Virus record (IMG/VR): IMGVR_UViG_3300028786_000002
Span: 1-44,055 of that record
Strand: one strand, 5' to 3'
DNA: 44,055 nt
From: a virus
Shown: positions 1 through 44,055 of the stretch, in pieces
Layout: each line of letters begins with the position of its first letter
Position numbering within the stretch: the stretch's first letter is position 1
Program-made: the position numbers and the translations under genes
Notes under the pieces: generated by a model
What the model saw: only the letters and a program-made list of their open reading frames with translations
The model's database searches: none
Told to the model about the DNA's origin: nothing

Positions 1-127
1 GTTGCCTTCTTCCAGCACGTCTTGATGGACCCAATAGGCGCCCTGCCGCGCTGGTCTGTGAACACGTATTCCTTGTGCCGCCCTTCCTGCTGTCGCAGCA
101 CTTCGATGGCTTCGGCAGGCAGAGGGA
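1..127. repeat. Direct terminal overlap, left copy
   Basis: This stretch is identical to 43929-44055. The length of 127 bp is a common largest k-mer in short-read assembly, so it most likely shows only that the contig closes into a circle of 43,928 bp. The integrase reading frame continues through the junction without a break, which supports closure. Confidence 0.95.
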
Positions 128-800
128 ACCCCACGCTGCGCTTGCCCTTGAACTCGTCGGCTGCGACCCGGAAGACGCCCACCTGGAAGTCCACATCACG
201 CCAGCGCAGGCCGAAGATATTCCCCGAGCGCGGCCCGACGGCCACGGCGAACCGGACGATCTGCCGGGCATGATCTGGCAGCTCCCGCCAGAGCACTTCG
301 AACTGCTCCTTGGTGATCCACCGCGGCGGCGCCTTGTCGACATGCTGGGCCTCTACTTTCGGGGCGCTGGCAAGCCAGGTCCATCGGACAGCTGCGTTAA
401 GAAGTGCGCGGCAGGCTGCCATGATCCGGTTAACTGTGGCAGGTGCTCGGCCGTCACAAAGACTCCCTGAAATATCCTGGAGCGTTTCAGAGTCAATCTC
501 AATGAGGGCTCGCCCCGATAGGTGAGGGTCAAGCGCCGCGAAAGCTTCGTGATCTCTAACGAGCGAACGCTTGTGCGCTTTCTCTTTGAGCCAACGCTCG
601 GTCGCTTCTTCCCATGTGTGCCGGACTTCGCCAAGTTCTATCTCCCGCCAGAGTTCTTCACGGAGCCTTCGTTCAAACTCCTCCGCAAGCGCTTTGCGAT
701 CAGTCTTACTCGACTGCTTAACCTCGACCCCGCCAATAGTGAAGCGCGTCCACCAGACCTTGCCGAGCGTTCCATCACTTCTACGCCGTTTGTAGAGCAT
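1..800 (-). CDS. int: Tyrosine integrase, N-terminal and central part (gene crosses the window ends)
   Basis: This is the 5' part of a site-specific tyrosine recombinase. It starts at an ATG at 798-800, reads down to base 1 and continues at 43928 down to the stop at 43709. The joined protein is 339 residues, normal for phage integrases. This part holds the arm-binding N-terminus (basic, WW at 16-17), the core-binding domain (about 60-150) and the start of the catalytic domain, including Arg191 in the box VGPRSGNIFGLRW and a Lys around 218-220. An in-frame stop at 825-827 limits the start, and the only ATG after it is the one chosen. The gene overlaps the upstream excisionase candidate by 163 bp. 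It is the last gene of the leftward operon and ends beside attP. Confidence 0.93.
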   Translation of the reverse strand, partial: MLYKRRRSDGTLGKVWWTRFTIGGVEVKQSSKTDRKALAEEFERRLREELWREIELGEVRHTWEEATERWLKEKAHKRSLVRDHEAFAALDPHLSGRALIEIDSETLQDISGSLCDGRAPATVNRIMAACRALLNAAVRWTWLASAPKVEAQHVDKAPPRWITKEQFEVLWRELPDHARQIVRFAVAVGPRSGNIFGLRWRDVDFQVGVFRVAADEFKGKRSVGFPLPAEAIEVLRQQEGRHKEYVFTDQRGRAPIGSIKTCWKKA

Positions 801-949
801 CGGTCGTGCGCCTCTAAATCCTTCTCAACGAATCGCCAGAACTTCCCCGACTTGAAGGCCGGCTTCACCCCGGTACGCGCCCACTCCCTCACCGTTGAGG
901 GCTCAACGCTGTAGCGGGTCGCGACTTGTTCGACGGTCAGGATCGTCAT
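638..949 (-). CDS. xis: Putative excisionase, MerR/helix_17-type HTH protein
   Basis: A 103-residue protein whose first 50 residues look like an excisionase DNA-binding domain: TVEQVATRYSVEPSTVREW, then a basic wing and FWRFVEKDLEAH. Such proteins bend DNA near att and bias integrase to excision. Its place directly before int on the same strand fits. The last third overlaps the start of int by 163 bp and is Arg/Ser-rich without fold-like sequence, so only the N-terminal domain may matter. The ribosome site before the ATG is weak. Confidence 0.7.
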   Translation of the reverse strand: MTILTVEQVATRYSVEPSTVREWARTGVKPAFKSGKFWRFVEKDLEAHDRCSTNGVEVMERSARSGGRASLLAGSRLSSRVRLIAKRLRRSLNEGSVKNSGGR

Positions 950-953
950 TTCA

Positions 954-1250
954 CTAGGTCAAAGCGGCTCTGTAGTCCGGATGATCCGGGCCGACTGGCG
1001 GATACCGCTGCATCGGTCCCTTGTGCGGAGCTAGGTTGCAGTAGTTGTTGCAGATCAAATCACCCGGCCTGCAGTCAACTCCACAGATCATCACGAGCCG
1101 CTTCGGCGGCACCGGAGTGAGGCGCTGCACTTCACCGTCCAGTCGGATGATCTCGCGTTCTGCGACTTCCAGCGCAGCCACGATCTCAGGCATGCCGCAG
1201 CCTTCGAGCTGGACTGCCATTTCGCTTAGTCGTAGTGCAATCGGATTCAT
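954..1250 (-). CDS. Small early-operon protein with a Cys motif
   Basis: A 98-residue protein of unknown function. The first half is amphipathic helix (EMAVQLEGC through AALEVAEREIIRLDGEVQRL). The second half has a Cys-containing motif (ICGVDCRPGDLICNNYC) that could bind a metal. A GGAG site precedes the ATG by 7 bases. It lies just upstream of the excisionase candidate in the leftward operon. I do not recognise the family. Confidence 0.7.
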   Translation of the reverse strand: MNPIALRLSEMAVQLEGCGMPEIVAALEVAEREIIRLDGEVQRLTPVPPKRLVMICGVDCRPGDLICNNYCNLAPHKGPMQRYPPVGPDHPDYRAALT

Positions 1251-1280
1251 TAGATACTCCAGTCAGCAATTCAGAACGGG

Positions 1281-1574
1281 CTAGGTGAACTTGGCCCAGC
1301 AATCCACGTCGCTGCACCAGTGGAAGCCAAGCCGCTCCAACGTCTCCCCATCCTCGCGCTCTTGCTCCGAGTTCCAAGTCAGCACGCTGTCGCCGTCTTC
1401 CAGTTCCGCTGTCTTTGGCTCAGGCTTAGACGGCAGGTAGAGAATGTCATGCTCGGCTGCCTTATCCAGGCGCGCCTGCAAGCCTTTCTCTTCGTACTTT
1501 GCGAAGATCGTCAGCGCGGCAATCCAGCCTTCGTAAGTGTTCGCGCGCGGGTCCTTCAGATATAGGTCACTCAT
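1281..1574 (-). CDS. Hypothetical early protein
   Basis: A 97-residue acidic protein of unknown role. An ATG five codons upstream exists, but GGAG sits 7 bases before the ATG at 1574, so that start is chosen. The C-terminal part (FHWCSDVDCWAKF) resembles the tail of many small phage early proteins but gives no function. It is a member of the leftward operon. Confidence 0.7.
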   Translation of the reverse strand: MSDLYLKDPRANTYEGWIAALTIFAKYEEKGLQARLDKAAEHDILYLPSKPEPKTAELEDGDSVLTWNSEQEREDGETLERLGFHWCSDVDCWAKFT

Positions 1575-1585
1575 AGTCTTCTCCG

Positions 1586-1846
1586 TCACTCAGCCAAGCT
1601 CTTGTTGATGATCTCGAAGGCGTCAGCCCATTCCTGATGCTCCGGCAATGCGGCGTTGTGCATCATCTCGATTCGCAGGTCACGCAGCGCCTTCTCCAGC
1701 TCCGCAATCCTCTGCGCCTGCGTTTCCATGATTACCGCGAGCGGCAGTGCGTCTACGTCTTCGGCTAGGTAGTACTCGCCATCCTCTCGCTCACACATTG
1801 AGCCTGGGTAAGCTTCCTGAGGGATGCAGGGTGCGTATTTCTGCAT
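1586..1846 (-). CDS. Hypothetical early protein with a coiled-coil segment
   Basis: An 86-residue protein. Residues about 35-60 form a helical heptad pattern (IMETQAQRIAELEKALRDL), while the N-terminus is Pro/Cys-containing. GAAGAG lies six bases before the ATG at 1846, which is preferred over the ATG two codons upstream. The function is unknown. Confidence 0.68.
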   Translation of the reverse strand: MQKYAPCIPQEAYPGSMCEREDGEYYLAEDVDALPLAVIMETQAQRIAELEKALRDLRIEMMHNAALPEHQEWADAFEIINKSLAE

Positions 1847-1860
1847 GGGCATCTCTTCAA

Positions 1861-2046
1861 CTAGGACATGAGCGACGAAACTATGTCGCGCGCTTGCTCG
1901 ACCTTTTCACGAGATACGTGGCCGACCGCCATCAGCACCTCCAGAACCTTCTTCTGGTAGTCGTAGTCGCGCCGTGCGATCTCCAACGCCTTCTCCAGCT
2001 TCTGGCATTCCTTCACGTAATCGACCGTTCCGCTTTCACATGTCAT
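1861..2046 (-). CDS. Small helical early protein
   Basis: A 61-residue, charged, almost wholly helical protein (KLEKALEIARRDYDYQKKVL). It has a strong GGAGAAGG ribosome site and overlaps the upstream gene by 4 bp, consistent with translational coupling. No family is recognised. Confidence 0.7.
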   Translation of the reverse strand: MTCESGTVDYVKECQKLEKALEIARRDYDYQKKVLEVLMAVGHVSREKVEQARDIVSSLMS

Positions 2047-2273
2047 CGACCTTCTCCTCGACGCTGCGAAGCTCCGCGCTTGTCGCGCAGATGATCGGCC
2101 GTGCAGCTCATGGCCAGTCCAAGCGTTCCGGCCTTAGCTGCCAGCTGGTATACGTCAGCCGCGAGCAGCGGGTATCCGCCATCGCGCATGGTCACTGAAA
2201 GCTCGGTGAGCCGGCGATTCTCTGTCCGCAACCGAGCGGCGTAGGTTCGTAACTTGTGGGTTCTGCTACTCAC
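2043..2273 (-). CDS. Hypothetical early protein (GTG start)
   Basis: A 76-residue basic helical protein. The frame is open further upstream, but the composition becomes protein-like only from the GTG at 2273 (VSSRTHKLRTYAARLRTE), just after the stop of the preceding gene at 2285. The function is unknown and the start is uncertain. Confidence 0.55.
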   Translation of the reverse strand: MSSRTHKLRTYAARLRTENRRLTELSVTMRDGGYPLLAADVYQLAAKAGTLGLAMSCTADHLRDKRGASQRRGEGR

Positions 2274-2284
2274 GTCAGGTTCTT

Positions 2285-2461
2285 TTAGAAAGTCTCGGCG
2301 TAAAACGCCTTGAGCGCAGTTGCGAGCTTCGCCTCTGGTATCTCCATTCCTTCGCCGCTGAGGTGGCACATCCAGATCATCCCTTCATTGACTGATGGCT
2401 CAATCGTGTACTCGCCAACCAGGATGCGGAAACGCGGTTTCTCGGTGAACTCGAATTCCAC
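2285..2461 (-). CDS. Hypothetical 58-residue early protein (GTG start)
   Basis: A short gene starting at a GTG that overlaps the stop codon of the upstream gene (TAGTG), a typical coupled junction. The protein is mixed alpha/beta (FEFTEKPRFRILVGEYTIE, then a helical C-terminus KLATALKAFYAETF). The residue choice looks coding and it fills an otherwise unexplained space in the operon. No family is recognised. Confidence 0.6.
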   Translation of the reverse strand: MEFEFTEKPRFRILVGEYTIEPSVNEGMIWMCHLSGEGMEIPEAKLATALKAFYAETF

Positions 2462-2883
2462 TACTCAGCCCTCCGGTTCGCTGTTGGCCGTGCAGCGTCT
2501 TCGTCAATTGCCTTCTGGCAGCAGGTGCGCGGAGTCGTCCAGTCACCGCACGGCGTGTCGCAATAGGCGCACTCGACCGGGGCTACTGGCGGTTCTGATC
2601 TCGTTTCCAGAGCGGGCTGTATTCGCAAAACATCCGTGATGTGTGACCCTTCCGCAGAACCGAACTTGCAGTTGTCAGCTATCACGCGAACGTCAGATGC
2701 TAGTGCCGGATAGTCCTTATCGCAGGACGCGGCATATGCGATTAGAGCTGCCTTGGCGTGCGGGTCGTGGTCACAGTCGAGTACGAAGTAAAAGCAGCCA
2801 TCGTGCTTCCCTCCTGGCGCACTCTTGCCATCTGTTCGTGTGACGTTGAACTTGTGATAGACGCCGCGTTTTCGATCACCCAT
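2461..2883 (-). CDS. Conserved phage early protein
   Basis: A 140-residue protein. The N-terminal half has the pattern VYHKFNVTRTDG, APGGKHDGC, YFVLDCDHDPHAKAAL, which I recognise as a widespread phage/prophage hypothetical family of unknown function. The C-terminal part carries Cys pairs (CAYCDTPCG, TCC) that may hold a metal. There is a good GGGAGAAAG ribosome site. Confidence 0.8.
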   Translation of the reverse strand: MGDRKRGVYHKFNVTRTDGKSAPGGKHDGCFYFVLDCDHDPHAKAALIAYAASCDKDYPALASDVRVIADNCKFGSAEGSHITDVLRIQPALETRSEPPVAPVECAYCDTPCGDWTTPRTCCQKAIDEDAARPTANRRAE

Positions 2884-3055
2884 GACTTTCTCCCTCTCCC
2901 TGCGTTGTTCTTAGGTAGTAAACAGCCTCGTACTCGGTAACTTGGCTCATGTTCTGCCCCCAAGCCTTCGCCAAAGATCTGCGCATGGCGTCGATCTCCT
3001 TGTCGCTGAATTCGTAGCGCGGGCAGCCGCACGTCAGGCAATAGATCTCGCTCAT
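2876..3055 (-). CDS. Small zinc-ribbon-like protein
   Basis: A 59-residue protein with an N-terminal Cys knuckle (YCLTCGC) and a helical C-terminus. GAGGAAGCG lies directly before the ATG at 3055, so the longer frame from 3088 is not used. The ATG overlaps the stop of the 37-residue gene upstream (ATGA). The function is unknown. Confidence 0.7.
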   Translation of the reverse strand: MSEIYCLTCGCPRYEFSDKEIDAMRRSLAKAWGQNMSQVTEYEAVYYLRTTQGEGESHG

Positions 3056-3165
3056 CGCTTCCTCGTGATCTCGCGCCACGACTCGCACTTATGGCAGCGA
3101 GCGCAGCTGGCGAATTCTTTCTCGTCGCGCCATTTGTGACCAAGGAACCAGCAGATGAGTCGCAT
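3052..3165 (-). CDS. 37-residue Cys-rich protein, DUF1660-like
   Basis: A tiny gene of the form MRLICWFLGHKW followed by CARCHKCESW. This layout (hydrophobic start, GHKW, then a Cys pair) matches small prophage proteins of the DUF1660 type, probably zinc knuckles. It is joined to the next gene by an ATGA overlap. It is short but very family-like. Confidence 0.65.
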   Translation of the reverse strand: MRLICWFLGHKWRDEKEFASCARCHKCESWREITRKR

Positions 3166-3167
3166 GG

Positions 3168-3728
3168 CTACTCCACCGGCTTCGTTAGAGGTGTCACAAA
3201 GACGTGTTCAACGATGCGTACGTCTTCAGGATCACCGCAAGCAAACATATCGGCGTCCTTACGGCGACAGAATCGCATCGCCTTGTGGGAATCGCTGGTC
3301 CAGTGCACGCCGGCATCGTCCATCCACCGATAGCGGATCTCGGCATGATTCTCGCCAAAGCGTCCTTCTACCAGCCATGCGACATCGCGTATCTCTCCCG
3401 GCGGTTGCGAAGCTCTCACCTGGGCTTTGAAGATGCACGCGAGATCGACTGTCGATTGCGTCCAATTGCCGTCGTCATCCAGCAGCGTCTCCCCGACAAA
3501 CTGCGAGTACAGATCATCTGTAACCTCTGGCAGCCAAATCGGCTCGCCTGCAGGCACAGCAACGGGACGGACAGGGAGCGGTTCGGGAGCTGGCTGTTCG
3601 CGCTCGAATGCCTCGATCCATTGCATCTCGGCCCATGCCGTTGGATCGTTGTGCCACGCTCCAGCGTGATGCATGCGCTTCACGTACAGCTTGAAGCGAT
3701 CCACAAGGCGGGCGGTGCGGTCGCTCAT
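3168..3728 (-). CDS. Hypothetical early protein, 186 residues
   Basis: One of the larger unknowns of the leftward operon. The N-terminus is helical and basic, a Pro-rich linker follows at about 45-65, and the C-terminal half is mixed alpha/beta with several Trp and Cys. Its start overlaps the upstream stop (ATGA). No catalytic motif is visible. Confidence 0.75.
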   Translation of the reverse strand: MSDRTARLVDRFKLYVKRMHHAGAWHNDPTAWAEMQWIEAFEREQPAPEPLPVRPVAVPAGEPIWLPEVTDDLYSQFVGETLLDDDGNWTQSTVDLACIFKAQVRASQPPGEIRDVAWLVEGRFGENHAEIRYRWMDDAGVHWTSDSHKAMRFCRRKDADMFACGDPEDVRIVEHVFVTPLTKPVE

Positions 3729-3970
3729 ACTGGCTCCGGGATCTCGGGCGTTCGCAGGACGGTGATGCCTTTGGCAGACCGCTTCGTCTGGATTCGTACT
3801 CCGAGCTTGCTAGCGGTCTCTCGAATGGTTCCGTATCCCCACTGAAGGCCGCAATGCACGTAATCGCCCGGCTCAAGAGACTTCAGGGTCTCACTCAGGC
3901 TTGGCGCCTTAACGATTTCACGTTGACGCCAGCTACTCTTCTTCTTCGATGATCCTGTGATGTCGCTCAT
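3725..3970 (-). CDS. Hypothetical early protein with a possible HTH
   Basis: An 81-residue basic protein. The C-terminal half (WGYGTIRETASKLGVRIQTK) could form a helix-turn-helix, and the N-terminus is Lys/Ser-rich and probably disordered. GGAGCAG precedes the ATG at 3970. It may bind DNA, but this rests on sequence pattern only. Confidence 0.68.
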   Translation of the reverse strand: MSDITGSSKKKSSWRQREIVKAPSLSETLKSLEPGDYVHCGLQWGYGTIRETASKLGVRIQTKRSAKGITVLRTPEIPEPV

Positions 3971-4188
3971 ATCTGCTCCAGCCTTGTCATGCAATCGCGA
4001 ACCACGGCGCGAATGAAAAGCTCCAGCGCTTGTACGGTCTCGTGTGGATCGCCGCCGGCCTTCGTGTAGTCCTCCAGGTGACTTACGAGGTTGGCGCCAG
4101 CGCTATGAACCTGCTTGATAGCTTCCGCCACCTTGCGCGCCTCAACTTCCATACTCACCGTATTTGTCAGCGGCTGTCGTTCGCTCAT
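3967..4188 (-). CDS. Small helical early protein
   Basis: A 73-residue protein that is helical throughout (VEARKVAEAIKQVHSAGANL). It has ATGA overlaps at both ends, so it is firmly embedded in the operon. The function is unknown. Confidence 0.7.
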   Translation of the reverse strand: MSERQPLTNTVSMEVEARKVAEAIKQVHSAGANLVSHLEDYTKAGGDPHETVQALELFIRAVVRDCMTRLEQI

Positions 4189-4502
4189 GGCTTTACTCCA
4201 TCGAAGCTACCGAGGATCTCATCGAATACGACGCTGAATCTGGTCTCAGCAGCCTGCATGTCCTTGACCGTCTGTGCGTTGATCTCGGCGATCTGCTTGA
4301 AGTGGTCGCGCTCAACCATAGCCACTTGGTGAGCGTTCTCCCAGCGGGCTACATCGCGCTGCGATTCAATGCACTTCGCCTTCCACTCATCGCGATCCTT
4401 CTGCAGGTACGCAATCAGGTCCATCGCCTGCTTGCCGGCATCGGTGATCCGCTGCTCCAGCTCGGTGAGCAAGGAGTCTTTGGTCGGATGAGCATCACTC
4501 AC
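4185..4502 (-). CDS. Coiled-coil early protein
   Basis: A 105-residue protein made of long charged helices (LLTELEQRITDAGKQAMDL, then RDEWKAKCIESQRD). It is probably a dimeric coiled coil. It overlaps the neighbouring genes by a few bases on both sides. No family is recognised. Confidence 0.7.
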   Translation of the reverse strand: MSDAHPTKDSLLTELEQRITDAGKQAMDLIAYLQKDRDEWKAKCIESQRDVARWENAHQVAMVERDHFKQIAEINAQTVKDMQAAETRFSVVFDEILGSFDGVKP

Positions 4503-4722
4503 GAATATTCCCCTCGTAGTGCGACGGCATATCAGGCAGCACTGCCCAATAGGTTACGTCGGTGACGTCGCATGAATCGGTGCCGATTCTGTACGGCCCC
4601 CGCCAGTGCTCGCCTCTGCGATCCGTCATAGCGCGGTAGCCGATGACGACCTTCTGCGTGCTGCTCCAGAGAAGCACGTTCTCGTCATAGTCAGGCAGTC
4701 GCGTATCGACTGAATTCCACAT
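4495..4722 (-). CDS. DUF551 family protein
   Basis: A 75-residue protein with the DUF551 pattern: WNSVDTRLPDYDENVLLWSS at the start and VTYWAVLPDMP at the end. DUF551 is a common phage early-region family of unknown function. GGAGAAG lies before the ATG at 4722, and the 11-codon longer start is not supported. Confidence 0.8.
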   Translation of the reverse strand: MWNSVDTRLPDYDENVLLWSSTQKVVIGYRAMTDRRGEHWRGPYRIGTDSCDVTDVTYWAVLPDMPSHYEGNIRE

Positions 4723-4751
4723 GGTCTTCTTCTCCGAGGGAAGTTGGCTGT

Positions 4752-5135
4752 TCATCGCAAGGCCCCCATCGATTCCGAAAGTTCTACACCGATATCCTCT
4801 GGCTCCAGGCCGAAGCTGGCTGCGTTGTGGAATGTGCCAGTGCCAACTGCTATGTCAGCTCGCGCCTGCCTAAATGCAGACTGTAGGCGCCCTATACGCC
4901 GCTCAGCAGCCACGCGACGCATACGCTCATCGACTGCCGCGTCATACCAAGAGTCATAGCCTTCCGGTGGTGGACGCTCCTGATTTGCGATGATTTCAAG
5001 CAGGTCTTTCCGATCTCGCTCTGCCTGGGTCTGATACTTATCGCTATCTCCAACGCCGAGCCACGCGCGCCTATGATTCTCTCGAATCTGCGGGAGCTTC
5101 TCGTCAGAAGGGAGTTGTTCAGAAGGGGATGTCAT
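4752..5135 (-). CDS. Hypothetical early protein, helical
   Basis: A 127-residue acidic-to-neutral helical protein. AAGGAG lies before the ATG at 5135. The central part (ERMRRVAAERRIGRLQSAF) is coiled-coil-like. It overlaps the upstream gene by 17 bp. The function is unknown. Confidence 0.7.
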   Translation of the reverse strand: MTSPSEQLPSDEKLPQIRENHRRAWLGVGDSDKYQTQAERDRKDLLEIIANQERPPPEGYDSWYDAAVDERMRRVAAERRIGRLQSAFRQARADIAVGTGTFHNAASFGLEPEDIGVELSESMGALR

Positions 5136-5319
5136 CGCATTCTCCTTGGTGGCCTTTGCTCCGGCAGCACCACGATTCGTAGTGGTAGCCCATAGGCTTG
5201 CCACAGAGGCGCAGGTTCTCCTGATGCACTCGGTTGCGCACCACGTTGCGGTAATGCGAATACGACATGCCTGCGGGCTTGTGGAAGCGCAGCAGGTGGC
5301 TGTCTACGTACCTGCTCAC
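5119..5319 (-). CDS. Small basic protein with Cys residues
   Basis: A 66-residue basic protein ending in a Cys-rich part (RLCGKPMGY, SWCCRSKGHQGEC), which could be a small zinc fold. It resembles other short phage proteins with a GHxGxC tail. It has an ATGA overlap with the upstream gene. Confidence 0.7.
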   Translation of the reverse strand: MSRYVDSHLLRFHKPAGMSYSHYRNVVRNRVHQENLRLCGKPMGYHYESWCCRSKGHQGECDDIPF

Positions 5320-5627
5320 GATCTCTCCCTAAGTACAGCCGCAGCGTTTCTCATACGCTCCAGGAACTGCACTTCGCGGCGCGGACTATTAGTCGAAGGC
5401 CCCGCATTGAGTGAAACCTTCAGCAGCTTGAGATACGCCTCGACTGACCCCAGCAGTTCCTTGGAATCTCTCAACCTGTCGGTCACGGCATCCAGCATGT
5501 CGGACCTGTGCCGCATCTCTTTGCTGCCCCTATGGATGTCAGCACCGTTGCGAGCGATCTGAGCGCAGGCAGACATGTACTCGACAAGGCTATCTATGCT
5601 CAGGGCGTCGGGTGAGAGCGGAGTCAT
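5316..5627 (-). CDS. Helical early protein, 103 residues
   Basis: A helix-rich protein (DALSIDSLVEYMSACAQIAR, DAVTDRLRDSKELL). AAGGAG lies before the ATG at 5627, and the six-codon longer start is not used. The gene overlaps the 29-residue membrane gene upstream through ATGA. The function is unknown. Confidence 0.7.
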   Translation of the reverse strand: MTPLSPDALSIDSLVEYMSACAQIARNGADIHRGSKEMRHRSDMLDAVTDRLRDSKELLGSVEAYLKLLKVSLNAGPSTNSPRREVQFLERMRNAAAVLRERS

Positions 5628-5713
5628 GCGCGCTCCTTCAGGCATCGGCCAACAGCGCGACCGAGAAGCAGTTCAAATGCCAGGAAGGCGATGGCACAGA
5701 GAAGGATTGTCAT
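5624..5713 (-). CDS. 29-residue single-pass membrane peptide
   Basis: A tiny gene fitted exactly between two ATGA junctions (with 5625-5627 and 5711-5713). The product is one hydrophobic helix (LLCAIAFLAFELLLG) followed by a basic tail, so it is probably an inner-membrane peptide. The exact overlaps on both sides are the main evidence that it is translated. Confidence 0.6.
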   Translation of the reverse strand: MTILLCAIAFLAFELLLGRAVGRCLKERA

Positions 5714-5955
5714 TCGCAGCACTCCCGCTGAACGATTCGATACGACGCAGCGCCACGCTCCGACATCGGCGAGCCGCGCGGGCGCATGAAAGTTCCATCT
5801 TTGCGCCGGAACTTCAGCTTGCGAACGTGCAGCGTCAGCTTGTATGACTTCGTGATGACGTCCGGCAGGTAGTTCGGCCCGGTGCAGACGAATATCGGAT
5901 CGCCTTTCTTTGCTGTGGCGAGCCAGGATTGCTGAAGGACGGCGAGGCGGTTCAC
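5710..5955 (-). CDS. Hypothetical early protein (GTG start)
   Basis: An 81-residue basic protein, probably beta-rich in its centre (KLTLHVRKLKFRRKDGTFM). The GTG at 5955 overlaps the stop of the upstream gene (GTGA) and has AGGAGA ten bases before it, which decides this start over the ATG at 5991. The function is unknown. Confidence 0.7.
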   Translation of the reverse strand: MNRLAVLQQSWLATAKKGDPIFVCTGPNYLPDVITKSYKLTLHVRKLKFRRKDGTFMRPRGSPMSERGAASYRIVQRECCE

Positions 5956-6278
5956 TGGGCCTGTCTCCTGTTGCTGTTCAGTGACCGCCACGCCTCGAAC
6001 ACAATTGATTCCGTTGCTCGCTTGTTTTTCATCGCGTCGAACTCGCGCATCTTCGAGAAATAGAGTTCATAGGCTGTCTCGGTGTCGCCGGATGTTTCGG
6101 CAACAGCATTGCGATCCGCCACTGAGCCATCTGAAATCGAGAAGATGGCTGCCTTGGTTCGCTTTGCTTTCCACTCAGCACGTTCCATATCGGCACGCAG
6201 AATTGCGCATGGTTCGTCTGTGTCAGATAGATACGCAAGGGCGTCCTCCATCCTTTCCTGAGTGATCGGGCCTTTCAC
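5952..6278 (-). CDS. Conserved phage early protein, helical
   Basis: A 108-residue protein. The central part (ADMERAEWKAKRTKAAIF, then SVADRNAVAE) and the C-terminal MREFDAMKNKRATESIVFEA look like a phage family often found next to single-strand annealing genes, probably a helical accessory factor. The GTG at 6278 overlaps the stop of the coiled-coil gene upstream, so the longer ATG frame at 6320 is less likely. I cannot name a function. Confidence 0.72.
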   Translation of the reverse strand: MKGPITQERMEDALAYLSDTDEPCAILRADMERAEWKAKRTKAAIFSISDGSVADRNAVAETSGDTETAYELYFSKMREFDAMKNKRATESIVFEAWRSLNSNRRQAQ

Positions 6279-7267
6279 GCAGCGATGCTCAACTTGCTGA
6301 AGTCCATCGCTAGAATCCACTCCACCGCCTGCCCGTCATCGACGCCCCAATGCGACGCCACGAGGGCAATGATGTCCGCGTCAGTCGGCTTCGGGGTTTC
6401 AAGTACGATTGGCGCCTGAGACTTCCGGAACTCTTCCTGCTGCCGCTCCAGTTCGGCCCGCTCGTCAGCGATCCTCTGGCGCTCCACGGCAGCTTCTGCT
6501 TCCTGCTTCTGACGCTGCGCCTTCAGCTCAGCAGCGTGGCGTGCCGTCTCGGCATCACGGGCTGCCTTCGCTACCCGTTCCTCCTCTGCGATCCTGGCGC
6601 GCTCCACGCGGTCACGCTCGGCCTGTTCGGCACGGAGCTTGGTCAGCTCCTCACGCTCCGCTTTAGCGCGCTCAGCTTCCTTCACCCGATCAAGCGCCGC
6701 GCAGTACAATGCCTGGAGTCGGGCGAGGGCGGTCGCCTTCACCTCAACGGCGCGCTCCCGGAATTCCTCGAATGACTCATCTACGACGAGCTTGCCCAGG
6801 TCGCTGATGTGCTCCGCGATCAGGGTCGGATCAGTCAGCGAGGTCAGCGTCTGGTTCCCCGCAAGCTCGCGCACGCGCTCCTGCAGATCAGCCACGCGCT
6901 TGATCTCGGCGTCGATCCTTGCCTGCTTCTCGGCTGCAATCGTCGCGTCGTAGGCGTCCTGCAATCGCTGCAGCCGATCCTCCTCAGGCTGAGTTATCCC
7001 GATGAACCGCTTTTCCTGGGCGATGCATGCTTTTGAGAAATCGGTCGCATCCTGGCGTGCGACCTTCGCCATCTTTTCGATCTCGATTCGACGGTTCTTC
7101 AGCGCCATCCGGCCGGCATGGACCTGCTGGTAGCCATCCGTATTGGTAATGGCCGTGATCGTGACCGTGCGGCCGGCGAGTTCGGTCAACTCCTTTGCGG
7201 TCTCCTCGGTCAAGCCGAGCGCGACAACAGCTCGTTGGGTCACGGTCAATGCGGTGGATTCGCTCAT
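6275..7267 (-). CDS. Large coiled-coil protein of the recombination module
   Basis: A 330-residue protein. An N-terminal helical domain (1-130) is followed by a long charged coiled coil (about 190-290, rich in Glu, Arg, Ala and Lys) and a small C-terminal domain ending in HWGVDDGQAVEWIL. It lies directly downstream of the exonuclease and annealase genes and overlaps the exonuclease by ATGA, so it probably works with them as a scaffold or accessory factor. No catalytic residues are visible. Confidence 0.78.
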   Translation of the reverse strand: MSESTALTVTQRAVVALGLTEETAKELTELAGRTVTITAITNTDGYQQVHAGRMALKNRRIEIEKMAKVARQDATDFSKACIAQEKRFIGITQPEEDRLQRLQDAYDATIAAEKQARIDAEIKRVADLQERVRELAGNQTLTSLTDPTLIAEHISDLGKLVVDESFEEFRERAVEVKATALARLQALYCAALDRVKEAERAKAEREELTKLRAEQAERDRVERARIAEEERVAKAARDAETARHAAELKAQRQKQEAEAAVERQRIADERAELERQQEEFRKSQAPIVLETPKPTDADIIALVASHWGVDDGQAVEWILAMDFSKLSIAA

Positions 7268-7875
7268 GCTGCCTTCTTGTATTGCTGGATCTGTTGAATG
7301 AGTTTGTTCATCTCGGCAAGGAAGTCGTCTACCTCGACCTTGATGCGAGCAATGAATGGCTCGTCTCGGTAAACACGCTTGATGAAAAGCGGTAAGCCGG
7401 GCGAGTAGGAAACGAAGTCCAGCCACTGGCGTCCCGAGACCCAGAGCCCGCCCTGGCACTGCTTCACATGCTCTGACGGCACGCTATCGGCAAGCAGGCA
7501 ATCGATGTGCAGGTGATAGAGCTTCGACTTGATCTCGACCAGACCGTCGTCACCGATCAGGCCATCAGGGCTGTAACCCACGTCACCGCGGCGCATGAAA
7601 CCGACGCGACGGATAACGTTGCCGGTTTCGATCTGGTATTCGTCACCGGCCTCGGGCTCAAAGACGTGGCCACGCTCCATGTCTCCATTGGAGTACCGGT
7701 CGAAGGGTTTGCCGGCCAGCTTCTCTCCGATGGTGGTCAGCATGTACTTGCGTCGCACCTTGCCTTCGCCTTTGGCCATGACCGACTTGAACTCGGATGC
7801 GGTGACGACGCCCAGCCGCGCCTCGATCCATTCCGGCGAGTTCTGTTCGCACTCCAGGATTTGCAGCTCGTTCAT
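7264..7875 (-). CDS. YqaJ-type (lambda Exo-like) 5'-3' exonuclease
   Basis: A 203-residue nuclease that should resect double-stranded DNA ends to give 3' single strands for annealing. It shows the YqaJ signature: SPEWIEARLGVVTASEF near the start, an acidic helix MERGHVFEPEA, and the PD-(D/E)XK core with Asp104 (SPDG) and Glu114-x-Lys116 (VEIKS). Length is typical of the family. The ATG at 7875 overlaps the stop of the ERF gene. The pairing with an ERF annealase makes a complete two-component recombination system. Confidence 0.93.
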   Translation of the reverse strand: MNELQILECEQNSPEWIEARLGVVTASEFKSVMAKGEGKVRRKYMLTTIGEKLAGKPFDRYSNGDMERGHVFEPEAGDEYQIETGNVIRRVGFMRRGDVGYSPDGLIGDDGLVEIKSKLYHLHIDCLLADSVPSEHVKQCQGGLWVSGRQWLDFVSYSPGLPLFIKRVYRDEPFIARIKVEVDDFLAEMNKLIQQIQQYKKAA

Positions 7876-8612
7876 GCCTGCACCTTGGCGGCTTTGCGCT
7901 TCGTCTCGCCCCACCAAAGTTCATCCGTTTTTATCACGTGCCGGCGGAATGCGTCCGATGACTTCTTCCACGCTTCCTCCAGCTTGGCCGATCCCTCATC
8001 CGACAGCGCGCGCATGTCCGCCTTCCAGTTGTCGTAACCTTCGGGAGCAGTTACCTCGGGCTGTTTCTTGCCAGCGCCGTTGCCGTCATCATCGATGCAT
8101 GCAGAGCGAGCAACGACGCCCGTGATGGCCTGGAAGGTCGCACCCTCCAAATAGGTCATCGTGGATTTGATCTGCTGCAGCGGGTTCTTCTGGCCCGAGG
8201 TATCCGGCGGTCCCTTCATCGAGACTTCCTCGCGGTGCCCGTCAGCGTGCTCAAGGATGCAAGTTACCTTGATGCCGTCCGTCTGGTCGGGGCTCCACCG
8301 AGCGTTCAGACCGTACTCGCCCAGCACGCGGTTGGTCGTGTTGACCAGATTGGCGAGCGACGAATAGTCGGAGCCGTACTGCTTGTTGAGCATGTCCTTG
8401 ACCACATCCGGCATGTTCTTCTTGAACATAGCGAACGCTGCGATGTAGGCGCGCTTCGCCTGCATAGCCCGCCAGCGCTCCTCCAGATCCATCAGCTCGC
8501 GCAGGTAGGCCATGTCCTTGCCCTGCTCGATGGCGATCTGCAGCATGTGCCGCGGCGTTGTCGCGGGCAGTGCCGTCACCGCATCGTCGGTTCGTTCAAC
8601 CATCGCGTTCAT
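7872..8612 (-). CDS. erf: ERF-family single-strand annealing protein
   Basis: A 246-residue recombinase. The ERF domain (about 20-165) includes AYIAAFAMFKKNMPDVVKDM, the block SSLANLVNTTNRVLGEYGL, VTCILEHADGHREE, and a TYLEGATFQAITGVV helix. The C-terminus is a helical tail. ERF proteins coat and anneal complementary single strands during phage recombination and genome circularisation. AGAGGCAAAGAG lies before the ATG at 8612. The upstream open frame to 8714 has no ribosome site. Confidence 0.92.
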   Translation of the reverse strand: MNAMVERTDDAVTALPATTPRHMLQIAIEQGKDMAYLRELMDLEERWRAMQAKRAYIAAFAMFKKNMPDVVKDMLNKQYGSDYSSLANLVNTTNRVLGEYGLNARWSPDQTDGIKVTCILEHADGHREEVSMKGPPDTSGQKNPLQQIKSTMTYLEGATFQAITGVVARSACIDDDGNGAGKKQPEVTAPEGYDNWKADMRALSDEGSAKLEEAWKKSSDAFRRHVIKTDELWWGETKRKAAKVQA

Positions 8613-8854
8613 GCTCTTTGCCTCTTTGCTCGTTCGACTCTCAGGTTCACCACTCCGACACGCCGGGCCATCCTCCGCTTGGCTTCTCGAAACTCCACCT
8701 CGGTTCGGCGCCACATCCGCAAGTAGTGGTCATCGCGCATGTCCAGCAAATCCCGAGCGCGCCAGTGAAAGCCGCCGCCCTGGAGATGCCAGCGCCAACG
8801 CCACTTGGCGACGTTGAGCGCGTTCTTCGCTGCAATGAATCCCGGAATGTTCAC
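8609..8854 (-). CDS. Small basic early protein
   Basis: An 81-residue, strongly basic protein rich in Trp and Arg (WRWRWHLQGG, REAKRRMARRVG), which may bind nucleic acid. It has ATGA overlaps with both neighbours, directly before the annealase gene. The function is unknown. Confidence 0.68.
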   Translation of the reverse strand: MNIPGFIAAKNALNVAKWRWRWHLQGGGFHWRARDLLDMRDDHYLRMWRRTEVEFREAKRRMARRVGVVNLRVERAKRQRA

Positions 8855-9018
8855 AGCTCACCCCATCGCGGCTGTCCGGCTTCATCCGCCGCCTGGTCTT
8901 CCCAGCAGGCGAACTTCGCGCGATGCTCCGCGTCAAACTCAACGTCGCCGTCATGTTCGATCTCAATCATGAGACGAACCCAGCGGCCGGTATCTGCATT
9001 CGTGATTGGATCGTTCAT
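8851..9018 (-). CDS. Small acidic early protein
   Basis: A 55-residue acidic protein (RWVRLMIEIEHDGDVEFDAE). GGAGAAAAGAGAAGG lies before the ATG at 9018. The opposite charge to the basic protein encoded next to it is notable, and the two could pair, but nothing in the sequence proves this. Confidence 0.65.
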   Translation of the reverse strand: MNDPITNADTGRWVRLMIEIEHDGDVEFDAEHRAKFACWEDQAADEAGQPRWGEL

Positions 9019-9041
9019 GGCCTTCTCTTTTCTCCAGAGTG

Positions 9042-9221
9042 CTATTTCTTTGCCCGGAATCTTTCGCCAACCCAATCTGCAGCGAATGCAAGGGCGGCGA
9101 TCACTGTGCAAGTGACGACTGTGTAAATGACATAGCGACCAGCGCCTAATGCAAGCATCACAGAGAAGACCAGCACGAAAAACGCAGCCAGCTTTATGAA
9201 ACAAATCTTCCCTTCACTCAT
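9042..9221 (-). CDS. 59-residue two-pass membrane protein
   Basis: The product has two hydrophobic stretches (LAAFFVLVFSVMLALGAG and VVTCTVIAALAFAADW) joined by a short loop, and a basic C-terminus, so both ends should face the cytoplasm. It may be an exclusion or early membrane protein. The family is not recognised. Confidence 0.62.
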   Translation of the reverse strand: MSEGKICFIKLAAFFVLVFSVMLALGAGRYVIYTVVTCTVIAALAFAADWVGERFRAKK

Positions 9222-9319
9222 GTTGCACTCCCGAAAATGACCGTCGCGCGATGGGTATAACTGCTTGGTAGAGCTGCATCACCACGGCCTGTCGCGGTTA
9301 GTTGGTGGTCGGGGGCCAC

Positions 9320-9514
9320 TCACGACTGACGCCCCTGCTGCTTGCGCAGCTCGATCCAAGCCTGCTGAATCAGGTTCGCATCCTCGACAGTCACGTACTG
9401 GTTGCAGCCGTCCTGGCCAATCGCATTGCATCCGGCAAAGATCCTCGTGGACAGAGCCGATAGCTTCGTCAGCAGGTCGCCCTTTGCAGCATTCAATTCA
9501 GTGACTTCACCCAT
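9320..9514 (-). CDS. Small early protein
   Basis: A 64-residue protein. The N-terminal GEVTELNAAKGDLLTKLSAL resembles short phage proteins annotated as unknown. A GAGTGAATC site precedes the ATG. The 98 bp downstream, up to the membrane gene at 9221, hold only a doubtful 21-codon frame. Confidence 0.65.
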   Translation of the reverse strand: MGEVTELNAAKGDLLTKLSALSTRIFAGCNAIGQDGCNQYVTVEDANLIQQAWIELRKQQGRQS

Positions 9515-9537
9515 GATTCACTCCGTTCGTGAGAGCG

Positions 9538-9774
9538 CTACTCAGCGTCTCGTTCCAATGTTTCGACACGAGCCTCAAGCGCAATGATCTTGTTGATTGC
9601 GTCCATGAATGCATCGTCGCTGTTTCGCCATACGCGAAACTGTTCGCGGTTCTCGTCATCGTTGCTGTCGCGATACGTCTGAGGCGCCTCGGACTTACCG
9701 GGCGCAAGGCGACGAAACCGCTCGTAGTACAGGTCCGCGATGGCCTCGAATTGATAAAGTGCGTCTCTGCTCAC
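9538..9774 (-). CDS. Small early protein, helical C-terminus
   Basis: A 78-residue charged protein. Residues 1-30 suggest helix (LYQFEAIADLYYERFRRL) and the end is a coiled coil (INKIIALEARVETLERD). The function is unknown. Confidence 0.68.
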   Translation of the reverse strand: MSRDALYQFEAIADLYYERFRRLAPGKSEAPQTYRDSNDDENREQFRVWRNSDDAFMDAINKIIALEARVETLERDAE

Positions 9775-9791
9775 GTCGCGCTCCGGGAGTG

Positions 9792-10112
9792 CTACGCGTC
9801 GTGCGCGTTGCCGAAATCGCCGAATACAGTCGGGCAGCGCTCTTGCTTGGGGTCCATCGCTCGCGCCTCAGCAATGGCCGCACCGGCACTCTCAAATTCA
9901 GCCGCACCGTGGTAGCGCGGGCTCCATTTTCCTTCCGGAGTCAGCCACTCCGAATTGTTGCTGTCGAAAACGTTAAACCAATTTGCTTCGCTCATAGGTC
10001 CTCTCCCACTGCCGTTGCAGTTCTTGCACGTTTCAACTCGATCAGGCTCAGGCGCATTCTGGTGGCCGAACTCAATCTTCCCGTCGCCGTGACAACTTTC
10101 GCAGACATGCAT
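9792..10112 (-). CDS. DnaJ-type zinc-knuckle protein with a possible internal start
   Basis: A 106-residue protein. Residues 4-37 carry two CxxCxGxG repeats (CESCHGDG and CKNCNGSG), the zinc-binding pattern of DnaJ. From Met40 onward the sequence is unrelated (NWFNVFDSNNSEWLTPEG). A strong GGGAGAGG lies just before that internal ATG at 9995, while the first ATG has only a weak site, so a separate 66-residue product may also be made. Confidence 0.68.
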   Translation of the reverse strand: MHVCESCHGDGKIEFGHQNAPEPDRVETCKNCNGSGRGPMSEANWFNVFDSNNSEWLTPEGKWSPRYHGAAEFESAGAAIAEARAMDPKQERCPTVFGDFGNAHDA

Positions 10113-10143
10113 GTGTCGATACTCAGGGTGTGATTTGTGCGAA

Positions 10144-10386
10144 CTACTCGTTGTCGGCGATGGGGCCGCAGTCGCAGGCGGCCTTGGTCTTGTGACCGGC
10201 GCTGCAGTACGGGGCGCCGTCGTAGTTGTCGTTGATCTGCTCCAGCGCCTTCAGCGTCGCGTTGTGGAACGCGTACGATGCGGTGCCGAGGGAATACATG
10301 TCGCGGCCCTGGATGCACCGGCGCCGTGCCTCGACATAACCGTGCTTCTCGAAGAGCTGCTGCGCGCTGTCTTGGTAGATGCTCAT
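10144..10386 (-). CDS. Small early protein with Cys-rich tail
   Basis: An 80-residue protein. The helical N-terminus (QDSAQQLFEKHGYVEARRR) is followed by a Cys/His end (YCSAGHKTKAACDCG). The ATG at 10386 has GAGAG nine bases before it. The function is unknown. Confidence 0.68.
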   Translation of the reverse strand: MSIYQDSAQQLFEKHGYVEARRRCIQGRDMYSLGTASYAFHNATLKALEQINDNYDGAPYCSAGHKTKAACDCGPIADNE

Positions 10387-10402
10387 GGGTAGTGCTCTCG
10401 AT

Positions 10403-10585
10403 CTACGAGCGGACGTAGCGGCTAGTTGGAACGTGTTCCAATTGTTTGGAACAGCGGTCGCACTTGTCGTCAGCGCTGAAGCGCTGATCGCCGTGGACGG
10501 GGTTCGATTCGAGCTCCGGTTTGCACTCGACACAGAACAGGTAACCGAGCTGGTTAACGTGCGCGAGAACTGGTGCGTGCCACAT
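10403..10585 (-). CDS. First gene of the leftward operon, zinc-ribbon-like
   Basis: A 60-residue protein with two Cys pairs (CVEC and CDRC) about 23 residues apart, as in a small zinc ribbon. The frame is open to an ATG at 10648, but that codon lies inside the -10 box of PL, so it cannot be used on the PL transcript. AGGAGAG eight bases before the ATG at 10585 decides the start. In lambda this place holds the N antiterminator. This protein is not basic like N, so an N-like role is not supported. Confidence 0.75.
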   Translation of the reverse strand: MWHAPVLAHVNQLGYLFCVECKPELESNPVHGDQRFSADDKCDRCSKQLEHVPTSRYVRS

Positions 10586-10644
10586 GCGATTCACTCTCCT
10601 ATCTGCGGTTGGCTGCGTCTGGTTGCTTGCCGTCGATGGGAGAG

Positions 10645-10673
10645 ACATTAACGGTTCACGCGTTAGCTGTCAA
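10645..10673 (-). promoter_or_regulatory. PL promoter of the leftward early operon
   Basis: On the minus strand, TTGACA (10673-10668) and TAATGT (10650-10645) are 17 bp apart, close to sigma-70 consensus. Both boxes are covered by the two operators 10649-10665 and 10671-10687. Transcription should begin near 10638, leaving about 50 bases of leader before the ATG at 10585. Confidence 0.88.
10649..10665. promoter_or_regulatory. Repressor operator OL-a (17 bp)
   Basis: TAACGGTTCACGCGTTA, a 17-bp near-palindrome with TAACG/CGTTA arms. It overlaps the -10 box of PL. The same pattern recurs at 10671, 11174 and 11198. Confidence 0.82.
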
Positions 10674-10687
10674 CGGTTTGTGCGTTA
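10671..10687. promoter_or_regulatory. Repressor operator OL-b (17 bp)
   Basis: CAACGGTTTGTGCGTTA, 22 bp centre-to-centre from OL-a and overlapping the -35 box of PL. It differs by one base from OR-b at 11198-11214. Confidence 0.85.
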
Positions 10688-10706
10688 ATTCTTTTTGGGC
10701 ACAAAA

Positions 10707-10728
10707 AACCCGGCACTGAGGCCGGGTT
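10707..10728 (-). terminator. Rho-independent terminator of the repressor gene
   Basis: On the minus strand an 8-bp perfect stem (AACCCGGC / GCCGGGTT) with a 6-base loop is followed by a T run. It lies 24 bp after the repressor stop and separates the repressor transcript from PL. Confidence 0.9.
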
Positions 10729-10751
10729 AGGTCAAGCGGGGCGGGGCGGCT

Positions 10752-11150
10752 CTAGGCGCGCTTGGTGCGTTCCTTCTCGGAAGCCATATCGGCGGCCTGC
10801 TTTTGCAGCAGCTCACCCCGAGCCGCGCGCAGCACGATCTGGCGGCCTGTTTCGTCCAGGTCTTCGCAGATGTCGAATATTTCCCGCATCAGCGGGTCCT
10901 TGGATAGCGGGTATTTCGGCTTTCTGCCGGTCAAGAGCCAATCGACCGAGACTTCGCCGCGCAGCGCGAGATCGCGACACGTAGCTATCTCAGGTAATCC
11001 CTCACCATGAAACCAGCGAGCCACTGACCCCTGGCTCATATCCAGCAGGACGGCTATGCCGTTCTGGCTGATCGGCAAGTCCTGTTCCCGCATCGCCTCA
11101 GTGAGACGGCGCCAGAACGCAGACGGCTCGGATTCGGCTTTTCTACCCAT
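10752..11150 (-). CDS. cI: cI-type prophage repressor without a peptidase domain
   Basis: A 132-residue DNA-binding protein. Residues about 24-60 form an XRE-type helix-turn-helix (ISQNGIAVLLDMSQGSVARW), followed by VDWLLTG, typical of phage repressors. The remainder is a short helical C-terminus (SKDPLMREIFDICEDLDE). No LexA/S24 autocleavage domain is present, so classical RecA-driven cleavage is not expected. The gene is divergent from cro, with two operators between them. The frame runs upstream to 11483, but only the ATG at 11150 lies downstream of the operator region. Confidence 0.88.
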   Translation of the reverse strand: MGRKAESEPSAFWRRLTEAMREQDLPISQNGIAVLLDMSQGSVARWFHGEGLPEIATCRDLALRGEVSVDWLLTGRKPKYPLSKDPLMREIFDICEDLDETGRQIVLRAARGELLQKQAADMASEKERTKRA

Positions 11151-11170
11151 GCCAACACTGTGCCGCAGCC

Positions 11171-11200
11171 CATTAACGGACCCGGCGTTGACGACATCAA
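11171..11200 (-). promoter_or_regulatory. PRM-like promoter of the repressor gene
   Basis: On the minus strand, TTGATG (11200-11195) and TTAATG (11176-11171) are 18 bp apart. Both elements touch the operators, as expected for an autoregulated repressor promoter. The box match is moderate. Confidence 0.6.
11174..11190. promoter_or_regulatory. Repressor operator OR-a (17 bp)
   Basis: TAACGGACCCGGCGTTG fits the TAACG-7-CGTTA operator with one arm change. It overlaps the -35 box of PR and the -10 box of PRM. Confidence 0.75.
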
Positions 11201-11217
11201 CAGTTTGTGCGTTAATC
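11188..11217 (+). promoter_or_regulatory. PR promoter of cro and the rightward operon
   Basis: TTGACG (11188-11193) with GTTAAT (11211-11216) at 17 bp, or TTAATC at 18 bp. Transcription would start at about 11223-11224, that is, on the A of the cro ATG, so the cro message may be leaderless. No ribosome site is seen before that ATG. Confidence 0.72.
11198..11214. promoter_or_regulatory. Repressor operator OR-b (17 bp)
   Basis: CAACAGTTTGTGCGTTA, 24 bp centre-to-centre from OR-a and overlapping the -10 box of PR. It is almost identical to OL-b at 10671-10687. Confidence 0.85.
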
Positions 11218-11223
11218 AACCGC

Positions 11224-11466
11224 ATGAGCAAAGAAGCGTTGATGGAGGCTTGCAAGTCGGTCGGTGGGCAGACCGCTTTGGCGCGATGTCTCGGTTTGAA
11301 ATCACAGGGCACGGTTTCTGGCTGGCTCGCAGCCAAGCGAGTCCCGGCTGAGAGAGTCCTCGCCATTGAAGAAGTGTCCGGCGTCTCTCGCCATCGCTTG
11401 CGACCTGACTTGTATCCGCTGGAGACCAGCGCCCCGCCGACCGTCACCAGACGCAAGCGCGCGTGA
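11224..11466 (+). CDS. cro: Cro/YdaS-like regulator
   Basis: An 80-residue protein with the YdaS/Cro-like helix-turn-helix: GGQTALARCLGLKSQGTVSG, then VPAERVLAIEEVSGVSRHRL and RPDLYP. Such proteins repress the repressor promoter and start lytic growth. The start is taken as the ATG at 11224 (SKEALMEACK follows), the family's usual beginning. It lies at or next to the predicted transcription start, so leaderless translation is likely. The C-terminus is basic. Confidence 0.85.
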   Translation: MSKEALMEACKSVGGQTALARCLGLKSQGTVSGWLAAKRVPAERVLAIEEVSGVSRHRLRPDLYPLETSAPPTVTRRKRA

Positions 11467-11629
11467 GCCTTTCCCTTGACCATTTTTATTAGACCTTCTT
11501 CGTTGTGCTGCTAAGTCGCGGCAAGAAGGTATGACCAACAAGTGAGGCACGCAACCATGCGGTGCATCAGTCGAAAGATTTAACAGTGTTCGCATTGTTG
11601 TTTTGGAAATTGCGTAGAGCGACAACCGA

Positions 11630-11797
11630 ATGAAATTTCCTTCAGTGGTTCTCCGCAACTGTGACGAAACGCTCATTTTTAAGGGCTTTGTGCTGAAAAA
11701 TCCTAGTCGCAACGTGCGCAATGTAAACAGATTTTTATCTGCGTTGCAGTCGATGCGACTTAACGAGGGAAATTTTGTAGAGAAGACACCTTCATGA
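11630..11797 (+). CDS. 55-residue hypothetical protein before the HNH gene
   Basis: A frame of 55 codons, closed upstream by a TAG at 11615 and ending in an ATGA overlap with the HNH gene. The product looks protein-like (KFPSVVLRNCDETLIFKGF, helical NVNRFLSALQSMRLNEG). The local base composition is more AT-rich than in neighbouring genes, which it shares with the HNH gene. The ribosome site is weak. The function is unknown. Confidence 0.45.
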   Translation: MKFPSVVLRNCDETLIFKGFVLKNPSRNVRNVNRFLSALQSMRLNEGNFVEKTPS

Positions 11798-12246
11798 ATG
11801 GTGTTCGTTTGGATCTCTCTGACATAAGGGAGCGTGTTCGCGGCTCTTACTACTACGAGTGCCGCAGTAGGCATCGTTTGGAAAAAGCGAGAGAGCACGG
11901 CTTCAGATGGATTCCATGCGAATCCTGCGGACGTGAATATCAGAGACCGTTTTCTTTTTTCCGCGGCAAGAATTGGCATGGACCAGGTAACGGTCGATGC
12001 ATGCCGTGTGAAGCCGGGGCAAGACTTGCGAGCGGCCTCGCGCATGGGTTGGTAGCGAGGGCAATCAAATCAGGACTCATGCAGCGACCTGATACGCAGG
12101 AATGCGTTGATTGCGGAAATCAAGCGACGGCATTCGACCATCGCGATTACGAACTCCCTCTAGTCGTAGAGCCTGTTTGCAATAGCTGCAATCGCCGGCG
12201 TGGTCCAGCCGAGCCCTTCCGTACTCGACTGAGGGCAGTCAAATGA
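11794..12246 (+). CDS. HNH-type endonuclease-like protein
   Basis: A 150-residue protein with two Cys-based units. CESCG at 40-44 and CMPC at about 71-74 form one. The second is an HNH-like finger near 108-135: CVDCGNQATAFDHRDY, then CNSCNRRRG. The DHRDY segment holds the position of the first catalytic His in HNH nucleases. It may be a mobile nuclease or a phage DNA-processing enzyme. It overlaps both neighbours by ATGA and is AT-richer than the surrounding genes, suggesting later acquisition. Confidence 0.72.
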   Translation: MNGVRLDLSDIRERVRGSYYYECRSRHRLEKAREHGFRWIPCESCGREYQRPFSFFRGKNWHGPGNGRCMPCEAGARLASGLAHGLVARAIKSGLMQRPDTQECVDCGNQATAFDHRDYELPLVVEPVCNSCNRRRGPAEPFRTRLRAVK

Positions 12247-12437
12247 AACCTCAGACCGAACAGATCAAGCGCCATCTAGTCGCCCACAACAGCATCACGC
12301 CGCTTGAGGCGCTGAAGAAATACGGCTGCCTACGTTTGGCCAGTCGAATATTTGAATTGAAGGAAGCCGGCTTCCACGTGATCCGCACGATGGTGAGCCG
12401 CAATGGGAAGCGCTATGCGCGCTACGTGCAGGGATGA
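12243..12437 (+). CDS. HTH_39-type small DNA-binding protein
   Basis: A 64-residue protein that matches the phage helix-turn-helix family HTH_39: TEQIKRHLVAHNSITPLEAL, then KYGCLRLASRIFELKEAGF. These proteins commonly sit before phage replication genes and probably bind DNA. It has ATGA overlaps at both ends. Confidence 0.82.
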   Translation: MKPQTEQIKRHLVAHNSITPLEALKKYGCLRLASRIFELKEAGFHVIRTMVSRNGKRYARYVQG

Positions 12438-12556
12438 GGAAGTTTGAGCAGCCGACTGGACTCGGGCCGGTTACCGGCCAGTCGGCGCTCATGAGCGGAA
12501 CGTCGCCGCTCGGATCGCGAAACGCATTATGCAGCCAAAAGGTTGCATTCGTCTAA
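12434..12556 (+). CDS. 40-residue protein bridging HTH_39 and the initiator
   Basis: A small frame whose ATG overlaps the HTH_39 stop (ATGA) and whose TAA overlaps the next ATG (TAATG at 12554-12558). The double junction is strong evidence of translation and supports 12556 as the start of the initiator. The product (MRKFEQPTGLGPVTG...) has no recognisable fold. A 9-bp inverted repeat lies within it. Confidence 0.5.
   Translation: MRKFEQPTGLGPVTGQSALMSGTSPLGSRNALCSQKVAFV
12451..12486. repeat. Inverted repeat ahead of the initiator gene
   Basis: GCCGACTGG (12451-12459) and CCAGTCGGC (12478-12486) are perfect arms, with a second CCGG-TTA-CCGG stem inside. It could fold into a long hairpin in the message or act as a protein-binding site. 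There is no T run, so it is not an intrinsic terminator. Confidence 0.7.
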
Positions 12557-13359
12557 TGGCCGGCTACGTCCCGCTGTTCGATTCTGTTCTCGACGGCACG
12601 CTGTTCGGGAAGTGGCCGCACACAGGCATATGGGTTTGCCTGCTGTCCCAGGTCGATAAGCATGGCGTCATCGACATGAACCCCAACCTGCTGGCGGCGA
12701 AGATCGGTGTCCCTGTCGATCTGTTGCAGTCCTGCATTCAGGATTTCATGAAGCCCGACCCTGGCAGCCGCACCAAGGACAACGACGGGCGCAGGCTTGA
12801 GCTGATCGACCCTGACGGAAGAGACTGGGGTTGGAGAGTCATCAACCACGTCAAGTATCGCGAGAAGGCCAGGAAGCAGCAGCACCAGCAGGCAGCCACG
12901 GAAACAGGCCGTGATGCTGAGCGGAAGAGGAAGGAAAGGGATGTCCCGCTAAGTCCGGATATGTCCGGCGGTGTCCGGCCCTCAGACACAACGCAACGCA
13001 TCTCAGACGCAGACACAAACGCAGACACAAACACAACGCAAGAGGCGCCGCCTGCTGGCGAGAGTTTGCCGAAGGTCAGAACGCCGGCAGGGGAAATGGC
13101 AATCGCCCTGCGAGACCTCGGGGTAACCGTCACCAGCATGGACGAGACCCTGGCAGCGTGGGTACGTGACGGCTTCACGGTGCATCAACTCACGGAAGCC
13201 ACCGGACTCGCCAGGATGCGCAAGCCATACCCCGAGCGCATCCCTGCGGCCTACATCGATCCCATTTTGCGCAAGCCGCAGAAGCCTCCCATGAAGCAGC
13301 TCGACCGTGTGACGTGGAGACCACCACCCGAGGAAGAGGCTGCCAGTGTTTCAAAGTGA
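12556..13359 (+). CDS. Phage replication initiator, O-like
   Basis: A 267-residue protein. The N-terminal winged-helix part (AGYVPLFDSVLDGTLFGKW, then LAAKIGVPVDLLQSCIQDF) and the basic KYREKARKQQHQQ segment are typical of phage origin-binding or primosome proteins. A polar linker (about 140-175) is encoded by repetitive DNA, and a helical C-terminal domain follows. It should recognise the phage origin and recruit a helicase or loader. The ATG at 12556 is favoured over 12529 because of the TAATG junction and family-like N-terminus. Confidence 0.75.
   Translation: MAGYVPLFDSVLDGTLFGKWPHTGIWVCLLSQVDKHGVIDMNPNLLAAKIGVPVDLLQSCIQDFMKPDPGSRTKDNDGRRLELIDPDGRDWGWRVINHVKYREKARKQQHQQAATETGRDAERKRKERDVPLSPDMSGGVRPSDTTQRISDADTNADTNTTQEAPPAGESLPKVRTPAGEMAIALRDLGVTVTSMDETLAAWVRDGFTVHQLTEATGLARMRKPYPERIPAAYIDPILRKPQKPPMKQLDRVTWRPPPEEEAASVSK
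12983..13032. repeat. Iteron-like repeats, candidate replication origin
   Basis: The 12-mer GCAGACACAAAC occurs twice in direct tandem (13009-13020, 13021-13032), and a related CAGACACAAC lies at 12983-12992. They sit in the linker-coding part of the initiator gene, as the lambda origin does within O. The repeats are short, so they may be only low-complexity coding sequence. Confidence 0.45.
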
Positions 13360-13798
13360 ATTCGACCAGTTCAAAGCGCTCATGAGCGATCTGTGTACGG
13401 CCTTCAACCGGCCTTACACGGATGACGTGGTGCGGGTGTTCTGGGAAGCGCTAAAGGGTTATCCACTGGCGCAGATGCGGGTGCGGATGAAGGTCGCAGC
13501 CGGCACGCTGAAGAAATTCCCGACGCCGCTTGACCTGACTCCGGAACCTGAGCCACCTCGGCACGATCCGGGCGAGCAATCGATCTTCGATCAACTGGCC
13601 GACTTCGCGCTTCGCACAAAGCCGCTCACACCTCGGCAGTGGCGAGGCTGGACGTTCATCTACCGCGGCAATAGTGGCGGTCCTGGCATCAAGCCGAGTG
13701 CTGATTTCGCGGTCACTGGCCTGATCATTCCGCCGGATGGCGACGCGCCAGGATACCGGATCATGGTCGAGGACATGCAGCTGGAATACGCCGCGTGA
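13346..13798 (+). CDS. Replication-associated protein, possible helicase loader
   Basis: A 150-residue protein overlapping the initiator by 14 bp. Its N-terminal half (VFWEALKGYPLAQMRVRMK, then KKFPTPLDLTPE) resembles the helical part of phage replication proteins that follow O-type initiators, such as helicase loaders. No Walker motif is present. The assignment rests on position and this pattern. Confidence 0.55.
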   Translation: MFQSEFDQFKALMSDLCTAFNRPYTDDVVRVFWEALKGYPLAQMRVRMKVAAGTLKKFPTPLDLTPEPEPPRHDPGEQSIFDQLADFALRTKPLTPRQWRGWTFIYRGNSGGPGIKPSADFAVTGLIIPPDGDAPGYRIMVEDMQLEYAA

Positions 13799-14133
13799 CA
13801 GGTGGGTACTTCACCACACCGAGAGAACCCATGGGGAAACAGCGCTACGGCAAGCCCGATTCGAATCATCACGACGTGATCGGCTGGTATGAGGATCTTG
13901 GTTGCAAGGTATGTGACACGAAGGATGTCGGGCTTGGATTTCCGGATCTTGTGGTCGGCGCTGCGGGGATCACCGATGTGGTCGAGGTGAAGAGCGATGA
14001 GGGCAAGCTGCGACCGTCTCAGGAGCTTTTCGTAGCGGCGTGGCGCGGCAGTGCGGTGCGAATCGTGCGCACGCGAGAGGATGTCATTGAACACGTGATG
14101 CACATGCGGTCCAGAGCACGGCGGGCAGCGTGA
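13795..14133 (+). CDS. PD-(D/E)XK (VRR-NUC-like) nuclease
   Basis: A protein of 112 residues from the GTG at 13795 (GTGA overlap), or 100 from the ATG at 13831. The core is DVGLGFPDLVVG followed by VVEVKSDEGKLRPSQ, the Asp...Glu-x-Lys arrangement of VRR-NUC or resolvase-type nucleases. It probably cleaves branched DNA made in replication or recombination. Confidence 0.78.
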   Translation: MTGGYFTTPREPMGKQRYGKPDSNHHDVIGWYEDLGCKVCDTKDVGLGFPDLVVGAAGITDVVEVKSDEGKLRPSQELFVAAWRGSAVRIVRTREDVIEHVMHMRSRARRAA

Positions 14134-14243
14134 TCGCATTTCTCGCCAGCCTCGGCTTTCTCTGCCTGATCGCTCTGGTAATGGTTGCCATTGGCTTCGT
14201 CGCTTTGTTGCTTGCGATAGCTGTACGTGAGGCTGGTTCATGA
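14130..14243 (+). CDS. 37-residue membrane peptide
   Basis: A short gene placed exactly between a GTGA and an ATGA overlap. Nearly the whole product is a hydrophobic helix (LCLIALVMVAIGFVALLLAI) with a short basic/acidic tail. It lies directly before Q. The role is unknown. A holin-like function is possible but unproven. Confidence 0.6.
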   Translation: MIAFLASLGFLCLIALVMVAIGFVALLLAIAVREAGS

Positions 14244-14614
14244 GTTTGGTATACGCAAAGATCCGTCTTGCCGAGTGGGGCAGCTGGAGCCGTGACAAGT
14301 CTCTCGGCTATCCATGTGCATCGGCCGGATTCGGTGGCGGACGTGGTCAGGAAGTCTTGAGCCAGTGGCCACTACACGTCGAGTTGGTAGACGTGATCGT
14401 CAGGCAGATGCAAATGCTTCCCCGCCGGATCATGATCGTGGCCTACACGCAATACGGGACAGGCAGGGAGAAAGCGGCTCGACTCGACTACACCTACAGC
14501 ACCTACTGCCGGACGCTCAAGGAAGGGCAGGAGCACGTTGGAATAGAACTCGATTACGCCGAGACGTATGGAGGCCATTGCAGTGTGGGCCAAGCTATGG
14601 CACATTCCGGATAA
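14240..14614 (+). CDS. Q: Q-like late antitermination protein
   Basis: A 124-residue protein. The start (RLAEWGSWSRDKSLGYPCAS) and the middle (PLHVELVDVIVRQMQMLPRR, then DYTYSTYCRTLKEGQEHVG) fit the phage antitermination Q family. Q binds DNA near the late promoter and loads on RNA polymerase so that it reads through terminators. The hairpins at 14624-14646 and 14757-14783, directly downstream and before the late genes, are the natural targets. Confidence 0.7.
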   Translation: MSLVYAKIRLAEWGSWSRDKSLGYPCASAGFGGGRGQEVLSQWPLHVELVDVIVRQMQMLPRRIMIVAYTQYGTGREKAARLDYTYSTYCRTLKEGQEHVGIELDYAETYGGHCSVGQAMAHSG

Positions 14615-14623
14615 CGTGACCGA

Positions 14624-14646
14624 ACCCGCCCCCGAGGCGGGTTTTT
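14624..14646 (+). terminator. Rho-independent terminator after Q
   Basis: A 7-bp stem (ACCCGCC / GGCGGGT, loop CCCGA) is followed by TTTT. It closes the rightward early operon, or is the late terminator that Q overrides. Confidence 0.88.
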
Positions 14647-14756
14647 GCGTTTAGATCTTTGGCCGCCACCGCCCAATCCCACTTGATCGCCTAAACAAGA
14701 AGGCGGCTAGGCGGCCGCCCGATCCCGCTGCCGCAGCCCTCCCGCTGCGGTTGCTT
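14647..14756 (+). promoter_or_regulatory. Late leader region with a second hairpin
   Basis: This gene-free stretch holds a stem-loop at 14731-14750 (CCGCAGC / GCTGCGG). I cannot pick out a convincing sigma-70 late promoter. A weak TTGATC at about 14681 is the best -35 candidate. Confidence 0.4.
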
Positions 14757-14783
14757 GGCCCGCTCTCCATGGCGGGCCCTTTT
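14757..14783 (+). terminator. Terminator-like hairpin before the first late gene
   Basis: The stem GGCCCGC / GCGGGCC with an 8-base loop is followed by CTTTT and, only a few bases later, by the AAAGAGG ribosome site of the next gene. It could act as a terminator relieved by Q, or protect the 5' end of a processed late message. Confidence 0.7.
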
Positions 14784-14796
14784 ACAAAGAGGTTTT

Positions 14797-15327
14797 ATGC
14801 GTCATCTGCTTTTCGCAGTGCTGCTGCTGAGCGCGGCTGCCCATGCCCAGACTGCCTGCCCTTGGGATGCGAGCTGCCTAACGTGGACGGATACCGTAGC
14901 GGCATCGTTCATCGCCTCGTACAAGATCGAGATGGCTCCTAATGCCAGTAGTCCATGGACGCTAATCGCTACCGTCCCCGGAACGGTCACCAGCTACCAG
15001 CGCAGCCCTGTCACTGGGACGAATCTTTACCGCGTCACGCGCGTGATGAATGACGGTCAGGTTACACCAAGCAACACTGCCACTGATGTGACTGCGGCGC
15101 CTGCGCCAGCACCCATCTTGACCGTCGCCGGCACCGGCTATCGCCAAGACCTCAGTTACTACAACACCATCAAGATCTCAGCCGTGGGCATCGTGCCGAT
15201 CAACATCCCATGCAAGGCCGACAGTGCCATGGGGCTCAACGTAATCGCCGATCGCAACAAGCTGTTGCTGGACCCTGGCAAGAAGCGACCGAATCAGGTC
15301 CTGGCGAAGTGCAGAGCCGTGGGATGA
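14797..15327 (+). CDS. Secreted fibronectin-III-like protein
   Basis: A 176-residue protein with an N-terminal signal peptide (basic start, LLFAVLLLSAAAHAQ, cleavage after AHA) and then a beta-rich domain like fibronectin type III (WTDTVAASFIASYKIEM, LYRVTRVMNDG). Paired Cys residues suit the periplasm. A secreted protein at the head of a late operon is odd for a virion part. It may modify the cell surface or take part in tail assembly. AAAGAGG lies four bases before the ATG. Confidence 0.7.
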   Translation: MRHLLFAVLLLSAAAHAQTACPWDASCLTWTDTVAASFIASYKIEMAPNASSPWTLIATVPGTVTSYQRSPVTGTNLYRVTRVMNDGQVTPSNTATDVTAAPAPAPILTVAGTGYRQDLSYYNTIKISAVGIVPINIPCKADSAMGLNVIADRNKLLLDPGKKRPNQVLAKCRAVG

Positions 15328-15330
15328 GAC

Positions 15331-15516
15331 ATGCGCCGGATAGCCCCCTTCGGCGATGGCCAATGGCTGACCGGAGAGGAATCGGCGCGACTGAGATCCC
15401 TGCAGTTCCCAGACCGGCAAGCCTTGCTATCGGCCATCGTCGCCAATATGCAGCGGGCCGCTAAACGAACGATGTGGGGATCTCGCGACCTGCGCCGTCG
15501 TCAGCGTAAGCCATAG
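15331..15516 (+). CDS. Small basic hypothetical protein
   Basis: A 61-residue basic protein (ARLRSLQFPDRQALLSAIVA, then a run of Arg) starting 3 bp after the preceding stop. It is compatible with operon structure, but no family is recognised. Confidence 0.5.
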   Translation: MRRIAPFGDGQWLTGEESARLRSLQFPDRQALLSAIVANMQRAAKRTMWGSRDLRRRQRKP

Positions 15517-15535
15517 AGTCTGGCACCGCCAGCTA

Positions 15536-17563
15536 ATGCAATTCAACATCCGGGTCTTTACATCGGCGGTCCCCACGCCTCCGGTGACGGCCCCGGTATT
15601 GTCTGCGAATGCGTTCTCACCGACGCGCATCGATGTGGGATTGGTCACGACTTCGACGGGTGGTGTCGGCGGCTACACGTACGAACTGGACGGCAGCGCG
15701 GACAATGCGGCTTGGTCGAACATCACGACCAATGCGACGTTTCCATACTCTGACAGCGGGCTGAGTGCCCTGCAGCTGAAGTACTACCGAGCGCGCGGCA
15801 GGGATTCAGCTGGAACGTATAGCGTCTATTCGGCTTCGGTCAACGCCACGACCCCGGCTATCGATACGACGCCTGACCCGTTTACGTTTGTCGATCAGAC
15901 GAACGTTGCGCTCTCGACCGCCATCACTTCCGCGGCGATCACGGTCCAGAATATCAACTCCCCCGCGACGATCACCGTCAGCGGTGGGACGTATGACATC
16001 AACGCCAGCGGCAGCTTCACCTCATCGTCTGGAACGGTAAACAGTGGCGATACAGTTCGCGCGCGCGTGACTTCGAGCGCCTCGAACTCCACCGCCGCTA
16101 ATTGCACGGTGACGATTGGTGGCGTGAGCGATACGTTCACGGCAACGACACTGGCCGCTTCCGGCTCGTTCGATTACTACATCAGCCCCACCGGCAATAC
16201 GACGACCGGTACTGGAGCCATCGGGAGCCCATGGGGCCTCGATGCAATCAACCTGAAGCGTTCGACGTATCGCGGTAAGCGCGTCGGCCTCATGAGTGGC
16301 ACTTACAACTGCGCTCTGGTGCTGGGTTTCGACTCTGATGCGCCGGGCCTGAACATCGACGGTGGAACTGCCGTGAGTTCGACAATCATTCAGTCCGTCA
16401 CCCCACTGGGCGCGATCATGGATGGCGGCAATACGTTCTCCAGCTCGCACAAGGGCCCGCTGTTCGGGCACTACCCAGGAACCTCGCAGCGTGGATACGT
16501 TGAATTGCTCGACGTCGTGTTCACGCGCTTCAAAGCCTATTTGCTAGTGAATTACGGCTTGTTCAATACGCACGAAGCGCTGCCTGGGATGCGTATTGCC
16601 GGCTGCTGGTTCCATGACAACTCGATGTCCGGTCAGAGCACTGACAACGTTGAATGCATCACGATCAACGAATGCGCCGGCGCCATTGTCGAGAACAACG
16701 TTTTTGAGGATTGCGTCGGCGTCTCTGCCGGCAGTTGCGACCATCTCGCTGCCTGCCTCATGTGGCAGGGCAGTGGAACGATCTTCCGGTACAACACGGT
16801 CATCAATGCCGGCACTGGCTTCTATGCCAAAGAAGTCAATCACCAGGGCAATCAGGTGTACGGCAATTACATCGATTGCGGCATGTACACGAGTGCGGCC
16901 TTTGCTATCCAGGACGGCGCAGGGTGGGCGACGGGCGGTCTGACACAGACGACGCACTGGCATCACAACGTCGCAATCAGCAGTGTTCATTGCTTGAGCG
17001 CTGTTGCAACGCTCAATACCGATCACGGCTATACGACGCCGGTACTGATCTACAACAACGTCGTGGTGATGACGACGACCGCAGCGACATCGGAGTGCAT
17101 GTTGGATCTTCGCAGTGAGACCGCCGGCAATGGACTTGCGCAGATCTACAACAACATCTTCACGGGCGAGGTTTCAGGCGACAACAAGATGCTCCGAATG
17201 AATGCCGCAGCAGCCGGCAAATTCAATTACAACCTGATGCCCTCTTCCCCGACGATCCGGCTTGTTGGTAATGGCGGATCTGGCGGCGTCGTTGCCGACT
17301 ACACGACCATCGCCACGGCACGCGCGGGCATCGCGGCAAATGGCGGCGTCTCTGACTTCCAGCTCGCTGGCGTGGCGAACAATACGCCCGGCTTCACCGG
17401 CACCGGCTCGCTTGCCGCTCGGTATCAGCTGGCACTCGGTAGCCCAGCGCTCGCAGTAGGCAGGTCCGATGGCACGAGTGGTGGTTCAGTTGTGGACATG
17501 GGTATCGGTGGCAACAGCCCGCCATCACAGATCGGCGCGAGCTTCACCGGGAATTACTCCTAA
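15536..17563 (+). CDS. Parallel beta-helix tail spike / pectate-lyase-fold protein
   Basis: A 675-residue, probably virion-attached receptor-binding or depolymerase protein. Residues about 15-105 resemble fibronectin III (YTYELDGSADNAAW, YYRARGRDSAG). Residues 115-215 are a beta-sandwich repeat (FTFVDQTNVALSTAITSA ... VTIGGVSDTFTATT) shared with the protein at 19049. From about 220 to 640 there are short strands with Asn ladders (IVENNVFEDC, IFRYNTVINAGTGF, LIYNNVVV, QIYNNIF) typical of a right-handed beta-helix. No clear ribosome site precedes the ATG. Confidence 0.8.
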   Translation: MQFNIRVFTSAVPTPPVTAPVLSANAFSPTRIDVGLVTTSTGGVGGYTYELDGSADNAAWSNITTNATFPYSDSGLSALQLKYYRARGRDSAGTYSVYSASVNATTPAIDTTPDPFTFVDQTNVALSTAITSAAITVQNINSPATITVSGGTYDINASGSFTSSSGTVNSGDTVRARVTSSASNSTAANCTVTIGGVSDTFTATTLAASGSFDYYISPTGNTTTGTGAIGSPWGLDAINLKRSTYRGKRVGLMSGTYNCALVLGFDSDAPGLNIDGGTAVSSTIIQSVTPLGAIMDGGNTFSSSHKGPLFGHYPGTSQRGYVELLDVVFTRFKAYLLVNYGLFNTHEALPGMRIAGCWFHDNSMSGQSTDNVECITINECAGAIVENNVFEDCVGVSAGSCDHLAACLMWQGSGTIFRYNTVINAGTGFYAKEVNHQGNQVYGNYIDCGMYTSAAFAIQDGAGWATGGLTQTTHWHHNVAISSVHCLSAVATLNTDHGYTTPVLIYNNVVVMTTTAATSECMLDLRSETAGNGLAQIYNNIFTGEVSGDNKMLRMNAAAAGKFNYNLMPSSPTIRLVGNGGSGGVVADYTTIATARAGIAANGGVSDFQLAGVANNTPGFTGTGSLAARYQLALGSPALAVGRSDGTSGGSVVDMGIGGNSPPSQIGASFTGNYS

Positions 17564-18255
17564 TGGTCGCGCTCGTCGTCCAAACCGCTGGCCCATTCTT
17601 CCGCGATGGTGTCGACAATCCATCGGGGAACTTCGGCGGTGCGACCGTAGCTGGAAACGCGGTCATTGCGGTGCTCGCGACCTATCAGGGCTCGATCACG
17701 AGCATCTCGGATAGCACGCCGACCGCCCTGACGATCGACACCCAGGCGGTGACAGATCAGCAGCGGGTCATCATCGCGAGCCGCCTGAACTCGCCGAGCG
17801 TCACCGGCGTTACAAGTGTTGCGGCTGCGGGATATTGGGCATTGTGGCTCTTTGAGGTTAGCGGCCTGTTAACTGCAGCCGCACTCGATACGGGCGTGAC
17901 CGCAACCAATGGCGATGTCGATGGCACGCCTGCGGCAAATATTACAGCGGCAGGAGCGTTAGCGCAGGCCGGTAACTTCGTGATTGCAGTCTTCGGCTTC
18001 TCCGGTGCGAGCGGCACGGAAGGTGTGAGCAATCCCGCCGGCTATACGACTATTGCGTCGAACGACGGCGCCGTTCATGAGCCTGGCGGTGCGTCTTACA
18101 AGATCACCACTGGCGTCTCAACGCCTTCCGCTTCCTGGACCTACGCCTCATCCCCGGCGAACTGGCAGGCCGCGATCGCAGCATACAAAGATACTGGCGG
18201 CGGTGGTGGCGGCCCGAGCCCGACTTCAATCCGCTCTATTTTCGTAATGCCATGA
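17563..18255 (+). CDS. Tail-fibre-like structural protein
   Basis: A 230-residue Ala/Gly/Thr-rich, beta-strand-rich protein with a glycine linker near the C-terminus. The sequence style (AGNAVIAVLATYQGSITS, AAGYWALWLFEVSG) recalls phage surface or carbohydrate-binding proteins. It is coupled to the spike gene by TAATG. The function is inferred from position. Confidence 0.6.
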   Translation: MVALVVQTAGPFFRDGVDNPSGNFGGATVAGNAVIAVLATYQGSITSISDSTPTALTIDTQAVTDQQRVIIASRLNSPSVTGVTSVAAAGYWALWLFEVSGLLTAAALDTGVTATNGDVDGTPAANITAAGALAQAGNFVIAVFGFSGASGTEGVSNPAGYTTIASNDGAVHEPGGASYKITTGVSTPSASWTYASSPANWQAAIAAYKDTGGGGGGPSPTSIRSIFVMP

Positions 18256-18551
18256 TCATCATTGGAACGCCGCATACCAAGAACGCAGGCTATTTCAAGA
18301 ATGATGATCGCTGCTCCGGCGGATTGAAGTCCGAGGCAGACGTTCGCACCTGCACGCACTGCCAAGCAGTGATCATGATGCAGAAATGGAAAGAGGATGG
18401 TGGCTGGTGCGGCCGCTGTTCTGCACCGATTTGCGGGCCCTGCGCGGATCGGATGTTGACGAAGGGTTGTGAGCCTTTCATTCAGCAGATCGAACAGGCG
18501 CTTGAATCGGACTATCGCAGACAACAGTTCCGCAAGATCGCGGGCATTTAA
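18252..18551 (+). CDS. Cys-rich zinc-binding phage protein
   Basis: A 99-residue protein with CTHC and CGRCSAPICGPC motifs, suggesting one or two zinc sites, and a helical tail. It is a recognisable type of small phage protein near tail or head genes, of unknown function. ATGA overlap with the preceding gene. Confidence 0.7.
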   Translation: MIIIGTPHTKNAGYFKNDDRCSGGLKSEADVRTCTHCQAVIMMQKWKEDGGWCGRCSAPICGPCADRMLTKGCEPFIQQIEQALESDYRRQQFRKIAGI

Positions 18552-18565
18552 CAGAGGAATTTGAG

Positions 18566-19030
18566 ATGGCACAGTTCACTGGCAATCAAGGCGTTTTCAC
18601 GCCCGCCACGAACGCCGATAGCTGGACGCTCGATGCGAACACTGCCGGTGGAATGGGCAAAGTGAAAGAGATCGCATGGGGCGGCCGTGGTACGACTTCG
18701 ACGGGTTATCGTACCCGCTGGTGCCGTCCGACCACGAACGCATCATCGACCTTCACGGCAATTGCACTGCAGGCGACGAATCCGCTTGCAACCGCAGTCA
18801 ACCGCTTCGGCACCTTCGCGACCGCAGCAACCCTGGGTACCGATCCGGCTAACAACCTGTTTGCCCAGGACTGGAACGTGCTGGGTGGCGGTGGTGTGAT
18901 CGTGCTGCCGATTGGTGGTGAATGGTTCTTCGTGAACTCAGCCACTGCCGGCCATCAGCAGATCAGCTGCCGCAACGTGGCGGGTGTCGATGCATCGCTG
19001 TCGAGCTATCACGTAACTTTTGAAGAGTAG
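18566..19030 (+). CDS. Hypothetical beta-rich virion protein
   Basis: A 154-residue protein with alternating small and aromatic residues (SWTLDANTAGGMGKVKEIAW, GGGVIVLPIGGEWFF). It is probably a compact beta structure, such as a decoration or fibre component. There is a GAGGAATTTGAG site before the ATG. No family is recognised. Confidence 0.6.
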   Translation: MAQFTGNQGVFTPATNADSWTLDANTAGGMGKVKEIAWGGRGTTSTGYRTRWCRPTTNASSTFTAIALQATNPLATAVNRFGTFATAATLGTDPANNLFAQDWNVLGGGGVIVLPIGGEWFFVNSATAGHQQISCRNVAGVDASLSSYHVTFEE

Positions 19031-19048
19031 TCCTCTGCTGAAGGCGTC

Positions 19049-20308
19049 ATGACCGCCATTACCCTTGACGGTCTTGACGCCTATTTCTCATCCCTCGATG
19101 CAGTAACGCCATCGCTGGACGATGCGATATGGGAGACGGGGAACGCCAACATGAGCGCCGAATATCGCTTCGGCACCCATGAGAAGGCAGTAAGGGAATC
19201 TCAGTTCAAGGGCTGGATTGCGAATCGTGGGATTCACGTCCCAGATGCGGTAAACCCTAGATCACAGCGGTTAAGCGCCGGCCCGCAACTGGCGAACTAC
19301 AGCCAGTCGAATGGCTACGCGGGTATTTGGCCGAGCCCATCGGTTCTGCTGAATCCTGCGACGAATGCGATCTGGAATGCCCAGTTCCGTTGGGGCACGC
19401 ATGCCGCAGCGGTGTATGAGGCTCAGTTCAGAGGCAAGATCCTCTCAACGATTCCTCAGAGCGCGCGGCCGTTCCTGTCGATCAGCTTCATCGCTGACGG
19501 ACAAGCGTATAGGGACAGCCCGAGCGCGATTTACGGCAGGGCGCATCTAGCCCCGCCAGCAATCGCACCGCGCATCATCCGTGTCACTGGACGACCGCCC
19601 GAAGATCCTACGCAGATCCCTGCGCGGCTCTTCAAGATGCTTCCGGATGGAGCACAGAGTCCGCCGATTGCCCGCTTCAAGGCCATCGTGCAGGAGCTGC
19701 CATGGCGTAATGATTCCTTCGTGCAGACGAAGGGCAAGTTCGTCGGCGGCATCGATATTGTTCCCGATCAGTTCACGTTCGTGGACCAAACGGGAGTGCC
19801 GATCAGCGGTGTGATCACCTCTGCCGCGGTAACGATCACGGGAATCAACTCCCCGAGCCCGATTACGGTTGTGGGCGGTGAGTACAGCATCAACGGTGGG
19901 GCGTTCACCACGCTGCCGGGTGTCATCAATGCGGGTGACCAGGTAGTCGCTAGGCATACGTCGAGCGCGTCTTTCCTCAGCGACACCAATACCACGGTCG
20001 CGATTGGTGGCGTATTTGACGTCTTCACCAGCACGACCGTTGCTGATTCGGCTGAAGACCTGAGAGTCATTGTCCCGTACCTGATCGGGGACACGCTGCA
20101 GGCGGCCATTCAGCACCTTGCGAGCGTCTACCTGCTCTACGCCGTGAATGGCACGACCGAGGGCACGGTGACGGCTCAGGACATCGCACACATGACCCTG
20201 GTAGCCCGCCATACCACAGTCACGATCACGCTAGGCGGCGCGTTCAACTTCTCCAACAGGCGCAAGCAACAGCACGGCTTGCCCATCTTCGGATCACCAG
20301 AGGATTAA
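19049..20308 (+). CDS. Mosaic tail/fibre protein with neck-like N-terminus
   Basis: A 419-residue mosaic. Residues 5-30 (LDGLDAYFSSLDAVTPSLDD) match a segment of the neck protein at 29698. Two internal repeats follow (EYRFGTHEKAVRESQFKGW and AQFRWGTHAAAVYEAQFRG). Residues 238-333 are the same beta-sandwich module as in the spike at 15536 (FTFVDQTGVPISGVITSAAV ... IGGVFDVFTSTT). The layout suggests domain exchange within one genome. The role is probably a tail appendage. Confidence 0.65.
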   Translation: MTAITLDGLDAYFSSLDAVTPSLDDAIWETGNANMSAEYRFGTHEKAVRESQFKGWIANRGIHVPDAVNPRSQRLSAGPQLANYSQSNGYAGIWPSPSVLLNPATNAIWNAQFRWGTHAAAVYEAQFRGKILSTIPQSARPFLSISFIADGQAYRDSPSAIYGRAHLAPPAIAPRIIRVTGRPPEDPTQIPARLFKMLPDGAQSPPIARFKAIVQELPWRNDSFVQTKGKFVGGIDIVPDQFTFVDQTGVPISGVITSAAVTITGINSPSPITVVGGEYSINGGAFTTLPGVINAGDQVVARHTSSASFLSDTNTTVAIGGVFDVFTSTTVADSAEDLRVIVPYLIGDTLQAAIQHLASVYLLYAVNGTTEGTVTAQDIAHMTLVARHTTVTITLGGAFNFSNRRKQQHGLPIFGSPED

Positions 20309-20351
20309 CCCACCCGAAAGGGCGGTGAATCAACGCTATGGAATTATTTCA

Positions 20352-20660
20352 ATGGCCGGCGCACCTGTAGGCAACAGCAATGCTGCCAAAGGCAAGCGCT
20401 GGCAGGACGCACTGGTCAAGGCCCTGGCTCGTTTCACCTCGGAAGACGGGAAGATCCAAGCGGGGCAGGCGCTCGACAAGATCGCCGAGAACGTTGTGCT
20501 GAAGGCGCTCATTGGGGACAAGGACGCCATCACGGAGATCGGGAATCGCCTGGATGGCAAACCTGCACAGGCAGTGACAGTGCTAGGGGATGAGGACAGC
20601 CCTCTACGGCATGCCCATACTGTCGAGTGGCTGAATGGCTCACGTCCAGCTCCCCGCTAA
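20352..20660 (+). CDS. terS: Terminase small subunit
   Basis: A 102-residue protein starting AGAPVGNSNAAKGK, a hallmark of phage small terminase subunits that bind the packaging site. A helical core follows (ALDKIAENVVLKALIGDKDA). A GTG at 20325 could add nine residues. The ATG at 20352 is chosen for its family-like N-terminus. It overlaps the large subunit by 26 bp. Confidence 0.82.
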   Translation: MAGAPVGNSNAAKGKRWQDALVKALARFTSEDGKIQAGQALDKIAENVVLKALIGDKDAITEIGNRLDGKPAQAVTVLGDEDSPLRHAHTVEWLNGSRPAPR

Positions 20661-21894
20661 GCTGGAAGCGCTTCGCTTTCCCAAGCGCTACAAGGTCATC
20701 TACGGCGGGCGAGACGGGGCAAAGAGCTGGTCGATTGCTCAGCTGCTGTTAATCCTGGGGACTGAGCGGCCTTTACGCATTCTCTGCGCTCGCGAAGTGC
20801 AGAAATCGATTAAGGATTCAGTCCACAAGCTGCTGTGCGACCAGATCACGCGGCTAGACCTCGGCTACTTCTACGATCCGCTGCAGACTGAGATCAGGGG
20901 AATCAACGGGACCGAGTTCCTGTTCTCCGGCCTGTCAGACCAGACGGTTGAGTCGATGAAGTCCTTTGAGGGCATCGACATCTGCTGGATCGAGGAAGCC
21001 CGGCCACTGACTGGCCGCTCGCTCAAGATCCTGATTCCCACAATCCGCAAGGACGGGTCTGAGATCTGGTTCAGCTTCAACCCGGAGTTGGATACGGATG
21101 AGGTGTTCGTTCGCTTTGTCGAGAACACCCCGGATGACTGCCTGCTGATCAAGATCAACTGGGACGAGAATCCCTGGTACTCCCGCGCCCTGGACTCAGA
21201 GCGCGAGCGCATGAAACGCGACGATCCTGAGGGCTACGAGCACGTCTGGAACGGGATGTGTAAGGCCGCAGTAGATGGTGCGATCTACTTCAACGAGCTG
21301 GCTGCAGCGACCAAGGGCGGTCGCATACGGGCAGTTCCCTATGACCCCATGCTCAAGGTGCATACGGTCTGGGACCTTGGCTACAACGACAAGGTGGCGA
21401 TCATCTTCGTGCAGAAGGTGGCATCTGAGATCCGGGTCATTAACTACCTGGAAGACAATCTCAAGGATCTGCCCTGGTATGCGAGCGAGCTAGCCAAGCT
21501 CAAGTACAACTGGGGCAAGGACTATCTCCCGCACGATGGCTATGCAGGACGCCTTGAGAGCGGCGGCAAGAGCACGCACCAGATTCTGAAGGCGTTGGGC
21601 CGACCGGTCGTTCCTGCTGGGACTGTGCCCAGTACGGATGTCGAGGAAGGGATTAAGCAGGCCCGCGTGGTGTTCCCGCGCATCTACTTCGACAAGGATC
21701 AGGCCCGCGGCTTGCTCGATCACCTGAAGCGCTACAAACGAGCTATCCCATTGACGACAGGTGAGCCCGGAACGCCGGTGCACGACGCTGCATCGCATGG
21801 ATCGGACGCCTTCCGCTACCTCGCATTGGTGGTGGACAAGATGACCAATACAGCAGATTCGCCAAAGCTCAAATACGAGCCGGTGCCAGCATGA
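20635..21894 (+). CDS. terL: Terminase large subunit
   Basis: A 419-residue packaging motor of the Terminase_3 type. Walker A is GGRDGAKS at 24-31 and Walker B is IDICWIEE at 114-121. The adenine and coupling segments (ILCAREVQKSIKDSVHKLL, IWFSFNPELDTDEV) are also clear. The C-terminal nuclease part starts at VWDLGYNDK and ends near ASHGSDAFRYLAL. It translocates DNA into the prohead at the portal and cuts it. Length is normal. Confidence 0.95.
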   Translation: MAHVQLPAKLEALRFPKRYKVIYGGRDGAKSWSIAQLLLILGTERPLRILCAREVQKSIKDSVHKLLCDQITRLDLGYFYDPLQTEIRGINGTEFLFSGLSDQTVESMKSFEGIDICWIEEARPLTGRSLKILIPTIRKDGSEIWFSFNPELDTDEVFVRFVENTPDDCLLIKINWDENPWYSRALDSERERMKRDDPEGYEHVWNGMCKAAVDGAIYFNELAAATKGGRIRAVPYDPMLKVHTVWDLGYNDKVAIIFVQKVASEIRVINYLEDNLKDLPWYASELAKLKYNWGKDYLPHDGYAGRLESGGKSTHQILKALGRPVVPAGTVPSTDVEEGIKQARVVFPRIYFDKDQARGLLDHLKRYKRAIPLTTGEPGTPVHDAASHGSDAFRYLALVVDKMTNTADSPKLKYEPVPA

Positions 21895-22226
21895 GCGACG
21901 TACTCAATCGAATTGCCGAGCTGGAACAGCAGCGCGCTCAGCTGAATGGCGATATCGACCGACAGATTGAAGGGCTGAAGGAGCAGGCGTTGCAGGAGCT
22001 AGAGGCCATGCGCGCCGATCTGGCCAAGTTCGAGACTGTGCTGCAGGTGAAGGTCGCGCCACGTGAGCAGCGCGCCCCTGCAAGGGTTGTGCGGTCTGAA
22101 CTGGACGAGACCGACGCCGGCAACGGCATTCGCGAGACGCAGGACAACACCAGCGCATCCGACTTCAAGGATCAGCTGGCATCCCTGCGCGAGAGAACCC
22201 AAGAGAAACGGAGACGCCTCGGATGA
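21891..22226 (+). CDS. Coiled-coil protein after terminase
   Basis: A 111-residue protein, helical over the first 50 residues (IAELEQQRAQLNGDIDRQIE), then charged and probably disordered. It has ATGA overlaps on both sides. It may be a packaging or portal accessory. No family is recognised. Confidence 0.68.
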   Translation: MSDVLNRIAELEQQRAQLNGDIDRQIEGLKEQALQELEAMRADLAKFETVLQVKVAPREQRAPARVVRSELDETDAGNGIRETQDNTSASDFKDQLASLRERTQEKRRRLG

Positions 22227-22390
22227 GCATGCAGCAGCAGAGAGAGATCAACGAGCTGAAGGGTGAAGTTGAAACTCTTAAAGCCGCCATCTCGGCGCTA
22301 CAGGCCCAGTTCGATCTGTTGAGAACCATGGTCAGTCCGGCTACGTCCGACGCTGAAAAGCCAGTGTTGAGCCTCAAGAAGCACGCCTAG
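22223..22390 (+). CDS. 55-residue coiled-coil peptide
   Basis: A short gene set exactly between an ATGA overlap (22223) and a TAGTG overlap with the portal start. The product has a clean heptad helix (INELKGEVETLKAAISALQA) and a polar tail. The exact junctions support translation. The function is unknown. Confidence 0.65.
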   Translation: MSMQQQREINELKGEVETLKAAISALQAQFDLLRTMVSPATSDAEKPVLSLKKHA

Positions 22391-24429
22391 TGGCCAAGCT
22401 CACCGACGACGAGCTGCGAGCCATTGTCGGCCGCCGCCTGTCGGACACGCTCAGCAGCACCGATTCAGAGCTTCGCAAAGACCGTGTAATCGCGCTCGAC
22501 CATTACTACGGCCGTCCCTATGGGAATGAGATCGAGGGCCGCTCGCAGATCGTCACGAAAGACTTGATGGACACCATCGAGTGGATCATGCCGAGCCTGC
22601 TGCGCATCTTCTCCAACAAGGATGCGGTGGAGTTCGACCCCGTAGGCCCAGAGGATGAGGCGCTAGCCAAGCAAGAGACGCTGTACGTCTCGCATGTGCT
22701 GTGGAAGAAGAATCCCGGCTTCATGCTCATGTACAACTGGCTGAAAGACGCGCTGATGCAGAAGGTCGGCTACGTCAAGTATTGGTGGCAGGACGAAGCA
22801 AAGCTGTGTTTCGACAGCTATTACGGGCTGTCTGAAGAGCAGCTGGTTCTGACGGTCCAGTCCCTTGAGCAAGAGGGCGAGCTTGAGATTGTCGGCTCCG
22901 AGCAGGACAAGGATACCGGCTACTGGAACATCAAGGTCAAGACCAAGCGCAAGTACGGCTGCGCCAAGATTGAGGTCGTCCCTCCGGATGAGGTGATTGT
23001 CGACAAGGACTGCCGCGGCGACATCAAGTCGGCTCGATTCGTTGGCCATCTGCGCCGGAACATCACCCGCAGTGACCTGCTGGAGATGGGCTACAGCCGC
23101 AAGCGTGTTGGCCTGCTGAATAGCTACAGCTGGGACAAGACCAGCGAGGCACTTGCTCGCGATACGGTCAACGAATCAGTCGATGACGCGGATGATGGGG
23201 TGGATTGGGCCACGAAAGAACTCGTGCTGCTCGATTGCTACACCTATGTGGACAAGGACGATGACGGCATTGCCGAGCTGCGTCATTTCCTCATGGGCGG
23301 CAATGACATCCTGGAGGACGAGGAAGTCTCAGAGATCCAGTTCGATAGCTGGACGCCGATCCCAGTCCCTCACAGGCATGTCGGCCTGTCGATTGATGAC
23401 GTCATGGAGGACTTGCAGCGCATCAACACTGCGCTGAATCGTGGCTTGCTGGACAACGTGTACTTCACGATGAACCAGCGCGTCATGTACGACAAGAACG
23501 TCGTGGATGTGTCGATGCTGCAGGTCAACCGGCCTGGCGGACATGTGGCAGTGGATGGGCCCCCTGGCTTGGCTGCGATGCCTGTTCCAGTCAGCCCCAT
23601 GGCAGCCCAGCTGCTCCCGGTCATCGACTACATCAGCCAGACGCGCGAGAACCGCACGGGCGTGGGTCGGATGACCTCTGGCGTGGATGCCGATGTGCTC
23701 GCGCAGTCCACGAAGGGCGCCTACATCGACGCCAAGAGCGCAGCGAATCAGCGTATCGAGGCGATAGCCCGCATCTTCGCGGAGACTGGTCTTTCCAGTC
23801 TGTACGGCTCGCTGCATCGCTTGCTGAGCCATCACCAGGACTGGGAGACGCGCGAGAAGCTCAAAGGCCAGTGGGTGACCGTGAATCCCACCGAGTGGCA
23901 GGAGCGGGCGAATATGACCGTCTCTGTCGGTCTGGGCAACAGCAGCAAGGAAGAGGTGCGCGCGAATCTCTCCACGATGGCGAGCGCCCAGCAGGCTGCT
24001 GCTGCGGTTCCGGGACTGATTCAGCCGACGAACGTGTTCAACTTGTTCAACCGGCTCGCGGCTGAGCTGGGCTTCGATCAGTCGGGCTTTATCACCGATC
24101 CGAAGTCGCCTGAGTACCAGCAATTCCTGAAGAGCCAGCAACCGCCTGAAGACCCGTACGTTCAGGGCGTCAAGATCAAGTCTGCTACCGACCTACAGAA
24201 GGCGCAGATCGAGGCAGAAACAGATGATGAAGATCGCACTGCAAAGGTGGGCATCGAAATGGCGAAGCTGGCTGCCGGATCTCATGACGGCGCGCAGGAT
24301 CGTCGCCACGACATGGCCAAGACGCACGTCACCAGCACGACCGCCCTCGCCCGAGGAGCGCAGCAAGCGAGCAGTCGCAGCCAGTCAGCTGCTGGAAAAC
24401 CCCATCCTGCAGGAAGCGGTAGCCGCTGA
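22390..24429 (+). CDS. Portal protein
   Basis: A 679-residue protein of the podovirus portal type. The N-terminal part (IALDHYYGRPYGNEIEGRSQ, then DTIEWIMPSLLRIFSNKDAV) is characteristic. The stem/crown region includes VSPMAAQLLPVIDYISQTRE and GVDADVLAQSTKGAYIDA. The C-terminus is Ala/Ser-rich. It forms the dodecameric DNA channel at one vertex. It starts with GTG, coupled to the preceding stop. Confidence 0.9.
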   Translation: MAKLTDDELRAIVGRRLSDTLSSTDSELRKDRVIALDHYYGRPYGNEIEGRSQIVTKDLMDTIEWIMPSLLRIFSNKDAVEFDPVGPEDEALAKQETLYVSHVLWKKNPGFMLMYNWLKDALMQKVGYVKYWWQDEAKLCFDSYYGLSEEQLVLTVQSLEQEGELEIVGSEQDKDTGYWNIKVKTKRKYGCAKIEVVPPDEVIVDKDCRGDIKSARFVGHLRRNITRSDLLEMGYSRKRVGLLNSYSWDKTSEALARDTVNESVDDADDGVDWATKELVLLDCYTYVDKDDDGIAELRHFLMGGNDILEDEEVSEIQFDSWTPIPVPHRHVGLSIDDVMEDLQRINTALNRGLLDNVYFTMNQRVMYDKNVVDVSMLQVNRPGGHVAVDGPPGLAAMPVPVSPMAAQLLPVIDYISQTRENRTGVGRMTSGVDADVLAQSTKGAYIDAKSAANQRIEAIARIFAETGLSSLYGSLHRLLSHHQDWETREKLKGQWVTVNPTEWQERANMTVSVGLGNSSKEEVRANLSTMASAQQAAAAVPGLIQPTNVFNLFNRLAAELGFDQSGFITDPKSPEYQQFLKSQQPPEDPYVQGVKIKSATDLQKAQIEAETDDEDRTAKVGIEMAKLAAGSHDGAQDRRHDMAKTHVTSTTALARGAQQASSRSQSAAGKPHPAGSGSR

Positions 24430-24607
24430 GGAAGCGCGAATCATTGCGCAGATGCAGCGCTGCCCCCTGGATGACCAGAACGCCCATACGCGGCTTGTGA
24501 TGGCCCTGCAGATCAGCGGGGCCGTGAGCAGAAACCTGTGGCACATGATCAACGCCGGCGCGAATGCCGTCGAAGAGATCAAGTGGCGCGGGAAGAGAAT
24601 CGACTAA
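24224..24607 (+). CDS. Small helical protein overlapping the portal 3' end
   Basis: The protein-like part is the C-terminal 80 residues (RAVAASQLLENPILQEAVAA, RLVMALQISGAVSRNLWHM), a helical pattern seen in small phage proteins following portal genes. The start is uncertain. The ATG at 24224 has GAGG before it but overlaps the portal by 206 bp, while 24284 or a later non-ATG start is also possible. Confidence 0.55.
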   Translation: MMKIALQRWASKWRSWLPDLMTARRIVATTWPRRTSPARPPSPEERSKRAVAASQLLENPILQEAVAAEEARIIAQMQRCPLDDQNAHTRLVMALQISGAVSRNLWHMINAGANAVEEIKWRGKRID

Positions 24608-24620
24608 TGAGGAGTATCCG

Positions 24621-25448
24621 ATGAGCATTACCCGCACGTCCACAGTGGACAGTGTTTCCGATCACGTCTGCGTCGGTCCGAACTATGAGCTAATTGGCCG
24701 GCGCGGTCAGTTGGCGCTCGGTGATACGGGCTCGCAGTACCACTGGGGGCCGCAGCGCGTCGCAAAGATGTTCGATGACTTTGTGGGCTCAGCCCAGGTC
24801 TTCTCGACCACTGTCGTCAGCGGCTGGCTGTCCCGCAAGGGCACGACCAACACGGTTGACTGGACCGTCACTGCGGCGCCTGGCGGCACTGTGGTTGGCA
24901 AGGTCGGCGATACCACCGCCTCCATGGCGGTCTCCGGCGTGCAGTTGGATTCCGGCCTGAACTGGAAAGCCAATCAAGGCGATCTGGTATTCGAGGCCAG
25001 GGTCAAGACCGGCATCATCACCAACATGGCGATCTTTGTCGGGCTCACCGATCAGGTTTCCGCCTTGGAGATGCCGGTCAACTCTGCAGCATCGGCCGAT
25101 ACGATTACCACCAATGCGACAGATGCAGTGGGTTTCATGTTCGACACCGCAATGGCCACGGATACGTGGTGGCTGGTCGGTGTGGCGAACGACGTGGATG
25201 CAACGAAGCAGGACACCACGGTCGCTCCTGTTGCGGATACCTACGAGACGTTCCGAATCGAGCTTTCCACGACCGGTGTGGCGACGTTCTATCGGAACGG
25301 CACCGTAGTGGGAACGGCAATGACTGCCGCGGTGACGGCCACCATTGCCTTGACTCCGGTCATCGCAGCCTTTAACCGCACGACTGCCAACGGCGCAACG
25401 ACCATCGTGACGGCCGATTGGGTCTATGTCAGCGGCAATCGCGTCTAA
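24621..25448 (+). CDS. Lectin/LamG-fold-like virion protein
   Basis: A 275-residue protein with a jelly-roll type pattern: FDDFVGSAQVFSTTVVSGW, LVFEARVKTGIITNMAIFVG, FRIELSTTGVATFYRNGTVV, ending in VTADWVYVSGNRV. This resembles concanavalin-A-like capsid decoration proteins encoded beside scaffold and coat genes. GAGGAG lies before the ATG at 24621. Confidence 0.68.
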   Translation: MSITRTSTVDSVSDHVCVGPNYELIGRRGQLALGDTGSQYHWGPQRVAKMFDDFVGSAQVFSTTVVSGWLSRKGTTNTVDWTVTAAPGGTVVGKVGDTTASMAVSGVQLDSGLNWKANQGDLVFEARVKTGIITNMAIFVGLTDQVSALEMPVNSAASADTITTNATDAVGFMFDTAMATDTWWLVGVANDVDATKQDTTVAPVADTYETFRIELSTTGVATFYRNGTVVGTAMTAAVTATIALTPVIAAFNRTTANGATTIVTADWVYVSGNRV

Positions 25449-25465
25449 CTAACCAGGAGAGATTT

Positions 25466-26584
25466 GTGTCCGATGTAGCAGCTACCCCCTCTGGGGGCGC
25501 TGAGGTTTCCGCACGTCCGGATGCTTCAGCCACCCGCGAACCATCCATCACCGAACGCATCAAGGCTTCCATTTTTGCGGAGCCTGAAGCGGAGAAACCC
25601 AAGCCTGCTGCATCGGAGATGGTCTCCAAGCCCGTAAAGCTTGAGACCGAGAAAGCCGAACCTGCTGCCAAGGCAGCGGAGGAAGAGGTAGAGGCGGAAG
25701 CCCCTACCGAGTCTGAGGAAGCTGCCCCCGAGGAAGACGCTCTCACGGCCGCCGATCTATCCACGCTGGACGAACTGAGTGAGGCGACGGGTCTGGAGCT
25801 GGACAAGCTCATGGACCTCTCCGTCAAAACGAAGATCGACGGCAAGGATGGGTCAGTGCGACTCCGTGACTTGCTGAAGAGCCACCAACTGGAGGGACAC
25901 CTTAATCAGAAGCTCATGGCGCATGCCGATGAGCAGAAATCGTTCGCGCTCAAACAGCAGGGCTGGGAGCGTGAGCGTGCGGACAAGCTGATCAGGATGG
26001 ACGCTGGGTACAAGACCCTTGAGCGTGCCCTGGCAGCGGAGTACGCAGACATCGATTGGCAGAAGCTGTCGGCCGAAAATCCGACGGAGTTCAACGCCAA
26101 GTACGTTGGGTATCAACAGCGCGAAGCGCAATTGCAGGACATCGGGAAGCTTTTAGGCGCCGAACAGCAGCAGCATCGACAAGAGATGGAGGCACGCAAT
26201 GCCGCCTACCTCAAAGAGCAACGCTCGCTTTTGGCAGCCAAAGTTCCTGAGTGGTCCGACCAATCACGCCGCGCAAAGGATCGCCTGGAATTGGGCGAAT
26301 ACCTGAAGGACAAAGGCATGTCGTTGGAAGACCTCGATAGCGTGGTCGATCACCGTCAAATCCTGATCCTCAAAGACGCGCACGCCTGGCACCAGCTCCA
26401 AAAGAGCAAGCCGTCCGTGCTGCAAAAAGTCAGAACCGCACCGAAATTACTGAAGCCGGGAACACCGCAATCCCGAGCTGCGCAGGAGGGTTTTGTCGCT
26501 CAAAAAGAGCGCGACCGTCTTCGCAGTACCGGCAAGGTAGCCGATGCGCGCGCGCCTCTGAAGCGCCTCCTATTCAATGGCTGA
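25466..26584 (+). CDS. Capsid scaffold protein
   Basis: A 372-residue, very acidic, helical protein placed directly before the coat gene. The N-terminal 110 residues are Ala/Glu/Pro-rich and disordered, and the rest is long helices (LLGAEQQQHRQEMEARNAAY). This composition and place are typical of scaffolds that guide prohead assembly and then leave. It uses a GTG start with AGGAGAG before it. Confidence 0.8.
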   Translation: MSDVAATPSGGAEVSARPDASATREPSITERIKASIFAEPEAEKPKPAASEMVSKPVKLETEKAEPAAKAAEEEVEAEAPTESEEAAPEEDALTAADLSTLDELSEATGLELDKLMDLSVKTKIDGKDGSVRLRDLLKSHQLEGHLNQKLMAHADEQKSFALKQQGWERERADKLIRMDAGYKTLERALAAEYADIDWQKLSAENPTEFNAKYVGYQQREAQLQDIGKLLGAEQQQHRQEMEARNAAYLKEQRSLLAAKVPEWSDQSRRAKDRLELGEYLKDKGMSLEDLDSVVDHRQILILKDAHAWHQLQKSKPSVLQKVRTAPKLLKPGTPQSRAAQEGFVAQKERDRLRSTGKVADARAPLKRLLFNG

Positions 26585-26610
26585 ACTCGGGGTTGCCTGA
26601 GATCTCTTAG

Positions 26611-27567
26611 ATGACGCAACCTACTGGTGTCTATTCTGTCTACGATGCTTCCGGCACGACCGGCGTAGGCAAGGGCAACCGTGAAGACCTCGTTAACACG
26701 GTTTACGACATTTCCCCCACCGATACTCCCGTCCTCACCGCACTGCCGCGCGTGAGCGCTGAAGCGGTATTGCATGAGTGGACGACTCACGCACTCGCAA
26801 CCGCAGCGGCGAACGAAAAGATCGAGGGCGACGATGCCACGATTGACGTTGAGACCGCGAAGACCCGACTGAACAACCGCACCGCGATCTCCAACAAGGT
26901 CGCAGGCGTCACCAAGACGCAGCAGGCGGTGTCCAAGGTCGGCATGATGGACGCCATGGCCGAGGCTGTCGGCTACAAGATGAAGGAGCTGAAGCGCGAC
27001 CAGGAAGTGATGCTCAATGCCAACACCGCCAAGGTGTCTGGTAACGACACCACCGCGCGTAAGACGGCAGGCTTTCCGACATGGATCGTCAATGCTGCCA
27101 CCGTGATTGGCGCCAACCCGACCGGCGACGGTTCGGATACGGCCACCAACGGTACGCAGCGGCCCCTCACGGAACCCTTGCTCCTGGAAGCCTCGCAGTT
27201 GGCCTATGACGACGGCGGCAGCCCGAGTCTGTTGGTGGTGGGTACGTTCAACAAGCGTATCGCCTCCACCTTCGCCGGCAACCAGAACCGCAACGTGGAT
27301 GCTTCGGCAAAGAAGCTGGTCAACTCCATTTCGGTGTATGAGGACGATTTCAACACGATGAAGATCGTGGCGGATCGGTTCTCTGTATCCCGCAATGCGC
27401 TGTTGATCGATACGGAATACGCGGCAGTTGCCTACCTGCGTTCGTACGACACGTGGGATCTGGCCACGACCGGCTCCAGCATCCGCAAGCAGATCGAGTG
27501 CGAATGGGCGCTCGAAATGCGTAACCCGGATGCGCACGCGATCATCCGCGATCTGACGACCAGCTAA
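26611..27567 (+). CDS. Major capsid protein, SU10/DUF5309 type
   Basis: A 318-residue coat protein. VYDISPTDTPVLTALPR, then HEWTTHALATAAANEKIEGD and NRTAISNKVAGVTKTQQAV, are characteristic of the SU10-type coat family (HK97 fold). KQIECEWALEMRNPDAHAII closes the protein. A terminator follows it, so the message level can be set apart from the downstream genes. Confidence 0.9.
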   Translation: MTQPTGVYSVYDASGTTGVGKGNREDLVNTVYDISPTDTPVLTALPRVSAEAVLHEWTTHALATAAANEKIEGDDATIDVETAKTRLNNRTAISNKVAGVTKTQQAVSKVGMMDAMAEAVGYKMKELKRDQEVMLNANTAKVSGNDTTARKTAGFPTWIVNAATVIGANPTGDGSDTATNGTQRPLTEPLLLEASQLAYDDGGSPSLLVVGTFNKRIASTFAGNQNRNVDASAKKLVNSISVYEDDFNTMKIVADRFSVSRNALLIDTEYAAVAYLRSYDTWDLATTGSSIRKQIECEWALEMRNPDAHAIIRDLTTS

Positions 27568-27582
27568 CCCTGATCGTTCCTT

Positions 27583-27608
27583 AAAGGCCCTCTTCGGAGG
27601 GCCTTTTT
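27583..27608 (+). terminator. UUCG-loop terminator after the coat gene
   Basis: A 10-bp perfect stem (AAAGGCCCTC / GAGGGCCTTT) closed by the very stable TTCG tetraloop, followed by T's. It probably reduces transcription from the abundant coat protein to the neck genes, although Q-modified polymerase may pass. Confidence 0.92.
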
Positions 27609-27652
27609 GTTTCCCAACCCTGATCACAGTCACTCTCTAATCGGAGACCGCA

Positions 27653-27997
27653 ATGCCGCTCCCTCTCTCTCGTACATGCATGGCCGAAACCTTCGCCGAC
27701 ATCAGCGCGGCCAGCACCATCTACTTCTCTGCTCCCTACACCGGCTACTTGGAGAGCATCCAGCTCACGCTGTTCAACGCCATCACCACGGCCGACTCCA
27801 TCGTTACCGTGAAGGTGGACAACGTGACCGTCGGCACTGCGCTCACCGTCGCTTTCACTGCTTCCGCCAAGGGCACGACCTTCAGGCGTGAGTACCAGAA
27901 CATCGGGGTGAAGCTCGGCAGCATCATCGAAGTCATCACCGATGGCGCTTCGTCCACGACCGCCATCACTCCCTGCACCATCACCTTCAGGCCGTAA
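27653..27997 (+). CDS. Small beta-rich virion protein
   Basis: A 114-residue protein of alternating strands (YLESIQLTLFNAITTADSIV, TVGTALTVAFTASAKG), probably a decoration protein. There is a CGGAG site before the ATG. The first gene after the coat terminator. No named family. Confidence 0.62.
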   Translation: MPLPLSRTCMAETFADISAASTIYFSAPYTGYLESIQLTLFNAITTADSIVTVKVDNVTVGTALTVAFTASAKGTTFRREYQNIGVKLGSIIEVITDGASSTTAITPCTITFRP

Positions 27998-28000
27998 CCC

Positions 28001-28333
28001 ATGTCGAACAAACACGCCGCAGAGCTTTACACGGGCGTCGGGGTCAGTGCGAACGACGTGCTTTTCACCACGCGCAATGTGCAGCAGCACGAACTGTTCA
28101 CGCTGATGAGTTCCGCCGGTGCTGTTCAGGTGCTGGCCAGCGTCGATGGGACGAACTTCGCCACGGCCCCGCTGGCGCTTGAGGATGCTGGTGCGACCGC
28201 AAACTCGACCTATGTGGTCGTGACAGCTGCCGCGCGTATCTACAAATTCTGGGGCAAGTTCACCTGCTTGCGCGTGACGCAGAACGGTGCAACGGCGACG
28301 GCCGCCTCCCTTATCTGCGGAGCTGGTGCGTGA
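28001..28333 (+). CDS. Small beta-rich virion protein
   Basis: A 110-residue protein (FTTRNVQQHELFTLMSSAGA, VQVLASVDGTNFATAPLALE), similar in style to the preceding product. It is probably also a head-surface or fibre-base component. The ribosome site is weak and there is a GTGA junction to the next gene. Confidence 0.62.
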   Translation: MSNKHAAELYTGVGVSANDVLFTTRNVQQHELFTLMSSAGAVQVLASVDGTNFATAPLALEDAGATANSTYVVVTAAARIYKFWGKFTCLRVTQNGATATAASLICGAGA

Positions 28334-28635
28334 TCGACACCGAGACGGATCTAAAGACGGCTATCGAGGCGCGCAATGGCGAGCTGATCGTCAAGCGTGT
28401 GCAGGATACGACGCCGTATCTGGAAGTGAACAAGCGCGAGCGTAACAACTTCCAGGCCAAGCGCGGCGCAAGGATGCGCAAGGTGGCAGAGATCCCGAAT
28501 ATCGTCGTTGAGAAGTGGATGAAGGAAGGCGTCAACATCTTCGACCGCAACCATGCGCCGGAGATTCAAAGACGTCTGAACTCGAGCGAGTATGCGTACC
28601 TGCGCACTTCACCGGGTAAGTGCAAGGTGACCTGA
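28330..28635 (+). CDS. Hypothetical neck-region protein (GTG start)
   Basis: A 101-residue basic protein (LKTAIEARNGELIVKRVQDT, RMRKVAEIPNIVVEKWMKEG). Conserved-looking small proteins of this kind occur between coat and adaptor genes in podoviruses. The function is unknown. It is coupled on both sides (GTGA, TGATG). Confidence 0.68.
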   Translation: MIDTETDLKTAIEARNGELIVKRVQDTTPYLEVNKRERNNFQAKRGARMRKVAEIPNIVVEKWMKEGVNIFDRNHAPEIQRRLNSSEYAYLRTSPGKCKVT

Positions 28636-29267
28636 TGGCAGCGATTACCGGGTACACCACACTGCTAACAACAGTGCAGGACTACCTCGCGCGCTCGAAT
28701 CTCTCGACCTTCGCTGAGAACTTCATTCAGAACTGGGAAGAGCGCTTCTACCGACAGCCCAAGAACTTCGGCAGTTGGATGGAGGTGACCGGGACCATCG
28801 GCACGATTGCGTCCAATGTCGTGGTCGTTCCCACCCGTTACCTGCGGCTCAAGAATGCTTACGTCGATGGCAATCCCTCCACTCGCCTAGACCGCAAGTC
28901 CATTCACCAGCTCTACGGCCGCTATCCGCGCGGAAGCGATACGGACCGACCGAAAGAGATTGCCCGCGATGGCATCAATTTCGTGTTCGGTCCACCGCCT
29001 GACTCAACGTACACGATCAAGGGAACGTACTACGCAAAGCCGGTCGTGATGCGACTGTATCCCTCGGATGCATCCGGCCACTGGCTGATCATGAATGCGC
29101 CTGATCTCCCGCTCTACGGCGCATTGCTTGAGGCCGAGTCGTTCATCAAGAACGATCCACGCATTGCGCTGTGGCAGAGCTTCTACACCCCGGCCTTGCA
29201 GGACTATCGCGACCTGTTCAGCGAGGAAGAGGTTTCGGGAGGCCCGGTGCAAGAGGTACTTGGATGA
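28635..29267 (+). CDS. Head-tail adaptor, SU10-type
   Basis: A 210-residue protein. LTTVQDYLARSNLSTFAENF, then RFYRQPKNFGSWMEVTGTIG and NFVFGPPPDSTYTIKGTYYA, are the pattern of the podovirus adaptor that sits under the portal. The C-terminal APDLPLYGALLEAESFIKND helix is also typical. AAGGTG precedes the ATG. Confidence 0.85.
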   Translation: MAAITGYTTLLTTVQDYLARSNLSTFAENFIQNWEERFYRQPKNFGSWMEVTGTIGTIASNVVVVPTRYLRLKNAYVDGNPSTRLDRKSIHQLYGRYPRGSDTDRPKEIARDGINFVFGPPPDSTYTIKGTYYAKPVVMRLYPSDASGHWLIMNAPDLPLYGALLEAESFIKNDPRIALWQSFYTPALQDYRDLFSEEEVSGGPVQEVLG

Positions 29268-29701
29268 GTTTTTTCATTCACGGCCATAGCATTGGCAGAG
29301 GATCAAGGACGTACAAGTCGTGGGCGATGATGTTGCAGCGCTGTCTGAATGAAAAAGACTCAAGCTATAGCAACTATGGAGCTAAAGGTGTTTCGGTCAA
29401 TGAAAGGTGGATGAAATTTGAGAATTTCTTCGCCGATATGGGTGAACGTCCACTTGAAACGACACTCGACCGATACCCGAGCAAGGATGGTCATTACGAG
29501 CCTGGCAATTGTCGATGGGCTACGCGGCGTGAGCAACAGAACAACTTGAAGAGCAATGTCCGCATCATTCATGACGGCAAGGATCTAACCCTTTCGGCGT
29601 GGTCGCGGGAGTTGAAACTCTCCTATACGGCCCTGAAGAAGAGGCATCAGAAAGGTGATAAGCCGCCGCGGCTGTTCCGGCCTATTGAAGTCTCTTTATG
29701 A
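29264..29701 (+). CDS. Homing-endonuclease-like (HNH/AP2-type) selfish gene
   Basis: A 145-residue protein with YKSWAMMLQRCLNEKDSSYS, NYGAKGVSVNERW, a TLDR motif, and YEPGNCRWATRREQQNN, a pattern common in phage-borne mobile HNH/AP2-type endonucleases. It is not a structural gene yet sits between the adaptor and neck genes with ATGA junctions on both sides. Its composition is AT-richer than both neighbours. It is probably a selfish insertion. Confidence 0.82.
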   Translation: MSFFIHGHSIGRGSRTYKSWAMMLQRCLNEKDSSYSNYGAKGVSVNERWMKFENFFADMGERPLETTLDRYPSKDGHYEPGNCRWATRREQQNNLKSNVRIIHDGKDLTLSAWSRELKLSYTALKKRHQKGDKPPRLFRPIEVSL

Positions 29702-31203
29702 GAGCTGCTGACGGCAAGGTGCCGTTCGGGAAGTGGCTGCCTGATCTTCCGGTTCTGGACAATCCCGGCATGACGGAAGCGCTGAACGTGCTCCCGGTGC
29801 TCGCGACCTACAAGCCCTATCTGCCCATTGTGGGTATTGGGGATGCGCTTGCCGCCCGTCCGCAGGGTGCTGCGGCTGCATTGGACTCATCGAGCAATAC
29901 GTTCATCTATGCCGGCACGGATGCGGATCTATACGTCCGCGCTGGCTCGGCATGGACGACCAAGAGCGGCGCGGTTTACACGACAGCAAGCACCGGCTAC
30001 TGGCGCTTCGCGCAGTTCGACACAACATTGGTTGCGACGAACTACGCCGATGTACCGCAGTCCATCGATGTCGGCTCGGGAAGTAATTTCGCCGACCTCG
30101 CATTGACCGGAACCGCACCCAGAGCGCGCCAGATTGGCGTGATCAACCGCTTTGTGGTGCTGGGCGACACCATTGATGGCACGAATGGGACCGTACCTAC
30201 GCGCCTGCAGTGGCCCGCAATCGATGATCCGACCAACTGGCCCGTTCCTGGGAGCGCGAATGCGCTCTCGGTGCAGTCCGGCGAACAGTTCATGAATGCC
30301 AACTACGGTCCCGTCACTGGAATCGTGGGCGGCGATCAGTTCGGCATCATCTTCCAGCGCTCTGGTCTCACCCGCGCCACCTATATCGGCGGCAATCTGG
30401 TGTTCCAGTTCGACACCATTGAGGAAAAGCGCGGCGCCTTGTGTCCGAATGCCATCGCGAAGGTCGGCAAGTTCACCTATTTCGTCTCAAGCGACGGCTT
30501 CTACGTCACGGACGGTGTTTCGGTGCAGCCGATTGGCACTGGAGAGGTGGATACGTGGTTTGCCGATCGCTTCGACACCGGATACCCGGAGCGGATGTAC
30601 TCCGCGGTCGATCTGTCGCGGAAATTGATCCTCTGGGCCTTCGCTGGACCGGGAAATACCGCCGGCCGGCCAAATAATCTGCTCGTCTACAACTATGACG
30701 AGAAGCGTTGGACCCATGCAGAGGACGAGTGCGAGATTTTGTCCTCCGGGCTCACCCAAGGCGTGAGTCTGGACGACTTGGATGCATATTTCGCCTCGCT
30801 TGACCTCGTGTCGCCCGGTTTGGACTCCAGCCAGTGGGCCGGCGGCGTAAATACGGTCTCTGCCTTCGATTCGAGCAACAAGTTCGGCACGTTCTCTGGA
30901 ACGCCAGGCACGGCAACGCTCGACGGACAGGAAGTAGAGCTCAACCTGGGCCTCTACACGCGCGTACAGGGCATCAAGCCGCTCGTGATTGGCTCTTCCC
31001 CTGTCATGACGGTGGCTTTGGGACGCCGGGATGATCTCGGGACTGCGGTGGCGTATTCGACGGACGTTTCACCCACTGCGCGGACAGGATTCTGCGACTT
31101 CGACTCTGAGGCTCGCTACAACCGCTCGCGCCTGACCATCGTGGGCAATTTCGAGAGTGCCATGGGCGTGCTCTATCAAGCACTGCCGAGCGGTGCGACG
31201 TGA
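29698..31203 (+). CDS. Tail nozzle / neck protein (P22 gp10-like)
   Basis: A 501-residue protein with the beta-propeller pattern of podovirus nozzle or DNA-stabilising proteins: LPVLDNPGMTEALNVLPV, SNTFIYAGTDADLYVRAG, YWRFAQFDTTLVATNYADVP, GGDQFGIIFQRSGLTRATYI. Near residue 358 it carries SLDDLDAYFASLDLVSPGLD, also found in the protein at 19049. It should seal the head and form the lower tail. Confidence 0.85.
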   Translation: MRAADGKVPFGKWLPDLPVLDNPGMTEALNVLPVLATYKPYLPIVGIGDALAARPQGAAAALDSSSNTFIYAGTDADLYVRAGSAWTTKSGAVYTTASTGYWRFAQFDTTLVATNYADVPQSIDVGSGSNFADLALTGTAPRARQIGVINRFVVLGDTIDGTNGTVPTRLQWPAIDDPTNWPVPGSANALSVQSGEQFMNANYGPVTGIVGGDQFGIIFQRSGLTRATYIGGNLVFQFDTIEEKRGALCPNAIAKVGKFTYFVSSDGFYVTDGVSVQPIGTGEVDTWFADRFDTGYPERMYSAVDLSRKLILWAFAGPGNTAGRPNNLLVYNYDEKRWTHAEDECEILSSGLTQGVSLDDLDAYFASLDLVSPGLDSSQWAGGVNTVSAFDSSNKFGTFSGTPGTATLDGQEVELNLGLYTRVQGIKPLVIGSSPVMTVALGRRDDLGTAVAYSTDVSPTARTGFCDFDSEARYNRSRLTIVGNFESAMGVLYQALPSGAT

Positions 31204-31520
31204 GCATCGACAACATCGCGCTTTCCAGCCCCGATCCGGACGCACACCGGACCGTGATCGCTCAGGCGGTGAACAACCTGATCGCCGGCAAGCTGCGGGT
31301 TACGGGTAGTTTCTCGCTTGCCGCTGGAGCCACTACGACGGTCGTCGGGGACAACCTCTTTGAGTCAATCATGGTGCCGCTCCTGATCCCCATGAGCGCT
31401 ACTGCTGCCACGGCGTTGGCTGTGACCTACGTTTCCAACCGAACGAAGGGTGCATTCACTTTGACTCACGACAACACGGCGGATGTGGACCGGATCTTTG
31501 CGTATGTGAGGCTCGGCTGA
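31200..31520 (+). CDS. Small virion-associated protein (GTG start)
   Basis: A 106-residue protein, beta-rich (KLRVTGSFSLAAGATTTVVG, ATALAVTYVSNRTKGAF). The GTG overlaps the nozzle stop. No named family. It is probably part of the tail. Confidence 0.65.
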   Translation: MSIDNIALSSPDPDAHRTVIAQAVNNLIAGKLRVTGSFSLAAGATTTVVGDNLFESIMVPLLIPMSATAATALAVTYVSNRTKGAFTLTHDNTADVDRIFAYVRLG

Positions 31521-31942
31521 TGTTCGAGCCCAGCAAGTTCTTCGCCATCCCCTCCGCAGAGATTGATGGCGTTGATCATCACTTGCGGCCGTTCCTGAAT
31601 GAGTTCGAGCGGATGACCTCACTGGTGTCTGCGGATGACGTGCTGAGCCAGGCGAAAAGCGCCGATGCACAGTTGTGGAGTTACTTCGACGGCGAGTTCC
31701 GCGGTGTGATGGCGACTCGCTTGCACCGTTCTAGTCTCGGGCTTGTATGCAATATCTGGGTCTGCGTTGGCTTTGATGTTCTTGAGATCGTGGACGGCGT
31801 GATGCAGGAAATTGAGCAGTGGGCTCGCTCTATGGGCTGCCATGCGATTGAGATCGTCGGCCGCGAGGGTTGGGAGAAAAAAATCTCCGGCTTCAAGCGC
31901 AAGGCGATCGTATTGGAGAAGGTCTTGGCGAGGGCGCACTGA
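31520..31942 (+). CDS. GNAT-fold-like internal virion protein
   Basis: A 140-residue protein. The second half (NIWVCVGFDVLEIVDGVMQE, WARSMGCHAIEIVGREGWEK) fits the acetyltransferase-like fold found in the short phage protein encoded before the ejection proteins in many podoviruses (T7 gp13-like). Enzymatic activity is doubtful. It probably helps assembly of internal proteins. Confidence 0.7.
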   Translation: MFEPSKFFAIPSAEIDGVDHHLRPFLNEFERMTSLVSADDVLSQAKSADAQLWSYFDGEFRGVMATRLHRSSLGLVCNIWVCVGFDVLEIVDGVMQEIEQWARSMGCHAIEIVGREGWEKKISGFKRKAIVLEKVLARAH

Positions 31943-32745
31943 TGGCCTACATCCCGCCTCGCAATCCTCGCATCCCTGATCCGAATCAGCAGCTGCCTGT
32001 TCCCATGGGCAATTCGCCTATCGCTGCATTGATGGCGCGACAGCCGACGTATTCGAATCCTGTCTCTTCGGGCAAGTACCAAGACCTCGCCATGCGCCTC
32101 GCTGGTACCCCGCCGCAGCTGGGGCCGCAGCCGGTGATGGATCTGCCGCCATTGAGGGCAGCGCCGAATGACACAGGGTCAACAACCACAACGACACCCG
32201 GCTTGGGTTCGTATCTCGGCACCGGCCTTCAGGCATATCAGGTTGCCGACAATCTCGGGTTGCTGGCGAATGATCCCTCGCAGGCGGAAACCTCAGCAGA
32301 GCAGGGCGCGCGCGATACGTCAGGCACGAACGCATCGTTAGACGCGAACATTGCCGGCATGGCTATCCCGACCGTGGGTGCAATCGCTGGCGGGGCTGCC
32401 ATTCCAGCTGGCACGGTGACTGTTGGTGAGCTTGGAGCCGCAGGAGCTGCAGGTACTGGTGCCGGCGGAACTGGAGCAGCGCTAGGCGGCGGTGCATCCG
32501 CAGATGCCGCCGGCGCCGGCTTGGCTGGGTTGGGGGGCGCAGCTGCGGGCCTGGGCGGATTGGCTGCCATCTACCTCATCGGATTGAACGCGCAAAACAA
32601 TTTCGATCAGGCTCGAGCCTTGCGGGAGGCGCAGCTGCGTGCCGGACATGCCGCGAATGGCAATGGTGACAGCTTCGAGGATTGGACTCACGGGCTATTG
32701 CAGCTACCACGCGGGCCGACTGGCCAGCCACGACCGAGGAACTGA
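31942..32745 (+). CDS. Gly/Ala-rich internal virion protein
   Basis: A 267-residue protein. The N-terminus is Pro/Gln-rich and disordered, and about 150-235 is an Ala/Gly-rich hydrophobic stretch (GAAAGLGGLAAIYLIGLNAQ) that could insert in membranes. The context is the first of a run of four likely ejection or internal proteins. TGATG junctions on both sides. Confidence 0.65.
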   Translation: MAYIPPRNPRIPDPNQQLPVPMGNSPIAALMARQPTYSNPVSSGKYQDLAMRLAGTPPQLGPQPVMDLPPLRAAPNDTGSTTTTTPGLGSYLGTGLQAYQVADNLGLLANDPSQAETSAEQGARDTSGTNASLDANIAGMAIPTVGAIAGGAAIPAGTVTVGELGAAGAAGTGAGGTGAALGGGASADAAGAGLAGLGGAAAGLGGLAAIYLIGLNAQNNFDQARALREAQLRAGHAANGNGDSFEDWTHGLLQLPRGPTGQPRPRN

Positions 32746-33569
32746 TGGGCGAACATACGACTACCGGCGGGACACAGGTTGTCCGCGCTGAGCCGCCTTC
32801 GTATCAGCTTCCTTACCTGCAGGAAGGGCTCGACCAGTCGCGGGGTCTCTTTGCTCAAGGCGCTCCCGAACAGTACGGCGGCAACACGATTGTTCCCTTC
32901 GCGCCGCAGACCGAGCAGGCATTGGGCATGCAGGAGCAGCGCGCGGTCAACGGATCGCCTGTCACCAATGCCGCAAGCGGCTACGTCACCAACAGCCTGA
33001 ATGGCTCGCAGTTTGGCGGCAATCCGCAGCTGGATGCGACGTTCCAGCGTGCTGCCCAACAGTCACGCGGCGTGCTGGATAGTGAGTTCGCGCGCGGCGG
33101 GCGGAACATCGGCGCATCGGCTCCCGCTCGGGCTGACATGCTCACGAACCTCGCCACGTCGATCTACGGCGGCGCGTACGAGGGCGACAGGAACCGGCAG
33201 CAGAACTCTCTCGCCTATGCCTCACCCCTCGCCCAGCAGGACTACAACGACATCGCGGCGCTGCATGATGTGGGTCAGCAGGTCGAAGGCCAATCTGGAC
33301 AGATCATCGCCGACAATCAACGTCGCTGGGACTACGAGCAGAACGCGCCAGGCATGCAGCTTGATCAGTACCTGAATCGCATTTCAGGGCAGCAGGGGCA
33401 GACGCAGACCACGCAGCTGCCGCCGCAGTACCAAAATCGTACCGCTGGCGCTGCTGGCGGTGCGCTGGCCGGATCGCAGATCGGCGCAGGCATTGGCAGC
33501 GGATATGGTGGATGGGGCGCTCTGCTCGGCGGGTTGCTCGGTGCCTATGGCAAGCCAACGGTGACATGA
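32745..33569 (+). CDS. Internal/ejection virion protein
   Basis: A 274-residue Gln/Gly-rich protein. LPYLQEGLDQSRGLFAQGAP, the middle NIGASAPARADMLTNLA, and the RRWDYEQNAPGMQLDQYLNR segment are typical of a podovirus protein encoded ahead of the large ejection proteins. The C-terminus is a glycine-rich amphipathic stretch. It is probably released into the cell envelope during infection. Confidence 0.72.
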   Translation: MGEHTTTGGTQVVRAEPPSYQLPYLQEGLDQSRGLFAQGAPEQYGGNTIVPFAPQTEQALGMQEQRAVNGSPVTNAASGYVTNSLNGSQFGGNPQLDATFQRAAQQSRGVLDSEFARGGRNIGASAPARADMLTNLATSIYGGAYEGDRNRQQNSLAYASPLAQQDYNDIAALHDVGQQVEGQSGQIIADNQRRWDYEQNAPGMQLDQYLNRISGQQGQTQTTQLPPQYQNRTAGAAGGALAGSQIGAGIGSGYGGWGALLGGLLGAYGKPTVT

Positions 33570-33570
33570 C

Positions 33571-34620
33571 ATGCCTTTCGACTGGCGCTCACTGACCAAC
33601 GGCGACACGCTCTTCGGCACCGCTCCGGGTGGCGGATTGCTTGGAGATGAGCCTGCAGTTGCGAAGCGCGATGGAATGATGGCGCTCGCCGCGCAGTTGC
33701 TGGAAGGCGGCGGATATTCGCCACAGCGCACGACGTTCGGCCAGCAGATCGGCCGTGGATTGCAGGTTGCGCAGGCCGCACATGCGCAGTCGCTTCAGGA
33801 TCAGCAGAAGAAGCGGCTGGTTGACGCTCAGATCGCCGCGACACAGGCAAAGCCCACCGGCCCTGCATCGGTTCAGGAATTCGAATTCGCAAAGGCGCAG
33901 GGGTTCCCTGGCACTTTTCAGGAATGGGTTGTCGCCGGCGGTCAAAGCTCGCGGCCTTCGTCGGTTCAGGAATGGGAGTTCTACAACAGTCTCCCCACCG
34001 CGCAGAAGCAGCAATACCTGGAGATGAAGCGCAACCCGAACTTTGCGGTCAAGGACGTGAACACGGTTCCGACTGTGATTCAGCCGTCAGTTGTTGCCGG
34101 TACAGCCACCACGCCGCTCTCGACTCAGGCAAGCGAAGCCTCTGCGGCAGGGGAGAAGAAGCGACAGGAGTCTGCTGGCGGCGCACTGGGTGCGGCGCAG
34201 GGCAATATCGAGGGCGGCATTGAGACCAAGGGCTCGAATGCTGTCGGAACAACTGGAACCCTGGATCTTGCGGAACCGCTGATCGATATTGCTACCGGCA
34301 GTGCCGCCGGTGCCGCGCGCGACAAGGTTGCGGCGTTCTTCGGGTCTGCTCCCGACAGCGCGCAAGCTATCGCGCAGCTCAAGGTGTTGCAGGCCAACCT
34401 GATGACCACCATGCCGCGCATGGAAGGCCCGCAATCCGATCGTGACGTAGCGCTATACCGCGAGGCCGCAGGTCAGATCGGCGATCCCACCGTCCCTGCT
34501 GCGATCAAGAAAGCAGCCGTCAAGACGATTCGCGAGCTTCAGAATCGCTACATGGCCCGTGCTGGTAAGACTGCCGCCAAGCGGGTCAAGGTTGATGCCG
34601 CTGGCAATGTGATCGACTGA
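33571..34620 (+). CDS. Internal virion (ejection) protein
   Basis: A 349-residue protein. The N-terminus contains QQIGRGLQVAQAAHAQSLQD, then short repeats of the form SVQEFEFAKAQGFPGTFQEW and SVQEWEFYNSLPTAQKQQYL, and a helical C-terminal domain (VALYREAAGQIGDPTVPAAI). It is a common arrangement in podovirus internal proteins that form the DNA-delivery tunnel. Confidence 0.72.
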   Translation: MPFDWRSLTNGDTLFGTAPGGGLLGDEPAVAKRDGMMALAAQLLEGGGYSPQRTTFGQQIGRGLQVAQAAHAQSLQDQQKKRLVDAQIAATQAKPTGPASVQEFEFAKAQGFPGTFQEWVVAGGQSSRPSSVQEWEFYNSLPTAQKQQYLEMKRNPNFAVKDVNTVPTVIQPSVVAGTATTPLSTQASEASAAGEKKRQESAGGALGAAQGNIEGGIETKGSNAVGTTGTLDLAEPLIDIATGSAAGAARDKVAAFFGSAPDSAQAIAQLKVLQANLMTTMPRMEGPQSDRDVALYREAAGQIGDPTVPAAIKKAAVKTIRELQNRYMARAGKTAAKRVKVDAAGNVID

Positions 34621-36128
34621 TGGAAATCGAACTAGCCGACGGCACGATCCTGGACGCTCCGGATGATGCAGACCCCTCTGCTGTGGCCAAGGCGTACATG
34701 GCCAAGCAGAAGCCGATAAACGATAACCCTGCGTCAGATCCCTCGCTGTACGACAAAGACAACGAGATGAGCAATTCGCTCATGCGCGGCGGCAAGGATG
34801 TTGCTCGGGCTGTCGGGCTTGCTGGCCGAACGATCCTCAACACTGCCGCCAGTGCGCCGCTTGCAGCGATGGATGCCGGTGTGGCTGGTCGAAACTACCT
34901 CGCTCAGAAGATGAAGCCGAAGTCGCTGACGGATCTGATTGCGCCTCAACAGGCTCCGCAGTACGAGCTGCCATCAAAGACATGGAACGACGCGCTCAAC
35001 GCCTCTGGCGTCCCGCAGTTCCAGGGGCCGATTGAGAAGGGCGGTGACATCGCCGGCCAGATGCTGCTGAGTAGCAAGCTGCCGACTCCGCAAGCTTCCA
35101 CCATGGCGCCGGCCAACTTCGCCCGGCCGCTGTCAGTTCGCGATGCGACGCTCGCGGCATCTCAGAAGGAAGGCTATGTCGTTCCGCCATCCACCACGAA
35201 TCCCAGCCTGCTGAACAAGATCCTGGAGAGCATCGGCGGCAAGGTCGCAACCGCGCAGGATGCATCACTCAAGAATGCTGGCGTGACCGAGAAGCTAGCG
35301 ACGCGCGCACTTGGCATGAAAGCCGGTTCACAGATCGCAGAGGACACCCTGCCGGCGATCCGCGCTGAGGCTGCCAAGGCATATGCGCCATTGCGTGGCA
35401 TCGGCATGATGCGGGCGGATAGCGAGTATGCAAAGCAACTCGCCGACATTGCGAAGCCGTTCGAGAACGCGAACAAGAGCTTCCCCGGTCTTGCCGGCAA
35501 TGACGTGCTGGACATGGTGAAGACCGTCAATCAGAAGTCGTTCGACTCGGATGCGGCAGTAGATGCGATCAGCCTACTGCGAGAGAAGGCGACTACCGCT
35601 TACTCGCAGGGCGACAAGACGCTTGGCAAGGCTTACCGCGGCATCACGGACGCCATGGAGAATGCGATTGAACGCAGCCTCGCGCGCCGTGGTGCATCGG
35701 CTCAAGACATCCTCGCGCAGTTCCGGGCTGCTCGGCAGCAGATCGCCAAGACCTACAGCGTGGAAGGCGCGCTCAACAAGGCCACTGGGCAGGTATCTGC
35801 AACGAAGCTGGCAACGCAGCTCGCGAAGGGCAAGCCGCTGTCGGGCGACCTGAAGACGATTGCGAAGTTCGGCTCAGCTTTCCCGAAGGCAGCGCAAGCG
35901 GTCACGGACAGCGGATCGGTTCGGAATACCGATGTGATGATGGGCGCCGGTACTGCGGCCCTGTCGAAAGAGCCGAGCTATCTGCTGTATCCGTTCTTGC
36001 GTCAGGCAGTACGCAAGGGCTTGCTCTCTGATACCGGCCAAGCCCTCACACGCGAGGGATTGCCGGCCGACTATCCGCAGACCGCCATGCAATTGCTCTA
36101 CGGAGCGAACGGCCTATTCCAGCAGTGA
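34620..36128 (+). CDS. Large internal virion (ejection) protein
   Basis: A 502-residue protein. The N-terminal LADGTILDAPDDADPSAVAK motif resembles a short domain at the start of many phage ejection proteins. Long Ala-rich helices follow (AEAAKAYAPLRGIGMMRADS, AQFRAARQQIAKTYSVEGAL). There is no lytic transglycosylase motif. It lies last in the internal-protein run, starting at the TGATG junction. Confidence 0.75.
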   Translation: MEIELADGTILDAPDDADPSAVAKAYMAKQKPINDNPASDPSLYDKDNEMSNSLMRGGKDVARAVGLAGRTILNTAASAPLAAMDAGVAGRNYLAQKMKPKSLTDLIAPQQAPQYELPSKTWNDALNASGVPQFQGPIEKGGDIAGQMLLSSKLPTPQASTMAPANFARPLSVRDATLAASQKEGYVVPPSTTNPSLLNKILESIGGKVATAQDASLKNAGVTEKLATRALGMKAGSQIAEDTLPAIRAEAAKAYAPLRGIGMMRADSEYAKQLADIAKPFENANKSFPGLAGNDVLDMVKTVNQKSFDSDAAVDAISLLREKATTAYSQGDKTLGKAYRGITDAMENAIERSLARRGASAQDILAQFRAARQQIAKTYSVEGALNKATGQVSATKLATQLAKGKPLSGDLKTIAKFGSAFPKAAQAVTDSGSVRNTDVMMGAGTAALSKEPSYLLYPFLRQAVRKGLLSDTGQALTREGLPADYPQTAMQLLYGANGLFQQ

Positions 36129-36299
36129 GCCGGAAAGGCTGTAGAGGATCGGCAGGGACAGGACGCCCAGCCAGATATTGATCATCCCCAAGCCGACGCA
36201 GATCCCGCCACACACGGCGGTGATCCAAATGATGCGTCCCAAGGTCGGCTTGTTCTTCACGTCTCGATGATAACGCAATTCAGTTTGAGGTGTTCCCAT
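36114..36299 (-). CDS. Possible 61-residue two-pass membrane protein on the opposite strand
   Basis: Between two plus-strand genes the minus strand encodes a frame with a basic N-terminus and two hydrophobic helices (IIWITAVCGGICVGLGMI and IWLGVLSLPILYSLSGSLL). It ends inside the 3' end of the ejection gene and its ATG overlaps that of the fibre gene. The hydrophobicity is unlikely by chance, but no promoter or good ribosome site is seen. Confidence 0.42.
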   Translation of the reverse strand: MGTPQTELRYHRDVKNKPTLGRIIWITAVCGGICVGLGMINIWLGVLSLPILYSLSGSLLE

Positions 36300-37074
36300 G
36301 CCCGTAAGTAGCTGGTCCACAACGCCGGCCTCGAACAATTCAGCCCCACCGAATGGCTGGCCTGAAGGACAGGCCGCGTCCACAGTGAACGACTGCGCCC
36401 GCCAGATGATGGCCGACATCCGCGCGGTTTATGACAACACGGCGCTGAAGGACGCATCAAATATATTCTCGCTGTCAACGAATGCCGTATATCAGCAGAC
36501 GGTGCAAAATGCCAATGCGGGTGCCGCCGCTGTCGCTGGCTTCTCTGGGTCAAATGGCTCACGCACTCTCAACTTGCAGGTGACCGGCACAGGTTTTTCG
36601 GGCACTCAGCTCACCGGCGGACCGACTGGCGAACAGGCCGTATTGTATTCAAGCGGTTCGATTCCGATCAGCATCGGCACCGCCAGCACCGAACGTATCC
36701 GTATTGCCGGTGACGGTACCGTCACCTATGGCGGCCTTGAGATCGGTTTCCGCGGCATCCCGCAGAACATCCAGGCTGCAAACTACACGCTCGTGGCTGC
36801 CGATGCCGGAAAGCATGTCTACCATGCCTCCGGTGCTGGCTCAGGCGACACGTACACCATCCCGGCCAATGCTTCGGTCGCCTACACCATCGGAACTGCA
36901 ATCACCTTCGTGAACAACGACAGCAACTCGGTGTCGATTGCGGTCACGACCGACACCATGACGCTGGCAGGTACCACGACCACCGGCACGCGCACGCTCG
37001 CTCAAAATGGTGTTGCGACAGCGCTGAAGGTGACAAGCACGGCCTGGCTCATCTCCGGCACCGGCCTCTCATGA
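36298..37074 (+). CDS. Tail fibre protein
   Basis: A 258-residue protein. The start (SSWSTTPASNNSAPPNGWPE, STVNDCARQMMADIRAVYD) is the well-known N-terminal attachment sequence of many phage tail fibres. The rest is Thr/Ser/Gly-rich beta (LVAADAGKHVYHASGAGSGD). It is probably trimeric and used for host recognition. Confidence 0.82.
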   Translation: MPVSSWSTTPASNNSAPPNGWPEGQAASTVNDCARQMMADIRAVYDNTALKDASNIFSLSTNAVYQQTVQNANAGAAAVAGFSGSNGSRTLNLQVTGTGFSGTQLTGGPTGEQAVLYSSGSIPISIGTASTERIRIAGDGTVTYGGLEIGFRGIPQNIQAANYTLVAADAGKHVYHASGAGSGDTYTIPANASVAYTIGTAITFVNNDSNSVSIAVTTDTMTLAGTTTTGTRTLAQNGVATALKVTSTAWLISGTGLS

Positions 37075-37466
37075 GCGGCATTATGAATGCCCTGACTTCG
37101 TCCAACGGGTTAGAAGTCTCAGTAGCAGTGACCCTCGAATTCTTCGTGAACTACACAGGCTACGATACAAGTCCGGTCGGATCGGTCTCGCCGAGTCCCT
37201 TTAATCTGAAAGGAATTCAGGTCGTTGCTCTGAAATCGGATAGCACACGAGATTTTGCCATCCAGATCAATTCTAACGTCTCGCAGAACTATTGGCGCGA
37301 TGTGCGAATACAGAGAGCATCTGGTTACCGTGTCTATTCCTCTGCCGCGGCGACGTCATTCATTACCGGCGGTGGAGTGACCAGCTGGCTCTACGGAGAC
37401 GCTTCAAGTCCAGTCTGGGTGTCCGGCGACAACGCGACAGTCAAAGCCGTCACTTTCATCTACTAG
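37071..37466 (+). CDS. Fibre-associated protein
   Basis: A 131-residue beta-rich protein (AVTLEFFVNYTGYDTSPVG, FAIQINSNVSQNYWRDVRIQ) joined to the fibre gene by ATGA. It may be the fibre tip or an accessory receptor-binding part. It is convergent with the next gene and overlaps its end by 4 bp. Confidence 0.62.
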   Translation: MSGIMNALTSSNGLEVSVAVTLEFFVNYTGYDTSPVGSVSPSPFNLKGIQVVALKSDSTRDFAIQINSNVSQNYWRDVRIQRASGYRVYSSAAATSFITGGGVTSWLYGDASSPVWVSGDNATVKAVTFIY

Positions 37467-37792
37467 CGAAACGGATACCACCGCATCCGCAGGCTCAGCG
37501 CATTGACTCCGCGATCCCTGTTCGTCGCGATGCTGGAAATATGCGAGACCTCCAGCGAGAGCGTAACTGCCCTGAACTCCAAGCCGTACCCGATGGCAAG
37601 CCTGCCGTACGGGTTGTAAGGATCATCGACAGTCACCATCGATCCGCCGGTTTCTATAATCCCGTCGTGATGGGATTCGAAGTTCCGCCATTCTTGGTGC
37701 GGAACAGACGTATCGAGCATGGAGACGTCGGAGTCGATGTAGAGATTTGACCAGCTGAAGCACGCGATCAATGCGGCTAACGAACAGTCCAT
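37463..37792 (-). CDS. Putative outer-membrane beta-barrel cargo protein
   Basis: A 109-residue protein on the reverse strand between fibre and lysis genes. The N-terminus is hydrophobic (CSLAALIACFSW), a possible but short export signal without clear basic residues. The C-terminal half has amphipathic strands ending in an aromatic residue near the terminus (YGRLAIGYGLEFRAVTLSLE, HISSIA, LSLRMRWYPF), as in outer-membrane proteins. Similar proteins occur beside phage lysis genes. It may change the surface of the lysogen. AAAGGGA lies eight bases before the ATG. Confidence 0.6.
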   Translation of the reverse strand: MDCSLAALIACFSWSNLYIDSDVSMLDTSVPHQEWRNFESHHDGIIETGGSMVTVDDPYNPYGRLAIGYGLEFRAVTLSLEVSHISSIATNRDRGVNALSLRMRWYPFR

Positions 37793-37824
37793 TGCAAGAG
37801 TCCCTTTGTGTTGTTGACGAATCA

Positions 37825-37853
37825 ATCGTAATGACGTGCGACGCACCAATCAA
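37825..37853 (-). promoter_or_regulatory. Promoter of the reverse-strand cargo gene
   Basis: On the minus strand, TTGATT (37853-37848) and TACGAT (37830-37825) are 17 bp apart and 30-60 bp upstream of the ATG at 37792. An independent promoter is typical of prophage morons. Confidence 0.6.
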
Positions 37854-37877
37854 TGGTAACAAGGAAAGACCCAAAGC

Positions 37878-38189
37878 ATGATCACACGCCCGCCGACTCT
37901 GAGCCCGGAAGAAATGGAACGCCTTCTGGCTCAGCTTGCCGACCGCGGCGCCAGGATCACGATGACCGATCCTCGGGTCAGTGCAACCACGAACTGGCTA
38001 CTTGGCTCACTGGGTGCCGTTGGTATTGTCGTGGGCGGCTGGCTGATTCAGAGCGTCAACAGGCTGAGCGAGGGCCTCGCGGTCGTCATCCAGCAGAACG
38101 CCAGCAGCCAGCGCATCAATGATGCTCAGGACAGTCGCCTGAGCAATTACGACGACCGTCTGCGGACCGTCGAGAGGGCCATCAAATGA
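37878..38189 (+). CDS. Single-pass membrane / coiled-coil protein (lysis region)
   Basis: A 103-residue protein with one hydrophobic helix (LLGSLGAVGIVVGGWLIQSV) at about 40-60 and a coiled-coil end (INDAQDSRLSNYDDRLRTVE). AAGGAAAGA precedes the ATG. It opens the lysis module and could be a holin-like or regulatory membrane protein. Confidence 0.68.
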   Translation: MITRPPTLSPEEMERLLAQLADRGARITMTDPRVSATTNWLLGSLGAVGIVVGGWLIQSVNRLSEGLAVVIQQNASSQRINDAQDSRLSNYDDRLRTVERAIK

Positions 38190-38524
38190 GCGACGATCCT
38201 CTTGAGGAATGGATTAGGTTAAGCAACAAGGTAGACAACCGCAGCGCTTCGATTGTGCAGATCGAAAGCAACAAGCTGCTGCCATTCATGATGCTGGCTT
38301 GCCTGCTTTCTGGCGGCGCTGCGGTTGGATCTATTGCCACGCTGTTCTATGTGAACACGAAAGTTTCGGACATGAGATCAGACAACGACATGCAGAAGAG
38401 GCGCGTCGAAGAGCTGCGCATTCGCGTGGAAGACAACGACGTACTATTACAAGTCGCTGGGGTCAAGAAGCCCGGCGATGCGATTACCGGCCCTGCGGCC
38501 AATCCCAAACGACTGAAGCCTTAA
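38186..38524 (+). CDS. Second membrane / coiled-coil protein
   Basis: A 112-residue protein with a cytoplasmic helix, one membrane segment (FMMLACLLSGGAAVGSIATL) at about 34-55 and a charged coiled coil (NDMQKRRVEELRIRVEDNDV). It is joined by ATGA to a gene of the same architecture, so the two may form a complex. The 77 bp that follow hold no clear gene. Confidence 0.66.
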   Translation: MSDDPLEEWIRLSNKVDNRSASIVQIESNKLLPFMMLACLLSGGAAVGSIATLFYVNTKVSDMRSDNDMQKRRVEELRIRVEDNDVLLQVAGVKKPGDAITGPAANPKRLKP

Positions 38525-38601
38525 GTGGCGCATGAGGAGCAGCGAAAATTGGAGGGTTACATTGTGAGGTCCCGTGGAAGGCAATCGTCACGTATCGGGC
38601 G

Positions 38602-38814
38602 ATGCCGACATCGGCACAGAAGAAGCAGCTGAAGGAACTGGAGGGTCAGATTCGCCAAGCGCTGGCGGTGCCTTCAATTTACGACGGCTTGGTTGAGAAC
38701 GGCAAAGCAGCGCTTGTCTGCACCACGCTGACCAAGACGGATCTTTCACGAGAAGACGTCGAGACTTTGTTCGAGGCCGGCGAATCACTGTGGGAGTCCT
38801 ATCCTCCTGCATGA
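38602..38814 (+). CDS. Small hypothetical protein of the lysis region
   Basis: A 70-residue soluble, helical protein (KKQLKELEGQIRQALAVPSI, REDVETLFEAGESLWESYPP). The frame is open back to 38533 with no usual start codon, so the ATG at 38602 is taken. Its ribosome site is weak. ATGA overlap with the next gene. Confidence 0.6.
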   Translation: MPTSAQKKQLKELEGQIRQALAVPSIYDGLVENGKAALVCTTLTKTDLSREDVETLFEAGESLWESYPPA

Positions 38815-39011
38815 GCGACCCTGCATGGCTGGTGACTATCGTCGTCATAGTGCTGGTTTTCATCGCCGGAATATTCGTCTGGCTCTGGCACAAGGGTGAT
38901 GGGAACAACGGACTCAAGGACGAACTGGAGGATCGCGTGAGCACCCTAGAAGCAGAGAACGTCACCATCTGGCAGGAGCTGCGCCGGCTGGCGAATCGGT
39001 GGATACCATGA
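38811..39011 (+). CDS. 66-residue membrane / coiled-coil protein
   Basis: The N-terminal membrane helix (WLVTIVVIVLVFIAGIFVWL) is followed by a charged coiled coil (LKDELEDRVSTLEAENVTIW). This is the third protein of this plan in the module. It is joined by ATGA to the PAS gene, so the two are probably made together. Confidence 0.66.
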   Translation: MSDPAWLVTIVVIVLVFIAGIFVWLWHKGDGNNGLKDELEDRVSTLEAENVTIWQELRRLANRWIP

Positions 39012-39433
39012 GCGACATTCTCAAACGCCTTGAGGAAATCAACGAAAAGCTGACAGATCGGATTGTCATTGATCCGGCGATGCTCGAGCAGATCGTAGAT
39101 TCATTACCTGACGGCCTGCTGATGATCGATGAGGCGGGGATAGTGCAGCTGTGCAATAAGCAGATCGAACTTCTCTTCGGCTACCCGCGCTCGGCGCTCA
39201 TTGGTCAATCGGTTCACCTGCTGCTGCCGGAGAGTCTTCGTGATCGACACGCCGGCCACATCGCCGGCTACTTCTCAAACCCGACCGTACGGCCGATGAA
39301 TATGGCGCAGACCTTGGCCGGCCTGCACCGCACTGGGCGCACGATCCATGTACAGATCATCCTTGGGCCAGTGGTCTCAGCTCAAGGCGTTCTCGCCCTG
39401 GCTGTTGTCCGACGCGTCCCAGACAATGTCTGA
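39008..39433 (+). CDS. Free-standing PAS-domain protein
   Basis: A 141-residue protein. A short coiled coil (ILKRLEEINEKL, 4-15) leads into a PAS domain at about 28-136: IVDSLPDGLLMIDEAG, VQLCNKQIELLFGYPRSALI, LLLPESLRDRHAGHIAGYF, RPMNMAQTLAGLHRTGRTIH. PAS domains sense ligands, oxygen, redox or light, or mediate dimerisation. No kinase, cyclase or DNA-binding output domain is attached. His81 aligns with the haem-ligating His of rhizobial FixL (RH followed seven residues later by Y), but the FixL distal Arg is replaced (Gln101). It lies between two membrane/coiled-coil genes, directly before the XhlA-like protein and endolysin. Confidence 0.82.
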   Translation: MSDILKRLEEINEKLTDRIVIDPAMLEQIVDSLPDGLLMIDEAGIVQLCNKQIELLFGYPRSALIGQSVHLLLPESLRDRHAGHIAGYFSNPTVRPMNMAQTLAGLHRTGRTIHVQIILGPVVSAQGVLALAVVRRVPDNV

Positions 39434-39662
39434 GGAAAAAGGCGATTGGGACGAGTATCGCAGGCTCATTCTGCAGGAGCTGCTTAGGCTGTCGACCGGG
39501 ATTGCAGAATTGAAAACGCAGTTGGCCTTTCTGCACGCGTCCGACCTGGCAAGTATCAAAGCGGAGATCGCCGTGCTGAAGTTCAAATCTGGATTGTGGG
39601 GCTTCGTCGCCGGCGCTATTCCATCGGTGGCGGCACTGGCTTACATGGCGATTTCAAAATGA
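39426..39662 (+). CDS. XhlA-like lysis-associated membrane protein
   Basis: A 78-residue protein with an N-terminal coiled coil (ILQELLRLSTGIAELKTQLA) and a C-terminal membrane helix (GLWGFVAGAIPSVAALAYMA), the plan of haemolysin XhlA proteins that work with holins. It overlaps the PAS gene by 8 bp and the lysozyme gene by 4 bp. Confidence 0.7.
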   Translation: MSEEKGDWDEYRRLILQELLRLSTGIAELKTQLAFLHASDLASIKAEIAVLKFKSGLWGFVAGAIPSVAALAYMAISK

Positions 39663-40096
39663 TCAACGAAGCACAGGTCACAGCCTTGCTGATTCGCGAG
39701 GAAGCTGAAGTATTGCACGCCTATCCTGACAGCAAGGGATTCATTACCTGCTGCGTGGGTCGCATGATCGATCCCCGCAAGGGCGGCGGATTCTCGCAGG
39801 ATGAGTCGCGCTATCTCCTGCGTAATGACATCCACAGATTCACTGCTGAATGCGAGCGCGCCTTTGAGTGGTGGCCATTGCTGGATTCAATACGGCAGCA
39901 GGTCATTTTCTGCATGGTATTTCAAATGGGTGTGACCAAGGTGGCGGGCTTCCATCAGATGTGTCTTGCGCTCGGCCGTGGCGATTACCTGAGGGCCTCC
40001 ATTGAAATGCTGGATAGCGACTGGGCTCGCGAAGATTCACCGGCACGGGCAAACCGTATGGCTCTAATCATGAAAACGGGAGAATGGCCAGCATGA
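39659..40096 (+). CDS. Endolysin, GH24 (T4-type) lysozyme
   Basis: A 145-residue muramidase. The catalytic triad has the T4 spacing: Glu15, Asp24 (YPDS) and Thr30. Family features include GRMIDPRKGGGFSQDESRYL, FCMVFQMGVTKVAGFHQM and the C-terminal WAREDSPARANRMALIMKTG. After Thr30 the usual IGIG/VG loop reads CCVG, two adjacent cysteines. No signal peptide is seen, so release depends on a holin. Confidence 0.93.
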   Translation: MINEAQVTALLIREEAEVLHAYPDSKGFITCCVGRMIDPRKGGGFSQDESRYLLRNDIHRFTAECERAFEWWPLLDSIRQQVIFCMVFQMGVTKVAGFHQMCLALGRGDYLRASIEMLDSDWAREDSPARANRMALIMKTGEWPA

Positions 40097-40356
40097 CATT
40101 CTGGGACCTGGTCTCGAACAACTGGACGAAAATACTCGGCACCGTCTCGACGATGCTGACCACGCTGATGACGTTGATTGCCAGCGGCGCCTTTGAAGGG
40201 CTGCTGGAGCCTAACTTGATCAAATGGCTCGGCATCGCCGGCATGTTGGTTGGGTCGGCAACGGTCGGTGTCGGGTTCAACAATTCCGCGCGGATCAAGA
40301 TCGCCACCGCGATGGAAACGGCCATTAAAGCTACACCTCCACAGGAGACCCCATGA
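40093..40356 (+). CDS. Holin candidate
   Basis: An 87-residue protein with two hydrophobic helices (LGTVSTMLTTLMTLIASGAF and LGIAGMLVGSATVGVGF) and a charged tail, directly after the endolysin. GGGAG ten bases upstream and an ATGA junction favour the ATG at 40093 over 40084. A holin would form lesions that free the lysozyme. Confidence 0.68.
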   Translation: MTFWDLVSNNWTKILGTVSTMLTTLMTLIASGAFEGLLEPNLIKWLGIAGMLVGSATVGVGFNNSARIKIATAMETAIKATPPQETP

Positions 40357-40691
40357 AACTTAAACTCCACCAAGCCTTGCCGCTACTGTTTCTCTTACTT
40401 GCAGGCTGCGCCTCTCTGGGCGTCCCAGCGCCTTCTACCTTCAACGAGAAGGCAGCGGCCGCACTAGCCACAGTGACCGGCGCCAGGCAGACCACGTTGA
40501 CGCTGCTGCAGGCCGGGAAGCTCACACCGGACGACGCCGAGAACGTGAACGCTCAGGCCGACAACCTGCGCCAAGGCATCGACATTGCCCGGCAGATTCA
40601 TTCAACCAATACCGCCGCAGGGGATGATCGTCTGACAGCAACGATCACGGCTCTTACGGCTCTTAACGCTTACCTGGGGACGCGTAAATGA
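40353..40691 (+). CDS. Small lipoprotein of the lysis module
   Basis: A 112-residue protein with a lipoprotein signal (KLKLHQALPLLFLLLAGC, lipobox LAGC, acylation at Cys19) and a helical mature part (ENVNAQADNLRQGIDIARQI). It may act in outer-membrane disruption like an o-spanin, although it is longer and less Pro-rich than classical Rz1. Confidence 0.75.
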   Translation: MKLKLHQALPLLFLLLAGCASLGVPAPSTFNEKAAAALATVTGARQTTLTLLQAGKLTPDDAENVNAQADNLRQGIDIARQIHSTNTAAGDDRLTATITALTALNAYLGTRK

Positions 40692-40894
40692 ACGCAGGAA
40701 TTATCGCACAGCTCATTCTTCAGGGGCTCCAGCAGCTTCAGGCGTACCAACAGGTGGCCATGAAAGCGCATGCCGAGGGCCGCGACGTGAGTGACGCGGA
40801 ACTAGACGCGCTCGGCGCTGCTGACGATGCCGTCAAGAATGCAGTGGATGCAGAGATTACAAGACAGCGGGCCGCGCAATTGCCAGCCCCATGA
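40688..40894 (+). CDS. Small helical protein at the end of the late operon
   Basis: A 68-residue protein. A mildly hydrophobic N-terminus (IIAQLILQGLQQLQAYQQ) is followed by an acidic helix (SDAELDALGAADDAVKNAV). ATGA overlap with the lipoprotein gene. The function is unknown. It is convergent with the methyltransferase gene 20 bp away, with no clear terminator between. Confidence 0.65.
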   Translation: MNAGIIAQLILQGLQQLQAYQQVAMKAHAEGRDVSDAELDALGAADDAVKNAVDAEITRQRAAQLPAP

Positions 40895-40914
40895 CCTGCT
40901 GACGGCAGTCTTCC

Positions 40915-41733
40915 TCAGAGCGCTTTAGCGGCGTGGATGTCGTACCACACCGTATCAATCATCCCGCTGTATAAAACCGCCTCCCAATCGTGCATCAGCT
41001 CGTCCAGGTTGCGCCAACCGTCCTTGTGCTCCATCGGTGTAGGGCCTGAGCTGTCCACCTTGTAGAGCCCGGTAGCGACTCCCGCGTGCGTTCCTTCTTT
41101 GCTCGACTTCGTGCGCTTCAGCATGCCGAGAATAGCCGGATGACGACGCAGCCACAGCCGTAGCCACTGACGCGATGACCACTTGGTATGCGCGAGCGTG
41201 CCGGGCTTTGGGATGATGACCGGCTGCCAGGTGTCCTGGCGGATGAGGTTGAACCGCGTGTAGCCGATGCTCTGCAGGTGGGCGATTAGATTAGCCGCAC
41301 CACGACCGGCCTCGAAGCTCAGATACTTCGGCGCTGTCTCGCGAGTGAAGGACATGACGGCAATATCATCTGCGCCCTCGATGTCGATCTTCACGAACTC
41401 GCCGACGCCGTACTCGGCTATCACTGAGTCCAAGCGGCGGAAGGGAATCTGGATCTCATCGGCGTGATAGCCATTGCGAGACGCCATGGTCTTATCAAAG
41501 CTGTTCCAGATCGCGCTTTCCCGGCAGAGGTAGAAGGGGAGGGTGCCGGCTGTGTTCCCTATCGCAACACCAAGAACAACGCACTTACCTAATGCGATCT
41601 CCGCTGAGAATCGAGCCTTGAGCTTTTCCACGAGATTCGGCGCTGCCTCGATGCAGATCGTCCTATACCCCTCCCGCATGTAGTGCTCCGTGTCATCCCC
41701 GTTGTGACCGCCAAGGTCATAAGCCAACTTCAT
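40915..41733 (-). CDS. FkbM-family SAM-dependent methyltransferase
   Basis: A 272-residue enzyme. The N-terminal SAM site is AYDLGGHNGDDTEHY, CIEAAPNLVEKL is the acidic strand that binds the ribose, and VKIDIEGADDIAV is the FkbM hallmark. The C-terminal 100 residues are basic and specific to this protein. FkbM enzymes methylate hydroxyls, often of sugars. At a prophage end it may methylate a surface glycan and block re-infection. GGGAG six bases before 41733 is better placed than for the ATG at 41739. Confidence 0.85.
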   Translation of the reverse strand: MKLAYDLGGHNGDDTEHYMREGYRTICIEAAPNLVEKLKARFSAEIALGKCVVLGVAIGNTAGTLPFYLCRESAIWNSFDKTMASRNGYHADEIQIPFRRLDSVIAEYGVGEFVKIDIEGADDIAVMSFTRETAPKYLSFEAGRGAANLIAHLQSIGYTRFNLIRQDTWQPVIIPKPGTLAHTKWSSRQWLRLWLRRHPAILGMLKRTKSSKEGTHAGVATGLYKVDSSGPTPMEHKDGWRNLDELMHDWEAVLYSGMIDTVWYDIHAAKAL

Positions 41734-41853
41734 ATCCATCTCCCTGTTGTGTTTTTGAATCGTACCTGCCGCCTAATTGGCGTGCAGACTTCCCGCAGTG
41801 ATGCGCGTCACAGTTTCGATTTGCTGCGCTGAACGATGTAAGAGAAATCGACG

Positions 41854-42093
41854 CTACTCAGTCGGCGCCTCAGTTTCTGCAGGGCGCTCCTCAAAGTCTT
41901 CGCAATCCTCGGCGCTCTCCATCGCTGCCTGCAAGTCGGCTTGCGTGAATTCCAGGTCTAGCCGCGCTTCCCAGTGTCCCTTCAGGCATGCCATTCCCGG
42001 CGGGACCGCTGGTTCATACGTGAGTTCCGACCACGAGTGCGCGTCCTTTCCTGGGTCATAGTCCAGATGAATGCAGCCGATGCAGTACTTCAT
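41854..42093 (-). CDS. Small Cys-containing protein of the right-arm operon
   Basis: A 79-residue protein. KYCIGCIHLDYDPGKDAHSW is a recognisable phage pattern with a Cys pair, and the rest is acidic (ESAEDCEDFEERPAETEAP). It is the last gene of the small-gene operon. The function is unknown. The next 120 bp, up to the methyltransferase, have no gene. Confidence 0.68.
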   Translation of the reverse strand: MKYCIGCIHLDYDPGKDAHSWSELTYEPAVPPGMACLKGHWEARLDLEFTQADLQAAMESAEDCEDFEERPAETEAPTE

Positions 42094-42314
42094 TGTTGCT
42101 CGCACACAGTCAGAGCGGCTCTAATGCGGGATCTACGCTGCGGCAGTCCTTCGAACAGATTGCAGCGGCTCGCCTTGTAGCACCAGCGCATGCACTTCGC
42201 GCATTGAACCTGCCGCGTCTCGCCTTTGGCGTTGTCTCGCGTTCCATACGGACGACTCCACGCCCGGAAGTCTCGTGCGTCCGTACATTCAATCGGTGTC
42301 TTAAATTCACTCAT
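42090..42314 (-). CDS. Small zinc-knuckle-like protein
   Basis: A 74-residue protein with VQCAKCMRWCYKASRC, a Cys cluster probably binding zinc, followed by a basic tail. ATGA junctions on both sides. It is like the small Cys proteins of the leftward early operon. Confidence 0.66.
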   Translation of the reverse strand: MSEFKTPIECTDARDFRAWSRPYGTRDNAKGETRQVQCAKCMRWCYKASRCNLFEGLPQRRSRIRAALTVCEQQ

Positions 42315-42526
42315 TCGTCCGCCATCCGCAACAGCTTGAGCTTCGACCGTTCCAGCAGCCACAGAGTATCGCCGCCATCAGCGTACGAGCTGGCGAAGTA
42401 CTCGTTGCCGTCCTTGTCGTAACCCATGATGACGACGCCTTCGAGTTTGCCAGCGGCAGCCTCAAGGATTCGATCCGCCGGCAGGTCCAGCTTCGTAACG
42501 CATCCCAGGTTCACAACCTCACCCAT
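42311..42526 (-). CDS. Conserved small phage protein
   Basis: A 71-residue protein. The pattern GEVVNLGCVTKLDLPADRIL, then VVIMGYDKDGNEYFASSYAD and DTLWLLERSKLKLL, belongs to a small family common in proteobacterial phages, of unknown function. GAGAAG precedes the ATG at 42526. Confidence 0.78.
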   Translation of the reverse strand: MGEVVNLGCVTKLDLPADRILEAAAGKLEGVVIMGYDKDGNEYFASSYADGGDTLWLLERSKLKLLRMADE

Positions 42527-42665
42527 GGTCTTCTCGTGTGTTGTGCGAGTGACGTTTCTCTGCCTCGCGTAGGCCGTCCGCGAGACAACAGAAAATCTCA
42601 CTGGCACCCCAAGCGCTTGCGATAAGAATTGCCACCACCAATCCAATCAAGCTCCAGATCCACAT
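42519..42665 (-). CDS. 48-residue membrane peptide
   Basis: One hydrophobic helix at the N-terminus (WIWSLIGLVVAILIASAWGA) and a charged, His-containing cytoplasmic tail. GGAG five bases before the ATG supports the start at 42665. It may be an exclusion-type membrane peptide, but nothing specific is visible. Confidence 0.62.
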   Translation of the reverse strand: MWIWSLIGLVVAILIASAWGASEIFCCLADGLREAEKRHSHNTREDHG

Positions 42666-42667
42666 AG

Positions 42668-42994
42668 CTACTCCGCTCGCTCCTGAGGAGCGAGACGCTT
42701 GACGTCGATGGTGGCCAGCAGCTCGCGCAGCCGCTCCACGTCCTCGGCAAACCGGAAGCACATCAGCGCACCGGTCCGCTTGTCACAGAGGACGATGCCA
42801 CCGTCTGAGGTGATCAACGAGTACTCGCGCGGTGTGTGCTTCTCTACGACGTTCAGCATTCTGTTTCTCCATTGCTCAAATCCGGGAAGATCCCCAACCG
42901 ATATGTCGGTTGCTTTTCTCTGCCCAAACGACGGGTCGTACTCGATGCGACCGACTCGCATACCACTTCCATAATCCTGGTCACCGGCTGACAT
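42668..42994 (-). CDS. Hypothetical protein of the right-arm operon
   Basis: A 108-residue mixed alpha/beta protein (VEKHTPREYSLITSDGGIVL, RFAEDVERLRELLATIDVKR). GGAGAAG precedes the ATG. The function is unknown. Confidence 0.7.
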   Translation of the reverse strand: MSAGDQDYGSGMRVGRIEYDPSFGQRKATDISVGDLPGFEQWRNRMLNVVEKHTPREYSLITSDGGIVLCDKRTGALMCFRFAEDVERLRELLATIDVKRLAPQERAE

Positions 42995-43118
42995 GGTCTT
43001 CTCCGTTCAGAAGAGCGCTACATTGCCCAAGAGACGCAAGGCCGGGCTGACCGGCCGTGGCATTTGAATCCGGGTGACCTTCCGGTAGTAAGCACCGCTC
43101 GTGCTCAGCTTGCGTCAT
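42981..43118 (-). CDS. 45-residue hypothetical protein
   Basis: A short frame starting 3 bp after the HTH gene's stop and overlapping the next gene by 14 bp. It contains HERCLLPEGHPDSN, which resembles a CLLPEGH motif in small phage proteins. The start is inferred from position and the ribosome site is weak. Confidence 0.45.
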   Translation of the reverse strand: MTQAEHERCLLPEGHPDSNATAGQPGLASLGQCSALLNGEDHVSR

Positions 43119-43120
43119 AG

Positions 43121-43342
43121 TCAATCCAGGCCTAGGCATTGATCGCGATGCTCGTCGTCGTGATCGATGAAACACGACACAGCTACCTGCACGACACGCG
43201 GGATCTTCAGCTCGCCCGACACGTACCGGCGCATGGTGCGTTCGTCGATATCTAGCATCCCAGCCATCTCTCGCTGCGAGATACCGGACGCACCTGGGGT
43301 CAAGAGTTTCTTCATTTCGGCTGCTGTGATCAGGTTCTTCAT
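43121..43342 (-). CDS. Small HTH regulator of the right-arm operon
   Basis: A 73-residue protein with a helix-turn-helix (ISQREMAGMLDIDERTMRRY) close to small phage XRE-type regulators. It heads the operon that runs down to 41854. Two 17-bp operator-like repeats lie 15 and 41 bp before its start, so it probably represses itself and the operon. Confidence 0.78.
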   Translation of the reverse strand: MKNLITAAEMKKLLTPGASGISQREMAGMLDIDERTMRRYVSGELKIPRVVQVAVSCFIDHDDEHRDQCLGLD

Positions 43343-43356
43343 GGCTCACCTCGCTA

Positions 43357-43373
43357 TAGGGCCTAATGTCCTA
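43357..43373. promoter_or_regulatory. Right-arm operator 1
   Basis: TAGGGCCTAATGTCCTA, a 17-bp near-palindrome (5 of 6 arm bases match), just before the HTH gene. It shares the TAGGGC-5-GYCCTA consensus with 43383-43399. Confidence 0.7.
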
Positions 43374-43382
43374 TATGCGAGG

Positions 43383-43399
43383 TAGGGCGTCAAGCCCTA
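43383..43399. promoter_or_regulatory. Right-arm operator 2
   Basis: TAGGGCGTCAAGCCCTA, a 17-bp perfect palindrome (apart from its centre), 26 bp from operator 1. A minus-strand TTGACG -35 box (43393-43388) lies within it, so binding should block the operon promoter. The matching -10 box is weak. Confidence 0.75.
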
Positions 43400-43441
43400 T
43401 GCTCAAGGAATACCTCAAGACCGCAACAGCGGCGTTCCCAT

Positions 43442-43455
43442 ACCGCAATTGCGGT
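43442..43455. repeat. 14-bp perfect palindrome
   Basis: ACCGCAATTGCGGT. Operator-like in size, but it matches neither set of 17-bp operators in the genome. Related GCGG/CCGC steps recur nearby. Confidence 0.6.
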
Positions 43456-43469
43456 GCCCTGTGGGCGAT

Positions 43470-43497
43470 TTCGGTTTAGAGCAAACCGAATTCGGTT
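43470..43497. repeat. Inverted repeat with TTCGGTT units
   Basis: TTCGGTTT (43470-43477) and AAACCGAA (43483-43490) are perfect arms. A third unit TTCGGTT follows directly (43491-43497), making ACCGAATTCGGT a second palindrome. It lies just upstream of the -10 box at 43511. Confidence 0.7.
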
Positions 43498-43510
43498 ACC
43501 GCGGTTCATA

Positions 43511-43516
43511 TATAAT
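43511..43516 (+). promoter_or_regulatory. Near-consensus -10 box pointing to the tRNA segment
   Basis: TATAAT preceded by CATA, with no good -35 at 16-18 bp. The repeats at 43470-43497 occupy that place and could bind an activator or repressor. In the prophage this promoter would read into the rebuilt tRNA-Thr gene about 110 bp downstream. Confidence 0.5.
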
Positions 43517-43520
43517 GAGC

Positions 43521-43545
43521 GTGTGCCGAGATTTGTACGGCACAC
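43521..43545. repeat. Inverted repeat GTGTGCCG / CGGCACAC
   Basis: Eight-base perfect arms with a 9-base centre, right after the -10 box. It may be an operator or a hairpin at the start of the rightward transcript. There is no T run for termination. Confidence 0.65.
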
Positions 43546-43625
43546 AGTGAAAAGTAGGCACAATAACCGACACATTTAACAAACACGCCGCACCGCAACA
43601 AGGCTAAGTTGCTGATTTTGTTCAT

Positions 43626-43666
<41 letters not shown>

Positions 43667-43708
43667 TGTTCCCGAGCTGAGAATACACTAGATTTACCGG
43701 CAAATCCC

Positions 43709-44055
43709 TCACTTTCCATTCTTCCCTGTTCCGTTTTTTGTCCGCCGATTGTCCGCGTACTCGGCATAGTCCTGCGGGTTGATGTGCCCGTAACGATCAA
43801 CCATCCGCACGTCTGACCAGCCTCCAAGTTCCTTGATCGCTTGGTCTGGTGTGCCGGCGAGCTTATGCCACGCTGCCCACGTATGCCGCAGGTCGTGGAC
43901 GCGAAACCCAGGGACCCCAGCCCTTGAGGTTGCCTTCTTCCAGCACGTCTTGATGGACCCAATAGGCGCCCTGCCGCGCTGGTCTGTGAACACGTATTCC
44001 TTGTGCCGCCCTTCCTGCTGTCGCAGCACTTCGATGGCTTCGGCAGGCAGAGGGA
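43709..44055 (-). CDS. int: Tyrosine integrase, C-terminal catalytic part (continues at base 1 side)
   Basis: The 3' part of the integrase whose start is at 798-800. It holds the rest of the catalytic domain: His278 and Arg281 in VHDLRHTW, Trp304 at the His/Trp position in LGGWSD, and the nucleophile Tyr313 in DRYGHINP. With Arg191 from the other part, the active site is complete. The last 20 residues are basic. Bases 43929-44055 repeat 1-127, so they count once in the joined gene. Confidence 0.95.
   Translation of the reverse strand, partial: PLPAEAIEVLRQQEGRHKEYVFTDQRGRAPIGSIKTCWKKATSRAGVPGFRVHDLRHTWAAWHKLAGTPDQAIKELGGWSDVRMVDRYGHINPQDYAEYADNRRTKNGTGKNGK
43929..44055. repeat. Direct terminal overlap, right copy
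   Basis: Identical to 1-127, marking closure of a circular sequence. It should be removed once when the genome is joined. Confidence 0.95.

Follow-up and report, generated by a model that had tools for sequence, protein, structure and literature searches.

The window, that is, the whole 44,055-nt stretch of DNA analysed, is a complete circular phage genome, the first and last 127 bases of which are identical (terminal repeat). The integrase gene (int) is located on the minus strand, spans the ends of the record and has its stop at 43709. Beyond attP, on the same strand as int, lies an operon headed by a helix–turn–helix (HTH) gene. It ends facing the late genes, in convergent orientation, and is situated downstream of PL-int in the circular form, where it continues the leftward direction of PL-int. 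The features considered below are the following:

43627–43667, plus strand: attP core situated between the operon promoter and int; it corresponds to a tRNA-Thr(CGU) gene, 5′ half only, and is conserved at the equivalent position behind the related integrase genes of L026 and L027
43522–43563, unstranded: conserved attP arm GTGTGCC...GTACGGCACAC...GGCACAA, putative integrase arm-type sites, spaced identically in L026 and L027
43383–43399, minus strand: operator O1, TAGGGCTTGACGCCCTA on this strand, an exact palindrome with the −35 hexamer TTGACG (43393–43388) at its centre
43357–43373, minus strand: operator O2, TAGGACATTAGGCCCTA on this strand, exact, containing the probable −10 box GACATT (43370–43365)
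43121–43342, minus strand: hth, 73-aa Aca1-like HTH protein, putative autorepressor, assigned by phmmer, profile, Foldseek and relatives
42981–43118, minus strand: possible 45-aa ORF (MTQAEHERCLLPEGHP...), an open frame only, with its ATG 2 nt past the hth stop
42668–42994, minus strand: g2, 108-aa orphan with the RBS GGAGAAGACC-ATG
42519–42665, minus strand: g3, 48-aa protein with a hydrophobic N-terminal segment
42311–42526, minus strand: g4, 71-aa member of PHROG 11040, a widespread phage family of unknown function
42090–42314, minus strand: g5, 74-aa Cys-rich basic protein (pI 9.5), possible zinc ribbon
41854–42093, minus strand: g6, 79-aa orphan with Cys residues and a strongly acidic composition (net charge about −14)
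40915–41739, minus strand: FkbM-family methyltransferase, 274 aa, closing the operon after a 114-nt gap and in convergent orientation to the late (lysis) genes
10648, 10670, 11173, and 11197: main immunity operators TTAACG-N7-CGTTAA around the cI-like repressor gene

The hth gene, preceded by the leader GCGAGGTGAGCC-ATG, is followed by the possible 45-aa ORF, by g2–g6 with overlapping or abutting ends and, after the gap, by FkbM. The 45-aa ORF has a CLLPEGH motif and is possibly coupled translationally to hth. An earlier, sequence-only reading described a minus-strand operon of seven small genes headed by the HTH gene; the leading position of hth and the co-orientation of the genes agreed with this, while the count is seven to eight with the 45-aa ORF, and FkbM is neither small nor contiguous with the others. 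The base composition of the operon is that of the phage. Searches in Pfam and PHROGs gave no convincing family match for four of the five small cargo proteins; only g4 (phrog_11040, E = 5.7e−26, 22 viral relatives) and FkbM had one. As single queries in viral contigs, g2 and g6 found no match, PADLOC returned none for the cargo, and no known Acr was detected by Pfam, PHROGs, NCBIfam or PDB structure matches. The FkbM domain scored above the curated cut-offs (PF05050, 33.4 bits against 22.7; TIGR01444, 57 bits against 37.7), which bears out the methyltransferase proposed earlier for the far end of the operon. A CRP-like box, TGTGACGCGCATCACT (41797–41812, minus strand), was considered in the gap before FkbM and rejected, as it is not above chance for this genome.

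Both 17-bp operator sequences, TAGGGCCTAATGTCCTA (43357–43373) and TAGGGCGTCAAGCCCTA (43383–43399), are exact, and the minus-strand order of the promoter region is TAGGGC-TTGACG-CCCTA, CCTCGCATA, TAGGACATTAGGCCCTA, TAGCGAGGTGAGCC and ATG. The −35 hexamer and the putative −10 box are separated by 17 nt, and the latter is poor, matching at three of six positions. A comparable pair, defined as 6-5-6 palindromes with arms at least 11/12 identical and 17–47 nt apart, appeared in one of 200 first-order Markov copies of the genome. When a weight matrix was trained without the window, O2 ranked first and O1 second genome-wide (21.5 and 17.0 bits), and the next site reached 8.2 bits; thus, the two operators noticed before hth are also the two best sites in the genome. 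Their sequence (TAGGNC-N5-GNCCTA) differs from that of the main cI/cro operators, as had been claimed. An Aca autorepressor is defined in part by one or two inverted repeats of similar sequence on the core promoter of its operon (PMC9410906), and such repeats cover that of the hth operon.

The nearest solved relative of the HTH protein by sequence, profile and fold is Aca1. With phmmer, the best match of the window protein in the PDB was Aca1 (7c0g, E = 0.0048), and a profile built from 20 family members retrieved Aca1 at E = 3.6e−9, while the next unrelated chain scored 5e−4. Foldseek runs with two HTH models placed Aca1 chains at all the first ranks with weak E-values (0.03–0.1), which are usual for a 60-residue fold. 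Like Aca1, which is the autorepressor of an anti-CRISPR operon, the window HTH is a small single-domain protein (73 aa). As a single query in viral contigs it gave one distant match only; it is 44–53% identical to the regulators of L053, L070, L071, and L047. A tblastn search of 50,697 phages with the L053 homologue matched 99 records, 95 of which were Pseudomonas phages, and in the one record inspected, JBD30, the match was gp36, that is, Aca1, beside AcrF1. The AcrF1–Aca1 promoter of JBD30 carries TAGGCACAATGTGCCTA and GGCACACTGTGCC, 25 bp apart, the first of which sits in the promoter spacer with the −10 box TAATCT, a geometry found also in L068; this promoter DNA has been printed as the Aca1 IR (PMC9410881). 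The window operators and the Aca1 site have the outer frame TAGG-N9-CCTA in common, while the inner bases differ, and TAGGCACAATGTGCCTA itself is not the operator sequence of the window. The family operator matrix scored the Aca1 site at 4.2 bits, a value reached by 107 of 200 shuffles and so not above chance; consequently, only the outer TAGG/CCTA frame is regarded as shared, and identical specificity is not claimed.

The pairing of such operators with an HTH gene was then followed in other phages. A scan for two TAGGRC-N5-GYCCTA sites across 2.9 million viral contigs yielded five of them, and loosening of the pattern to TAGGNC-N5-GNCCTA yielded 43 contigs with paired operators; the strict pattern was absent from 398 genomes of one phylum. 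All open frames were searched with an HMM seeded by the window HTH, JBD30 Aca1 and one Bradyrhizobium-phage protein, which were picked by protein similarity alone to avoid circularity. A family member (E < 1e−4) was found in 22 of the 43 contigs and in none of 27 control loci, while the other 21 contigs (fragments, other proteins and tandem repeats such as L031) gave no HTH match at this threshold. After removal of duplicates, the operators lay upstream of the HTH gene on the same strand in 20/20 cases, and the distance was at most 850 bp in 15 of these, where random placement expects 2.4 and never reached this number in 20000 trials. This recurrence in at least 20 distinct phage contigs supports the self-regulation proposed by the sequence-only reading. 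The aligned family promoters have operator 1 over the −35 box and operator 2 over the spacer and −10 box. The CTTGACG-centred operator recurs in L041, L047, L053, L064, L070, and L071, thus also in the four closest relatives named above, and L070 has the same 26-bp spacing as well. In most of these loci, the promoter and the HTH gene are separated by a small gene, which is another orphan in each case; in the window, L034 and L040, HTH is first. In L047, L064, L070, and L071, the block likewise runs up against opposite-strand genes that resemble late genes. Several paired TAGGNC promoters per contig, most of them before small genes, were observed in L036, L060, L045, L049, and L042, which makes these contigs candidates for the regulon of a related regulator. 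In L062 (1258–1391), six tandem, closely spaced TAGG[AG]C-A[AG]AATG-ACCTA sites, with no HTH found nearby, look like an iteron or centromere array.

The surroundings of attP were compared with L026 and L027, the two nearest integrase/attP relatives, whose integrases are 67–71% identical to that of the window; the attP core and the flanking arm elements are conserved 3′ of both integrases. The segment 43509–43563, which lies at an equal distance from attP in all three, contains GTGTGCC...GGCACAC repeats, possibly arm sites of the integrase, together with a hexamer resembling TATAAT (TACAAT, TAGAAT in the others), which may be a promoter source for the tRNA-Thr, the 5′ half of which the phage would replace. 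Three more palindromic elements were seen between the operon promoter and attP: ACCGCAACAGCGG (43420–43432), ACCGCAATTGCGGT (43442–43455), and AACCGAATTCGGTT (43483–43497). ARAGORN and Rfam detected no complete tRNA or known RNA in the window, consistent with a half tRNA at attP. In L028 (10001–11110, Thiorhodococcus minor), a 42% identical integrase gene ends just before an intact tRNA-Thr(CGT); the target is the same, yet the intact tRNA stands on the int side. An integrase-guided genome scan for an integrated relative returned just two distant matches, one of them adjacent to an intact tRNA-Thr(CGT), and no attL/attR was obtained. By the logic of attP recombination, the 3′ half of the host tRNA would join the HTH side of attP after integration, and the unit would become the prophage end beside the restored tRNA. 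The earlier description of the unit as the prophage end next to the tRNA therefore holds in that it adjoins attP, between attP and the late genes; the record itself is a circular phage genome, in which the prophage position is reached only through the predicted integration. Exchange of contents among related prophages, suggested earlier as a check, receives weak support, as L026 has nothing and L027 has other genes at this place, but both share only the integrase–attP module with the window, so that such exchange between close relatives is not claimed.

Starting from the observed operators, the HTH gene, their recurrent pairing in other phages and the kinship to Aca1, we consider it quite probable that the unit is an autonomous early operon under an Aca1-like autorepressor, with an early burst and low expression afterward. 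Upon phage entry, when the repressor is absent, the TTGACG promoter would fire strongly, and the HTH protein and the small proteins would be made. The HTH protein would then dimerise, occupy both 17-bp operators, which overlie the −35 box and the putative −10 box, and hold the promoter at a low level in lysis as well as in lysogeny. As integration at attP would separate the operon from PL, it would need a promoter of its own. That HTH switches off its own operon is very probable; binding, repression, time course and expression in the lysogen are inferred, and the anatomy, the same as in Aca operons, argues for the early burst followed by self-repression. Ten Aca families repress their own promoters by binding repeats over the promoter; transcription of acr genes is reported to be strong directly after infection and, when high, to harm later phage genes (PMC9410906). 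The cargo most likely has accessory early functions such as counter-defence, to which FkbM possibly adds surface modification. Because of the kinship of the regulator to Aca1, it is a fair hypothesis that the genes behind HTH help the phage against bacterial defences, and they are candidates for this role.

In a stricter form, the unit would be a true anti-CRISPR or wider anti-defence operon, in which one or more of g2–g6 inhibits a host defence and HTH is an Aca; we regard this as possible, if on balance unlikely. The regulator is Aca1-like, the cargo proteins are small, mostly orphan and in one case strongly acidic, and the gene before HTH in the relatives is a different orphan each time, as in acr–aca loci; aca-guided searches have also found Acrs together with neighbouring anti-restriction genes (PMC7648647). 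However, acr precedes aca, HTH being the second gene (PMC6739104), whereas HTH is first in the window, the cargo shows no known Acr or defence-related match, and only 15% of 2599 Aca-like homologues are near known Acrs (PMC9410906). Furthermore, g4 is a widespread phage protein unlinked to the HTH family regulator, and the apparent control of several promoters by related regulators in other phages speaks against the acr–aca label.

Lysogenic conversion, in which FkbM expressed from the prophage would methylate a surface glycan and exclude other phages, the small genes being passengers, is likewise a doubtful possibility. In its favour are the solid FkbM domain, the attP-adjacent place, which resembles that of P22 gtrABC, and the base composition of FkbM, which equals that of the phage and thus indicates a settled phage gene. 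On the other hand, the 114-nt gap, with its chance-level CRP-like box, leaves the promoter of FkbM open, no glycan genes are nearby, and FkbM as a query found no relative in viral contigs or among named phages; the putative TerL also had no match among the latter. An improbable variant is that HTH acts in trans on several early promoters as a second phage repressor rather than as a local autorepressor, as suggested by the two to six paired-operator promoters each of L036, L060, L045, and L049, with a family HTH in L036 and L045; the window has a single pair, after which the scores drop to 8.2 bits. A toxin–antitoxin pair with HTH as the antitoxin is very improbable, since the HTH-first order and the weak matches to antitoxin HTH models (MqsA, Xre) are set against the lack of a toxin family among the following genes and the far better fit of Aca1 to HTH.

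What is new here is the paired TAGGNC-N5-GNCCTA operators in 43 viral contigs, 22 of which contain an HTH family member. The small size of anti-defence genes and their lack of shared sequence make them hard to find, and aca genes have been a main handle for them so far. The operator signature offers a second, DNA-level handle on Aca1-like operons, HTH-first and multi-promoter layouts among them, in environmental phages that are unrelated, and yields a small set of orphan genes for testing (g2–g6 and the partner genes of L041, L047, L053, L064, L070, and L071). Related operators before several small genes (L036, L060) suggest that this control system is used more generally. With rather less than even confidence, we propose that temperate phages have a much wider control system, distinct from cI, of which Aca1 represents one branch; in it, small HTH autorepressors with paired TAGGNC-N5-GNCCTA promoters would drive interchangeable early-gene cassettes, sometimes several per genome. 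If so, the operator pair would be a searchable marker for counter-defence genes still to be discovered in places without any known Acr.

Among known systems, the autoregulated HTH antitoxins and C proteins (MqsA, HigA, C.BclI) are also small HTH proteins whose own promoters are covered by paired palindromes, but the window has no following toxin or restriction enzyme, and these proteins match the HTH less well in sequence and fold than Aca1 does. The lambda b region and P22 gtrABC, the latter being phase-variable, are accessory regions that separate attP from the late genes and can be expressed from the prophage. The window unit is at the same place, but neither of those regions is known to have an HTH autorepressor heading an operon. 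Compared with acrIF1–aca1 of JBD30, HTH is first instead of last in the window, the operon is longer and contains no known Acr, it lies beside attP rather than among head genes, and the operator core is TAGGNC-N5-GNCCTA instead of TAGGCACAATGTGCCTA. Nevertheless, the two systems are alike in the fold and sequence of the HTH protein (profile E = 4e−9), in the small variable partner genes, and in the two similar palindromes about 25 bp apart over the promoter within a TAGG-N9-CCTA outer frame.
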